The position numbers and the translations under genes were made by a program. Shown here one piece after another: positions 1-45,496 of a stretch of 45,496 nt of DNA (position 1 is its first letter; each line of letters starts with the position of its first letter). Under the pieces are notes generated by a model. The model saw only the letters and a program-made list of their open reading frames with translations. It was not told where the DNA came from and did not search any database. Origin of the DNA: Haloplanus vescus (GTDB lineage Archaea > Halobacteriota > Halobacteria > Halobacteriales > Haloferacaceae); NCBI RefSeq assembly GCF_900107665.1, contig NZ_FNQT01000001.1, forward strand, positions 1 to 45,496, written 5' to 3'.

Positions 1-144
1 GAGCCGACGCCTGAGCCGACGGAGGAACCGACGGCAACGGCCACGCCGACGCCCACTGAGGGCGGCGGCCCCGGCTTCGGTGCTCTCGTCGCTGTCATCG
101 CGCTCATCGCGGCTGCGCTGCTGGCCGTGCGACGCGACGACTAA
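1..144 (+). CDS. C-terminal end of a PGF-CTERM surface glycoprotein (partial)
   Basis: Only the last 47 codons are inside the window, so the function of the protein is unknown. They encode a Thr/Pro/Glu-rich stalk (repeated EPT/TPT units), then GGGPGFG, a hydrophobic helix of about 18 residues and the basic-acidic tail RRDD before TAA. This is the classic PGF-CTERM tripartite signal. In haloarchaea such proteins are exported, recognised by archaeosortase A, cut near the PGF motif and attached to an archaeal lipid. The Thr-rich stalk is typical of O-glycosylated wall-spanning segments. A PssA-type lipid synthase, a family tied to this anchoring route, lies further along the window. The sorting signal is certain; the identity of the protein is not. 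Confidence 0.9.
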   Translation, partial: EPTPEPTEEPTATATPTPTEGGGPGFGALVAVIALIAAALLAVRRDD

Positions 145-161
145 CGACGATTAATCCCGAC

Positions 162-200
162 TGACCGCCGTTAGCGGTCATCCGGTGCGATTTCTTTTAT
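162..200 (+). terminator. Hairpin and T-rich terminator after the PGF-CTERM gene
   Basis: A perfect 7-bp stem (TGACCGC / GCGGTCA, 162-168 with 174-180) has a 5-base loop. It is followed by the T-rich run TTTCTTTTATT. It sits 18 bases after the stop codon, as expected for a transcript end. Confidence 0.6.
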
Positions 201-371
201 TGACGCTACGTCCGACAGCGGCCGTGCCGTTCAGTCGAAAGACGGTTCTCGCAGGTCGATAGCACCGCGAGAGAACGGTAGCCAGCGCTCGTCGTCAGAC
301 GTTACTCGAAGCCGGTCGCTTCGCTGGCATGGTTGACGTTCGACTCCGGTTTCGATACTCGGTCGCTGTGA

Positions 372-428
372 TGGACTCGGCGGGAGTCCCGCGAGCGAAC
401 GACGTGAGCGAGGGGGACTCAGCCGAGT
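372..428. repeat. Copy of the tRNA-Ala 3' end inside a structured non-coding stretch
   Basis: The 14 bases TGGACTCGGCGGGA at 372-385 exactly repeat the first 14 bases of the tRNA gene region at 461-474, which are the 3' end of the minus-strand tRNA. The stretch also holds a 13-base palindrome (380-392), a near inverted repeat (373-381 with 422-430) and a GCGAGCGAACGACGTGAGCGAG block of a kind common near haloarchaeal genes. The 316 bases between the terminator region and the tRNA show no convincing gene. Confidence 0.6.
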
Positions 429-460
429 CGACGACTGAACGAACGAAGTGAGTGAAGAAG

Positions 461-532
461 TGGACTCGGCGGGATTTGAACCCGCGGCCTTCCCCGTGCC
501 AGGGGGATGATCTACCGCTGATCTACGAGCCC
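461..532 (-). tRNA. tRNA-Ala (anticodon GGC)
   Basis: The minus strand folds into a full cloverleaf of 72 bases without encoded CCA. The acceptor stem pairs GGGCTCG with CGAGTCC (one G-U), the D arm is GATC/GATC, the anticodon stem pairs TCCCC with GGGGA around the loop CTGGCAC, and the T arm is GCGGG-TTCAAAT-CCCGC. The loop gives anticodon GGC, which reads the Ala codon GCC, the favoured Ala codon in this G+C-rich genome. The discriminator base is A. A TATA-like CTTATTATCC (plus-strand 563-572) lies about 30 bases upstream on the minus strand. Confidence 0.95.
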
Positions 533-710
533 GCGTCGCATCGATTCGTACCGGAGTCCGGATAATAAGGGCTTCGACTCGTACGTTCGGTACGTAACGG
601 CGTGTCATGGCGGGCTTCGAAACGGTTTAGTGTCGAAGCGCGTAGAATAAGACGGGAACGGCGCGACCGCAAATCTGACTCGCCCATCTGGGCTTGGGAT
701 TGCGGGAGTG

Positions 711-735
711 CGTGTACCGACAGCTGTCGGTCACG
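711..735 (+). promoter_or_regulatory. Palindrome in the uS15 leader
   Basis: A perfect 16-base palindrome, ACCGACAGCTGTCGGT (716-731), lies 40 bases before the uS15 start codon. It is flanked by CGTG and CACG, which lengthen the pairing with one bulged T. It could be a protein-binding operator or, if the transcript starts upstream (TATA-like sequences near 624 or 646), an mRNA hairpin in the leader of the ribosomal operon. The rest of the 239-base gap between tRNA and uS15 shows nothing else clear. Confidence 0.4.
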
Positions 736-771
736 ATACGCTTCTGCGGTCTGTGCGGTTCCAATCTACCA

Positions 772-1239
772 ATGGCACGAATGCACACCCGCCGTCGTGG
801 CTCGTCCGGTTCGGACAAGCCGGCGGCAGACGAACCCCCGGAGTGGAGCGACGTAGACGAAGACGCCATCGAAGAGCGCGTGGTCGAACTCGCCGAAGAG
901 GGTCACGACCCGAGCGTCATCGGGATGAAACTGCGTGACGAGGGCGTGAAGGGCACGCCGATTCCGGACATCAAACTGGCGACCGGCAAGAAGGTCACGG
1001 AGATTCTCGAGGAGAACGGCGCCGACGGTGACCTGCCGACGGACCTGCGCAACCTGATGGAGCGAGCGATTCGCCTGCGCGAGCACATGGCGGAGAACCC
1101 GCAGGACCATCAGAACAAGCGCGCGCTCCAGAACACGGAAGCGAAGATTCGTCGCCTCGCCGACTACTACCGCGGCGACGAACTCGACGAGGACTTCACC
1201 TACAGCTACGAGATGGCCGCCGAACTCCTCGAAGAGTAA
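772..1239 (+). CDS. rps15: 30S ribosomal protein uS15 (S15P/S13e)
   Basis: This 155-residue protein is a small-subunit ribosomal protein that binds the central domain of 16S rRNA early in assembly. The N-terminus MARMHTRRRGSSGSDKP is the archaeal/eukaryotic extension. The core includes DIKLATGKKV and the C-terminal helical hairpin with HQNKRALQNTEAKIRRLADYYR-like sequence typical of the family. An in-frame start further upstream exists, but MARMHT matches the conserved family start. The stop overlaps the next start by one base (TAATG), so the next gene is probably translationally coupled. It leads a four-gene overlapping operon with a RecJ-like protein, Pcc1 and eS1, an arrangement known across haloarchaea. 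Confidence 0.96.
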   Translation: MARMHTRRRGSSGSDKPAADEPPEWSDVDEDAIEERVVELAEEGHDPSVIGMKLRDEGVKGTPIPDIKLATGKKVTEILEENGADGDLPTDLRNLMERAIRLREHMAENPQDHQNKRALQNTEAKIRRLADYYRGDELDEDFTYSYEMAAELLEE

Positions 1240-2390
1240 TGTCGACCGCGCCCGCTACCGTAGAGGACGCCGACGCCGGTGACGTTGTCGCGGCGCTCAG
1301 CGACGCTCCGTTCGTTCGGATCGTCGCCGCCGCCGACGGTGACTCGCTGGCCGCGAGCGGCGTCCTCGCGCGGGCGCTCAAGACACGTGGCACGCCTTTC
1401 CAGGTGCGCGTCGACGCAGTCCCCGACCCGATACCGGGCGAGGACGACGACGTAGTCCTCGGAATCGGTGCGGGCGCCAACGGTGGCGACCTCTCGATAG
1501 CCGGCGCCACGTCGGCGAGTCTCGTCGCGGCGACTGCGGCGCGCGAACTCGGCGCGGACCCGAATCCGACGCTCGCACTCGCGGGCATCGCGTCGGCGGA
1601 CCGATCGCTCGACGCCGGTGACGCGGCGACGCTGTTGGCCGAGGCCCGAGAGGGGGCGGCCGTCGACCGGCGTCCCGGACTCGCGGTGCCGACGACGGAC
1701 CTCTCGGAGGGACTCGCCCACTCGACGCTCGTCCACGCCCCCGTCTCGGGCGACCCCGAGGCGGCACGGGCCGCACTCGACGACCTCGCCGTCGGCGCCG
1801 ACCCGACCGACGAGGACCACCGCCGCGTCGCGTCGTGGCTCGCCATCGAGGCGACGGCGTCGACGACGCGGGCCGCCGAAGCCGTCGAGCGAGTGCTTCG
1901 CCCGCACGCGACCCCGGACGGTCGGTTCGCGACCGTCGAGGGGTTCGCCGACGTCCTCGACGCCGTCGCTCGCGAACGCCCGGGAACGGGCGTCGCCATC
2001 GCCATCCGCGACGGCGGTATGCGGTCGGCGGCGCTGGACGCGTGGCGGACGCACGCTCGCGCGGCGCATCGAGCGCTGGCGGATGCGACGACGGGCCGAT
2101 ACGACGGCGTGTTCGTCGCGCGCGTCGACTCGGCGCCGCCGGGTCGACTCGGGACCGTCGCTCAGCTCTGCCGGGACTTTCGGTCGCCCGAACCGGTCGC
2201 GCTGGTCGTCGGCGACGACGGCGCCGCGGCACAGAGCGTCGACAGCGCGCGCCTCGGCGACGCGATGCGCGAGGCGGTACGAGCGGTCGACGCCGACGGA
2301 CGGAGTGTCGGCACCGGCACGCGGGCCACGGCACGCTTCGAGAACGCAGAGGTATCGACGTTCATCACGGCGTTCAGGGAGGCGCTATGA
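1239..2390 (+). CDS. RecJ/Cdc45-like DHH-superfamily protein without the DHH motif
   Basis: This 383-residue acidic protein matches what I recall of the haloarchaeal 'exonuclease RecJ' encoded between uS15 and Pcc1. Motif I of DHH phosphoesterases survives only as AAADGDSLAASGVLARAL (about residues 30-47). No DHH triplet and no intact run of metal-binding Asp/His residues is visible, so nuclease activity looks unlikely. By family knowledge, inactive archaeal RecJ paralogues resemble eukaryotic Cdc45 and may work with GINS in the replisome; that role is inference here. The start overlaps the uS15 stop and the end overlaps the Pcc1 start (ATGA), which indicates co-translation. The reading frame and the family are well supported; the biochemical role is open. 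Confidence 0.8.
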   Translation: MSTAPATVEDADAGDVVAALSDAPFVRIVAAADGDSLAASGVLARALKTRGTPFQVRVDAVPDPIPGEDDDVVLGIGAGANGGDLSIAGATSASLVAATAARELGADPNPTLALAGIASADRSLDAGDAATLLAEAREGAAVDRRPGLAVPTTDLSEGLAHSTLVHAPVSGDPEAARAALDDLAVGADPTDEDHRRVASWLAIEATASTTRAAEAVERVLRPHATPDGRFATVEGFADVLDAVARERPGTGVAIAIRDGGMRSAALDAWRTHARAAHRALADATTGRYDGVFVARVDSAPPGRLGTVAQLCRDFRSPEPVALVVGDDGAAAQSVDSARLGDAMREAVRAVDADGRSVGTGTRATARFENAEVSTFITAFREAL

Positions 2391-2623
2391 AACGCGCCAA
2401 CGTGGAGACGACACACGCGGATGCGGCCACGATTGCGGCCGCCCTGCGGCCGGACAACACGCCGTCGATGTCGACGCGCGTGGACGGCGACGTCGTCCGC
2501 ACGCAGATCGAACGCGAGACCACGGGCGGACTCCAGTCCTCCGTGGACGACTACGTGGTGAACCTGACGGTCGCCGAGACCGTCGCACGAACGACACGCG
2601 AACACAGATCCAACCATGAGTGA
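2387..2623 (+). CDS. pcc1: KEOPS complex subunit Pcc1
   Basis: This small protein of 78 residues matches the usual Pcc1 length and pattern: an N-terminal beta strand, a helix that includes AATIAAALRPDNTPSM, a basic/acidic strand (GDVVRTQIE) and a C-terminal helix with SSVDDYVVNLTVAETV. Pcc1 is the dimerising subunit of KEOPS, which makes the universal t6A37 modification on ANN-decoding tRNAs; the other subunits (Kae1-Bud32, Cgi121) are not in this window. It overlaps the RecJ-like gene by four bases (ATGA) and the eS1 gene by eight, so all are probably made from one transcript. Linkage of a tRNA-modification subunit to ribosomal proteins is conserved in haloarchaea. Confidence 0.85.
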   Translation: MKRANVETTHADAATIAAALRPDNTPSMSTRVDGDVVRTQIERETTGGLQSSVDDYVVNLTVAETVARTTREHRSNHE

Positions 2624-3260
2624 ACGCTCAGTATCCAAGCAGAAACGCGGCAAGCGCTGGTACACGGTCTTCGCCCCGGAGCAGTACGACCGGGCGGAAC
2701 TCGGCCAGACGGTTGCCGACGAACCGGAGAAAGTCATCGGACGAACGATCGAAACCACCCTCGGCGACCTCACTGACGACGCCGGGGCGAACAACACCAA
2801 GCTCACGTTCAAGATTACGGACGTGGGCTCGGACGCCGCCTACACGGAGTTCGTCAAGCACGAACTCACGCGCGACTACCTGCGAAGTCTCGTGCGCCGC
2901 GGCGCCTCGAAAGTCGACGCCACCATCACGGTGCTGACGACGGACGACTACCGTGTCCGCGTCCAGCCCGTTGCCTTCACGACCAAGAAGGCCGACCGGA
3001 GCCAGGAGCAGGCCATCCGTCGCATCATGATCGACATCGTCGAGGACGCCGCCGCCGAACGCGACTTCCAGTCCTTCGTCGAGAGCGCCGTCGAGGGCCG
3101 ACTCTCCTCGGCCGTCTACGGCGAAGCCAAGACGGTCTACCCGCTCCGCCGGGTCGAGATTCAGAAGCTCACCCTCGAAGCGCGACCCGAAGAGGTCGCC
3201 GCCGAGGAAGAGGCTTCCGTCGACGTGGACGAAGAAGACGTCGCCGTCGAAGACGAGTAA
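2616..3260 (+). CDS. rps3ae: 30S ribosomal protein eS1 (S3Ae)
   Basis: This 214-residue protein is the archaeal/eukaryotic small-subunit protein eS1, located on the platform near the mRNA exit. Family hallmarks are visible: KQKRGKRWYTVFAPEQYDR at the N-terminus, LGDLTDDAGANNTKLTFKI, the segment YLRSLVRRGASKVDATITV, and a C-terminal conserved block ending in PLRRVEIQKLTLEARPEE. It closes with an acidic tail typical of haloarchaeal versions. It is the last gene of the uS15 operon. Start choice is clear from the conserved N-terminus, although the start codon lies inside the end of pcc1. A short hairpin and T-rich tract follow the stop. Confidence 0.95.
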   Translation: MSERSVSKQKRGKRWYTVFAPEQYDRAELGQTVADEPEKVIGRTIETTLGDLTDDAGANNTKLTFKITDVGSDAAYTEFVKHELTRDYLRSLVRRGASKVDATITVLTTDDYRVRVQPVAFTTKKADRSQEQAIRRIMIDIVEDAAAERDFQSFVESAVEGRLSSAVYGEAKTVYPLRRVEIQKLTLEARPEEVAAEEEASVDVDEEDVAVEDE

Positions 3261-3277
3261 TCGCCGGCGTCGCGAGT

Positions 3278-3329
3278 CACCGCTCTGTCGGCGGTGCTCG
3301 GTCACGCTCGGCTGTTTTCGATTTCTTTT
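3278..3329 (+). terminator. Hairpin with T-rich tract after eS1
   Basis: A 6-bp stem, CACCGC / GCGGTG (3278-3283 with 3291-3296), closes a 7-base loop. T-rich sequence, TTTTCGATTTCTTTT, follows at 3314-3328. It lies between the eS1 stop and the convergent regulator gene and may end transcription of the ribosomal operon. The remaining bases to 3446 hold no gene that I can support. Confidence 0.4.
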
Positions 3330-3446
3330 GTCGATACTGGATGTCGACGCCGCCTCGACGTGCGCCGTGATATGCCCTCGAATACCCCCGAACGCCCGAT
3401 TTTTCCGTCGTTCGCCCGTCGGCCCGAATCTCGCTCCTTCTGAGAC

Positions 3447-3851
3447 TCAGTTTTCGATAGTCGGCGTCTGCTCGGAGGCGTCTCCGTATTTGTCGCTGAA
3501 CTCGCCGATAAGCTGCCCCATCTGTGCGTACCAGTCGTTGAGTAGCCGCTGCATCTCTTGGGCGATTTCGTCGGCATCCCGGGGACGATAGACGTGGTAG
3601 TATCCGCCTTGGTCGTAGTTGACCTGCTCTTTCTGAATGAACCCTGCCTGCAGTAATCGCTTGACGGACCGATAGGCAGTCGACCGCTCGCGGTCGATTT
3701 TGTCGGCTATTTCGTCGACGGTCAGTGGCTCGTCGGTTTCGTTCAGCAGTCGGAATACGTCCTTGTCGATTTCCTTGAGGTTGTGGAAACACTCGAGCAG
3801 GCCCTCACACTGCATATCCTGTCGAAGCATTTCACTCATCGAGTCGGGCAT
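3447..3851 (-). CDS. TrmB-like winged-helix transcription regulator of the sulfur locus
   Basis: This 134-residue protein has a winged helix-turn-helix at about residues 32-80 (EPLTVDEIADKIDRERS, then STAYRSVKRLLQAGFI), followed by a short wing (YYHVYRP) and a C-terminal helix likely used for dimerisation (DEIAQEMQRLLNDWY). This resembles the DNA-binding half of TrmB-family regulators, without the sugar-sensing domain. Three cysteine or aspartate-rich N-terminal positions (MRQD-like region with one Cys) could sense redox or sulfur state, but that is speculation. It lies next to the sulfur genes. A 14-base palindrome containing CAATACT sits upstream of its promoter, and the same heptamer recurs in the divergent control region near 6.2-6.3 kb, so it probably regulates itself and both operons. 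Confidence 0.8.
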   Translation of the reverse strand: MPDSMSEMLRQDMQCEGLLECFHNLKEIDKDVFRLLNETDEPLTVDEIADKIDRERSTAYRSVKRLLQAGFIQKEQVNYDQGGYYHVYRPRDADEIAQEMQRLLNDWYAQMGQLIGEFSDKYGDASEQTPTIEN

Positions 3852-3899
3852 CAGTTGACCATGCTAGGTGCCGGCCGATGAAAAGCATTCGTGTCGTCT

Positions 3900-3913
3900 G
3901 AACAATACTGTTC
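3900..3913 (-). promoter_or_regulatory. Candidate operator upstream of the regulator gene
   Basis: GAACAATACTGTTC is a 5-4-5 palindrome. It lies just upstream of a TATA-like GCTTTTCAT (plus-strand 3878-3886) that would serve the minus-strand regulator gene. It contains CAATACT, which recurs at 6212-6218 and, inverted, at 6331-6337. No gene is visible between the regulator start (3851) and the neighbouring stop at 4018. Confidence 0.45.
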
Positions 3914-4017
3914 GGAGGCAGATACCGATTCACTCGGAGCAAACTGCGCGAGTTGTCGCGGAGGATACCATCACGCCGAACCAATCGTTACGCCGGAAAA
4001 GTGCGATTATCACCATA

Positions 4018-4485
4018 CTACGGTTCGGTGAGGTTCGACTGATGCGTCCGCCAGTAGCCGTGTGCGTAGGCACCGAGAAACATCCCGCCGACAGCCCACA
4101 AGATTGGATAGTTACCGATACCGACGCTCGCGTAGGCGGCGCCCGGACAGACGCCCGAGAGCCCCCAGCCGACACCGAAGATGGCCCCGCCGGCGACGAC
4201 GTTGCGGTCGAACGCTTTCACACGCCGCACGTACCTTCCGGCCGTCAGTGGCGCCCGGTCGAGATATTGGGTGGCGACGGTGAACGCGATACCCGTCACG
4301 GCAGCTGCACCACCCATGACGAAGAGGAGTCCGAAATCCTCGAACTGGAGGAAGTCCAAGACGACTTCGGGACGAGCCATGCCGCTGACCGCGAGCCCGA
4401 AACCAAAGATCAGGCCGCCGACGTAGATTACTGGCATGAACAACGGACTACGGCGGGTACTCGCGAGGTGCCGTTCGCCGCTCAT
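4018..4485 (-). CDS. YeeE/YedE-type membrane protein, second half (DUF6691-like)
   Basis: This 155-residue membrane protein has about four predicted helices: residues 18-36, 52-72, 97-112 and 124-142. It contains the family signature SGVCPG (110-115), with a cysteine thought to line the thiosulfate pathway in YeeE/TsuA. In bacteria this half is often a separate gene paired with a YeeE half, which is the arrangement here: its start overlaps the stop of the upstream partner by four bases (ATGA). Longer in-frame starts exist upstream but would overlap the partner and add an Arg-rich, non-family extension, so MSGERHLAS is chosen. Probable role: import of thiosulfate or another sulfur species across the cytoplasmic membrane. 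Confidence 0.85.
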   Translation of the reverse strand: MSGERHLASTRRSPLFMPVIYVGGLIFGFGLAVSGMARPEVVLDFLQFEDFGLLFVMGGAAAVTGIAFTVATQYLDRAPLTAGRYVRRVKAFDRNVVAGGAIFGVGWGLSGVCPGAAYASVGIGNYPILWAVGGMFLGAYAHGYWRTHQSNLTEP

Positions 4486-4967
4486 GGCGTCACCCCTATT
4501 GCCTGTACGAGTTGGGCTGTCCCAATCGCGAACGCGAGGAACGTGGCCACGTTCACGAGGGAGGTGTTCGAGAGCGACCCGACGCCACACACGCCGTGGC
4601 CAGACGTGCATCCCTTGCCGAGACGCGTCCCGATACCGACGAGGAAGCCGCCGCCGAGCAGACGCCACCACTGTACTTTCGTCGTCCAGATGCCGCCTTG
4701 GTAGACGACTGCGTACACGGCGGCGCCGCTGACGATGCCTGCGGTAAACACGAGTCGCCAGTCTCGTGACTGGACGTACTTGGCACGGTTGAATCGAGAC
4801 ACGCCGGAGACATACGACAGCGTCGACTCGAGGAACGTGCTCGCACCGGCAATAATCCCGGTCGTGAGATAGATGACCGCAGCACCGGCCCCGACGAGCA
4901 CTCCGCCGAGAAGGTACGGGAGAATCCCTCGCGGGAAGGCCGCGGTTACTGGTGTGACCCCACTCAT
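4482..4967 (-). CDS. YeeE/YedE family membrane protein, first half
   Basis: This 161-residue membrane protein is the first half of a split YeeE/YedE (TsuA-like) sulfur transporter. Helices are predicted at about 16-40, 70-90, 101-117 and 134-155. The diagnostic motif GCTSGHGVCG (119-128) carries cysteines that in TsuA relay thiosulfate through the membrane. It follows the rhodanese-metallohydrolase gene by one base and overlaps the second half-gene. The chosen start MSGVTP removes 11 residues of the longest frame that overlap the upstream gene. Together with the divergent TusA it mirrors the bacterial TsuA-TsuB pair, in which imported sulfur is handed to a TusA-like carrier. Sulfur substrate is inferred from family. 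Confidence 0.88.
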   Translation of the reverse strand: MSGVTPVTAAFPRGILPYLLGGVLVGAGAAVIYLTTGIIAGASTFLESTLSYVSGVSRFNRAKYVQSRDWRLVFTAGIVSGAAVYAVVYQGGIWTTKVQWWRLLGGGFLVGIGTRLGKGCTSGHGVCGVGSLSNTSLVNVATFLAFAIGTAQLVQAIGVTP

Positions 4968-4968
4968 C

Positions 4969-6150
4969 TCAGTTCGTGAGTGCCTCCTCACTCGCCGCAC
5001 AGTTGTTCGGCCCGAGTTCGAGTTCGAAGGCTGCCTCGTCGTCGAGCGCTTCCCGTCCGAGGTTGGTGGCGATGATATCCTCGTAGTTCGCGGGGCGCGG
5101 CGGCATGTCCGAGACGATGAACTCCACGAACGAGTCTTCGCTCATCGACAGCACGTCCATCGTCTCTCGCAGTTCGCCGAGCGTCGCAGTGTACGACCCG
5201 TCCTCGTTCGGAGTCGCGGACTCGCTGGCGTGTGCCGGAGCGACGATGGTCTCGTCGGGTTGCGATAGCACCTTCTCCGTGAGCGATTCGTAGAGCGTCT
5301 TCGCAGCCTCTCGGGCTGCCTCGGGGTCTTCGAGATCCGGCCGTGCGACGCTTTCGATGAACAGGCCGTCGCCCGTAAACAGGACGGGCCCCACCTTGTA
5401 GGCAGTCATGCCCGTCGTGTGACCGGGCGTGTGCAACACGTCGATTTCCACGTCGCCCACCGTGAGTGTGTCGCCGTCCGCGACCGTTTCGTACTGGTGG
5501 TCGTACTCGACGCCACGCGCTGCCGCGGCGTCGGGCAACACTACAGTCGCGTCCGTCCGCTCGGTGACTGCCCGAATGCCAGAGACGTGATCCGCGTGAA
5601 TGTGCGTATCGAGCGCGTACGCGAGCTCGGCGCCGAGATTTCGAACGTCGTGGAGATAGTCATCGATGAACGCCCGCAGCGGGTCGATGACGGCGGCGTC
5701 ACCCTCCGAGACAACGAGATACGCCAGACAGCCACTGGATGGACGCCGATACTGCGCAATCGTCGCGTCGATGTCGACGTCGAGTTCGGTGTACTCGTAG
5801 ATACGGGCCCAGCCTTTCATTCCGCCCTCGAGGTGGCCGACATCGTATCCCTCGTTTTCGAGGCTCTCCGCGATCATTTCGCTTGAATTACCTTTCGCGC
5901 ACAGGACCGTGATCTCCCGGTCTTCCGGGAGCGCCTCGAGGAGGTCTCGTGGCAGTCCGTCGAGCAGCTGGAAGTAGGGGTAGTTCACGAGTTCGACGTT
6001 CTCCCCCTCGATGTGCCACTCCTCGAAGGCCTCCTCCGAGCGCACGTCGAGGATGTGTACCTCTTCGCCGCTCTCGATCCGCTCGTGCAGTCGTTTCGGC
6101 GCAATCGGTTCGATGTCGTCCTCGCCGTTCGGACGGTCGTTTTCGGTCAT
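4969..6150 (-). CDS. Rhodanese / metallo-beta-lactamase fusion, persulfide-handling enzyme
   Basis: The protein has 393 residues. An N-terminal rhodanese domain (about 12-120) has the active-site loop CAKGNSS (Cys84), and a metallo-beta-lactamase domain (about 130-350) has THIHADH (181-188), a metal His at 244, Asp261 and His307. The MBL half resembles ETHE1-type persulfide dioxygenases. In bacterial PRF and CstB fusions the rhodanese is C-terminal, so the domain order here is reversed. A GTG two codons earlier is an alternative start. A TATA-like AATAAG complement at 6179-6184 sits about 26 bases upstream, giving a nearly leaderless message. It leads the minus-strand sulfur operon with both YeeE/YedE halves. 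Likely job: moving or oxidising persulfide sulfur; the exact reaction is not proven. Confidence 0.88.
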   Translation of the reverse strand: MTENDRPNGEDDIEPIAPKRLHERIESGEEVHILDVRSEEAFEEWHIEGENVELVNYPYFQLLDGLPRDLLEALPEDREITVLCAKGNSSEMIAESLENEGYDVGHLEGGMKGWARIYEYTELDVDIDATIAQYRRPSSGCLAYLVVSEGDAAVIDPLRAFIDDYLHDVRNLGAELAYALDTHIHADHVSGIRAVTERTDATVVLPDAAAARGVEYDHQYETVADGDTLTVGDVEIDVLHTPGHTTGMTAYKVGPVLFTGDGLFIESVARPDLEDPEAAREAAKTLYESLTEKVLSQPDETIVAPAHASESATPNEDGSYTATLGELRETMDVLSMSEDSFVEFIVSDMPPRPANYEDIIATNLGREALDDEAAFELELGPNNCAASEEALTN

Positions 6151-6183
6151 CGTCACTCCACTCTACACACGACTCACCAATAA

Positions 6184-6345
6184 GACTTTGCATAGTAATT
6201 CAAAATATACACAATACTATTATCTTCAAACACTCATATTATGGTTCTAAGGCAGAGAGTATCGGGATTACCGCCATATGGTAGTGTTCATTTTGCGGTA
6301 TACTACCGACACACTTTTATCGCACACGACAGTATTGCATAGTAA
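6184..6345. promoter_or_regulatory. Divergent sulfur-locus control region with repeated motifs
   Basis: This AT-rich region separates the two divergent sulfur operons. An exact 11-base direct repeat TTGCATAGTAA occurs at 6188-6198, next to the minus-strand TATA, and at 6335-6345, over the expected plus-strand start point (TATA CTTTTATC at 6314-6321). The heptamer CAATACT occurs at 6212-6218 and inverted at 6331-6337, overlapping the second repeat. CAATACT is also in the palindrome upstream of the regulator gene. The placement fits binding sites for that regulator, blocking TATA access on one side and initiation on the other. Confidence 0.55.
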
Positions 6346-6355
6346 GGTCAATATC

Positions 6356-6601
6356 ATGGCTGAGTACGAACCGACAGCGACACTCGACGTGCGTGGACAG
6401 AACTGCCCGATGCCGGTCGTCAAGACGAAACAGCGCATCGACGAACTCGATGCGGGGGTGATTCTGGAGGTCCTCGCGACTGACCCGGGAAGCATGAGCG
6501 ACATCGCAGGCTGGGCAGACACGACTGCAGGGGTCGAACTGGTCGATCAGGAGGAGGGTGACGACATCTTCACCCACTACGTGCGCAAGACGGAACAATG
6601 A
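6356..6601 (+). CDS. TusA-family sulfur carrier protein
   Basis: This 81-residue protein of the TusA/SirA fold has the motif DVRGQNCPMPVVKTK, with the persulfide-carrying Cys17 inside CPMP (17-20). Such proteins accept sulfur from rhodaneses or transporters and pass it on, for example to DsrE-type proteins or tRNA thiolation. The longest frame starts 26 codons earlier in AT-rich promoter DNA, so the conserved MAEYEPTATLD start is taken. It opens the plus-strand sulfur operon: its stop overlaps the DsrE2 start (ATGA). It lies opposite the YeeE/YedE and rhodanese genes, so it is the likely acceptor of sulfur they import or release. Confidence 0.92.
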   Translation: MAEYEPTATLDVRGQNCPMPVVKTKQRIDELDAGVILEVLATDPGSMSDIAGWADTTAGVELVDQEEGDDIFTHYVRKTEQ

Positions 6602-7182
6602 GCACAGATATGTCACAGACGCCCGACGCGGAGGGTGAATCTCCAAGTCGTGCCGCGCTCGAAGAGCGACTCGTGGCCCTCGAGTCACGACTCGAGAAAC
6701 TCGAGTCCGAGAGCGACGACCAGCGACCGAAGATGTCGATCATCGCGACGAAGGGAACCCTCGATATGGCGTACCCGCCGCTCATCCTCGCCAGTACAGC
6801 GGCCGCGTTCGGCTACGAGGTGACAGTCTTTCACACGTTCTGGGGACTGGACATCCTCCACGAGGAGAAGTCAAAGGAGCTGAAGCTGAGCGCCGTCGGC
6901 AATCCAAACATGCCGGTTCCCAACGTCATCGCGTCGCTTCCGGGTATGGATCGCGTGACGACGAAGCTGATGGAACGCCAGATCGAGGACAACGATACGG
7001 CGACGATAGCGGAACTCGTCGACACGTCGCTGGAGATGGGGGTCGAGTTCCAAGCCTGCCAGATGACCATGGATCTGATGGACTACGACGAAGCTGACTT
7101 CTACGACGGTGTCACCGTCGGCGTCGGCGCGGCGACAGCCATTCAGGACATGGCTGACGCCGACATTCAACTCCTCGTGTAA
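6598..7182 (+). CDS. DsrE2-like (DsrE/DsrF/DrsH family) sulfurtransferase
   Basis: This 194-residue protein has an N-terminal coiled-coil segment (about 17-42, ALEERLVALESRLEKLES). A DsrE-like domain follows, starting MSIIATKGTLDMAYPPLILA and continuing TVFHTFWGLDIL. A single conserved cysteine, Cys154, lies in FQACQMTMDLM, the position that binds persulfide in DsrE2 proteins. DsrE2 typically partners with TusA and rhodanese in sulfur oxidation or trafficking gene sets, which is exactly the local context. It overlaps tusA by four bases and the following membrane-protein gene by one (TAATG). It is predicted to be cytoplasmic or membrane-associated. Function as a sulfur relay is family knowledge; the final acceptor is unknown. 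Confidence 0.9.
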   Translation: MSTDMSQTPDAEGESPSRAALEERLVALESRLEKLESESDDQRPKMSIIATKGTLDMAYPPLILASTAAAFGYEVTVFHTFWGLDILHEEKSKELKLSAVGNPNMPVPNVIASLPGMDRVTTKLMERQIEDNDTATIAELVDTSLEMGVEFQACQMTMDLMDYDEADFYDGVTVGVGAATAIQDMADADIQLLV

Positions 7183-7880
7183 TGTCACGACACTCAGCGA
7201 AAGAGGTCGACCCCGGCGACGAAGAGCACAGAGAGGTGGGGAAGGGTCTTCTCGAGGAGGACATGGGCCCCAGTTCCGCGATGGCGCATCTGTACCGGGG
7301 TGAAATCCATCGAATGAAGTTCTGGCGAGAGCGCCTCGATCGGACGACGAACTGGGCGGTCCTCGTCATCTCTGCGATTCTCACGTGGGCGTTCTCACGC
7401 TCCGACGTTCCTCACTACATTCTCCTCATCGGGGTGGCCACACTCTCGGTGTTTCTGCTGATCGAGGCACGTCGGTATCGAGGATACGATATCTGGCGAA
7501 GCAGAGTCCGGAAGTTACAGGAAAACGTCTTCGCGTACGGACTCGACCCCTCCGCTGGACTCCCCGACCCCGACTGGCGGACGACACTGAGTCAGGACTA
7601 TCGAGAACCGACGATCAAGATTAGCGCCGAGGAAGCGATTGCTCATCGGCTGCGACGGGTGTATCTGCCACTCTTTACGATAATGCTCGCCGCGTGGCTC
7701 GCGCGTATCACTGCATTCTCGCCGGCGCCGTGGCTGACGAGCGCTGCGGTTGGACTGGTTCCGGGTCCGGTCGTCGTCGGGGTAGTGACGCTGTTCTATC
7801 TCGGTGCGGTCGCTGTTGCTCTCCGTCCCCGAACGTGGCACGCGAAGGGTGAACTCCGCTCGGAAAATCTGCGTAACTAG
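7182..7880 (+). CDS. DUF2270 family membrane protein
   Basis: This 232-residue integral membrane protein has a charged N-terminal third with the conserved block AMAHLYRGEIHRMKFWRERLDRTTNW. Paired helices follow at about 58-73 and 79-94, a loop with RRYRGYDIWRSRVRKLQENVFAYGLDP, and two more helices near 164-181 and 188-210. I recognise this as the DUF2270 family, widespread in haloarchaea, without known function. Its start overlaps the stop of dsrE2 (TAATG), so it is co-expressed with the sulfur relay genes; this hints at a membrane partner for them, but the link is only positional. Nothing seems broken. Confidence 0.8.
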   Translation: MSRHSAKEVDPGDEEHREVGKGLLEEDMGPSSAMAHLYRGEIHRMKFWRERLDRTTNWAVLVISAILTWAFSRSDVPHYILLIGVATLSVFLLIEARRYRGYDIWRSRVRKLQENVFAYGLDPSAGLPDPDWRTTLSQDYREPTIKISAEEAIAHRLRRVYLPLFTIMLAAWLARITAFSPAPWLTSAAVGLVPGPVVVGVVTLFYLGAVAVALRPRTWHAKGELRSENLRN

Positions 7881-8007
7881 TGAAATTCGTCGGACAGACT
7901 GTGCGAGTCGTTTCGGAACACTGAGTCACCACCGATATCGACTCGGGCGACGACCGCACGCTCTATGACACCGATGCTACGCTGACCGCGGAATGGTCAA
8001 GCCGAAG

Positions 8008-8042
8008 GTTTATTTCTCACTCTATTTTAGGCACGCCTAAAA
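8008..8042 (+). promoter_or_regulatory. TATA box and DtxR-like palindromic operator at the kinase start codon
   Basis: GTTTATT at 8008-8014 is a good TATA box for a leaderless start at 8042. The perfect 8-2-8 palindrome TTTTAGGCACGCCTAAAA (8025-8042) covers the expected initiation site and the A of the start ATG. It matches the TTAGG...CCTAA core of bacterial DtxR/IdeR iron boxes and recurs before the repeat-cupredoxin gene at 16 kb. A DtxR/SirR-type metal repressor is the likely binder. Confidence 0.6.
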
Positions 8043-9307
8043 TGGATGAATCGGCCGACCAGATTGCCGGGGCAGTGTTTCGCGCGATTACAGAGCGCGG
8101 CCACGAGGATGTCGAACGCGCTGTCGTCGACGCCTACGCCGACGCCGACGAGGGCGTTCTCTCGAATCGGGACGGTCTCTCTCGGACGATGCTTGCGGAG
8201 TTGCTCGATGCACTCGGCCGTCATCTCGACAGCAACGAACAGGTCGAGGTGCTCACGACGGCCGTCGAGCAGTTGGTCGATCGGTTCGGCACCATCATCG
8301 ACGCGGCGCCGGTTGCCATCTGTGCAATCGATGACGACGGGACGGTTCAGTTGTGGAACCCCGCCGCCGAGCGAACGCTCGGATACGACAAGTCGTCGAT
8401 TCTCGGGCGGCCGTTCGAGGTGGTGTGGGCCGACGACGAGACGACGTTCTCGGCGTGTCTGGAGCGTCTCCAGTCCGGCGAACGTCTCTCCGGCATCGAC
8501 ACGCGCCACCACCGCCCCGACGGGTCCCTCCTCGATACGCGGACGTGGGCCGCGCCCCTCGGTGACGACGCGGGTTCCGCGGGCGGCGCGACGTTCGTCG
8601 TCGTCGACGTGACCGAGCGACGCGGCCGCCAGCAGCGACTCTCCGTGCTCAACCGCGTCCTCCGGCACAACATCCGCAACGAACTCAACGTTGCGACGGG
8701 GCATCTGGACCGACTCGCGGCGCAGTTGCCCGAGGACGAGCAGAGCCTCCGCGTCGTCCGCGAGCGACTGGACGCCATCCTCGAACTGAGCGACACCGCC
8801 CACCGAATCGAGCAGGTCGCCGACGCCGACCGCGACGACACGGTGTCGTTCGACCTCACCACCGTTCTTGGTGACTGTCTCGACCGACTGCGCCGGGACG
8901 CCCCCGCGGCCGACGTGACGGCGACGCTCCCCGACCGCGCGCCCGTCGTCGGCCACGAACTCCTGCCCTACGCCTTCGAGAACGTCCTCGAAAACGCGGT
9001 CCAACACAACGACGCGGCCGCCCCGAGCGTGTCGGTCGACGTGTCACTCCCCGACGGCGAAGCCGACAGGGTCACCGTCCGCATCGCAGACAACGGGCCG
9101 GGACTCCCCCCGGTCGAACGGCAGGTCCTCCGGACCGCGGCGGAGACGCAACTCACGCACAGCACCGGATTGGGGCTGTGGCTCACCAACTGGATCGTTC
9201 GGGGGTCGAGCGGACGCATCGATGTCGACTGCACAGCTGGTGGGACGACCGTCGTCGTCGAACTCCCGGCGGCGACGCCGGCCACTCACTCCTCGACGAC
9301 GACCTGA
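8042..9307 (+). CDS. PAS-domain sensor histidine kinase
   Basis: The 421-residue soluble kinase has a helical N-terminus (1-75) and a PAS domain (about 78-192, DAAPVAICAIDDDGTVQLWN). Its dimerisation/phosphoacceptor segment is LNRVLRHNIRNELN, with His209, the haloarchaeal style of H-box. The HATPase domain has N-box FENVLENAVQHN (312-323), G1 DNGPG (350-354) and G2 GLGLW (376-380). No membrane helix or receiver domain is present and no response regulator lies beside it, so its signalling partner is unknown. The start is fixed by a leaderless promoter whose metal-box palindrome overlaps the ATG, suggesting iron- or manganese-dependent expression. The 3' end overlaps the convergent halocyanin gene by 22 bases. 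Confidence 0.92.
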   Translation: MDESADQIAGAVFRAITERGHEDVERAVVDAYADADEGVLSNRDGLSRTMLAELLDALGRHLDSNEQVEVLTTAVEQLVDRFGTIIDAAPVAICAIDDDGTVQLWNPAAERTLGYDKSSILGRPFEVVWADDETTFSACLERLQSGERLSGIDTRHHRPDGSLLDTRTWAAPLGDDAGSAGGATFVVVDVTERRGRQQRLSVLNRVLRHNIRNELNVATGHLDRLAAQLPEDEQSLRVVRERLDAILELSDTAHRIEQVADADRDDTVSFDLTTVLGDCLDRLRRDAPAADVTATLPDRAPVVGHELLPYAFENVLENAVQHNDAAAPSVSVDVSLPDGEADRVTVRIADNGPGLPPVERQVLRTAAETQLTHSTGLGLWLTNWIVRGSSGRIDVDCTAGGTTVVVELPAATPATHSSTTT

Positions 9308-9696
9308 CCCGCCATCCCCGCGCGCTCGTGCGGGATACAGAAGTAGCCGTAGGTGCCCGGCACCTCGAAGGTGTGGCTGTAGCGTTGCCCGTTTTCGAGT
9401 GCGCCGTGCATCCCGTCCCACGCCTCGCGCGCGGCCGTCTCTGACTCGTAACCGCCCGTCGCGAAGTAGTCGGCCTCCTCTGGGATGCTATTCTCGTACG
9501 CGGTGATGGAGTGGGCGCGGGCGCTGTTGTTGTACCAGACCACCTCGTCACCGACCGAGACGGTGATGGAGGCGGGTTCGAACGCCACCGCGGTCATCCC
9601 CACGTCGCCGTCGACGCCCCCGCCGAGGGCGGAGCATCCCGCCGTTCCCACCGCGAGGGCCGATCCGAGCGTCGCGAGCACTCGCCGTCTGCGCAT
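9286..9696 (-). CDS. Halocyanin-like small blue copper lipoprotein
   Basis: This 136-residue protein has a Tat-type lipoprotein signal: MRRRRVLATLG, a hydrophobic stretch and the lipobox GTAGC with Cys21. The cupredoxin domain has type 1 copper ligands His62, Cys120, His123 and Met128 (CIPHERAGM). It should sit on the outer face of the membrane and carry electrons or bind copper. The domain is strikingly close to the C-terminal domain of the 821-residue protein at 16.0 kb, with the same ligand spacing of 58 residues from His to Cys. The longer frame upstream is rejected because MRRRRVLATLG is the Tat start and CTATATT (9720-9726 complement) lies about 26 bases before it. It is convergent with and overlaps the kinase gene. 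Confidence 0.93.
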   Translation of the reverse strand: MRRRRVLATLGSALAVGTAGCSALGGGVDGDVGMTAVAFEPASITVSVGDEVVWYNNSARAHSITAYENSIPEEADYFATGGYESETAAREAWDGMHGALENGQRYSHTFEVPGTYGYFCIPHERAGMAGQVVVEE

Positions 9697-9792
9697 GTCC
9701 GCCTCTCGGGGTGCGGTGAATATAGGCGGCGTGGTTCGTCCATCGAAGGGGCGATATAAAGACGTAAATCCTCGGTGGCTGAGTGAGCCACT

Positions 9793-10470
9793 ATGCAACC
9801 GCGGTTCGTGGGACGCCTTGGACTCGCGGACGCCGTCACCGTCGGCAACGCGATGCTCGGCTTCCTCGCCGCCTTCGTCGCGACGCGTGACGCGGCGCTC
9901 GCGGCCCGAATCGTCCTGCTCGCGGCCGTCCTCGACGGGCTAGACGGCGTCATCGCGCGCCGGCGCGGCGGCACGCTCGCCGGCCCGTATCTCGACTCGC
10001 TCGCCGACGTGGCTTCCTTCGGCGTCGCGCCCGCGCTCCTCATCGCCTCGCGCGCGACGAACGCGTGGTCGTTCGGGGCCGACCCGGCCAAGTACGCGCT
10101 GGCGCTGCTTCTCCCCGCCATCTACGTCGCGATGGCGGTCACGCGCCTCGGTCTCTACACCGCGTACGACAGCGACGTGGCCGAGACGAAGGGCGTCCCC
10201 TCAACGCTCGCGGCGACGGTGCTCTCGGCGGGCGTCCTCGCGGGCTTTGTCGGCCCCGTGTTGCTCGTCGCGCTCTCGGGCCTGCTCGCGGCGCTCATGG
10301 TGACCCAGATTACGTACCCCGACCTCCACCCGCAAGACGCCCTCGTGATGGGCCTCGTCCAGGTGCTCGCCATCCTGCTTCAGGGGCGGCCGGGCGAGGT
10401 GTTCGCGTTCGCGCTCCTCTTCCTCTCGCTCGCGTATCTCGTCTTCGGCCCGCGATTCTACTGGACGTGA
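9793..10470 (+). CDS. pssA: CDP-alcohol phosphatidyltransferase, probable archaetidylserine synthase (PssA type)
   Basis: This 225-residue membrane enzyme carries the complete CDP-alcohol phosphatidyltransferase signature: D48-x2-D51-G52-x2-A55-R56, then G64-x3-D68-x3-D72. The conserved aspartates bind metal and CDP-archaeol. It has about six hydrophobic helices. By length and sequence it resembles the haloarchaeal PssA that makes archaetidylserine. PssA and PssD are known to be needed for lipid anchoring of PGF-CTERM proteins by archaeosortase in Haloferax, and a PGF-CTERM protein ends at the start of this window. The substrate serine is inferred; archaetidylglycerol or inositol-phosphate synthases of the same family are possible alternatives. 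A TATA-like GCGATATAAAG lies at 9751-9761. Confidence 0.85.
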   Translation: MQPRFVGRLGLADAVTVGNAMLGFLAAFVATRDAALAARIVLLAAVLDGLDGVIARRRGGTLAGPYLDSLADVASFGVAPALLIASRATNAWSFGADPAKYALALLLPAIYVAMAVTRLGLYTAYDSDVAETKGVPSTLAATVLSAGVLAGFVGPVLLVALSGLLAALMVTQITYPDLHPQDALVMGLVQVLAILLQGRPGEVFAFALLFLSLAYLVFGPRFYWT

Positions 10471-10515
10471 CCGGTCCGCGCTGTCACGCCGCTTCGACGC
10501 CTATCCGCCCTCGAC

Positions 10516-10806
10516 TCACATGCCCATGTCGCTGGCCGCCTCGGGGACCGGCAGGTCGTGGACGGAGACGCCCAGTAGTTCGGCAGCGTGGTCGAGCGCC
10601 ATGTCGAACCCGTAGTACTTCTCCAGTTCGTCGCCCTCGGCGTCGCGGCGGACGGTCACCATCGCGTACCCCTCGCTGTTCTGGGCGAGCTCGGCGGTCT
10701 GTCCGTCGCGCTCGAAAGCGAGCACTCGCTCGCCGCCGCGCTCGTAGTAGCGGGCGGTCACGTCGTCGCTCGTGGCCTGCGTCGCGTCGCCTGCGTCGTC
10801 GCTCAT
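10516..10806 (-). CDS. Conserved haloarchaeal hypothetical protein (possibly DUF7111)
   Basis: This 96-residue acidic, soluble protein contains no enzymatic motif that I recognise. After a flexible acidic N-terminus it has strands (VTARYYERGGERVLAFERDG, YAMVTVRRD) and a C-terminal helix-loop EKYYGFDMALDHAAELLGVSVHDLPVP ending in MGM; I quote these only in part, and they look conserved in style. I vaguely recall this family as a DUF of haloarchaea, but the number is uncertain. The chosen start MSDDAGD is the first sensible acidic start; a longer frame would add an Arg-rich tail. It is convergent with pssA and divergent from the next small membrane protein. Confidence 0.7.
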   Translation of the reverse strand: MSDDAGDATQATSDDVTARYYERGGERVLAFERDGQTAELAQNSEGYAMVTVRRDAEGDELEKYYGFDMALDHAAELLGVSVHDLPVPEAASDMGM

Positions 10807-10888
10807 ACGGGTCCGTCGTCGCTCCGGCCTGTCGAACCTTCCGGTCCGTCGTCCCAATCACTATAAGCCACGCCGACCCAGGATGGGT

Positions 10889-11071
10889 ATGGCACTCGAT
10901 GCCGTCGAGACGGACAAGGGCGTGGGGCTGAGCGTGCTGTTCGGCATCTTCGCCGCCGTCGGCGCGCTAGTGATGGTCGCCGGCCCGGGGCAGTCGACGA
11001 AAGCCGCCGGATTCGCGCTCGCGGTGGGCGCCGCGCTCTGTTCGGTCGTTGCGGTGCAGGCGTACGCCTGA
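10889..11071 (+). CDS. Small two-helix membrane protein
   Basis: This predicted protein has 60 residues and two hydrophobic helices (about 11-32 and 37-57) joined by a short polar loop (GPGQSTKAAG). I do not recognise a function. An ATG two codons earlier is possible, but CACTATAAG at 10859-10867 is a strong TATA box placed about 26 bases before 10889, which fits a leaderless transcript starting at this ATG. Similar tiny two-helix proteins are widespread in haloarchaea. It is divergently oriented from the hypothetical gene at 10.5 kb. Codon use and promoter make it a real gene. Confidence 0.72.
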   Translation: MALDAVETDKGVGLSVLFGIFAAVGALVMVAGPGQSTKAAGFALAVGAALCSVVAVQAYA

Positions 11072-11141
11072 CGCCGTTCGGCGACGACCGCTCCGAGGCT
11101 TGAAAGAGTTAAGAGCATGAATCACCTAGCGGGGGTGAACG

Positions 11142-11366
11142 ATGACCTCTCTGACCGAAGAGGAACGGCGAATCCTCGCGTACCTCCACGATAGCGTCTC
11201 CCGTGGTGAACGCTACTTCCGCGCGAAGAACATCGCCGACGCTATCGGCTTGACGGCCAAGCAGGTCGGCTCTCGTCTCCCGCGTCTCGCCGAGAAGTCC
11301 GAGGACGTCGAAATCGAGAAGTGGGGCCGAGCCAAGTCGACGACCTGGCGCGTCACGCAGGGCTAA
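11142..11366 (+). CDS. Small winged-helix DNA-binding protein (DUF7123-like)
   Basis: This 74-residue protein is almost entirely one winged helix-turn-helix: helix 1 EEERRILAYLHDSV, a helix-turn-helix with FRAKNIADAIGLTAKQVGSRL, and a wing strand VEIEKWGRAKSTTWRVT. It resembles the haloarchaeal DUF7123 family and probably binds DNA, although its targets are unknown. GGGGGTGA lies 4 bases before the ATG and matches the anti-Shine-Dalgarno well, which is unusual in this largely leaderless genome and supports the start. It stands alone between the small membrane protein and the SRPBCC gene. Confidence 0.82.
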   Translation: MTSLTEEERRILAYLHDSVSRGERYFRAKNIADAIGLTAKQVGSRLPRLAEKSEDVEIEKWGRAKSTTWRVTQG

Positions 11367-11403
11367 CCCCACGCTTTTTGAGCATTCGACGGAACCTCAT
11401 CGT

Positions 11404-11829
11404 ATGACCGTACGTGTCCGGCGGGCGTTCGAATTCGAAGTGCCGGCGGAACGCGTCTGGGACTTCATCGCCGACCCCGGCAAGCGCGCCGAGGCCATCA
11501 GCGTCGTCCGCGATTACGAAGTCGACGGTGACGCCGCGACGTGGCACATCGACCTCCAGTTGCCATTCGTCGACCGGACGGCCACCGTCGAAACCGAGGA
11601 CGTCGAGCGCGAGCCCCCGACCTACGTGAAGTTCGTCGGCCGGTCGAAGGTGATGCGCGTCACGGGCGAACACCGCATCACTGAGACGGAGACGGGCTGT
11701 CGCCTCGACAACGAGTTCGTCGTCGACGGGCGCCTCCCTGGCGTCGAGCGCTTCTTCAAGAAACGACTAGACGACGAACTCACCAACCTCGAAACGGCGC
11801 TCCGGCGTGACCTCGGGCTGACGGCATGA
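11404..11829 (+). CDS. SRPBCC (START-like) superfamily protein
   Basis: This 141-residue protein has the helix-grip fold pattern of the polyketide cyclase/CoxG type. The start is FEFEVPAERVWDFIADPGKR, strands follow the opening helices, and the closing helix is RFFKKRLDDELTNLETALRR. Members bind hydrophobic ligands or act as ligand-transfer or chaperone-like proteins; no specific ligand can be read from sequence. CTTTTTGAGC near 11376 serves as TATA for a leaderless message. The stop overlaps the next ATG by four bases (ATGA), so it is translationally coupled to the nitrilase-family hydrolase, perhaps supplying or removing a substrate, which is inference. Confidence 0.85.
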   Translation: MTVRVRRAFEFEVPAERVWDFIADPGKRAEAISVVRDYEVDGDAATWHIDLQLPFVDRTATVETEDVEREPPTYVKFVGRSKVMRVTGEHRITETETGCRLDNEFVVDGRLPGVERFFKKRLDDELTNLETALRRDLGLTA

Positions 11830-12635
11830 GAGTCGCGCTGGCCCAACTCGACCAGGTCGCCGGCGACGTGGCCGAGAATCTGGACCGAGCGGCGACGGCC
11901 GTCGCCGACGCCGCCGACCGCGGCGCCGACCTTGTCGTCCTCCCCGAACTGTTCACGGTTGGCTACTTCGCGTTCGATAGCTACGCCCGCGTCGCGGAGG
12001 GGCTCGACGGCCCGACGTTCGACCGCCTCTCGGCGCTCGCGGCCGACCACGGTGTTGGCCTCCTCGCCGGCAGCCACGTCGAGGACCTCGGCGCGAGCGC
12101 CGCCGCCGGCGTCGACGTACCCGAGACCGACGGCCTCGCGAACACCTGTGTCTTCTACGACCGCGACGGGACGCGTCGCGCCGTCTACCGCAAGCACCAC
12201 CTCTTCGGCTACGAGTCGGCAGAGACGCGCCTGCTCACGCCCGGAGAATCGCTCGCCACCGTCGACTTCGAGGGCTTTACCGTCGGGATGTCGACGTGTT
12301 ACGACCTCAGATTCCCCGAACTCTACCGTCGCCTCGCCGACCGCGGGGCGACGCTCGTCTGCGTGCCGAGCGCGTGGCCGTATCCGCGGGTCGAACACTG
12401 GGAGACGTTGGCGCGGGCCCGAGCCATCGAAAACCAGTGTTACGTCGCCGCGGCGAACGGCGCCGCGGAGTTCGACGACGCCACGCTCCTCGGCCGCTCG
12501 ACCGTCTACGACCCGTGGGGGACGACCCTCGCCAGCGCGGCCGACGACCCGACGCTCGTCGTCGCCGACGTCGACCCCGACCGAATCGATGCCGTTCGTG
12601 AGGAGTTCCCGGCGCTGCGCGACCGGCGTGAGTGA
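11826..12635 (+). CDS. Carbon-nitrogen hydrolase (nitrilase superfamily)
   Basis: This 269-residue cytoplasmic enzyme has the complete Glu-Lys-Cys catalytic triad of the nitrilase/omega-amidase superfamily: Glu41 in LPELF, Lys123 in YRKHHLFG, and Cys158 in STCYDLRFPELYR. These enzymes hydrolyse or condense small amides. The motif set is closest to omega-amidase or N-carbamoyl/beta-ureidopropionase-like branches, so the substrate cannot be assigned. The length is normal for a stand-alone catalytic domain. It overlaps the upstream SRPBCC gene by four bases. A 35-base hairpin lies downstream, between it and the convergent kinase gene. Confidence 0.92.
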   Translation: MRVALAQLDQVAGDVAENLDRAATAVADAADRGADLVVLPELFTVGYFAFDSYARVAEGLDGPTFDRLSALAADHGVGLLAGSHVEDLGASAAAGVDVPETDGLANTCVFYDRDGTRRAVYRKHHLFGYESAETRLLTPGESLATVDFEGFTVGMSTCYDLRFPELYRRLADRGATLVCVPSAWPYPRVEHWETLARARAIENQCYVAAANGAAEFDDATLLGRSTVYDPWGTTLASAADDPTLVVADVDPDRIDAVREEFPALRDRRE

Positions 12636-12756
12636 GCGAGAGACGCCGCTGCCGGTGGATTTATCCGTCCGAGGAATAACTTTCATTCGCCGACGCATCG
12701 ACGCTTTTCTCGTCGAGACTCGGCACCAAAACTCCACCACGTCGTCGCTCGCCCGG

Positions 12757-12791
12757 CCCGGACCCCCTTCGCCCGGCAAGGTCGGTCCGGG
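12757..12791. terminator. Bidirectional hairpin between convergent genes
   Basis: An 8-bp stem, CCCGGACC / GGTCCGGG (12757-12764 with 12784-12791), encloses an inner 4-bp stem, CCTT / AAGG. It lies between the stops of the amidohydrolase and the RIO-like kinase, so it could end both transcripts. There is no clear U tract. Confidence 0.35.
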
Positions 12792-12827
12792 TCACCCTTC
12801 GCCTCACCTCGTCCACCACCTCTCCCT

Positions 12828-13625
12828 TCACGCCGCTCGCTTCTCCAGTTCACCCTTGAGCGCCGCAGCGTCGAAGCCGTGGTCCGGGCGGATGCTGACG
12901 AAATCCAGGAACTCCCGCGCTGCGAGGAGTTCGGCCGTCGTGTATGCTGTCGCCGCGGCGTCGACCGTGTCCGGTGCGCCGATGAGCGGTTCGAGCGCCG
13001 CGAGTCCGCAGGCAACGTCGTAGGACCGGGCGTCGTCGCGTCCCGCCGCCCCGACGTTGGTCGCGTCGATGAAGTAGAGGTCGCCGTCGAGGATGAGGAC
13101 GTTCTCGGCCCGGAGGTCGCCGTGTGCGAGGCCGTGGTCGTGCATCGTCCGGAGCGCCGCGAACAGTTCTGGCGCGAGCTCCCGTTCCGTCTCCCGGTCG
13201 AGTTGGTCGAGCGCTCTGAACTCCGGGAGGTATTCGAGGACGACGACACCCAGTCCGTCGATATCCAGCGCTTCGAGGGGTTCGGGCGCGTTCAGACCGA
13301 TGTCGCGGATGCGCTCGGTCGCTTCGAGTTCGTGTTTCGCCATCCCGTAGGGCGTCCCGAAGTGCTCGAAAAAGCCCTCGGTGCCGGCGGAGAAGACGCC
13401 GAGGTTACGCCCCGTGGTGATGAGTGCGTGGACCAGCGAGTTCTGCTTCGAGATGACCTTCACGAAGAGGTCTTCGTCGAGGACCAGCGGCGTCGAGAGC
13501 CAGTTGTCGGCGTCGAGATAGCGGACCGACGGCTCCTCGCGCCCGTAGCGGGCCGCGACTTCGTCGACCACCCGGTCGAGTCGGTCGTCGTCGATGCGAC
13601 CGCGGAGGAACCGCCGGACTTCCAT
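12828..13625 (-). CDS. RIO-like atypical protein kinase
   Basis: This 265-residue protein has the core of an atypical RIO/Bud32-like kinase: a probable ATP-binding Lys56 in DLFVKVISK, the catalytic loop HGDLRAEN (168-175, Asp170 and Asn175) and a metal-binding FIDATN in place of DFG (Asp187). The glycine-rich loop is degenerate, as in RIO kinases. An N-terminal helical segment may be the small winged domain. It may phosphorylate proteins or act as a regulatory ATPase; no partner is obvious. AGTATATCCC (13651-13660 complement) is a TATA box suitable for a leaderless start, and overlaps the stop of the upstream gene. Confidence 0.85.
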   Translation of the reverse strand: MEVRRFLRGRIDDDRLDRVVDEVAARYGREEPSVRYLDADNWLSTPLVLDEDLFVKVISKQNSLVHALITTGRNLGVFSAGTEGFFEHFGTPYGMAKHELEATERIRDIGLNAPEPLEALDIDGLGVVVLEYLPEFRALDQLDRETERELAPELFAALRTMHDHGLAHGDLRAENVLILDGDLYFIDATNVGAAGRDDARSYDVACGLAALEPLIGAPDTVDAAATAYTTAELLAAREFLDFVSIRPDHGFDAAALKGELEKRAA

Positions 13626-13656
13626 GCCACTCCGCTACGCCGTCGGGAGGGATATA

Positions 13657-14268
13657 CTATTGGCCGCCCCGGTCGTCCAGCGCCGCCGCGAGCGTCTGTG
13701 CCGCGTGTCGACCGTCGGCCCGCGGGGCCCCGAACCGAACGTCGCTCTCGCCGAATCGCTCCACGACGAGCGCCGGCTGGCGCGTGCGGAGGTAGCGCCA
13801 GCCGAGAGCGACGCCGCCGACACAGAGCGCGACCCCGCCGACGAGCAAGAGCGTCGTGAGAAGCGCCAGCGCCGCCGCGAGGGCGTCGACCACGGCGAGG
13901 ACGCCCCCGATGGGGGCGCTTCCGGCGCTCGCACCGACCGCCAGCGTCTCGCCGAGGTTCATCGCCCGGAGCACGACACCACCACCGACGCCGACGAGGC
14001 CGTAGACGCCCGCCCGGAGCGCCCACCCGAGTAACTGCTGGTCGCCCTCGGCGTCGACGCTGACGGCGCGGACGTTCGGGCGGTCGATAGCCTCGAACCG
14101 CCGGCCGTTGGCGCTCGGGTCGTACGCGAGTACGCGATGCGTGGTGACGGCGGCCCATCCCCCTCCGAGCGGTGCCCGCTCGACGACCCGTTCGCCGGCG
14201 TAACAGAGGTTTTCGGGGGCGTAGCTCCCCGAATCGGTCCCCGTCACGGCGTCGTCTCCGTCGTCCAT
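13657..14268 (-). CDS. Membrane protein with a PH-like N-terminal region
   Basis: This 203-residue protein begins with a segment resembling bacterial PH-like domains (ENLCYAGERVVERAPLGG, TTHRVLAYDP, then FEAIDRPNVRAVSV). Two or more hydrophobic helices follow (about 83-104, 119-160) and then a cytoplasmic tail with VVERFGESDVRFGAPRADGR. The pattern of a strand-rich domain interrupted by membrane helices resembles haloarchaeal 'PH domain' membrane proteins, but I cannot assign a function. It lies 31 bases before the RIO-like kinase on the same strand; the kinase has its own TATA inside this 3' end, so they may or may not be co-transcribed. Confidence 0.65.
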   Translation of the reverse strand: MDDGDDAVTGTDSGSYAPENLCYAGERVVERAPLGGGWAAVTTHRVLAYDPSANGRRFEAIDRPNVRAVSVDAEGDQQLLGWALRAGVYGLVGVGGGVVLRAMNLGETLAVGASAGSAPIGGVLAVVDALAAALALLTTLLLVGGVALCVGGVALGWRYLRTRQPALVVERFGESDVRFGAPRADGRHAAQTLAAALDDRGGQ

Positions 14269-14373
14269 CGGCCGAGTCGACGGGGGCCGCCCACCTCACC
14301 CTTTCGGCGGGTGGACCGGGCGACTTTAGACGGCGGCGAATCAGGAAGCCCGTATGCACGTAGGTGAGTGGCG

Positions 14374-15876
14374 ATGAGCGACGAAACCGAGTCGAGTTTC
14401 GTCGCCTACGGTATCGACGACAAACCACCGGTGCTCACGTCGATTCTTCTCGGCGTTCAGCACTACCTGACGATGGTCGGCGCGAACGTCGCCGTCCCGC
14501 TGATTCTCGCGGGGGCGCTGGGGATGCCCGAGTCGGTCATTCCTCGCTTCGTCGGCACGTTCTTCGTCGTCTCGGGAATCGCGACTCTCGCCCAGACGAC
14601 GTTCGGCAACCGCTACCCAATCGTCCAGGGGGCGCCGTTCTCGATGCTCGCGCCCGCCCTCGCGGTCATCGGCGTGGTGCAGGCGAGCAACCCAACCGGG
14701 CCGGCGTGGGAGGCGGCACTCCTCCAGCTGCAGGGCGCCATCGTCGTCGCCGCGCTGGTCGAAGTGGCCGTCGGCTACTTCGGCCTCCTCGGGCGACTCC
14801 GGTCGTACATCTCGCCGGTCATCATCGCGCCGACCATCGCCCTCATCGGTCTTGCGCTGTTCAACACGCCGCAGGTGACGAGCGCCAGCGGAAACTGGTG
14901 GCTGCTCGGCCTGACGCTGCTCTTGATCGTCCTCTTCTCGCAGTATCTCGGCGACGCCTCGCGAGCGTTCAAGCTGTTCCCCGTCCTGTTGGGCGTGGTC
15001 GTGGCGTGGCTGGTCGCCGCCGCCCTGTCGGTGAGCGGTGTCTACACGGCGGGCACGTCGGGTTACGTCGACCTCGCGTCCGTGGCGTCGGCGCCGGCGC
15101 TCATGCCCATCTACCCGCTCCAGTGGGGGATGCCGCGAATCGAAACCGCGTACGTCATCGGGATGATTGCGGGCGTCGCGGCGTCGATGCTGGAGTCGTT
15201 CGGTGACTACCACGCCGTCGCTCGCCTCTCCGGCGTCGGCGCGCCGAGCGAGAGCCGAATCAACCACGGTATCGGGATGGAGGGCATCATGAACGTCTTC
15301 GCCGGCCTCATGGGGACCGGTGGTTCCACCTCCTACTCCGAGAACATCGGCGCCATCGGCCTGACGGGCGTCGCCTCGCGCTACGTCGTCCAAATCGGGG
15401 CGGCGGTGATGCTTCTCGTCGGCTTCGTCGGCTACTTCGGCCAACTCATCGCGACCATCCCCGATCCAATCGTCGGCGGACTCTACGTCGCCATGTTCGG
15501 CCAAATTGTCGCCGTCGGCCTCTCGAACTTGGAGTATGTCGACATGAACTCCTCGCGAAACGTCTTCGTCGTCGGCATCGCACTCTTCACCGGCCTCGCG
15601 ATTCCGGCGTACATGGGCAACGTCGGGAGCGCCGCCGCGTTCCGCGAGGGGATGCGAGGTATCGCCGTCCTCGGCCCCGTTCTCGGCGCTCGCGCCGTCG
15701 CCGACACCATCTACGTCATCGGGTCGACGGGCATGGCCGTCGGCGGCCTCGTCGCGTTCGTCCTCGACAACACCATCGAGGGGACCCGCGAGGAACGCGG
15801 CCTCGTGGAGTGGGAGCAAGCGACCGAAGACGAGAGCGACTTCGCCTCCGCGTTCGACCGCTTCCTGCGAGACTGA
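14374..15876 (+). CDS. Uracil/xanthine permease (NCS2 / nucleobase-ascorbate transporter family)
   Basis: The 500-residue transporter has about 14 membrane segments. NCS2 family motifs include the opening QHYLTMVGANVAVPLIL, the substrate-site helix SMLESFGDYHAVARLSG (about 270-286) and the downstream STSYSENIGAIGLTGVASR signature. Such permeases import uracil, xanthine or uric acid with protons or sodium ions; specificity cannot be read here. A good ribosome-binding sequence AGGTGA lies 6 bases before this ATG, which decides between it and a GTG two codons earlier. No purine or pyrimidine enzyme is adjacent. Its 3' end is followed within 16 bases by the first of three metal-box-like palindromes that belong to the next gene. 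Confidence 0.93.
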   Translation: MSDETESSFVAYGIDDKPPVLTSILLGVQHYLTMVGANVAVPLILAGALGMPESVIPRFVGTFFVVSGIATLAQTTFGNRYPIVQGAPFSMLAPALAVIGVVQASNPTGPAWEAALLQLQGAIVVAALVEVAVGYFGLLGRLRSYISPVIIAPTIALIGLALFNTPQVTSASGNWWLLGLTLLLIVLFSQYLGDASRAFKLFPVLLGVVVAWLVAAALSVSGVYTAGTSGYVDLASVASAPALMPIYPLQWGMPRIETAYVIGMIAGVAASMLESFGDYHAVARLSGVGAPSESRINHGIGMEGIMNVFAGLMGTGGSTSYSENIGAIGLTGVASRYVVQIGAAVMLLVGFVGYFGQLIATIPDPIVGGLYVAMFGQIVAVGLSNLEYVDMNSSRNVFVVGIALFTGLAIPAYMGNVGSAAAFREGMRGIAVLGPVLGARAVADTIYVIGSTGMAVGGLVAFVLDNTIEGTREERGLVEWEQATEDESDFASAFDRFLRD

Positions 15877-15891
15877 CCGACACCCTTTTGC

Positions 15892-15909
15892 CTTTCGGCT
15901 GACCTAAAA
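15892..15909 (+). promoter_or_regulatory. Degenerate metal-box palindrome, distal copy
   Basis: CTTTCGGC-TG-ACCTAAAA keeps the 8-2-8 layout of the TTTTAGGC-N2-GCCTAAAA box, with six of eight left-half and seven of eight right-half matches. It sits just after the permease stop, about 121 bases upstream of the proximal box, so it may also be part of the permease terminator region. Confidence 0.3.
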
Positions 15910-15976
15910 CAGTTGGCGCGGTCGATGTTCTCCGCAAGTCCACCAGACGGCGACGGCCGCCGCCGGCGTCTCAATT

Positions 15977-15994
15977 ATTTTGGCTGGCCTAAAA
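15977..15994 (+). promoter_or_regulatory. Imperfect metal-box palindrome, middle copy
   Basis: ATTTTGGC-TG-GCCTAAAA has a perfect right half and two mismatches in the left half relative to the box at the kinase start codon. It lies 36 bases, centre to centre, from the proximal box, suggesting cooperative binding of two regulator dimers. Confidence 0.5.
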
Positions 15995-16012
15995 ATCGGA
16001 GGCCTTTTGTAC

Positions 16013-16030
16013 TTTTAGGCCGGCCTAAAT
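16013..16030 (+). promoter_or_regulatory. Metal-box palindrome just before the repeat-cupredoxin gene
   Basis: TTTTAGGC-CG-GCCTAAAT matches the 8-2-8 box at 8025-8042 in 15 of 16 half-site bases. It ends 3 bases before the ATG, downstream of a weak TATA-like CTTTTGTA (16004-16011), so a bound repressor would block initiation. Confidence 0.6.
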
Positions 16031-16033
16031 TCT

Positions 16034-18499
16034 ATGCAGCAAACCAGACGGAAGTTGTTACAGACGACCGGCGTCGCCCTCGGTGGCGTCGGGTTGGCTG
16101 GTTGCGGTGGGCAGAGCGGCACCGAAACCAGCGACACGACGGCGACAGATACCGAGACGAGCGAGCCCACGGCGACGGAGACGCCGTCGGCCGAGGCGTC
16201 GGCGGACACCGCGCTCGCCGCGGAGTGGAACACGATGCGCGCTCGCCTCCACGACGCGGTGGCGCTCGGTCGCGCCGGAGAGTCCAGCGCGGCGGCGACG
16301 CTCGTCGGCGACGTTTTCGCACGCTTCGAGCAGGCATCGGGCGAGTACGGCGCTCACGAGGGCCTGGAGTCGACGGACGAATCCGCCTACGAGTCCTTCG
16401 AGGAGCACCTCGGCGACGCTCGCTCGGCGTTCGAGAGCGGCGACGTGGACGCGGCCATCGGCGCCCTCGACGGCGCGGGCAACGAACTGGCGTCCGCCCA
16501 GCAGTCCCGAACCTCGGACTCTGTCACCGAAACCTTCTCGCTGCTCGTGTTCGCCTCCCGGATTCGGAACATCGACGCGCTGGCAACAGCGGGGCTGACG
16601 GACGAAGCGGCGACGGTGGGCGAGCGAGTCTTCGCCGACTTCGAACAGGCGCCCGCTCACGAGACGCTCGAATCCGCGGGCGACGGCTACCACGAGGAGT
16701 TCGAAACCCCGCTCAACGACGCCATCGAGGCGGCTAACGCTGGCGACGCCGACGGTGTCCACGAGGCGGCGCTCTCGGCGTCCGGCACCGCAGTCGAGGC
16801 GGCGTACGAACTCGTCTCCGAGCCGATTGCCGGCATCGGTCACCTCTCGCTGATGGCTGCGGTCGGCTTCGACGCCGAAATGGCCGCCAGCATGGGCGGG
16901 CCGGGCGTCGCCGCCGCTCACGCCGCGGGCCTGAACGCCTACCGCGTTCGCGTCCGTGACGCCGCGTGGCTCTACGACGCCGGCCAGCCAGAGGCTGCCA
17001 AGGCCGCCGCACAGTCCATCTTCCAGCACTTCGAGGGCGCTCGCGCCCACGAGGCACTGGAGGAGGCCAGCGAGTCCGCCTACGAGACGTTCGAACACGA
17101 CGGGCTGGAGGCGCTCATCACCGCCATCGAGGACGGCGACGACGAGGGCGTCGACAGCGCGGTGACGACTGTCCACGACGGCCTCACGACGGGCATCGAC
17201 GCGCTCGCGAGCGACGCGGCGCCGGTGCTCCAGTCCGGCTTCTTCCGCGCCCGCCTCGGCGACGCGCGCGAGCGCTACGACCGCGGCGAGGGCGAGGTGG
17301 CGGCCACCATCGCCGAGAACCTCTTCGCTCGCTTCGAGGAGAACGAGGGCGGCTTCCACGAGACGCTCGAGGAGACCAGCGAGGACCTCTATCACACCTT
17401 CGAGGAGGAACACCTCACCGCCCTCCCCGACGCCTTCCGCGCGGGCGACGACGAGGCCGTCGACACCCACCTCTCGGGTGCGACGGACGCCCTCGTCGAG
17501 TTCGAGGCGACCGCTGGCACGCCGCTCGCCAGCGGCGCCGCGGCGGCGTACATGACCGGACGGGCCGGCGACGCCGGCGTCCGAGCTGCGCTGGGTGACA
17601 CCGACCGCGCCGAGACGATTGCGAGCGATGCCTTCGCGTACTTCGAGGGCGGCGCCAACGGCTTCCACGAGGCCGTCGAGCACGCCAGCGAGGAGCGCTA
17701 CCACGCCTTCGAGGAGGCGCTCGGTGCCGTTCGCTCCGCGACGACGGGCGACGCCGACGCCTACGAGGCGGCGACGACGTTCGCCGACGAGGCGACCGCC
17801 GCCGTCTACGCCGTCGTCGAGAACGGTGGGAGCGGTGGCGACGTGAACGCCGCGCCCCTCGTGAGCGACGTGTTCGCCACCTTCGAGAACGCGCGTGTCC
17901 ACGAGGCGCTCGAAGCGGGCGACCACGAGACCTACGAGACGTTCGAGGGGGCGCTCTCGGACTACATCTCTGCGCTCGAAAGCGGCGAGAGTATTGATGC
18001 CGCCGGCGAACGGTTCGCGCAGGCGACCCGGAACGCGGGCTTCGCCGTCGCGGGTGCCATCGACCAGGCGCCCGAAATCTCCGCCGGCGGGAGCGGCGGC
18101 GAGAGCGGCGAGAGTGGTGAGACCGACCTCCAAGGCGGCCCGAACGTCGTCGAGGGCGTCCCGGACGACGCCGACCACGTCATCGATATGAATGCCGTGG
18201 CGTTCGACCCGGCCGAACTCACCGTCTCCGTCGGCGACACGGTGGCGTGGAGCCACGCTGGCGGTGAACCCCACTCCGTCACCGCCCTCGGTGACGGCAT
18301 TCCGGACGGGGCGTCCTACTGGGCGTCCGGCGGCTTCGAGTCTGAAGAAGCGGCACGGACCGGCTGGGAGAACGGCAAGGGTGCCGTCGCCTCCGGTCAG
18401 TCCTATGTCCACACCTTCGAAACGGCTGGTGAACACGCCTACGTCTGCATCCCGCACGAGGCGGCGGGTATGGAGGGAACCGTCGTCGTCGAGGAGTGA
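16034..18499 (+). CDS. Large Tat lipoprotein with six helical repeats and a C-terminal cupredoxin (DUF5059-like)
   Basis: The 821-residue protein opens with a twin-arginine signal, TRRKLLQTTG, and lipobox LAGC (Cys24). A Thr/Glu linker follows. Six helical repeats then each contain F-x-x-F-E, then H-E-x-[LV]-E, then Y-x(2-3)-F-E, with the conserved His at 108, 209, 339, 442, 545 and 623. After a Gly/Ser linker (about 684-700) comes a blue-copper domain with His747, Cys805, His808 and Met813. It should be anchored outside the cell. I recognise it tentatively as a haloarchaeal DUF5059/halocyanin protein. Three DtxR-like boxes precede it, so iron or manganese control is likely. The EfeO iron-uptake protein also combines a cupredoxin with a helical metal-binding domain, which makes metal capture a plausible role, by inference only. 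Confidence 0.85.
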   Translation: MQQTRRKLLQTTGVALGGVGLAGCGGQSGTETSDTTATDTETSEPTATETPSAEASADTALAAEWNTMRARLHDAVALGRAGESSAAATLVGDVFARFEQASGEYGAHEGLESTDESAYESFEEHLGDARSAFESGDVDAAIGALDGAGNELASAQQSRTSDSVTETFSLLVFASRIRNIDALATAGLTDEAATVGERVFADFEQAPAHETLESAGDGYHEEFETPLNDAIEAANAGDADGVHEAALSASGTAVEAAYELVSEPIAGIGHLSLMAAVGFDAEMAASMGGPGVAAAHAAGLNAYRVRVRDAAWLYDAGQPEAAKAAAQSIFQHFEGARAHEALEEASESAYETFEHDGLEALITAIEDGDDEGVDSAVTTVHDGLTTGIDALASDAAPVLQSGFFRARLGDARERYDRGEGEVAATIAENLFARFEENEGGFHETLEETSEDLYHTFEEEHLTALPDAFRAGDDEAVDTHLSGATDALVEFEATAGTPLASGAAAAYMTGRAGDAGVRAALGDTDRAETIASDAFAYFEGGANGFHEAVEHASEERYHAFEEALGAVRSATTGDADAYEAATTFADEATAAVYAVVENGGSGGDVNAAPLVSDVFATFENARVHEALEAGDHETYETFEGALSDYISALESGESIDAAGERFAQATRNAGFAVAGAIDQAPEISAGGSGGESGESGETDLQGGPNVVEGVPDDADHVIDMNAVAFDPAELTVSVGDTVAWSHAGGEPHSVTALGDGIPDGASYWASGGFESEEAARTGWENGKGAVASGQSYVHTFETAGEHAYVCIPHEAAGMEGTVVVEE

Positions 18500-18660
18500 A
18501 CTGACACGCGGCTTGCCCTGACCGCTACGACCACCCCGCCACCGTGGGCACGGTAACGTACACTCCCTCCACCCTTTTCGACGCACTCGCCACTCGCCAG
18601 CGACGGCGCCGCCGATACGGAACCGACAGGTTCTGGTCGCCGCCACTCCCAGAGCGAGGT

Positions 18661-19149
18661 ATGTATCGCCGAGGCCACTGGGGCGTCTCGCTGCTCGTGT
18701 TCGCCCCGGTCGGATTCGCACTCGTCAGTTTCGGCCGACCCACGCTCGCCGTCGCCGGCGGCGCCGCCATGCTCTGGCTATCGACCGTGCCCGACTGGGA
18801 CCACCGCCTCCCGCTCATCTCGCATCGCGGCCCCACCCACACCCTCGCGTTCGCACTTCTCGTCGGCCTCGTCGGCGCGGGCCTCGGCGCTGGCGTCGCG
18901 GAGGTGATTCCGGGTAGCCGGTCGACGCTCGTCGCCTTCGGCTTCGGTATCGGGGCGCTCGGCATCCTCGCACACCTCCTCGCGGACGCCCTGACGCCTG
19001 CGGGCGTCCCGTTGCTGTGGCCGCTCTCCGGCCGCGATTTCTCGGTCTATCTCACGCGCGCCGACAACACCATCGCCAACTACGCGCTCCTCGCTGTCGG
19101 CGTCTGCGCCACCGCTGTCGCCGCCGTCCTCGCCGCCCGGATGGCCTGA
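18661..19149 (+). CDS. YdjM/DUF457-type membrane-bound putative metal-dependent hydrolase
   Basis: This 162-residue membrane protein has four to five helices and the polar motifs of the YdjM (LexA-binding, DUF457) family: MYRRGHWGVSLL with a membrane-proximal His, PDWDHRLP, HRGPTHTLAFA, and HLLADALTPAGVPLLWP. The His/Asp set is thought to bind metal, and enzymatic activity is predicted but unproven. The longer frame upstream adds an Arg-rich segment with no family match, and GAGGT immediately precedes this ATG, so the shorter start is taken. It follows the repeat-cupredoxin gene by 161 bases; no shared promoter element is obvious. Confidence 0.85.
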   Translation: MYRRGHWGVSLLVFAPVGFALVSFGRPTLAVAGGAAMLWLSTVPDWDHRLPLISHRGPTHTLAFALLVGLVGAGLGAGVAEVIPGSRSTLVAFGFGIGALGILAHLLADALTPAGVPLLWPLSGRDFSVYLTRADNTIANYALLAVGVCATAVAAVLAARMA

Positions 19150-19311
19150 CGCGTTCGACGCGGACGAGCGTCCCAGAAGAAAGTGTCGTCACGTGTGGAC
19201 ACATACCACAGAGAGGGTGCCCAAACCACCTCGAATTCCAGTAACATCGACAACTACGTCGACAATCTCCACTATTCTCGACCGTACTGTGATAAATTGA
19301 GTCCCCGGAAA

Positions 19312-19346
19312 CCTTATATTTCTGCTTCGCGTTGCGTGTGACGCAA
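19312..19346 (+). promoter_or_regulatory. Cold-shock gene promoter with start-codon palindrome
   Basis: CTTATATT (19312-19319) is a strong TATA box. TTGCGT-GTG-ACGCAA (19332-19346) is a perfect 6-3-6 palindrome covering the predicted transcription start and the A of the ATG. It may be an operator or, if transcripts begin a little upstream, a hairpin at the mRNA 5' end. The rest of the 195-base gap upstream holds nothing that I can support. Confidence 0.5.
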
Positions 19347-19540
19347 TGGCGACAGGTACGGTTGCATTCTTCAACGACACTGGCGGTTACGGGTTCATCG
19401 AGACTGAAGATTCGGACGAAGACGTGTTCTTCCACATGGAAGACATCGGCGGTCCGGACCTCGAAGAAGGACAGGAGGTGGAGTTCGACATCGAGCAAGC
19501 CGACAAGGGTCCGCGAGCGACCAATCTTCAGCGACTGTAA
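19346..19540 (+). CDS. cspA: Cold-shock protein (CspA family)
   Basis: This 64-residue single-domain OB-fold protein has both RNA-binding motifs: GGYGFIET (RNP1-like, about 13-20) and DVFFHMEDI (RNP2-like, 26-34). It also has the usual start [11 protein letters not shown]. Such proteins bind single-stranded RNA/DNA and act as RNA chaperones. The acidic composition is halophilic. It has its own promoter and appears monocistronic, facing the convergent photolyase gene. Confidence 0.95.
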
Positions 19541-19612
19541 GCGCGAACCGCAGTCCGGTTCGACGCTCGGGTAGCGGCGCACGAACGACGATTTTCGATT
19601 TCTCTCACACTC

Positions 19613-21103
19613 TCATAGCTCGCCCGCCATCGCTCGCTCGCGGAGTCGCGCCGCCCGCTCTCGGATGGCGTCCCACTCCGATTCGGACTTCCGGTCGACG
19701 TGGCTGTACATCAGCCCCATCCGCCCCGTCCCGCGGAGCGTCTCCTCGTGTTCTTTCAGGAAGTCCCAGTAGAGCGCGTTGAACGGACAGGCCCCCTCGC
19801 CTGTCGTCGCGTCCACGTCGTACGGGCAGTCGGCGCAGTGGTCGCTCATCCGGTCGACGTAGTTGCCCGACGAGACGTAGGGTTTCGAGGTGAACGCGTC
19901 GGTGGCGAAGGTGCCCATCCCGAGGACGTTCGGTGCCGTCACCCAGTGGTAGGCGTCGACGAATCCGAAGTGGAACCACTCGTTCAGCTCGTGGGGGTCC
20001 ACGCCGTACAGCGTCGCGAAGTTCGAGAGGACCATCAGGCGCTCGATGTGATGGGCGTATCCGCGCTCGTAGACGTGGCTCACCGCCTCGTCCAGACAGC
20101 GCATCTCGGTCTCGCCCTCGTAGTACAGCGGTGGCAACGCCCGCTCCCGGTCGAGCAGGTCCCCCTCGGCCAACTCGGGCATCGTCCGCCGGTAGACGTG
20201 GCGCATGAACTCCCGCCAGCCGAGCACCTGTCGGACGAAGCCCTCGACGCTCTCGATCGGCGCCTCGTCACGCTCCCACGCTTCGACGGCCGCGTCGACG
20301 ACTTCGCCCGGCCGGAGCAGACCGAGGTTGAGGGAGGAAGCGAGGAGCGAGTGCGCCAGCGCCCACTCGCCGCCGAGCATCGCGTCCTGATACGGGCCGA
20401 AGGCGGGGAGGCGGTGGGAGACGAAGTGGTCGAGTGCGTCGAGGGCGTCCGCGCGGGTGACGGGCCACGCGAACCCCTCGCGTTCGCCCCACGTGTCGAA
20501 CTCGGAGTCGACCCACTCGAGCGTCTCGCGTGTCAGGTCGTCGGGGTCGTATCGGGGGGTCGGCGGCGGCGACCAGTCCTTGGGTGGCGTCTCCCGGTTC
20601 TCTTCGTCGTAGTTCCAGCGGCCGCCGACGGGGTCGTCGCCATCCAACAGGACGCCCTCGCGCCGACGCATCCAGCGATAGAAGTCCTCGTGGCGGAACT
20701 CGTCGCCGTCCGCCCATTCGTCGAACGCCTCGGGCGAACAGCGAAATCGGTCGTCGTCGACGAGGGTGAGCGTCCCGCCGCGCGACGTGACGAGTTCGCG
20801 CAGGCGGGCGGCGGCGCCGTGACTCGGCGGGCGCATGAGCGTCAGGTCGTCGCCCGGATGGGCGTCGAAGTGAGCATCGAGGGCGTCGCCGAAGGAGTCG
20901 GCTCGGCGGTAGTCGACGGTGTACCCCGCCTCGCGGAGTCGGTCACGGGCGTGGCGCATCCCCGCGAACACCACGCCGAGTTTCTGGGGGTGGTACGGCC
21001 GGCGGTCAGCGAAATCGGTCGCCTCGACCATGAGCACCCGGTCGGCACCGTCGAGGACGTGATGGGACGGGTGGAGGTGGTCGCCGAGCAACCAGACGGT
21101 CAT
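19613..21103 (-). CDS. Fe-S cluster photolyase/cryptochrome (FeS-BCP / PhrB family)
   Basis: The 496-residue flavoprotein of the (6-4)-type prokaryotic photolyase branch starts MTVWLLGDHLHPSHHVL. It carries the four cysteines that bind a [4Fe-4S] cluster: Cys336, Cys423, Cys426 (HCADCP) and Cys439 (GACPFN). The C-terminal FAD-binding half contains WREFMRHVYRR and GYAHHIERLMVLSNF. Bacterial relatives repair (6-4) photoproducts using blue light with a lumazine antenna; the same role fits a sun-exposed halophile. The frame extends 16 codons further upstream, but the conserved start is at MTVWLLG. CGTTTTGCC (complement of 21125-21133) may be its TATA box. Confidence 0.93.
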   Translation of the reverse strand: MTVWLLGDHLHPSHHVLDGADRVLMVEATDFADRRPYHPQKLGVVFAGMRHARDRLREAGYTVDYRRADSFGDALDAHFDAHPGDDLTLMRPPSHGAAARLRELVTSRGGTLTLVDDDRFRCSPEAFDEWADGDEFRHEDFYRWMRRREGVLLDGDDPVGGRWNYDEENRETPPKDWSPPPTPRYDPDDLTRETLEWVDSEFDTWGEREGFAWPVTRADALDALDHFVSHRLPAFGPYQDAMLGGEWALAHSLLASSLNLGLLRPGEVVDAAVEAWERDEAPIESVEGFVRQVLGWREFMRHVYRRTMPELAEGDLLDRERALPPLYYEGETEMRCLDEAVSHVYERGYAHHIERLMVLSNFATLYGVDPHELNEWFHFGFVDAYHWVTAPNVLGMGTFATDAFTSKPYVSSGNYVDRMSDHCADCPYDVDATTGEGACPFNALYWDFLKEHEETLRGTGRMGLMYSHVDRKSESEWDAIRERAARLRERAMAGEL

Positions 21104-21276
21104 GGAGGGCGTTTGGGCGGTAGTGGCAAAACGGTGTGGCCCGGGCGTCACATCGTCTCGGCGTCACGCGATGTTGTGCGAATCCCGCACTATCACTGGT
21201 GCTCCCGCCCGAACACGCCGTTCAAAACTTGGTCCCCACAGTCACCTTTACCTGGGTTGCATTTGCATCTATATTA

Positions 21277-22188
21277 GTGACAAAAGTTAACGTATCACTA
21301 TCGCCCGAGGCGCAGGCGCGGGTCGAGGAGTTCGTCGACGGGGTAGACGAACAGCTGTCGTCGTCGGACGCCACAGCCGACGTGGTCCAAGGCGTGTTGG
21401 CACGGATTCACGGCGACGGCGACGTCTACGAGCGCTGGCAGGCGGGGGAGTCGGTGTCGCTCGCCGAGCGCATCCGTCTCGATACGTATCACCCGCGACA
21501 CGTCCACACCAAAGGGGAGGTGTGGGCGGAAAAAGACGAGGCGCAGTTCCAGCGGTCGAAGCCCCTTCGGTGGCTCTGGTTGGGATTCGACGCCTCACCG
21601 TTGGCGGCCAACGACGCCGTTGCCCTGCCGTTCCGACAGATGCTCGCGGACCACCTCTTCGCCGAGGCGGGCGACGACCTCAAGCTCTTTCGAGGGATTC
21701 GGTTCCCGTACGGTCACAACATCGAGATGGGTGACCGGACCGTCGTCCACGAGAACGTGCTCCTTGACGACCGTGGCGCCCTCGATATCGGTGCGAGCGT
21801 CTCCGTCGCCGACGGCGCCGCCATCCACACTCACAGCCACGACGTCGTCGACCAGTCCGACGTGTCCATCTACCGGACCGTCGTCGACGACGACGTACGC
21901 ATCGCGTCCGGGGCGATGGTCGGCGCCGGGAGCCGGGTCGGCGAGAACGCGATGATCGGTGCCAAAGCCATCGTCCACGGGGACGTGCCGGCCCACCACG
22001 TCGCCGTCGGGACGCCCGCCGAGAGCATCAAGGTGAAGCCGGGCTGGGAGCCGGTCGCAGCTGACTTGGGACCGCTCCCCGACAACCGTGGAGCGCGTCG
22101 CATCGAGTACGACCTGCCCCCCGACCTCGACACCGTCGACGAGTTCGAGCGTGACCTCCAGACGCCGGTCGAAGTGGGGTCGGACTGA
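21277..22188 (+). CDS. Hexapeptide-repeat acyltransferase (LbetaH family), GTG start
   Basis: This 303-residue protein has an N-terminal helical region and then a left-handed beta-helix built from hexapeptide repeats (about 150-255: HNIEMGDRTVVHENVLLDD-like turns, through MVGAGSRVGENAMIGAKAIV). It ends with the family closing VAVGTPAESIKVKPGWE. It resembles maltose/galactoside O-acetyltransferases that use acetyl-CoA on sugars. The start is a GTG giving V(M)TKVNVSLSPEAQARVEEF, which fits the haloarchaeal relatives I know; no nearby ATG is in frame before the core. The substrate is unknown, possibly a cell-surface or nucleotide sugar. Confidence 0.85.
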   Translation: MTKVNVSLSPEAQARVEEFVDGVDEQLSSSDATADVVQGVLARIHGDGDVYERWQAGESVSLAERIRLDTYHPRHVHTKGEVWAEKDEAQFQRSKPLRWLWLGFDASPLAANDAVALPFRQMLADHLFAEAGDDLKLFRGIRFPYGHNIEMGDRTVVHENVLLDDRGALDIGASVSVADGAAIHTHSHDVVDQSDVSIYRTVVDDDVRIASGAMVGAGSRVGENAMIGAKAIVHGDVPAHHVAVGTPAESIKVKPGWEPVAADLGPLPDNRGARRIEYDLPPDLDTVDEFERDLQTPVEVGSD

Positions 22189-22232
22189 CCGCCTCGCCGT
22201 AGCTTTTTGTCTCGGCGCGCGTCCTCTCACGC

Positions 22233-23207
22233 ATGGAGTACACCACTCTCGGCGACACCGGAATGGAGGTGTCGCGCATCTGTCTCGGCTGTATGAGCAT
22301 CGGTTCCAGCGACTGGCGGGACTGGGTACTCGACGAGGAGGAGGGCATCGAACTCGTCGAGCGAGCCCTTGACCTCGGTATCAACTTCTTCGACACCGCC
22401 AACATGTACTCGAACGGCGAGTCGGAGCGCGTCCTCGGGACGGCGCTGGAGGGCCACCGCGACGAATCGGTCGTCGCCACGAAGTGTTACTTCCAGATGG
22501 ACGAGGACGACCCCAACTCCGGCGGCCTGTCGCGCAAGGCCATCGAACAGGAGCTGTCGAACTCGCTGGACCGACTGGGCATGGAGACGGTCGACCTCTA
22601 TCAGATTCACCGCTGGGACTACGACACGCCCATCGAGACGACGCTTCGTGCCCTTGACGACGCGGTGCGTCGCGGCGACGTGCGCTACATCGGCGCCTCC
22701 TCGATGTGGGCCCACCAGTTCGCGGACGCCCTGCACACGAGCGAGCGACTGGGACTCGACCGCTTCGTCACGATGCAGAACCACTACAACCTCGTCTATC
22801 GCGAGGAAGAACGCGAGACCCTCCCGCTCTGTGAGCGCGAAGACATCGGCGTCATCCCGTGGTCGCCGATGGCGCGGGGCTATCTCACTCGGCCCGACGA
22901 GGACGTGGCGGCGACGACGCGCGGGGCGAGCGAGAAGCGCCTGTACGAACACCCCTACCGCGAGGGCGGCGGGCCGGCAGTGAACGAACGCGTCCAGCAA
23001 CTCGCCGAGGAGCGAGGCGTGAAGATGGCTCAGATTGCGCTCTCGTGGGTGCTGCACAAAGAGTGGGTGGACGCCCCCATCGTGGGTACGACCTCGATAG
23101 AACACCTCGAAGACGCGGTCGAAGCGCTGGATATCGGCCTCTCCGATAGCGACATCGAGTATCTGGAGGAGCCGTACGAACCCGTCCCCGTCTCGGGGCA
23201 CGAGTGA
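22233..23207 (+). CDS. Aldo-keto reductase family oxidoreductase
   Basis: This 324-residue cytosolic NAD(P)H-dependent oxidoreductase with an (alpha/beta)8 fold has the catalytic tetrad Asp54, Tyr59 (DTANMYS), Lys84 (ATK) and His126 (QIHRWD). C-terminal cofactor contacts lie around PIVGTTSIEHLEDAV. It resembles the bacterial YajO/YccK branch that reduces aldehydes or ketones of sugars and xenobiotics. The natural substrate is unknown. GCTTTTTGTC at 22202-22211 is a TATA box at the right distance for a leaderless start. It is separated by 44 bases from the acyltransferase, so it likely has its own transcript. Confidence 0.93.
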   Translation: MEYTTLGDTGMEVSRICLGCMSIGSSDWRDWVLDEEEGIELVERALDLGINFFDTANMYSNGESERVLGTALEGHRDESVVATKCYFQMDEDDPNSGGLSRKAIEQELSNSLDRLGMETVDLYQIHRWDYDTPIETTLRALDDAVRRGDVRYIGASSMWAHQFADALHTSERLGLDRFVTMQNHYNLVYREEERETLPLCEREDIGVIPWSPMARGYLTRPDEDVAATTRGASEKRLYEHPYREGGGPAVNERVQQLAEERGVKMAQIALSWVLHKEWVDAPIVGTTSIEHLEDAVEALDIGLSDSDIEYLEEPYEPVPVSGHE

Positions 23208-23265
23208 GCTGCGGGCCTTCTGGTGAATCAGCGCGCTTAAATGTGCGCCGGCGGAACATCGGGGT

Positions 23266-23457
23266 ATGAGCTTCGAGAAAGAGGATTCGGTCGTTCTTCA
23301 CGACAAGCACAGTGAGTACGACGGCGAAACCGGGGCCATCACGCAGGTGATGGAGACGATGTTCGGCGACGCGACGTACACGGTCAGCTTCGAGGACGGG
23401 CAGGAGACGGGTGTGCCGGAAGACGCACTCGAGGCCGTCGACGAAGACGACGCGTAA
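23266..23457 (+). CDS. Small SH3/Tudor-like hypothetical protein
   Basis: This 63-residue acidic protein is predicted to form a small beta barrel. The order of strands (DSVVLHDKHSEYDGETGAIT, then ATYTVSFEDGQETGVPEDAL) looks like a KOW/SH3- or DUF1918-like fold seen in many short haloarchaeal proteins. I do not recognise a specific function. CGCTTAAAT at 23234-23242 acts as TATA about 26 bases before the start. It may be co-transcribed with the following RNA-binding protein gene 17 bases later. Confidence 0.75.
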   Translation: MSFEKEDSVVLHDKHSEYDGETGAITQVMETMFGDATYTVSFEDGQETGVPEDALEAVDEDDA

Positions 23458-23474
23458 TCGGATTTCTCGCCTGC

Positions 23475-23903
23475 ATGTCGAGTGTCCCCTTTCACTACGT
23501 CGACCTACGAACCTTCTGTTACGCCACGGAAGACGAGAAGCGCGTCGAATCGGCGCTTCGAACCTACCTCCCCGAGGAGTACGAACTCGACCGGCAGGTG
23601 ACGACCGGCCATCACGGCGACCGAATCGTCGTCCTCTCCGCACGCTTGGAGAACGCCGATGACGTTCGGTACGTCCTCGACTGCCTCACCCACCTCTCCG
23701 ACTACGACACGTTCCTCGACGAACTCGACGACCGCGTCGCCGAGGACTGTTCGCTCTATCTCACCCTCGACAAACAGGCGGCGTTCCGCGGCGATATCGA
23801 ACAGGGGAACGGCATCACGCTCCGCGGGAAGGTCGAAGCCTACCCCGCGAAGCGAGAGTCAGCGGTCAAGAACGCACGCGAAGCGCTCGAAGACGTTCGC
23901 TGA
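23475..23903 (+). CDS. RNA-binding protein (archaeal COG1325 / exosome-associated type)
   Basis: The 142-residue protein fits the archaeal COG1325 family ('predicted exosome subunit', RNA-binding). The N-terminus VPFHYVDLRTFCYATEDEKRV and the pattern GHHGDRIVVLSARLENADDV followed by LYLTLDKQAAFRGDI are characteristic. The family has a two-domain alpha/beta fold that binds RNA, perhaps linked to ribosomal L5-like proteins; its precise role is unknown. It sits 17 bases after the small SH3-like gene and ends five bases before the stop of a convergent small CDS. Confidence 0.83.
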   Translation: MSSVPFHYVDLRTFCYATEDEKRVESALRTYLPEEYELDRQVTTGHHGDRIVVLSARLENADDVRYVLDCLTHLSDYDTFLDELDDRVAEDCSLYLTLDKQAAFRGDIEQGNGITLRGKVEAYPAKRESAVKNAREALEDVR

Positions 23904-23907
23904 CTCC

Positions 23908-24060
23908 TCAGTCCAGATTCGACAGCGCTTCGTCGATGTCGAAATCTTCCGTGGTCTCCGACCCTTCCTCGCTTCGCTCGACTTTCTCCTCTTGGTCTTC
24001 GTCGATTTCCACTTCCGGTCCCTCGTCCTCGGTGAACTCCGTGTTGACTCCCCACGGCAT
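23908..24060 (-). CDS. Very small acidic protein (50 residues)
   Basis: This short gene encodes MPWGVNTEFTEDEGPEVEID at the N-terminus and DFDIDEALSNLD at the C-terminus, with a Glu/Asp-rich centre. About four in ten residues are acidic and no hydrophobic core is evident, so it is probably disordered or a partner-binding peptide. GGAGGGTC on the minus strand (24067-24074) is an excellent Shine-Dalgarno sequence 6 bases before the ATG, which argues strongly that it is translated. The stop lies four bases beyond the end of the convergent RNA-binding gene. I do not recognise the family. Confidence 0.7.
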   Translation of the reverse strand: MPWGVNTEFTEDEGPEVEIDEDQEEKVERSEEGSETTEDFDIDEALSNLD

Positions 24061-24279
24061 GTTATCGACCCTCCACGGATTCGGTCGCCGGACGCGTTCT
24101 CGCTGCTGACGTTCGGTGATTCATTGGTGGTTTTCCTACTGGACGTAGCGATATATCTGTTGGGTTCACCCACGCGAGCGTGGTCGTTCGTTGCCGTGGA
24201 TAGAGCGAGATAGCCCGATAGAATCATATCTGATACTGTGGACGATGCTTTTTTAAGGGCAAGAGCTGGTTTCCCGCCT

Positions 24280-25908
24280 ATGAATTTACTCACCAGTATC
24301 GTGGGGGCTGTCTCTCAGGAGGCGAGTACGGACGAGACGGCTCGCGACGACGAGACGGCCGAATCGGACGTGCAGTTCGACCCGGGCTTTCGGACCATCC
24401 TGAACCACATCGACACGCCAATCTTCATCATCGACGCCGAGGGTGACCTCATTCTGTGGAATCGGGCGCTCGAATCCCTGACACAGGAGCCCGAATCGGA
24501 GGCGAAGTCGCTCACCCAAGAACACGGGGTCACGGGGCCGGCCTTCTATCCTGACGGCCGCCGGTCGAAGACCCTTGCGGACAAGGTCATTGAGGCACCT
24601 GAGGCCGCCCACGAGGAGTACGACGTCCCGAAGATTACGGACGTCGACTACACGCTCTATGGCGACGAGAGCGTGATGATAGACGCCAGCGGCGACGAAC
24701 GCCACATCGAGTTCACCGCCGCACCGATCTACGACGACGGAACGCTCGTTGGCGCCGTCGAGATGGTCCAGGACCGCACGGAGGACGCCCTCAAACAGCA
24801 GGAACTCGAAGCGCTCGTCGACGAACTCAAGGCGACGATGCGCGACATCGAGTCCGGCAACCTCGGCGCCCGCGCCACGCTCGGTGACGTCGATCACATC
24901 GACAATGACCTCCTCGACGTGCTGGGCGGCCTCAACCAGATGGCGACCAAGTTGGAGGACATGATCGACGACGTGGCCGACATCGCCGACACCGTGTCGT
25001 CGACCAGCGAGGACCTCAGCAGCACCAGCGAGGAGGTGACGAGTTCGATTCAGGAAATCGAAGCCTCCTGTGGCGAAATCGTCGACGGTGCGGACACCCT
25101 CGCCGAGCGAGCCGAGCAAGCCGACACGAACATCTCGAATCTCTCGGCGTCTATCGAGGAGATCACCGCGACGACGAACGAGGTCAACGAGCAGTCGGAA
25201 TACGCGGCCGACCTGGCTGCCGACGGCGTCGACGAGGCGACCGACGCCATCGACCAGATTCAGAACGCGGTCGAGGCCGCGAACCGAATCGAAGACGACA
25301 TCGAGACGCTGGAAGGGCAGATGGACGAAATCGGTGAGATCACCGACCTCATCTCAGATATCACCGACGAGACGAACCTGCTCGCGCTGAACGCGAACAT
25401 CGAAGCCGCGCGGTCCGCGAACGGCGGCGACGGGTTCGGCGTCGTCGCCAACGAGATCAAGTCCCTCGCCGAGGAGTCACAGGAGGCGACTGAGGAAATC
25501 GAAGAGATAATCGAGGAGACTCAGGAGCGGACGACCGACGTCACCGAGCAAATCGACATGGCGACGACGGAGATTACGGGCGGTGCGAGCGCCGTCGAAG
25601 AGCTCGTCGACGTCTTCGACGAAATCGACGAAGCGGTCTCCGACGCCAGCGACGGGATGTCCGAAATCAGCGAGGCCGTCGAAGCACAGGCCGAGGAGGC
25701 AGACCAAGTGAGCCGCGTCGTCGAGGAGACGTCCTCGATGTCCCAACAGATCGCCGGATCCATTCAACAGATTTCGAGCGGCGTCGAACAGCAGTCCTCC
25801 GCGATGACCGAGACAGCCGAGATGGCCCAGTCGCTGAGCGACTCCAGCCTCAACCTCCGAGAGCAGGTGTCGCGGTTCGATACCGAGCGGTCCGTGCGGT
25901 CCGAGTAA
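24280..25908 (+). CDS. Soluble PAS-containing methyl-accepting chemotaxis transducer
   Basis: This 542-residue halobacterial transducer has no membrane helices. It has an N-terminal PAS domain (about 30-165, [23 protein letters not shown]-type start), a HAMP-like linker (about 180-235) and the long coiled-coil signalling domain. The highly conserved hairpin tip containing [17 protein letters not shown] is at about 360-376. Glu/Gln-rich flanks provide methylation sites. It would sense an internal signal, such as redox state or a cytosolic ligand, and control CheA. CTTTTTTAAG (24247-24256) is a strong TATA for a leaderless start; an upstream GTG in frame lies inside this promoter, so the ATG is chosen. 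No che genes are adjacent. Confidence 0.92.
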
Positions 25909-25976
25909 TTCGTTTCTCCTCTCTTTCGGCCGAGCATACCTCTGAGCGTCGGTTCTGCGGAGTATGGATGAATTGC

Positions 25977-26003
25977 TATCGCGACATAGAATTTATCGCG
26001 ACA
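25977..26003 (+). repeat. 10-base direct repeat in intergenic DNA
   Basis: TATCGCGACA occurs at 25977-25986 and 25994-26003, 17 bases apart. This lies in the stretch of about 230 bases between the transducer stop and the decayed membrane gene, which otherwise shows no gene. A spacing of 17 bases is not a clean helical multiple, and nothing nearby would obviously be controlled. Confidence 0.35.
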
Positions 26004-26141
26004 GTATCGGGCCATCCGAATCCGGCTGTAGGCGTTCCGAACTGGCTCTCCTCGACGAGTGGCTGTCGGTCGGATAGCGGAGTCGTTCACTCGACGGATA
26101 GGGGTCGCAGTCGCGACTCACGCTAACTGAGAACTGACCAC

Positions 26142-26674
26142 TCACCGCGTCGAGCGTTTCGGAAATCGATACGCCACGCCCAGCCCAAGGACGACGGCCC
26201 CGAACGGAACGAGAACTGGTGTCGGAATGGGCGCGATGGCTCATCGACCAGTTCGAACAGGACGTAGCTCAGGCCGAGTCCCAACACGTCGTGTGGCAAG
26301 CAATCGGGTACCGAACGATCTGTCGCCGACGCCACCGCCACCCCACGAGGGCGACGACTGCTCCCGCGAGGACTACGATACCCACGAGGACGACTCTGAA
26401 TCCCTGCGTTATCTCTCTCGGAGTGGCCGCAACGTCGCGATAGCGACGAGAATTGCGTCGCCACCGAGCAGAAGGGGGTCGTCGCGGGGACCCGAACGTA
26501 CTCTTCCGTGTCTCGGACGAGCCAGATACCGCCCATTCCGAGGAAGGCACTGCTGGCGAAAAGCGTGCAAACGATGGCTAGTTGCTCGGGGGCCGATTCG
26601 TGGCGCGGCGGCGACGGTACTCGAGGCACCGACCCGACCACGACCAACAGAATCGGTGTGGTGAGTCGTCGCAC
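26142..26674 (-). pseudogene. Frameshifted membrane-protein gene
   Basis: Pieces of one multi-helix membrane protein can be read only by changing frame four times. It starts MRRLTTPILLVVVG, with LAIVCTLFASSAFLGMGGIW. It switches near 26475 at a G5 run to GGDAILVAIATLRPL, and near 26412 at a GAGAGA tract to EITQGFRVVLVGIVVLAG. It switches near 26290 to DVLGLGLSYVLFELVDEP and near 26238 to PIPTPVLVPFGAVVLGLGVA before the final stop. About five helices would result, around 175 residues. Two shifts sit in simple repeats, so slippage is likely, and four shifts in 530 bases in an otherwise intact region indicate decay. The original function is unknown; a sequencing fault is a less likely alternative. 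Confidence 0.7.
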
Positions 26675-26686
26675 GTATTCTCCGAG

Positions 26687-26770
26687 TCACGTGGGAGTCA
26701 GAAACGTTCTCCAGTGGTGCGAGCCGTCTGCATCGAGAGCGCTGATGACGGCGTGTTCGACAAATAAATC
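26687..26770 (-). pseudogene. Possible tail remnant of a PQQ-propeller gene
   Basis: One minus-strand frame reads EHAVISALDADGSHHWRTFL and ends TPT before a stop. This resembles the blade motif of PQQ-type beta-propellers (ALDA-x-G-x-x-W-R). It lies directly upstream of the decayed membrane gene and out of frame with the intact propeller gene ending at 26820. I read it as the scrap of a second propeller copy. It is short, so this is tentative. Confidence 0.3.
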
Positions 26771-26819
26771 GTATGTCGATATATCGAACCCGCGTACTGG
26801 TTTCTCGGAGCGCACCTCC

Positions 26820-28076
26820 TTAGAATAGGCCCGACTCGTCTCTCGGGGGAATGTCTCCCAGCGCACCGATACTGTCGATGGTGTTGGCGGCGACGTAGAC
26901 GGCGCCGTCGACCAACACGGGCGGCGTCGTAAACAACACGTCGAACCCGTCGATGTGGTAATACCAGCGTATCTCTCCCGTTTCGCGGTCGAACGCGGCA
27001 ATCGTGGGCCACGTGGTTTCGAGGTCGAACTCCTCGTATTGAACGGGAGCGACGATAGCGTCCTGCCCGACACAGAGCCCCGCTTGGCAGCCCTCGGCTT
27101 CGAGTCGCCACTCGACGGTGCCGTCGTCGATGGCAATCGCTGCGAGAGTCTCGGCAGTCAGCCAGTACGCGGCACCGTCTGCGAGTGCGACGCCGTGGAC
27201 CTCGTCCTCGTAACTGTCGAGTACCCGGAGATGCTCCCCGGTGTCGGCGTCGTGGACGGTGAGTTCGCCGTCGGCGGCGACGACGAGCTCCGTCTCGGTC
27301 GGTCTCGGACCGAGCGCAGCGTTCTCGACGCTCCGCTGCCACACTCGGCTCCCGTCCGCGACGTCGAAGCGAGACAGTTCCGAATCTGCGGCGACGAACA
27401 CACCGTCCTCTCGAATCGCGGGAGCGTCGACGGCACTCTCCACGAGCGACGCGGACCACCGCTGTTCGCCCGTCGTAGCGTCGAGCGCCGTGAGAGACGC
27501 GTCGCGTCCAGACTCCTCGGGAACCAGAACGAGCGTCGCCTCGGGAACGGCCGTGATCTCGGTACGCGAGACGGTACCAGCGAGTCGCGTTGTCCACTCT
27601 CGGTCGCCCGACTCACGGTCGAGCGCGATTACTCGGTCTCCGTACGCGGCAACTAGCAACTCCCCCACGATGGCGGACGTGTAGTGGGACGCCTCCTCGA
27701 TACTGACGCGCCAGCGCTCGGTGCCGTCCGTCGCGTCGAGTCCGACTATCTTCGGAGCGGGGTCCGGGTCGACATTCCCGATGTAGACGTCCCCGTCGGC
27801 CGTGACCGGTAGCCAACGCGTGAACGCGTCCGACGTCCACGCGAGATTCCCGCGCGGCGGTGCAGTCGCCTCCGACGTTCCCGTGTTCTCCTCGTCGTGC
27901 ATATACTGTCGCCACGAACCTGACGGCGTCGACGGCAGGGACCGATTACGGTTCCCGAGGCACCCGCTCAGGCCGACACTGGCGATGGCTGCCGTCAGAA
28001 GCGTTCTGCGTCTCGTACTCACCGTGTTTCGTGGCGTCGGATTGGGCGCTGTCTCGTCGATTCTGGAGGGCTTCAC
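26820..28076 (-). CDS. PQQ-like beta-propeller lipoprotein
   Basis: The 418-residue protein has a Tat-type signal (STRRRTLLTAAIASVG) and lipobox LSGC (Cys39), so it should be anchored outside the membrane. The mature part is a run of PQQ/BamB-like propeller blades, each with a W motif such as GLDATDGTERWRV, ALDRESGDREWTT and AFDRETGEIRWYY. Such proteins act as scaffolds or, rarely, quinoprotein dehydrogenases; no dehydrogenase residues are clear, so a scaffold or assembly role is more likely. CATATGATG near 28100 provides a TATA-like site for this ATG; a GTG at 28022 that begins at the Tat motif is an alternative start. The gene is intact, unlike its downstream neighbours. Confidence 0.85.
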   Translation of the reverse strand: MKPSRIDETAPNPTPRNTVSTRRRTLLTAAIASVGLSGCLGNRNRSLPSTPSGSWRQYMHDEENTGTSEATAPPRGNLAWTSDAFTRWLPVTADGDVYIGNVDPDPAPKIVGLDATDGTERWRVSIEEASHYTSAIVGELLVAAYGDRVIALDRESGDREWTTRLAGTVSRTEITAVPEATLVLVPEESGRDASLTALDATTGEQRWSASLVESAVDAPAIREDGVFVAADSELSRFDVADGSRVWQRSVENAALGPRPTETELVVAADGELTVHDADTGEHLRVLDSYEDEVHGVALADGAAYWLTAETLAAIAIDDGTVEWRLEAEGCQAGLCVGQDAIVAPVQYEEFDLETTWPTIAAFDRETGEIRWYYHIDGFDVLFTTPPVLVDGAVYVAANTIDSIGALGDIPPRDESGLF

Positions 28077-28245
28077 GTTGTGGTCTGTCGGAACACCATC
28101 ATATGTGTGCTGCGCCAGATTTGCAATTGACAGGATATCTTATGATTCGGTAACGCGCTGGGTGTGTCAGACCACGCTGCGGCGCCGCGTGGGTCTCGGC
28201 TCGAGTAGCGACTTCATCGCCTCGCCCGTTGTTACCCAGCGTCGA

Positions 28246-28821
28246 TTACAGCGACACCCACTCTTTAGTGGCAATCGCCACTTCGATAGTGGGTGTGAAC
28301 GCGGTCCAGTCGTCGTCGCCGTCACGCTGATACTCGAACACCGGCGACTCGAACTCGCCGATGACGTACGCGGTGCCCGCTTCGTGGACTCCGTCGCCGT
28401 GCAGTTCGTAGGTTTCGCTGACCGTGTCGCCGGCGTCGAGGGCTCGGACGAGCGGCGTCGATTCGACGCCGTAGCTGCTCCGGTTCTCGGCGTCGACGTA
28501 CTGACTGGTTTCGTACCGCTCCGTCCAGAGTATCGTGCCAGCCGCCGACTCCTCGCGCGAGTAGACGAGTTGTAGCAGTCCGAACGGCCACACGCCCGTA
28601 TTCCGCACGCGGAGCGGTCGGTCGCTTCCGTTGCGGACTTCGAACTCCAACTCCGCCGGGTGTTCGACGATGGCGTCGGGGTCGACGACTGTCACGTCGA
28701 ACTCGAACGGCGCTGTCGAGGTTACCGTCACGTCCGTAATCGTGTACTCCGGTGCGCCCAGACAGCCGCCGAGACTCGCTAGCGAGGTGCCCGCGGCGGC
28801 GAGCAAGGCGCGCCGTCTCAT
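28246..28821 (-). CDS. Tat lipoprotein of an ABC exporter operon
   Basis: This 191-residue protein has a lipoprotein signal MRRRALLAAAGTSLASLGGC (Cys20). The mature part is a beta-rich domain: TITDVTVTSTAPFEFDVTVV, then ELEFEVRNGSDRPLRVRNTG, consistent with an immunoglobulin-like extracellular fold. I do not recognise a specific family. It overlaps the ABC ATPase gene by four bases (ATGA on the minus strand) and is the third gene of the operon, so it probably works with the transporter. The 169 bases after it hold a 6-bp hairpin (28172-28192) but no other feature that I can support. Confidence 0.78.
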   Translation of the reverse strand: MRRRALLAAAGTSLASLGGCLGAPEYTITDVTVTSTAPFEFDVTVVDPDAIVEHPAELEFEVRNGSDRPLRVRNTGVWPFGLLQLVYSREESAAGTILWTERYETSQYVDAENRSSYGVESTPLVRALDAGDTVSETYELHGDGVHEAGTAYVIGEFESPVFEYQRDGDDDWTAFTPTIEVAIATKEWVSL

Positions 28822-29576
28822 CGTCCCTCCGTGGCTCGCCCGTCGGTTGCGGCTGTCTCGTCGGTTATCGAGACGAACACCTCCTCGACGGAGGCGTCCC
28901 CGCCGACGTCCGTTCGCTCACGGAGTTCGTCGACGGTGCCCTGTGCGACGAGGCGCCCGTGGTGGAGGATGCCGACGCGGTCACAGACGAGTTCGACCTG
29001 TCCGAGGACGTGGCTGGAGAAGAAGACGGCCGCCCCGCGGTCGTTCTCCTCGTGAACGATTTCGCGGACCGTCCTGACGCCGTGGGGGTCGAGCCCGGTG
29101 AACGGTTCGTCGAGGACGAGTAGCTCGGGGTCGCCGACGAGCGCCATCGCGAGCGCCAGCCGTTGCTCCATCCCTTGCGAGAACGTGTCGACGGCTTGGT
29201 CGCTCGAATCGTCGAGGCCGACGCGGGCCAACAACTGCTCGGGGGCGTCGCTCGCGCGCTTCGTGTCAATGACAAAGTCGAGGTGCTGGCGGGCGGTGTG
29301 ACCGTCGTAGAGGTCGTACCGGTCCGGGAGGATGCCCAACCGGTCGTGTATCTCGACGGCGTCGGCTCGGGGGTCACCATCGAGGACGCGCACGCGGCCC
29401 GCCGTGGGGCGAACGTAGTCCATGACCATCCCGATGGTCGTTGACTTCCCGGCGCCGTTCGGCCCGAGGAAGCCGTAGATTTCGTCTCCGGTGACCGTGA
29501 GGTCGAGGTCGTCGACTGCGACCGTCGACCCGTACCGCTTCGTGAGGCCTTCAGTCTCGATGACCGCGTCGGTCAC
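28818..29576 (-). CDS. ABC transporter ATP-binding protein (ABC-2 exporter type)
   Basis: This 252-residue ATPase has a complete nucleotide-binding site: Walker A GPNGAGKST (38-46), a signature that reads FSQGMEQR (132-139) in place of LSGGQ, Walker B LLVLDEPFTGLDP (152-164) and an H-loop histidine in FFSSHVLGQ. The QGM signature is typical of CcmA/NatA-type ABC-2 exporters. It overlaps the permease gene (ATGA) and the lipoprotein gene, so all three are likely co-translated. The exported substrate is unknown; candidates are drugs, sodium ions, lipids or copper, as in NosF-like systems. Confidence 0.94.
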   Translation of the reverse strand: MTDAVIETEGLTKRYGSTVAVDDLDLTVTGDEIYGFLGPNGAGKSTTIGMVMDYVRPTAGRVRVLDGDPRADAVEIHDRLGILPDRYDLYDGHTARQHLDFVIDTKRASDAPEQLLARVGLDDSSDQAVDTFSQGMEQRLALAMALVGDPELLVLDEPFTGLDPHGVRTVREIVHEENDRGAAVFFSSHVLGQVELVCDRVGILHHGRLVAQGTVDELRERTDVGGDASVEEVFVSITDETAATDGRATEGR

Positions 29577-30463
29577 GCCACATCACCCCGCGAGAAGACG
29601 AGGCGAGCGAGTCCGAGCGGTGCGACCAGCCACGCCAACAGCACGAGCACGCCGACCGACTCGTGGAGATAGCCGGGGACCGCTCCCGGCTGAAACGTCG
29701 CTTCGACGACCAGCGCGTTCGTCGACACCTGTGGCTGGAGTTCGCTGAGGACGGTGCTGTACGTGTTCGCCGAGTTCCCGACGCCGAGCACCCAGTTCGA
29801 GACGACGTGGTACGCGCCACCCGGATTGAGCCGATGCAAGAGGAACAGCGGCCCCGAAGCCGGTGGCTCGAACGGATTGACGGCGGTCCCAGTCGCCGCC
29901 GAGAAGACCACCGTCGCGAGCCGTGACCAGAACACGACGAACGGCAGGAACACGAGGCCGAAGACGGCGCCCGCGGCCGTGACGGTTCGCTCGACCATCG
30001 CGGAGACTGACACGGCGATGGAGACGAGGACGCCCACGTAGAGAAGCGTCACCAAGACGACGCCGAGAAAGGGAAGCGGGTCGAACGCGCCGTGGTCGAG
30101 GAGGCCGATGCCGGCCAGTACGAGGAAGGAGAGCGTGACGGGCCCGGCGATGCCGACGGTTCGGCCGACGACCGTTCCGAGGAGCACGTCCGTCCGCGTC
30201 AGCGGGAGTCCGAGGGTGAACTTGAGACTCCCCGAGGTTCGTTCGCCGACGATGGATTGGTAGCTCAACAGCAACACGCCGAGTGGGAGAAGCCCCGTCC
30301 CGGCGAGTTGTACGTAGCCGGCCGTGATGTTTGCCCCGAGGCCGTCCCAGCCGACGTAACTCGGCCGATAGCCCCACGGCACGAGGAGGACGGCGAGGAG
30401 CCAGATTCCCTTCGACGTTGCGACTGTCCGGGCTTCCTTGCGAGCGAGGGGGGACCAACGCAT
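29573..30463 (-). CDS. ABC-2 type transporter permease
   Basis: This 296-residue membrane protein has about six helices and the ABC-2 pattern: a soluble N-terminal coupling segment RWSPLARKEARTVATSKGIW, the loop QSIVGERTSGSLKFTLGLPLTRTDVLLG, and a long extracellular loop between helices five and six. NosY-like permeases have the same 'GERTSGSLKFTLGLPLTR' block, so an ATP-driven exporter is likely. A TTG four codons upstream is possible, but the ATG is better. AGATATAATGG (complement near 30490-30500) is a good TATA box. First gene of the three-gene operon. Confidence 0.9.
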   Translation of the reverse strand: MRWSPLARKEARTVATSKGIWLLAVLLVPWGYRPSYVGWDGLGANITAGYVQLAGTGLLPLGVLLLSYQSIVGERTSGSLKFTLGLPLTRTDVLLGTVVGRTVGIAGPVTLSFLVLAGIGLLDHGAFDPLPFLGVVLVTLLYVGVLVSIAVSVSAMVERTVTAAGAVFGLVFLPFVVFWSRLATVVFSAATGTAVNPFEPPASGPLFLLHRLNPGGAYHVVSNWVLGVGNSANTYSTVLSELQPQVSTNALVVEATFQPGAVPGYLHESVGVLVLLAWLVAPLGLARLVFSRGDVA

Positions 30464-30556
30464 CGGGCCGTCCAAGCCACTTCACCCCATTATATCTTGT
30501 CGAATCGATAACCACTTGCTCGGCGATGTTCGGCTCAGTCGTCGTGAGCGCGGCCC

Positions 30557-30757
30557 TCAGCCCGCGACTCGTCGATATCCTTCCCGGAGTAGTTGACCGG
30601 CCCCCACGACGGTCAACACGGCCGCACCGAAGACGACGCCCGAGCGAACGGCATCGAGCAACGGGAACGAGGTGTAGCGGCCGAGGATGAGCAGTACGAC
30701 GAGTAGTAGCCACAGCAAGTACAATCCGATAGCGACTCGGCGGAGGGCGTCGCGCAT
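30557..30757 (-). CDS. Small two-helix membrane protein
   Basis: This 66-residue protein begins MRDALRRVAIGLYLLWLLL, then has a second hydrophobic helix (about 39-54) and a basic C-terminus LLREGYRRVAG. I do not recognise a function. A GTG three codons upstream is an alternative start. It lies between the exporter operon and the redoxin gene on the same strand, but the exporter has its own TATA at about 30495. Real gene status rests on the coherent helix-loop-helix pattern and reading frame. Confidence 0.6.
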   Translation of the reverse strand: MRDALRRVAIGLYLLWLLLVVLLILGRYTSFPLLDAVRSGVVFGAAVLTVVGAGQLLREGYRRVAG

Positions 30758-30838
30758 ATCTCTCACTTCGTGGGGGTTCCACTTACGGATATCGAGGCGC
30801 TACTGGGACGGAGAGGAGGGGTGCCGCCGATAACTGCC

Positions 30839-31390
30839 TCAGGGCCACTTGATGCCACAGCCACGCGACGGGCCGGGGTCGATGTCGACCGCTTCGCCCG
30901 CACGGACCGAATCGATGGCCTGCCGGATGTAGAACTCGGTCGCCTCTTCGTCCGGGCCCATCGCGTCGTCGAGGCGGCCGTGGTAGGCGAGGCGATACTC
31001 GCCGTCCTCGCGCCGGAAGAGGAAGGGGTCGGGGGTGCAGACGGCGCCGTAGGCTCGCGCCACGTCCGCCGACTCGTCGCGGAGGTACGCGTCGTAGGCG
31101 ACGCGGCCCGTCTCGACGAACTCCTGCATCTTCTCGACGGAGTCCTCGGGGTACTCCTCGGCGTCGTTGGCGTTGATGCCGACGACGGTCACGTCGTCCT
31201 CGCGTGCCACGTCGTTGAGCAAGTCGAACTTCGCCTGCGCGTACGGGCAGTGGTTACACGTGAACACGACGAGCAAGGCGTCGGTGTCGAAGGAGTCGAG
31301 CGTGTACGTCTCGCCGTCGACGCCGGGCAGTTCGAAGTCGGGCGCGGCGTCGCCCGTCTCGAGTTCGGAGTCGGACTCTTGGAGTGCCAT
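30839..31390 (-). CDS. Thioredoxin-like redoxin (AhpC/TSA-type) family protein
   Basis: This 183-residue soluble protein of the thioredoxin fold begins with the redoxin start GDAAPDFELPGVDGE and has a CxxC-type pair Cys45-N-H-Cys48 in VVFTCNHCPYAQAKF. The next conserved blocks are DDVTVVGINANDAEEYPED and a cis-proline region CTPDPFLFR. The CNHCPY motif is typical of the 'thioredoxin family protein' related to bacterial alkyl-hydroperoxide and ResA-like redoxins. It lacks an export signal, so it works in the cytoplasm in thiol redox or peroxide defence. The start used is the conserved MALQESD. Confidence 0.92.
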   Translation of the reverse strand: MALQESDSELETGDAAPDFELPGVDGETYTLDSFDTDALLVVFTCNHCPYAQAKFDLLNDVAREDDVTVVGINANDAEEYPEDSVEKMQEFVETGRVAYDAYLRDESADVARAYGAVCTPDPFLFRREDGEYRLAYHGRLDDAMGPDEEATEFYIRQAIDSVRAGEAVDIDPGPSRGCGIKWP

Positions 31391-31441
31391 ATGCGCCAAT
31401 ACGGCCGCCCCGCCCAAATACTGTGGGCCAGCGGCAACGAC

Positions 31442-31864
31442 CTACACCGACACGAGGTAGATACCGACCATCGCGAAGCCGATGCCGGCCGCTTTGCGCG
31501 CCGTCAGCGATTCGTTCAGAAAGAGGATGCCGAAGACGGAGCTGACGACGAGGAACGTGCCGAAGATGGGGACGACGGCGCTGACGGGGCCGAGCGAGAG
31601 CGCCCGGTAGTACGCGAGGATGCCGACGGCGAGGCAGACGCCCGCGAGGTAGAGATACGGCGATTTCGGATGCGTGAGATACGTCGCCACTGACTGCCCC
31701 TCGTAGAGGACGACGCCGATGGTGGCGACCACGAGCAGTCCGTTGCTGATGAGCGCGGCGACGAAGCTCGGAATCTTCGGGTCGCCCGTCGTCGCGAACC
31801 CGATCAGCGGTGCCACACCCGAGTACGACAACAGCGCCAGAATCGACCACTGGACGTAGTTCAT
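31442..31864 (-). CDS. Half-size EamA/DMT family membrane transporter
   Basis: This 140-residue membrane protein has four to five helices. Its domain has the EamA pattern: YLYLAGVCLAVGILAYYRAL, GPVSAVVPIFGTFLVVSSVF, then a final helix FAMVGIYLVSV. Full-length DMT transporters carry two such units; here only one is present, so it should act as a dimer, like small multidrug resistance proteins and paired half-EamA proteins. The substrate is unknown. CTATACT (complement of 31886-31892) is a TATA box at the right place for a leaderless start at this ATG, which excludes the longer upstream frame. Confidence 0.87.
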   Translation of the reverse strand: MNYVQWSILALLSYSGVAPLIGFATTGDPKIPSFVAALISNGLLVVATIGVVLYEGQSVATYLTHPKSPYLYLAGVCLAVGILAYYRALSLGPVSAVVPIFGTFLVVSSVFGILFLNESLTARKAAGIGFAMVGIYLVSV

Positions 31865-31987
31865 GGTCGTACGCCGCCGTGGCGACAGTATAGGATTTCG
31901 ATTCCGGTTATCGTCGTGAGTATCGTACGCCAACCAGCGTGTCGCCGCCCCGTTCGGCAATACGCCGGTAAACGGGTACGATATTCT

Positions 31988-33004
31988 CTATCGGGGCCGG
32001 TCGGCCAGCACTCGGTCGCGGAGTTCCGCCACCCCGCCGGTTCCCTGTCCCGAGACGTAGTGGCCGGCACAGGCGTTGCCCATCGCGAGGGCGACGTCCC
32101 ACTCCCACCCGGCGCCGAGCGACCGAGCGAGGCCCCCGCTGAATCGGTCACCCGCGCCCGTCTCGGTCAGCGTGCGCTCCGTTTCGAGCGTCGGCACCGA
32201 CACGCGGCCGTCCGGCGTCGTCGCCGTCGCGGCGTCGACGCCGTGGACGACGACGCCCGCCGCGGACGCCGCCGCCCGAATCGCGTCCAGTGCCGCCGCG
32301 CTCGTCGGGTCGGCGTCCCCGCGGTCCACAGTCTCGGCCAATCGCCCCGCCTCGTCTTCGTTCACGCTCAACACGGTGTCGTAGGCGCCGTCCAGTCGTT
32401 CGAGGGCGTCGAGCAAGTCGCCCGCTTGCGCCGTCGAGATGGGGCCCGGGTCGACACAGAACACGTTCCCGTCCGGGTCGCGCGCTGCAATCTCGTCGAA
32501 CGCCGACCCCAGTCCCGGCACCGACGCCCAGTTGGTGCAACAGAGCGCATCGCGTTCGAGGAAGGTGTCGAGTCGTTCGCCGAGTGCGGCCCGTAGCTCC
32601 GCGAACGACCACGTTTCGAGGTCGGCGGACTCCTCGACGAACATCACGTCGTCGGCATCGAAGAGGGTGACGTGAACGCTCGCGGGCGCCCCCATCGACA
32701 CCGTCTCGAAGTCGAAGTCGAAGACGGCGTGGTCGAGATGGCCCGCGAGGCAGACGTCGTCGCCGAGCGCCGCCGCCTGTCGGGCCGCGTTCACCGACTG
32801 GCCGCCCGCGTCGGTCGCAACGTGGTCGCGGACGAACGAGTCGCGTCCAGCGGTGATTTCGGCGGCGAACGCCTCCCGCGAGTCGACCGACGACTCGCCG
32901 GCCCGGATGCGGTGGTAGTCGTCGACGCTCCCGTCGGGGAAGGCGCCGACGCGAACTGGGTCGAGTGGAGTCGACAGACGGTCGGCGAGTTCGTCGTACG
33001 GCAT
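31988..33004 (-). CDS. PfkB-family carbohydrate kinase
   Basis: The 338-residue sugar/nucleoside kinase of the ribokinase fold has a substrate-side GG motif, DAGGQSVNAARQAAALG (65-81), and the PfkB signature 2, TLTETGAGDRFSGG (278-290), with catalytic base Asp286. In haloarchaea such kinases include 2-keto-3-deoxygluconate kinase, fructokinase and sugar kinases of unknown substrate; here neither neighbours nor motifs decide it. No pathway gene adjoins it. The intervening 123 bases to the EamA gene contain that gene's promoter. Confidence 0.9.
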   Translation of the reverse strand: MPYDELADRLSTPLDPVRVGAFPDGSVDDYHRIRAGESSVDSREAFAAEITAGRDSFVRDHVATDAGGQSVNAARQAAALGDDVCLAGHLDHAVFDFDFETVSMGAPASVHVTLFDADDVMFVEESADLETWSFAELRAALGERLDTFLERDALCCTNWASVPGLGSAFDEIAARDPDGNVFCVDPGPISTAQAGDLLDALERLDGAYDTVLSVNEDEAGRLAETVDRGDADPTSAAALDAIRAAASAAGVVVHGVDAATATTPDGRVSVPTLETERTLTETGAGDRFSGGLARSLGAGWEWDVALAMGNACAGHYVSGQGTGGVAELRDRVLADRPR

Positions 33005-33046
33005 TCGCCCTGCCGTAGCGGGGGTGGGCGCAAAACTCCGTGGGTT

Positions 33047-33904
33047 CTACCCGACCCAGATGGAGGTGAAGGCGTCGAAGAAGTCCTCGTCGGTCGCCAC
33101 CAGTCGGTGCGTGAGTCGGAGGTCCTCCGCCCGGTCGCCCACGTCGTCGACGAACTCGTCGACGCGGGTGCGATACGTCTCGGCCAAGCGACCGCCGAAG
33201 TAGGTTCGGCGCGAGCGGTCCGTCTCCAAATCTTCGAAGATGGTGTCGCCAGCCACGTCGGGGTCGAGTTCGTCCGGCGAGAGCACCTGCACGAGGACGA
33301 CTTCGTTGCCTGCGAGCGAGGCCAGTCCCGTCTCGAGGCCGTCGAGGTCACCGATGCCGTCGGTGACGACGACGACGAGCGACCGGGACCGAATCGACGA
33401 TGCGTACTCCGTCAGCGCCGTCTCGAAGTCCGTCTCGCCGTCGACCGCCGATTCGTTGAGGCGGTCGATGAGCGCCAACACCTCGCCGCGGGTCGACTTC
33501 CCCGTGTCGATGCGCTCGTGGCGCTCCCGAAACAGCGAGAAGCGGAAGTCGTCGTGGGCTTCGGCGACGAGATATGCGTAGCCGAGGCCGAGTTTGGCGC
33601 CGAAGTCGAACTTGCGTTCGTCCCCGTCGCCGAAGTCCATCGACGCACTCGCGTCGAGGAGGACGTGGACCGTCAGGTTGCGCTCCTCCTCGAACTGCTT
33701 GATGTAGAACTCCTCCGTGCGGGCGTAGAGCCGCCAGTCGATGAGTCGCGTGTCGTCGCCGGGGGCGTAGCGGCGGTAGTCGCTGAAGGTCAGTCCCTCG
33801 CCGACGTTCGGCGACTCCTGTTCCCCCTTCTTTATCGCCGTCGTCTGCTGGTCCAGCGACGCCTCGAAGCGGCCGAGTTCGTCGAGGAAGTCGGGGTCTA
33901 TCAT
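33047..33904 (-). CDS. DUF58 domain protein of the MoxR complex
   Basis: This 285-residue protein has the DUF58 hallmark PGDDTRLIDWRLYARTEEFYIK (48-69) and then a von Willebrand-type domain with a MIDAS motif DASASMD (84-90). DUF58 proteins act with the AAA+ ATPase MoxR, probably as cofactors that deliver substrates or metal. It overlaps the moxR gene by four bases and is the last gene of the six-gene locus on the minus strand. Cytoplasmic, no signal. Confidence 0.93.
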   Translation of the reverse strand: MIDPDFLDELGRFEASLDQQTTAIKKGEQESPNVGEGLTFSDYRRYAPGDDTRLIDWRLYARTEEFYIKQFEEERNLTVHVLLDASASMDFGDGDERKFDFGAKLGLGYAYLVAEAHDDFRFSLFRERHERIDTGKSTRGEVLALIDRLNESAVDGETDFETALTEYASSIRSRSLVVVVTDGIGDLDGLETGLASLAGNEVVLVQVLSPDELDPDVAGDTIFEDLETDRSRRTYFGGRLAETYRTRVDEFVDDVGDRAEDLRLTHRLVATDEDFFDAFTSIWVG

Positions 33905-34854
33905 ACCTCGTCGACGAGGTCGGCGATGACGTCGTCGGTCGTCAGTCCCTCACGCTCCGCGCGGAAATCGAGGAGGATGCGGTGCCGGAGGACCGGCGGC
34001 GCCATCGCCTCCACGTCCTCCCACGAGACGTGGTTGCGGCCGTGGAGGAACGCCCGCGCCTTCGCGGTGAGCACCAGTCCCATGCTCGCGCGCGGACTCG
34101 CGCCGAATTCGACCGTCTCCGCCTCGCGAGTCGCTCGCACCAACTGAATCGCCCGGTCACGCACGTCGTCGGCGATGGGCACCTCACGGACGAGCGACTG
34201 AATCTGCCGTATCTCCTCGCGCGTGAGTACCTTCTCGACCGGCGGGACCGACCCGCCGCCGCCTTCGGTGTAGAGTCGGACGATGTCCTGTTCCTCCTCG
34301 TAGGAGGGGTAATCGAGGACGAGCTTCAGGAGGAAGCGGTCCGTCTGGGCCTCAGGCAGTGGGTACGTCCCCTCCTGGTCGATGGGGTTCTGGGTCGCGA
34401 GGACGAAGAAGGGCCGCGGGAGGTCGTAGGTCTCACCGGCCGCCGTCACCTGCTTTTCCTGCATTGCTTCGAGCAACGCCGCCTGTGTCTTCGGCGTCGC
34501 GCGGTTGATTTCGTCGGCGAGGACGACGTTCGCGAAGATGGGACCTTTCTCGAAGACGAACTCGCGGTTCCCCTCCGACTCCCGGATGATTTCGGTACCC
34601 GTGATGTCCGAGGGCATCAGGTCGGGCGTGTTCTGCACCCGCGAGAAGTCGAGGTCGGTCACGTCCGCGACGGTCCGGACCATCGTCGTCTTCCCGAGAC
34701 CGGGGTTGCTTTCGAGGAGGGCGTTCCCGTCCGCGAGGATGCAGACGAGGAGGCGTTCGAGCACCTCGTGTTGGCCGACGATGCGCTTGCCGACCTCCTC
34801 GCGGACGCCTTCGAGTCGTTGCTGTAGCCGGTCGATGTCTGTGTCGTCGCTCAT
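33901..34854 (-). CDS. moxR: MoxR-family AAA+ ATPase
   Basis: The 317-residue AAA+ ATPase has Walker A SNPGLGKTT (49-57), Walker B VVLADEINRA (110-119), sensor 1 in VLATQNPIDQEGTYPLPEAQ and an arginine-finger region TDRFLLK. MoxR proteins are chaperone-like ATPases that insert metal or remodel VWA-domain proteins. It overlaps both neighbours by four bases (DUF58 downstream, the membrane DUF upstream). The start is the conserved MSDDTDIDRL. Confidence 0.95.
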   Translation of the reverse strand: MSDDTDIDRLQQRLEGVREEVGKRIVGQHEVLERLLVCILADGNALLESNPGLGKTTMVRTVADVTDLDFSRVQNTPDLMPSDITGTEIIRESEGNREFVFEKGPIFANVVLADEINRATPKTQAALLEAMQEKQVTAAGETYDLPRPFFVLATQNPIDQEGTYPLPEAQTDRFLLKLVLDYPSYEEEQDIVRLYTEGGGGSVPPVEKVLTREEIRQIQSLVREVPIADDVRDRAIQLVRATREAETVEFGASPRASMGLVLTAKARAFLHGRNHVSWEDVEAMAPPVLRHRILLDFRAEREGLTTDDVIADLVDEV

Positions 34855-35783
34855 TCGTCGTCGGTCTCCTCTCGTATCCGCAGGTTGTACTCTCGAATCA
34901 GCTCCGCGTCTTCCAGTTGCTCGCTCTCGGTGTAGCCCGCCCGCTGGCTCTCGACGGTGTCTGCCCCCGCGAACCCGCTGTCCTCGTAGGCCGTCGCCGA
35001 CGCGTCCGTCCCGCCGCCGCTCCCCGATCCGCTGGTGTCGATGGTTGTGTCGAGGTCCTCCTCGCCCTCCGGAACGTCCTCGGGTTCCCCGAGGATGGAC
35101 GACCCGTCCTGCAGACCGCCGTACTCCGTGTCGGTGCCGCCGTCCGGGGCCGTCGCTCCCGGCTGTGGTCCGAGGCCGGCAATCGAGAGGTCGACGACCG
35201 CCAACTGAATCGTCCCCACGCTCAGCGCCGTGATGAGGAGGACGGATACCGCGATGCGGCGCAGGTCGAGCAAGCCAATGCTTGAGGACTGCTTGAGGTC
35301 ATCGAGGACGCCCTCGTAGAGCCGCCGGGCCATCCGGGAGTGACGGTCCGCGCGAACCGCGTCGCGGGCGGTCCGGAGCGACTCCGCGAGTTCGGGATTC
35401 GCCGCCTCGAACTGCTCGACGAGGGGGCGCCGGACCCGCAACGCCACGTCGGCGCCGAAGACGAGGCAGCCGACGGCGACGCCGACGACGGCGGCGCTCG
35501 ACACCGTCGGCTCCGCGAGCGTGATGCCCGCCGTCTCGCGCAGGACGCGACGGACCGCCTCGGGAATCGGCACGCGGGCCGGGAGGCCCGGCACGCCGCC
35601 CAGCACCGTCACGAGAAGGTTCGCGAGCAGCGTCGCCAGCGTCGCGTCGACGATGGCGTAGATGACCGCCACCTTCCACCCCTCGCGTCGAATCTCTCGG
35701 AGCGCGCGGCGTATGCGTTGCATCTCGGCCGGGTCGTCCGCAGACTCTGAGTCACTTCTTTCGGTGGTCGTTGCGCCGGCCAT
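34851..35783 (-). CDS. Membrane protein of the MoxR locus (possibly DUF7502)
   Basis: This 310-residue protein has two helices in the first third (about 35-55 and 95-115) and one near 185-205, with a cytoplasmic segment RVRRPLVEQFEAANPELAES between them. A long Gly/Asp/Glu-rich, low-complexity region (about 215-290) precedes a C-terminal YTESEQLEDAELIREYNL. I recall such proteins beside haloarchaeal moxR as a DUF but have no function for them. Longer in-frame starts would run back into the coiled-coil gene, so MAGATTTERS is used. It overlaps moxR by four bases and lies one base from the upstream coiled-coil gene. It may anchor the MoxR complex to the membrane. Confidence 0.75.
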   Translation of the reverse strand: MAGATTTERSDSESADDPAEMQRIRRALREIRREGWKVAVIYAIVDATLATLLANLLVTVLGGVPGLPARVPIPEAVRRVLRETAGITLAEPTVSSAAVVGVAVGCLVFGADVALRVRRPLVEQFEAANPELAESLRTARDAVRADRHSRMARRLYEGVLDDLKQSSSIGLLDLRRIAVSVLLITALSVGTIQLAVVDLSIAGLGPQPGATAPDGGTDTEYGGLQDGSSILGEPEDVPEGEEDLDTTIDTSGSGSGGGTDASATAYEDSGFAGADTVESQRAGYTESEQLEDAELIREYNLRIREETDDE

Positions 35784-35784
35784 A

Positions 35785-36423
35785 TCAGCACTCACTCGGT
35801 TTGGTCTCGTTCGGTGGGATGGCAGCACAGGCCTCCGCGAGTGCATCTCGAAGTTGCTCGTTTTCTTGTCGGAGTTGTTCGTTCCTTGTCCGTAGTTCGC
35901 TGACATCAGATTCGAGCCGGTTCACTTCGTCGCTCAGTTCGTCCACGTCCTGCTGGAGGTCGTCGCGCTCCGCGCGCAGGTCCTGGTTGGTGGATTCGAG
36001 GTTGTTGGCCCTCGTTTGCAGCTCCTGATTCCGGTCTTCCAAGGTTTCGACGCGACCCTCCAGCTCTTGGACGCGATTCTGGGCGGCTTGGAGGTCCTGC
36101 CGGGTCGAAGACAGTTCGTCTTCCGTCGACTCTAGCTGTCCCTCGGTCTCTTCGAGATTCTCCGACACCTGCCCGACGTCGCTCCGGGTGGTTTCGAGGC
36201 TCTCGTTCAGCTCGCGCAGGCGTTCGCGCGTCGCTTGGAGCTCCTGTCGCGTCTCTTCGAGGTCCTCGCGCAGCTGTTCGTTCCGCTGTTCCAGGTCGCT
36301 GTTCTCGGAGTCGAGTTGCTCGACCGACTCTTGGTAGTAGAGCGTCGCACCTGCCGTGCCCGCGACGGACACGCAGACGAGGAGGGCGAGCGCCAGATTA
36401 ATCGACCGACCGATGAGGCTCAT
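35785..36423 (-). CDS. Membrane-anchored coiled-coil protein
   Basis: This 212-residue protein has an N-terminal membrane anchor (about 8-30, INLALALLVCVSVAGTAGAT). About 165 residues of nearly unbroken heptad coiled coil follow, rich in Glu, Gln, Arg, Leu and Asp (for example EQRNEQLREDLEETRQELQA). It ends with a short tail EACAAIPPNETKPSEC containing two of its three cysteines. The rod should project from the membrane and tie partners together. It overlaps the upstream VWA gene by four bases and so belongs to the complex. I do not recall this type of protein as a constant member of MoxR loci, which makes it worth noting. No enzymatic motif is seen. Confidence 0.8.
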   Translation of the reverse strand: MSLIGRSINLALALLVCVSVAGTAGATLYYQESVEQLDSENSDLEQRNEQLREDLEETRQELQATRERLRELNESLETTRSDVGQVSENLEETEGQLESTEDELSSTRQDLQAAQNRVQELEGRVETLEDRNQELQTRANNLESTNQDLRAERDDLQQDVDELSDEVNRLESDVSELRTRNEQLRQENEQLRDALAEACAAIPPNETKPSEC

Positions 36424-38795
36424 GGGAGACCACTCTCCCTGCTCGTACGCCCGTTGTACACTTGAAGCCGCCGGACGACCACCTCGGTCACGAAGAGGAG
36501 GAGCGCGGCGACCACGAACGCCCAGTCCCACGTCTGCCGAACGTCTCGGACGCGCGTCGACTGCTGGCGGGCGAACGCGGCGATTTGGGCGGTCTGCCCG
36601 CGGTCGAATCGCTGCCCGCCCGTCGACCGCACGGCCTCGGTCAGCGCCGTCGACGTGCCGAAACCCGCGTACTCCGCGTGGGCGTTCGCGGCGTACGTCG
36701 CACCCGCGGCGTCGTGGAAGCCGACCTCCGTCGGCGTCACCTGCGCCCGATAGACGCCGTCGTCGACGGCGCTGAACGTGAGGGTCGTCCCGCTCGGCGG
36801 GCGCTCGCCGCGGTAGACGACGGTCGTCGGCTGGCCGATGCGAGTGTCCGACACGTCCGTCACGCCCGAAGCCTTGCGCTCGGGGTCGCCGATGGCGTAG
36901 TTGACCGACTTCGAGACGAGCAGGGAGTCGGGGCGCTGGAGCAAGCCGTCGAGGCCGCCGTCCGAACCGTACGTGGTGATGGTGGCGACCCGCCCCAGTC
37001 CGTACCGCCACGAGGCGACAGCGGGCGTGCCGTCCGGCGTGGCGACGAGGAAGTTCGCGCCGGGGCGCATCGACACGTCGTTGACCTGCCCGGGGTTGGA
37101 TTCGAGCGTGACGCCGCTGGTGATGAAGTGACTCGAATCGACGACGGTGAGGCCATCGCCCTGGAACTGGCGGCTCCCGCCGCCGAACAGGAGTCGCAGG
37201 CGGTCCGTCTCGTTGGCGCGGAAGTAGTTGCCGCCGGACTCCTCCGCGACCCGCCGGAGGACGCGTTCGTTGACGTTCCGTCCGGCGCCGATGGCGACGA
37301 CCTGAATCCCCTGCCGGCCGAGCGTGCTCGCCACCACGTCCGACCGACTCTCCGTGTCGGCGCCGTCGCTGATGAGGATAATCGTCCCGCGCTGGCCGCC
37401 GAGCATCTCCTCGGCGCCACGGAGGCCGTTGGCGATGTTGGTTGCGCCGCCCGCCCGCAGTCGGCGGATGCGGTCCTCGACGGTGTCGCGATTCTGACTC
37501 AGGGTGGCTGGCTCGACGACGCTGTACGCCTGGTGGTTGAAGCCGACGACGCCGACGGTGTTCTCGTCGTCGAGCTGCGAGAGGGCGTCGAGGGCGATGG
37601 CTTTCTGTACCTCCATGCCCGTCCCTGCGCTCCCGGAGACGTCGACGAGCATGACGATGCGCGCGCTCCCCGGCGTGGACTCGCCGAACGTGACTGGGAG
37701 CGTCGCGGCGATGGAGGAGTTGGCGTAGCCGCCGTTCTCGAAGCTGTTGGGCCCGCCGGCGACCAGCAGTCCGCCGCCGTCGATGACGAATCGCTGGAGT
37801 TCGTCCACGTTCCCCATGTCGTCGGCGGCGACGTTCTGCACGACGACGGCGTAGTAGGGGTCGAGGTTCGACGGCACCGACTCGGCCGTCTCCACGTCGT
37901 AGAGTTCGTTCAGATACGGTTGGAGGGAGTAGTTGCCTCGCGAGACGTAGAGGATTCGGGGTTGTTCGACGACGCGGACGGTCTTCAGCGCCCGGTCGTT
38001 CTGCGAGTACACGTCGTCCCCGTCGATTTCGGCCGTCACTTCGTGGTCGCCCGTCGACTCGAAGGTGTGGTCGACCGAGACGCTCCCCTCGCCCTCGGCA
38101 ATCTGTTCCGTGGCGACCGGTTGTCCGTCGATTTCGACGCTCACCGTCACCGGATTGCTGGTCTGGACGCCCTCGACCTGCACCAGAAAGCTGCTCTCGA
38201 CGCCGACGCTGGCCTTGCTCGGTCCGGACACCGTGACGTAGCGTTCGGTCCGGGTCGGGTCGGTCCGGACGGTGCTGATGGTGGCGTTGAGCGACCGAGC
38301 GAACTCCGTCGTCTCCGTCAGGCGCTGGCCGCCCGTCACCTGCCCGTCCGAGACGACGACTACCGATCCGTTCTCGCGGAGGTTGGCCGCGATACCGTCG
38401 CCGACGCGGGAGTTCGTCCCCTGACCGATAGTCGACACCGTCACCGGGACGCCCTCACGTTCGATGTCGGCCGCGAGTCCCTCCGCGTCGACGGGCGAGA
38501 CGGCCATGCTGTCCGAGCGGTCGACGAGCAGCGAGACCGAGGGGTCGCCCTGCGTCTCCATCGTGACGACGGTGAACGGTCCCGCCGCGGCGACGACGAG
38601 GAGCGTCGCCATCACCACCCGGGAGGCGAGGAGGAGGCGCCGGCTCCGCGTCGACGCCGTCCCGCGCACCCGGTAGCGAACGAGCAGGACCAGCGCGGCG
38701 ATGACGACGGGAAGCGCCAGCAGTAGTAGGGGGCGCTCGACGCCGACGACGGTGTCACCGACCGTCGTCCGCACCGCCTGCAACGCCACCGACAT
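36420..38795 (-). CDS. Large membrane VWA protein of the MoxR complex
   Basis: This 791-residue protein has two N-terminal helices (about 23-42, 56-76), a degenerate VWA/glutamine-amidotransferase-like segment with DRSDS (92-96), an immunoglobulin-like region (about 185-275) and a GATase-like part with ILYVSRGNYSL and VAGGPNSFENGGY. A full VWA domain with MIDAS DVSGS (385-389) follows, then a distal beta region, and it ends with a membrane helix. It resembles BatB/BatA-type proteins. AGGTGACC lies 6 bases before the ATG. It overlaps both neighbours by one to four bases. Probable role: membrane-side partner whose VWA domain is remodelled by MoxR. Confidence 0.88.
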   Translation of the reverse strand: MSVALQAVRTTVGDTVVGVERPLLLLALPVVIAALVLLVRYRVRGTASTRSRRLLLASRVVMATLLVVAAAGPFTVVTMETQGDPSVSLLVDRSDSMAVSPVDAEGLAADIEREGVPVTVSTIGQGTNSRVGDGIAANLRENGSVVVVSDGQVTGGQRLTETTEFARSLNATISTVRTDPTRTERYVTVSGPSKASVGVESSFLVQVEGVQTSNPVTVSVEIDGQPVATEQIAEGEGSVSVDHTFESTGDHEVTAEIDGDDVYSQNDRALKTVRVVEQPRILYVSRGNYSLQPYLNELYDVETAESVPSNLDPYYAVVVQNVAADDMGNVDELQRFVIDGGGLLVAGGPNSFENGGYANSSIAATLPVTFGESTPGSARIVMLVDVSGSAGTGMEVQKAIALDALSQLDDENTVGVVGFNHQAYSVVEPATLSQNRDTVEDRIRRLRAGGATNIANGLRGAEEMLGGQRGTIILISDGADTESRSDVVASTLGRQGIQVVAIGAGRNVNERVLRRVAEESGGNYFRANETDRLRLLFGGGSRQFQGDGLTVVDSSHFITSGVTLESNPGQVNDVSMRPGANFLVATPDGTPAVASWRYGLGRVATITTYGSDGGLDGLLQRPDSLLVSKSVNYAIGDPERKASGVTDVSDTRIGQPTTVVYRGERPPSGTTLTFSAVDDGVYRAQVTPTEVGFHDAAGATYAANAHAEYAGFGTSTALTEAVRSTGGQRFDRGQTAQIAAFARQQSTRVRDVRQTWDWAFVVAALLLFVTEVVVRRLQVYNGRTSRESGLP

Positions 38796-40594
38796 CACAG
38801 GTCACCTCGCCTGCGGAGATAGGCGATTTCACCCACGGCGACGAGGAGGCCGACGAGGGCGACGAGTGGCGTCAGCGGCCGCGGTACCTGTCGGTCCTCC
38901 TCGCGGGCGGTCACGCCCGTCTCCTCGGTCCGGTCGTCGAGCGACTCGGCGGTGACGTTCGACTCCGTCTCGCTGTACAGCGAGACGCCGACGCGGCGAC
39001 TGGGAGTCGTGTAAAAGCCTGCCTGATCGAGCGAGACGACGGTCGATTCGACGGTCCCGTCCGGCGTCTCGACGCGCGTCTCGCTCGCGAACTGGAGGCG
39101 CGCGCCCGTCTCTCGGTTCAGCGACGAGAGGGGTTCGCGACCGGCGAGATAGAACGTCGCCCGCTTCCAGAAGACGGGGTACTGGTAGTTGAAGCGGAAC
39201 GGGTCGTCGTTCACGACGTAGCCGTAGTAGAGGACGCGCCCGCCGTCGCGGGACTGGGTGGCCACCAGCGGCGTCCCGTTCCCGGTGGTCACCAGCGGCG
39301 TGCCGGCCTGGAGCGTCCCCCGTTGGTAGCGCTCCGGCGGCGGGAAGTCGACCTCCCGCGTGAGTTCGTCGGTCGCCACGCGGCCAATCGAGGGGTTGGT
39401 GCCGACGCCGGACGGCGACAGGAGACGGAGGTCGGCGAGCGCGCTCGGCGGCGAATCCTGTGCGAGGACGCCCACGCCGCCACCCGATTCCACCACGTCG
39501 CGGCCGGCCTCAACGTTCCCCCGGAGGAGACGTTCGGCGTCGAGATTGCTGTAGAGGATGACGTCGTAGTCGTCCTCGATGGTCGTCGGCGGTTCGTCGA
39601 CAGTCAGACTCACCTCGTCGATGACCGAGAGCGCGGCCGCGAGATACCGGTTTCGGTCGTTCGTGAGGAGGAGGACGTCCACCGTCGGGTCGGCGGGCGC
39701 GGCGACGAACGCCGTGTCGTCGGTGGGGAAGTCGTCGCCGGGCGAGAGGCGCGCCTCTCCGCCGCCACCGGGCACGGCGAGGGTCACGCGTTCGACGTCG
39801 CCCGGGCCGAGCGTGACCGAGCGCTGTCGGCCACCCAGCGTCACCGTCCGGGTGACCTGTTGGGTGCCGTAGTTCTTCACCGAGAGCGTCACCTCGTTCC
39901 CGGAAAAGGAGCGGTCGACGATGCCGACGTTGCCGGCGCCGCCCTCGGCGAACTGACGCAGGTCGACGACGAGGCCGCGGGCGCGGGCGGACCGGACCGC
40001 GTCGGTCCAGCCCGTGTCGTCAGCGAAGTCGCTGAGGACGACGATTCGCGCGTTCTCGCCCGCGATGGACGCCGCCTGCGAGATGGCGGTGCCGAGGTCG
40101 GTCGGCGTGTCGACGACCGAGAGGCCGTCGAGGGTGCGGTCCACCTCGTCGCTCCCGCCCGAGCGGAGGGCGATTCGACTCTCGGCGCCGGCGAAGACCA
40201 CGGCGTTGGTGCCGGTCGTTGAGTCGCGGGCGGCGGCGACGGCGTCGTCGAAGCGCGTGCCGTCGCCGGTGTCGACGCCCATGCTCGCGCTCCCGTCGAG
40301 GACGATGACCGTCTCCTCGACGGTCTGACTCTCCGAGACGGTGACGTAGGGACCCGCGAGCGCCGCCGCGAGGGCGACGACGACGAGCAGTTGCAACAGG
40401 AGGAGGAGACTGCGCCGGAGGCGTTCCAGCAGCGGGTTCGACGCGTCGCGTTCGTCTTCGTCGAGCAGGAACTGGAGCGTCGGGAGTTCGACCCGTCGGG
40501 GGTCGGGTTGGACCAGATAGAGGACGACGATGGGGACTGCGGCCAGCAGGGCGACCAACCCCAGCGGCGAGAGAAAGACGTCTGCGAGGGCCAT
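38795..40594 (-). CDS. BatA-like VWA membrane protein of the MoxR complex
   Basis: The 599-residue protein begins with the aerotolerance-regulator N-terminal domain typical of BatA: two membrane helices (about 10-28, 62-81) around RRVELPTLQFLL. The VWA domain has MIDAS DGSAS (100-104). A CARDB-like beta domain (about 210-275), a GATase-like fold (about 280-390) and a C-terminal helix (about 575-592) follow. It is the first gene of the operon and its stop overlaps the next start by a single base. It should sit in the membrane with the VWA domain accessible to MoxR. Its promoter lies in the divergent gap shared with the Lrp gene. Confidence 0.88.
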   Translation of the reverse strand: MALADVFLSPLGLVALLAAVPIVVLYLVQPDPRRVELPTLQFLLDEDERDASNPLLERLRRSLLLLLQLLVVVALAAALAGPYVTVSESQTVEETVIVLDGSASMGVDTGDGTRFDDAVAAARDSTTGTNAVVFAGAESRIALRSGGSDEVDRTLDGLSVVDTPTDLGTAISQAASIAGENARIVVLSDFADDTGWTDAVRSARARGLVVDLRQFAEGGAGNVGIVDRSFSGNEVTLSVKNYGTQQVTRTVTLGGRQRSVTLGPGDVERVTLAVPGGGGEARLSPGDDFPTDDTAFVAAPADPTVDVLLLTNDRNRYLAAALSVIDEVSLTVDEPPTTIEDDYDVILYSNLDAERLLRGNVEAGRDVVESGGGVGVLAQDSPPSALADLRLLSPSGVGTNPSIGRVATDELTREVDFPPPERYQRGTLQAGTPLVTTGNGTPLVATQSRDGGRVLYYGYVVNDDPFRFNYQYPVFWKRATFYLAGREPLSSLNRETGARLQFASETRVETPDGTVESTVVSLDQAGFYTTPSRRVGVSLYSETESNVTAESLDDRTEETGVTAREEDRQVPRPLTPLVALVGLLVAVGEIAYLRRRGDL

Positions 40595-40625
40595 GTCCGC
40601 AACTCGGTGTCACTCCGTATCCATC

Positions 40626-40646
40626 TTTCGCCGCCCTCGGGCGAAA
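40626..40646. promoter_or_regulatory. Palindrome in the MoxR-locus/Lrp divergent promoter region
   Basis: TTTCGCC-N7-GGCGAAA is a perfect 7-7-7 inverted repeat 32 bases upstream of the BatA-like start, in the 144-base gap between divergent genes. AACCCTTTTACTG at 40705-40717 is the TATA for the Lrp gene. A binding site for the Lrp protein itself or a MoxR-locus regulator is possible. Confidence 0.4.
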
Positions 40647-40738
40647 CACGCACTCCTCGGCCGAGTCGTGGCACCATCGTTCCACACGGATACTGACGCG
40701 TGAGCAAACCCTTTTACTGAGGCTCCCCACCCTCACGT

Positions 40739-41227
40739 ATGGACGCTAAACGGGAGCTAGTCGATTTGCTTCTCGACGACGCTCGTGAGGACACCGAAAC
40801 CATCGCTCGACAACTCGGCCGCTCGCAGGAGGAGGTCGAGGAGATGCTCGAAGAGCTCGAATCCGACGGCTCGATTCTCGGCTATCAGCCCGTCGTCGAC
40901 TGGAGCAAGGTCGACGAGGACCACGTCACCGCGGAGGTGGAGCTCAACCTCGAACTCGACCGCGACACCACCTACGCCGAAGTCGCACGCCGCATCACGA
41001 AGTTCGACGAGGTCACTGCACTCCACCTCGTCTCGGGTGACTACGACTTCGACGTGACCGTCGAGTCCGAGTCGATGCGCGCCGTCTCCATGTTTGTCTC
41101 CGAACAGATCGCACCGATTCCGGAGGTTACGCAGACGGTGACGCACTTCGTCATGAAGACGTACAAGAACCGTGGCATGGAGTTCACCGAACGCGACGAC
41201 GACGACCGGCTCTCAGTCTCGCCATGA
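40739..41227 (+). CDS. Lrp/AsnC family transcription regulator
   Basis: This 162-residue protein has an N-terminal helix-turn-helix (about 8-48, TETIARQLGRSQEEVEEMLEEL then DGSILGYQPVVDW) and a RAM/AsnC ligand-binding domain (about 60-145: VTAEVELNLELDRDTTYAEVA, VTALHLVSGDYDFDVTVES). Such regulators sense amino acids. It overlaps the aminotransferase gene by four bases, so they are co-expressed and it probably controls that gene in response to the substrate or product. The leaderless promoter at 40705-40717 fixes the start. Confidence 0.93.
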   Translation: MDAKRELVDLLLDDAREDTETIARQLGRSQEEVEEMLEELESDGSILGYQPVVDWSKVDEDHVTAEVELNLELDRDTTYAEVARRITKFDEVTALHLVSGDYDFDVTVESESMRAVSMFVSEQIAPIPEVTQTVTHFVMKTYKNRGMEFTERDDDDRLSVSP

Positions 41228-42363
41228 AGCTGTCGGAGCGAGCCAGAGATACGCCCCCGTCGGGCATTCGTCGGTTCTTCGAACTCGCGGAGGAGATGGA
41301 CGACGTCATCTCGCTGGGCGTGGGTGAACCCGACTTCAGCGCGCCGTGGAAAGCGCGGGCCGCCGCCATCCACTCGCTGGAGCGCGGACGCACCTCCTAC
41401 ACCACCAACCGCGGGATGTACGAGCTCCGCGAGGCCATCTCGGAGCACGTCACGCGCTACGACCTCGACTACGGCCCGGACGAGGAGATTCTGGTGACGA
41501 CGGGCGCGAGCGAGGCCGTCGACCTGGCGCTCCGCGCTGTCGTCGACCCTGGCGACGCCGTGGCCGTCCAGTCGCCGGCGTACATCTCCTACGGCCCGGG
41601 CGTGCGGTTCTCGGGCGGCGAACCCCTGCCCGTCTCCACGCGTGTGGAGAACGACTTCGTGCTCACCTACGACGACCTGGAACGGGCCGGCGCCGCCGAC
41701 GCCGAGGTGCTGATGATGTGTTACCCCAACAACCCGACTGGGGCCACGGCCACCAAGGACGAACTCGCCGAAATCGCGGAGTTCGCACGCGAGCACGACC
41801 TGACGGTGCTCTCCGACGAAATCTACGCGGGGCTCACCTACGAAGGCGAGCACACGTCCATCTCGACGCTGCCCGGAATGCGAGAGCGCACCATCGTCTT
41901 CAACGGGTTCTCGAAGGCCTACGCGATGACGGGGCTGCGACTCGGGTACGCCCTCGGGCCGAGCGACGCCATCGACGCGATGAACCGCATCCACCAGTAC
42001 ACGATGCTCTCGGCACCGACGACGGCGCAGTACGCCGCGCTCGAAGCCCTGCAGACGTGTGACGACGACGTGGTCGATATGCGAACGCAGTACGACCGTC
42101 GCCGCCGGTTCGTCATCTCGCGGTTCCGCGACATGGGCCTCGACTGCTTCGAGGCGACGGGCGCGTTCTACGCGTTCCCCGAGGCGCCCTACGACGACGA
42201 GCAGTTCGCGGAGGACTTGCTCCACGAGAAGGGCGTCGCGCTGGTTCCGGGACGCGTCTTCGGCGAAGAAGGCTACGGTCACCTCCGCGTCTCCTACGCG
42301 ACGGGGATGTCGGAGTTGAAGGAAGCGCTCAACCGCATCGAGGCGTTCCTCGAGGAACGCTGA
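41224..42363 (+). CDS. Class I pyridoxal-phosphate aminotransferase
   Basis: This 379-residue enzyme of fold type I has the PLP lysine Lys231 in NGFSKAYAMTGLRLGY. It also has Asn170 in CYPNNPTGA and Asp198 in VLSDEIYAGLTYEG, with the family N-terminus PPSGIRRFFELAEEMDDVISLGVGEPDF. Closest in layout to archaeal aspartate/aromatic aminotransferases or AlaT/AspC-like enzymes; substrate range is unknown. It is translated with the Lrp regulator. The short region after it (to 42445) holds a TATA for the next gene. Confidence 0.94.
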   Translation: MKLSERARDTPPSGIRRFFELAEEMDDVISLGVGEPDFSAPWKARAAAIHSLERGRTSYTTNRGMYELREAISEHVTRYDLDYGPDEEILVTTGASEAVDLALRAVVDPGDAVAVQSPAYISYGPGVRFSGGEPLPVSTRVENDFVLTYDDLERAGAADAEVLMMCYPNNPTGATATKDELAEIAEFAREHDLTVLSDEIYAGLTYEGEHTSISTLPGMRERTIVFNGFSKAYAMTGLRLGYALGPSDAIDAMNRIHQYTMLSAPTTAQYAALEALQTCDDDVVDMRTQYDRRRRFVISRFRDMGLDCFEATGAFYAFPEAPYDDEQFAEDLLHEKGVALVPGRVFGEEGYGHLRVSYATGMSELKEALNRIEAFLEER

Positions 42364-42445
42364 GCGGCGGCGTGACCACGCCCGAATATTACGGCTGATT
42401 CTGTGATAAGAAGTATTATTTGTCGGCGTTCCGTTCGGACAGTTG

Positions 42446-43159
42446 ATGGTTGCGGGTGGCGGGATGGGGCCTGACGACGAGGGCGTTAGCTTCGCGCACG
42501 CTCTTGCGACGCTGAAAGAGCAGGGGAGCGCGCTGCTCGTCGTCGGCTCGGTCCCCGAGGAGATGTTCGCCGACGCATCAGCGACGATGCTGGGCGACCC
42601 GTCCGCCGACCCGCCGCGACGACGACTCGTCGTGACGCCGGAGCCGAATCAGGTGAACGGCGTGAGTCGACTCCGCGAGACGGGGCCGCTGTCCTCCGAA
42701 TACGCTCGTCTCGTCACGCGTGGCGAGGCGGCGCGGTCGGCGGCTGCCGACCGTCCGCTCGACCAGGTGTCTCCCCGGACACACGTCGTCGACGGCACGG
42801 TCTACGAACTCGGGAGCACGATTGCAGAGGTTATCGACGAGTTCGACTTGTTCGCGGGTGGCCTCGCGCCCGCGGAGTTCCGCATGGCCTTCGACTGCCT
42901 GCCGACGCTCCTCTCGACGTACGGACGCGAGGCGGCCTTTCGCTTCCTGCACCTCACGATTGCACAGGCACGGGCCGTCTCGGGACTCGTCCACTTCCGA
43001 CTGCCGCGGGCGCTGGATTCGGAAATCGTCCGGCTGTTCCAGCCGCTGTTCGACGCGACGGTCGAACTCCGTATCGACGGGGGTAATCTCGACCAGCGCT
43101 GGCACTTCCGTGACCGTGACCTCACGTCCGACTGGCTCCCGATTGACCGCTCGACGTGA
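42446..43159 (+). CDS. Degenerate RecA-fold protein (DUF7504-like) next to the CHAT protease
   Basis: This 237-residue soluble protein has an opening ALLVVGSVPEEMFADAS that resembles the first strand and P-loop region of a RecA-like domain, but the GxxxxGK[ST] residues are missing, so it should not hydrolyse ATP. The middle part has VIDEFDLFAGGLAPAEFRMA and FDCLPTLLSTYGREAAFRFLHL; the end is a strand-rich cap DATVELRIDGGNLDQRWHFR. I recall it as a haloarchaeal DUF7504 family of unknown function that is often near CHAT genes. GTATTATTTG at 42413-42422 is a TATA box for a leaderless start; a TTG one codon earlier is in frame. It lies 53 bases upstream of the protease gene. Confidence 0.72.
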   Translation: MVAGGGMGPDDEGVSFAHALATLKEQGSALLVVGSVPEEMFADASATMLGDPSADPPRRRLVVTPEPNQVNGVSRLRETGPLSSEYARLVTRGEAARSAAADRPLDQVSPRTHVVDGTVYELGSTIAEVIDEFDLFAGGLAPAEFRMAFDCLPTLLSTYGREAAFRFLHLTIAQARAVSGLVHFRLPRALDSEIVRLFQPLFDATVELRIDGGNLDQRWHFRDRDLTSDWLPIDRST

Positions 43160-43211
43160 TGGAACGAACCAGCAATACGCTTTTGTACACGACGACTGAC
43201 GTACAGGTACG

Positions 43212-45335
43212 ATGAGTCGGACCGAGCGGTCGGCGTCGGACCGCTCCGAGACGGAGCAGGACACCCTCGAAGTCGCGTTCTCGCCCCTCGACGACCGGCC
43301 GGGCCTGATGGTGTCGGACCTGATAGAGCGCAATCAGTTCCGACTGTTCACCGACCGGCCCGTCTCCCCGACGCCCGCCGCCACCGATGACCACCGATTC
43401 CCCGTCGACGCCGCGGTGACGGTCGACGCCGCGTCCATAACCCTCCCGACCGTCGTCTCGGTCTACGTCCGCGACGAGACGGGCACCATGCTCGCCGAGA
43501 CGGAACACTCCGCCCACGAGGAGTTCCCCCACGGCACGTACAGCCTCGAACTCTGTGGCCCCATCAAGATGTATCTCCGCGTCGAGGGGGCGGTCACCGT
43601 CTCCTCGGACGTAACGCGAACCCACATCGAGTTCGACGGCACGCGCGAAGTCGGGGTCGGTGCCCGCTCTCACCACGAGGGACCGGCGGCGACGCTCACC
43701 ACGACCGAGGACCCACTCGACGTGATGACCGCCGTCTCCACGTTCTCCTCGGCGCTGAAGACCACCTCGCCCGAGCGGTCGTATCCGACACTCCGGGGGC
43801 ATCCGCCGCTGGTCGAACTCGGCGAGCGACTCCACGTCCCCGACGGCGTCGACGCCCCCGACACGGGCGTCAGACTCGAACTGCCGCCGGAGTACGAGTC
43901 CATCTACGTGGCCGCGCCGCTCGCGTACTACGTCGCGGCGGACGTGGTCCCCGGCGACCGACCGCGCTTGGTGACCGACGACGGCTTCGAACACGACCTC
44001 GACACCGTTCGTGGCTTCGAGACGGAGGTAGAACGCGTCCTCAAGCAGACGTTCTTCCTCGACTGCGTGACGCGAACGGAGGGGTACTACTCGGTCGACC
44101 TCCACGAACGCGAGGCCATCGAATCGTCGCTGGACCTCGATTTCGAATGGCTGTACGACCAGCCGCTGGCGACGCAACTGGCGGAGTATCTCTCCGTCCC
44201 CTTCGGGGCCGTGGAGGACGAACTGCCGGAGTGGCGACTCACGTCGCACGTCGCCCCCGACCCCGAGAACGTCGAACTCCTGCCCTTCGTCACCAACGAC
44301 CTGGCCGTCGTGCGGACGCCCCAGAGCCAACCGGAGCCGAGTTCGGAAGTCCAGACGACGGCCGCGAACGAGTTCTTCCGCGACGCTGCCTTCACCCGAA
44401 GCGCCGCGGCCGACGACCCCACGCGCTCGTACGTCCAACCCGAGGCAGCGGACTCGCTCGAACAGTCCTGGGTCGGCGACGGCGCCCCCATCGGCGCGAG
44501 CAAGGCCACGACCAACGCCTTCTACAACCGCTTGGACCGCACCCCGGCCGACGGCGACATCGGCATCACCGTCGTCTGTAACGACCTTCGGATGGCGGAC
44601 GAACGCGACATCGTCGACGAGGTGTACGCCTCGCGGGACGAACTCCCCTTCGAGGTCCAGGTCCATCACGACCTGACGCGGGCAGAACTCCGCGAGGTGC
44701 TCTCGGCGGAGGCCGACCTCCTCCACTACATCGGACACATCGACGGCGAGGGGTTCGAGTGCGCCGACGGCAAACTCGACGCGACGACGCTCCGGGCCGC
44801 CGGGCCGGACGCCTTCCTACTCAACGCGTGTCAGTCCTACGAGCAGGGGTCGGCCCTCATCGAAGCCGGCGCCATCGCCGGCATCGTCACGCTCTCGGAC
44901 GTCATCAACAGCGGCGCGGTCCGGATGGGCCGGATGCTTGCCCGCCTCCTCAATCGGGGCTTCACCGTCGGGAGCGCCCTTGAAGTCGCTCGCGACGACT
45001 CAGTCATCGGCGACCAGTACACAATCATCGGCGACAGTAGCCTGTCGCTGGCCCGGACGGACGGCGGACCGCCGAACGTCTGCGTGGTTCGGCGGTGTGG
45101 CGGCGACCAGTACGAACTCGACTGGCAGACTCACCCCTCGACTCGCGTCGGGATGGGGAGTATGGTGATGCCGTGGATAGACGACGAGGACCAGTATCAC
45201 CTCTGGTCTGGCACCTCGAAGACGTTCGAGATGACACGCGAGGAGGTACAGCAATTCCTCTCGCTCGAAACAGTACCGGTGAAAATCGACGGCTCGCTGG
45301 TCTGGAGCGACGAACTCGACTTCTCGAAACTTTAG
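43212..45335 (+). CDS. CHAT-domain (caspase-like) protease
   Basis: The 707-residue protein has a long N-terminal region (1-480) of beta-rich and mixed folds without a recognised domain. A CHAT domain (about 490-620) follows with the caspase-type dyad His509 (DLLHYIGHIDGEG) and Cys540 (LLNACQSYEQGS), 31 residues apart, and conserved GAIAGIVTLSDVINSGAVRM. The C-terminal extension (about 620-707) has strands around DQYELDWQTHPS. CHAT proteases cut specific partner proteins in conflict and signalling systems, so this is probably a regulated protease. It follows the DUF7504-like gene, and its stop codon overlaps the stop of the convergent repeat-protein gene. No sensor, toxin or nuclease is adjacent. 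Confidence 0.88.
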   Translation: MSRTERSASDRSETEQDTLEVAFSPLDDRPGLMVSDLIERNQFRLFTDRPVSPTPAATDDHRFPVDAAVTVDAASITLPTVVSVYVRDETGTMLAETEHSAHEEFPHGTYSLELCGPIKMYLRVEGAVTVSSDVTRTHIEFDGTREVGVGARSHHEGPAATLTTTEDPLDVMTAVSTFSSALKTTSPERSYPTLRGHPPLVELGERLHVPDGVDAPDTGVRLELPPEYESIYVAAPLAYYVAADVVPGDRPRLVTDDGFEHDLDTVRGFETEVERVLKQTFFLDCVTRTEGYYSVDLHEREAIESSLDLDFEWLYDQPLATQLAEYLSVPFGAVEDELPEWRLTSHVAPDPENVELLPFVTNDLAVVRTPQSQPEPSSEVQTTAANEFFRDAAFTRSAAADDPTRSYVQPEAADSLEQSWVGDGAPIGASKATTNAFYNRLDRTPADGDIGITVVCNDLRMADERDIVDEVYASRDELPFEVQVHHDLTRAELREVLSAEADLLHYIGHIDGEGFECADGKLDATTLRAAGPDAFLLNACQSYEQGSALIEAGAIAGIVTLSDVINSGAVRMGRMLARLLNRGFTVGSALEVARDDSVIGDQYTIIGDSSLSLARTDGGPPNVCVVRRCGGDQYELDWQTHPSTRVGMGSMVMPWIDDEDQYHLWSGTSKTFEMTREEVQQFLSLETVPVKIDGSLVWSDELDFSKL

Positions 45336-45496
45336 GGACCGGAGACGGCGCCGCCGTTGCCGTCTGCAGTGTAGGGACCGGAGACTGCTCCCCCGTTGCC
45401 ATCAGCTGTGTACGGGCCCGAGACAGCGCCGCCGTTACCATCAGCAGTGAACGGACCTGAGACAGCGCCGCCGTTGCCATCAGCCGTGAACGGACC
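45332..45496 (-). CDS. C-terminal end of a 13-residue-repeat protein (partial)
   Basis: Only the last 54 codons are in the window. They are four exact-length copies of GP[FY]TADGNGGAVS followed by GP and TAA. The phase is kept perfectly, with synonymous third-base changes between copies and F in two copies and Y in two. The repeat lacks Cys and charged residues other than Asp, and could form a beta-solenoid or flexible linker. The stop TAA overlaps the CHAT stop TAG by three bases on opposite strands. Small haloarchaeal proteins beside CHAT genes that I remember end in SGP too, so this may be an expanded relative; I cannot confirm that. Confidence 0.75.
   Translation of the reverse strand, partial: GPFTADGNGGAVSGPFTADGNGGAVSGPYTADGNGGAVSGPYTADGNGGAVSGP
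45338..45493 (-). repeat. Four tandem 39-base repeats
   Basis: The same minus-strand coding DNA repeats with a period of 39 bases, four times, up to the window edge. The copies differ mainly at codon third positions (for example GGCAAC/GGTAAC, TTCACG/TACACA), so the protein repeat has been kept while the DNA drifted. The array probably continues beyond the window. Confidence 0.85.

Follow-up and report, generated by a model that had tools for sequence, protein, structure and literature searches.

A repeat-containing DUF5059 blue-copper lipoprotein of Haloplanus vescus as a candidate surface iron-binding protein

The window considered here, a stretch of 45,496 nucleotides from Haloplanus vescus, carries at positions 16034-18499 of the plus strand an open reading frame (ORF) whose translation is an 821-residue protein combining a DUF5059 region with a cupredoxin. 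A preliminary description of this DNA had called the protein DUF5059-like, and the Pfam match bears this out over the full length: DUF5059 (PF16502) spans residues 60-680 (E 2.9e-226; 753.5 bits against a cut-off of 25), with the profile covered end to end (1-619 of 619), and is followed by a Copper-bind domain (PF00127) at residues 716-820 (E 8.4e-16; 58.6 bits against a cut-off of 21.2). The nearest homologue, from Haloplanus ruber, shares 76% identity, and conservation was judged on a set of 23 homologues that are 47-76% identical to the window protein. A minus-strand ORF at 16058-18721 was set aside, since G+C-rich genomes often contain long antisense ORFs and homologues conserve the plus-strand protein from end to end.

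At its N-terminus, the protein begins with a Tat signal and the lipobox LAGC (16034..16105, plus strand), Cys24 being the predicted lipidated residue. The twin arginines (R5, R6) and the lipobox residues A22, G23 and C24 are invariant in all 23 homologues, in keeping with the surface lipoprotein proposed earlier. A low-complexity linker connects the lipobox to the DUF5059 domain, and a second, flexible linker rich in Gly, Ser and Glu (residues 681-700; 18074..18133, plus strand; low pLDDT), which is His-rich in some homologues, leads to the copper domain. The DUF5059 homologues examined share the cupredoxin, the Tat lipoprotein signal and the promoter boxes described below, making the window protein an ordinary member of its family. 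Another member over the full length of PF16502 is HcpE (HVO_1228) of Haloferax volcanii, itself included among putative Tat lipoproteins (PMC6267482). The names clash between species: the DUF5059 halocyanin is hcpE in H. volcanii (HVO_1228; PMC9051519), where hcpG denotes HVO_2150 (PMC8305020), and hcpG in H. mediterranei (PMC9240420). In two genomes (G452, G436), DUF5059 shows up as two neighbouring matches, which may be copies that are frameshifted or in decay.

The C-terminal domain (residues 702-821; 18137..18496, plus strand) is a plastocyanin-type cupredoxin. Its type-1 copper ligands H747, C805, H808 and M813 are invariant in the 23 homologues, so that the complete His-Cys-His-Met set claimed for it holds, and the C-x2-H-x4-M arrangement has the spacing of plastocyanin. 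The domain scores below the cut-off of the halocyanin subfamily TIGR03102 (NCBIfam; 41.1 vs 93.8 bits) and has relatives among the small copper proteins encoded elsewhere in the same genome. One small blue-copper gene in the window (9286-9798, minus strand) encodes a product 55% identical to it. While halocyanins and plastocyanins (PF00127) thus resemble the C-terminal domain in their canonical ligand set, the DUF5059 protein differs from them by 620 additional residues of helical repeats and by its iron regulation.

Within the DUF5059 region, the motif FE-x(4-12)-H-x-x-[LVI]-E-x(5-8)-Y-x(2-3)-FE occurs in six copies, whose key histidines lie exactly at the positions first reported (108, 209, 339, 442, 545 and 623), and when residues 59-690 were shuffled 20,000 times, only one shuffle contained even a single copy. 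Alignment of the segments of the 23 homologues revealed that the repeat extends beyond the motif to a whole unit of ~100 residues, with the consensus RxRLxDAxxLxxxG...AAxxAxxxFxxFE...HExLExxxxxxYExFExxLxxLxxA...GD; comparison of unit 1 with unit 4 by hhalign gave a probability of 99.1% (E 6.5e-19). For units 1, 3, 4, 5 and 6, the E, H, E, Y and E of the motif are kept in 22-23 of the 23 homologues, which upholds the idea of repeated His/Glu pairs, now at the level of duplicated units. The claim of six sites fares less well: the motif is present six times, but only five units are strictly conserved, whereas unit 2 is degenerate, its His209 column holding H in 17, Y in five and T in one of the 23 homologues. 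One homologue has lost unit 2 in part.

All units lie on the plus strand. Unit 1 (residues 54-161; 16193..16516) contains F98-E99, H108-E109-E112 and Y119-F122-E123 and is modelled by AlphaFold2 (AF2) with helices at 53-80, 84-100, 107-114, 116-135 and 138-159. The degenerate unit 2 (residues 162-262; 16517..16819; E204, H209, E213, E224) is separated from unit 3 by an extra helix (residues 263-290; 16820..16903) in which D280, G288 and G289 are invariant. Units 3 (residues 291-386; 16904..17191; E334, H339, E343, Y350, E354) and 4 (residues 387-494; 17192..17515; E435, H442, E446, Y453, E457) each possess a further invariant histidine, H296 and H479, respectively. Unit 5 (residues 495-600; 17516..17833) has E538, H545, E549, Y556 and E560, and unit 6 (residues 601-676; 17834..18061), which is without the first helix, has E618, H623, E627, Y634 and E638. 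A short natural form of DUF5059 made up of units 1, 2 and 6 only is found in three genomes (G380, G469 and G396), and the units therefore behave as modules. The short form of G380 (locus L027, 841-2352, minus strand) retains the promoter box, has Gln in place of the axial copper Met and possesses a linker rich in His and Asp.

Structure prediction, which the preliminary description had suggested as a check, returned chained helical bundles with high confidence (AF2 with nine sequences; pLDDT >90 over most of residues 53-680), and a separate run on units 4-5 was concordant (pLDDT 91.6, pTM 0.87). In the models, FxxFE sits at the C-terminal end of helix 2, HExxE forms a short connecting helix and YxxFE lies near the start of the next helix, a placement that would bring all four ligand candidates, and with them the FE and HE segments, to one end of the predicted bundle. 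Within HExxE, the His and the Glu (i,i+4) occupy a common helix face. The glutamates are under unusual constraint: Asp never appears in the 18 motif Glu columns, as compared with an average of 1.56 Asp in 34 other Glu-majority columns. They also point, on average, 84 degrees away from the hydrophobic face of their helix vs 134 degrees for other acidic positions in the same helices (Mann-Whitney p 2e-5), which places them at the seams between helices rather than in the core or at the surface. This indirect evidence from sequence and model makes the His/Glu units likely metal sites.

A known fold for the repeats was sought in vain. Foldseek searches of the PDB with the full model and with the two-unit model found no significant relative, the matches being generic helical bundles (catenin/vinculin-like or designed repeats); a PsbQ match reached a probability of 0.95 but an E of 1.9. 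Ferritin-like and haemerythrin-like families were likewise missing from both the Pfam matches listed for the 23 members and the PDB fold matches listed, so the profile check proposed for ferritin-like relatives came back empty.

The link to iron is stronger than the preliminary description suggested. Sites were scored against the pattern TTTAGGnnnnCCTAAA, of which the whole window contains four with up to two mismatches (0.08 expected by chance). A perfect DtxR-type box, TTTAGGCCGGCCTAAA, ends four bases 5′ of the ATG (16014..16029, plus strand) over the expected transcription start; a second, TTTTGGCTGGCCTAAA, with one mismatch, lies directly 5′ of a BRE/TATA-like element (15978..15993, plus strand); and a distal one, TTTCGGCTGACCTAAA, also with one mismatch, is found at 15893..15908 (plus strand) and is absent from some homologues. 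The BRE/TATA-like core promoter itself, CGGAGGCCTTTTGTAC, is assigned by its position ~22-37 bases 5′ of the ATG (15997..16012, plus strand), which would fit a leaderless transcript. All 25 homologous promoters have a box (one mismatch or none) 3-7 bases 5′ of the ATG, and 24 have a second one, which in 23 promoters is located between -37 and -42; the BRE/TATA-like sequence between the two recurs in homologues. Given this arrangement, a bound repressor would be expected to block both sides of the core promoter.

Scanning the organism's own genome with TTTAGGnnnnCCTAAA yielded 20 sites, 14 exact and six with one mismatch, as opposed to none for the reversed control. Most of the genes behind these boxes encode siderophore-type ABC transporters. 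Boxes head, among others, the genes of three Peripla_BP_2 lipoproteins (in one case with FecCD and ABC ATPase genes next in line), a substrate-binding protein gene with a BPD permease gene behind it, and genes for a cupin, a CARDB protein and an FAD oxidoreductase. No more than a few kb separate the largest group of boxes from a DtxR-like gene and a Dps-type ferritin gene. In an iron cluster (locus L052, 3275-13362; C1, ~120-130 kb), two boxes precede a BP-FecCD-ABC gene set, two a CARDB surface protein gene and one a second BP gene, followed by a DtxR-like gene and a Dps-type ferritin gene. Elsewhere, a two-domain multicopper oxidase gene of NirK size (L060, 1861-3015; C5) has a one-mismatch box 13 bases 5′ of its start. 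A few sites have no obvious iron link, namely those at a glycosyltransferase gene and at a histidine kinase gene in the window. The former is of the dolichyl-phosphate hexose transferase type, with a perfect box 31 bases upstream (L055, ~2578; C1, 586577). At the latter, a PAS/HATPase histidine-kinase-like gene (8026-9307) whose product has an N-terminal DUF7551 match, the perfect box TTTAGGCACGCCTAAA abuts the ATG (8042), which suggests an iron-responsive sensor gene; its 3′ end overlaps the convergent blue-copper gene at 9286-9798 by ~22 bases. The DtxR-like boxes noted at the outset are thus confirmed, one perfect and two with one mismatch, and their conservation and the box regulon of the genome support membership of the DUF5059 gene in a DtxR-type (Idr/SirR) iron regulon, in which the boxes would be the repressor's binding sites.

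Published expression data from H. volcanii point in the same direction. HVO_1228, annotated as DUF5059, rose by log2 4.2 along with iucA, iucB, iucD and iron ABC genes upon endA knock-down (PMC7714728) and fell by log2 2.92 along with iucA and iron ABC genes, including that of an iron SBP, upon cas1/fen1 deletion (PMC9051519); this co-movement with siderophore genes is a correlation within two mutants. The DUF5059 protein is not named in the main text of the paper on the Hfx. volcanii iron-starvation proteome.

Across genomes, DUF5059 occurs in 42 of 195 haloarchaea (~1/5) and, in a sample of 393 genomes of the phylum, is restricted to the window's own order. The siderophore-synthesis family IucA/IucC is present in 61 of the 195, 22 of which also carry DUF5059; its enrichment among carriers (22/42 vs 39/153; odds 3.2; Fisher p 0.0013) disregards kinship. 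A strict tie to siderophore synthesis was rejected, IucA/IucC being absent from the H. vescus genome and 19 other carriers. Conserved operon partners of the DUF5059 gene were not found beyond the genus with two exceptions: in Natrinema hispanicum it is preceded by FecCD, ABC and two BP genes, and a similar set occurs in a Haloterrigena. Natrinema thermotolerans has an Nramp gene 2 kb downstream of its DUF5059 gene. Among other iron importers, FTR1 is missing from the H. vescus genome and from every DUF5059 carrier (393 genomes searched), its model also finding no match in H. volcanii among the controls, and profile searches detected FeoB in neither H. vescus nor H. volcanii; both possess Nramp. 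For H. volcanii, a route of Fe(II) uptake that is independent of siderophores and has no protein assigned to it has been described (PMC7407949).

The preliminary description had likened the layout of the protein to that of EfeO. A loose likeness to EfeO/EfeM of the EfeUOB ferrous uptake system stands: both are exported and iron-regulated and combine a cupredoxin with an all-helical bundle bearing conserved His and Glu residues. However, the domain order is reversed in the DUF5059 protein, and where EfeO/EfeM has one HxxE plus GEEDRY site, each of the five or six units here has an HExxE. The M75 motif is HxxE (PMC9174327), whereas in the DUF5059 motif H-E-x-[LV]-E the His and Glu are four apart. 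Nor is there a match to M75 (PF09375) among the Pfam matches listed up to E 10 for the 23 members, which answers the suggested imelysin/EfeM profile check in the negative, or in 197 genomes of the phylum; with the confident two-unit model, EfeM (7q1g) came only at rank 12 (E 1.4, TM 0.26). The FTR1/EfeU partner is also missing from all carriers searched. Pfam, genome scans and fold comparison revealed no homology to EfeO/M75 or FTR1, and EfeO-like working would apply by analogy at most. Fet3p-Ftr1p and FtrABCD offer another possible analogy, in that iron would be oxidised by cupredoxin copper at the surface during uptake, but the DUF5059 protein has a single type-1 copper domain without a multicopper centre, in a genome without the FTR1 permease.

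We propose, with a probability of about 0.5, that the DUF5059 protein binds iron at the cell surface and that its copper domain transfers an electron as the iron is captured. When iron is plentiful, a DtxR-family repressor of the Idr/SirR type would sit on the two boxes bracketing the TATA element and the start and keep the gene off; iron starvation would release it and turn the gene on. The protein would then be exported folded via Tat and lipid-anchored at the outer face of the membrane, where each ~100-residue unit may hold one iron ion, five sites being well conserved and one degenerate, through the Glu of FxxFE, the His and Glu of HExxE and the Glu of YxxFE. The tethered type-1 copper would most likely take an electron from Fe(II), leaving Fe(III) held, and may pass it to the copper-based respiratory chain of the membrane before the cell's own ABC (or Nramp) importers take over the iron. 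From repressor and metal binding through the identity of the metal to electron direction and hand-over, these steps are ones that we infer. The direction of electron flow is a guess, with Fe(II) oxidation favoured because type-1 copper, at potentials a few hundred mV positive, is an oxidant of the Fe(II)-oxidising range.

If the electron ran the other way, reduction by the copper domain would release iron that the units had bound as Fe(III) or ferric chelates. Such a surface ferric reductase would suit oxic brine, where iron is mostly Fe(III), as well as the co-expression with Fe(III)-siderophore genes and the siderophore-type ABC genes adjoining in two genomes, yet we regard it as unlikely: with its positive potentials, type-1 copper is poorly suited to reducing chelated Fe(III), and IucA/IucC accompanies DUF5059 in just 22 of the 42 carriers, H. 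vescus not among them. Haem or a ferric siderophore might instead be the ligand of the helical units, with the redox domain tethered to a haemophore or receptor. The invariant His and Tyr of each conserved unit could serve as haem ligands, and siderophore-type binding proteins abound in the box regulon, but the three to four invariant Glu of each unit are better suited to a hard metal ion than to haem, and none of the genes controlled by boxes in the genome was recognised as serving haem uptake, making this reading quite improbable.

Equally improbable is a halocyanin-like electron carrier that spares iron, its helical part being a spacer or docking arm. Replacing iron by copper is a known starvation strategy, and the cupredoxin is intact and related to the small copper proteins of the genome; against this, a spacer would not be expected to keep its His and Glu across units with zero Asp substitutions, and haloarchaea already use small halocyanins when iron-replete. 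The bound metal could also be Mn, Zn or Cu, the protein acting as a copper chaperone or store or collecting Mn, and responding to iron solely because a DtxR protein regulates it. Studies of SirR in Halobacterium indicate that haloarchaeal DtxR-family proteins answer to Mn as well (PMC3600143), and the linkers of some homologues are His-rich; since the box-controlled genes mainly encode siderophore-type and Fe(III)-type ABC transporters and the Hfx co-expression set consists of iron genes, this is the reading to which we give least credence. Some points also count against iron capture by the DUF5059 protein: the gene is dispensable, as only 42 of 195 haloarchaeal genomes carry it, Nramp could serve as an Fe(II) route without it, the protein has no significant PDB relative, and the gene has, with two exceptions, no conserved neighbours beyond the genus.

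DUF5059 has so far been catalogued without an assigned function; what is new here is the evidence that links the family with iron, together with an account of its modular sites. A more specific and tentative version of the iron-capture reading, on which we would not bet at even odds, sees DUF5059/HcpE as a type of surface iron oxidase-collector not described before, in which one tethered type-1 copper feeds or empties a tandem array of five or six like mononuclear His/Glu iron sites and which, in haloarchaea without FTR1 and FeoB, takes the place of the FTR1/EfeO or multicopper-oxidase route. If true, a family of ~800-residue proteins in about one fifth of haloarchaeal genomes would gain a function, and a new form of copper-assisted iron capture, with many sites served by one copper, would become testable via HVO_1228 in a tractable model organism. 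It would also bear on siderophore-free iron uptake by haloarchaea such as the Fe(II) route of H. volcanii (PMC7407949).
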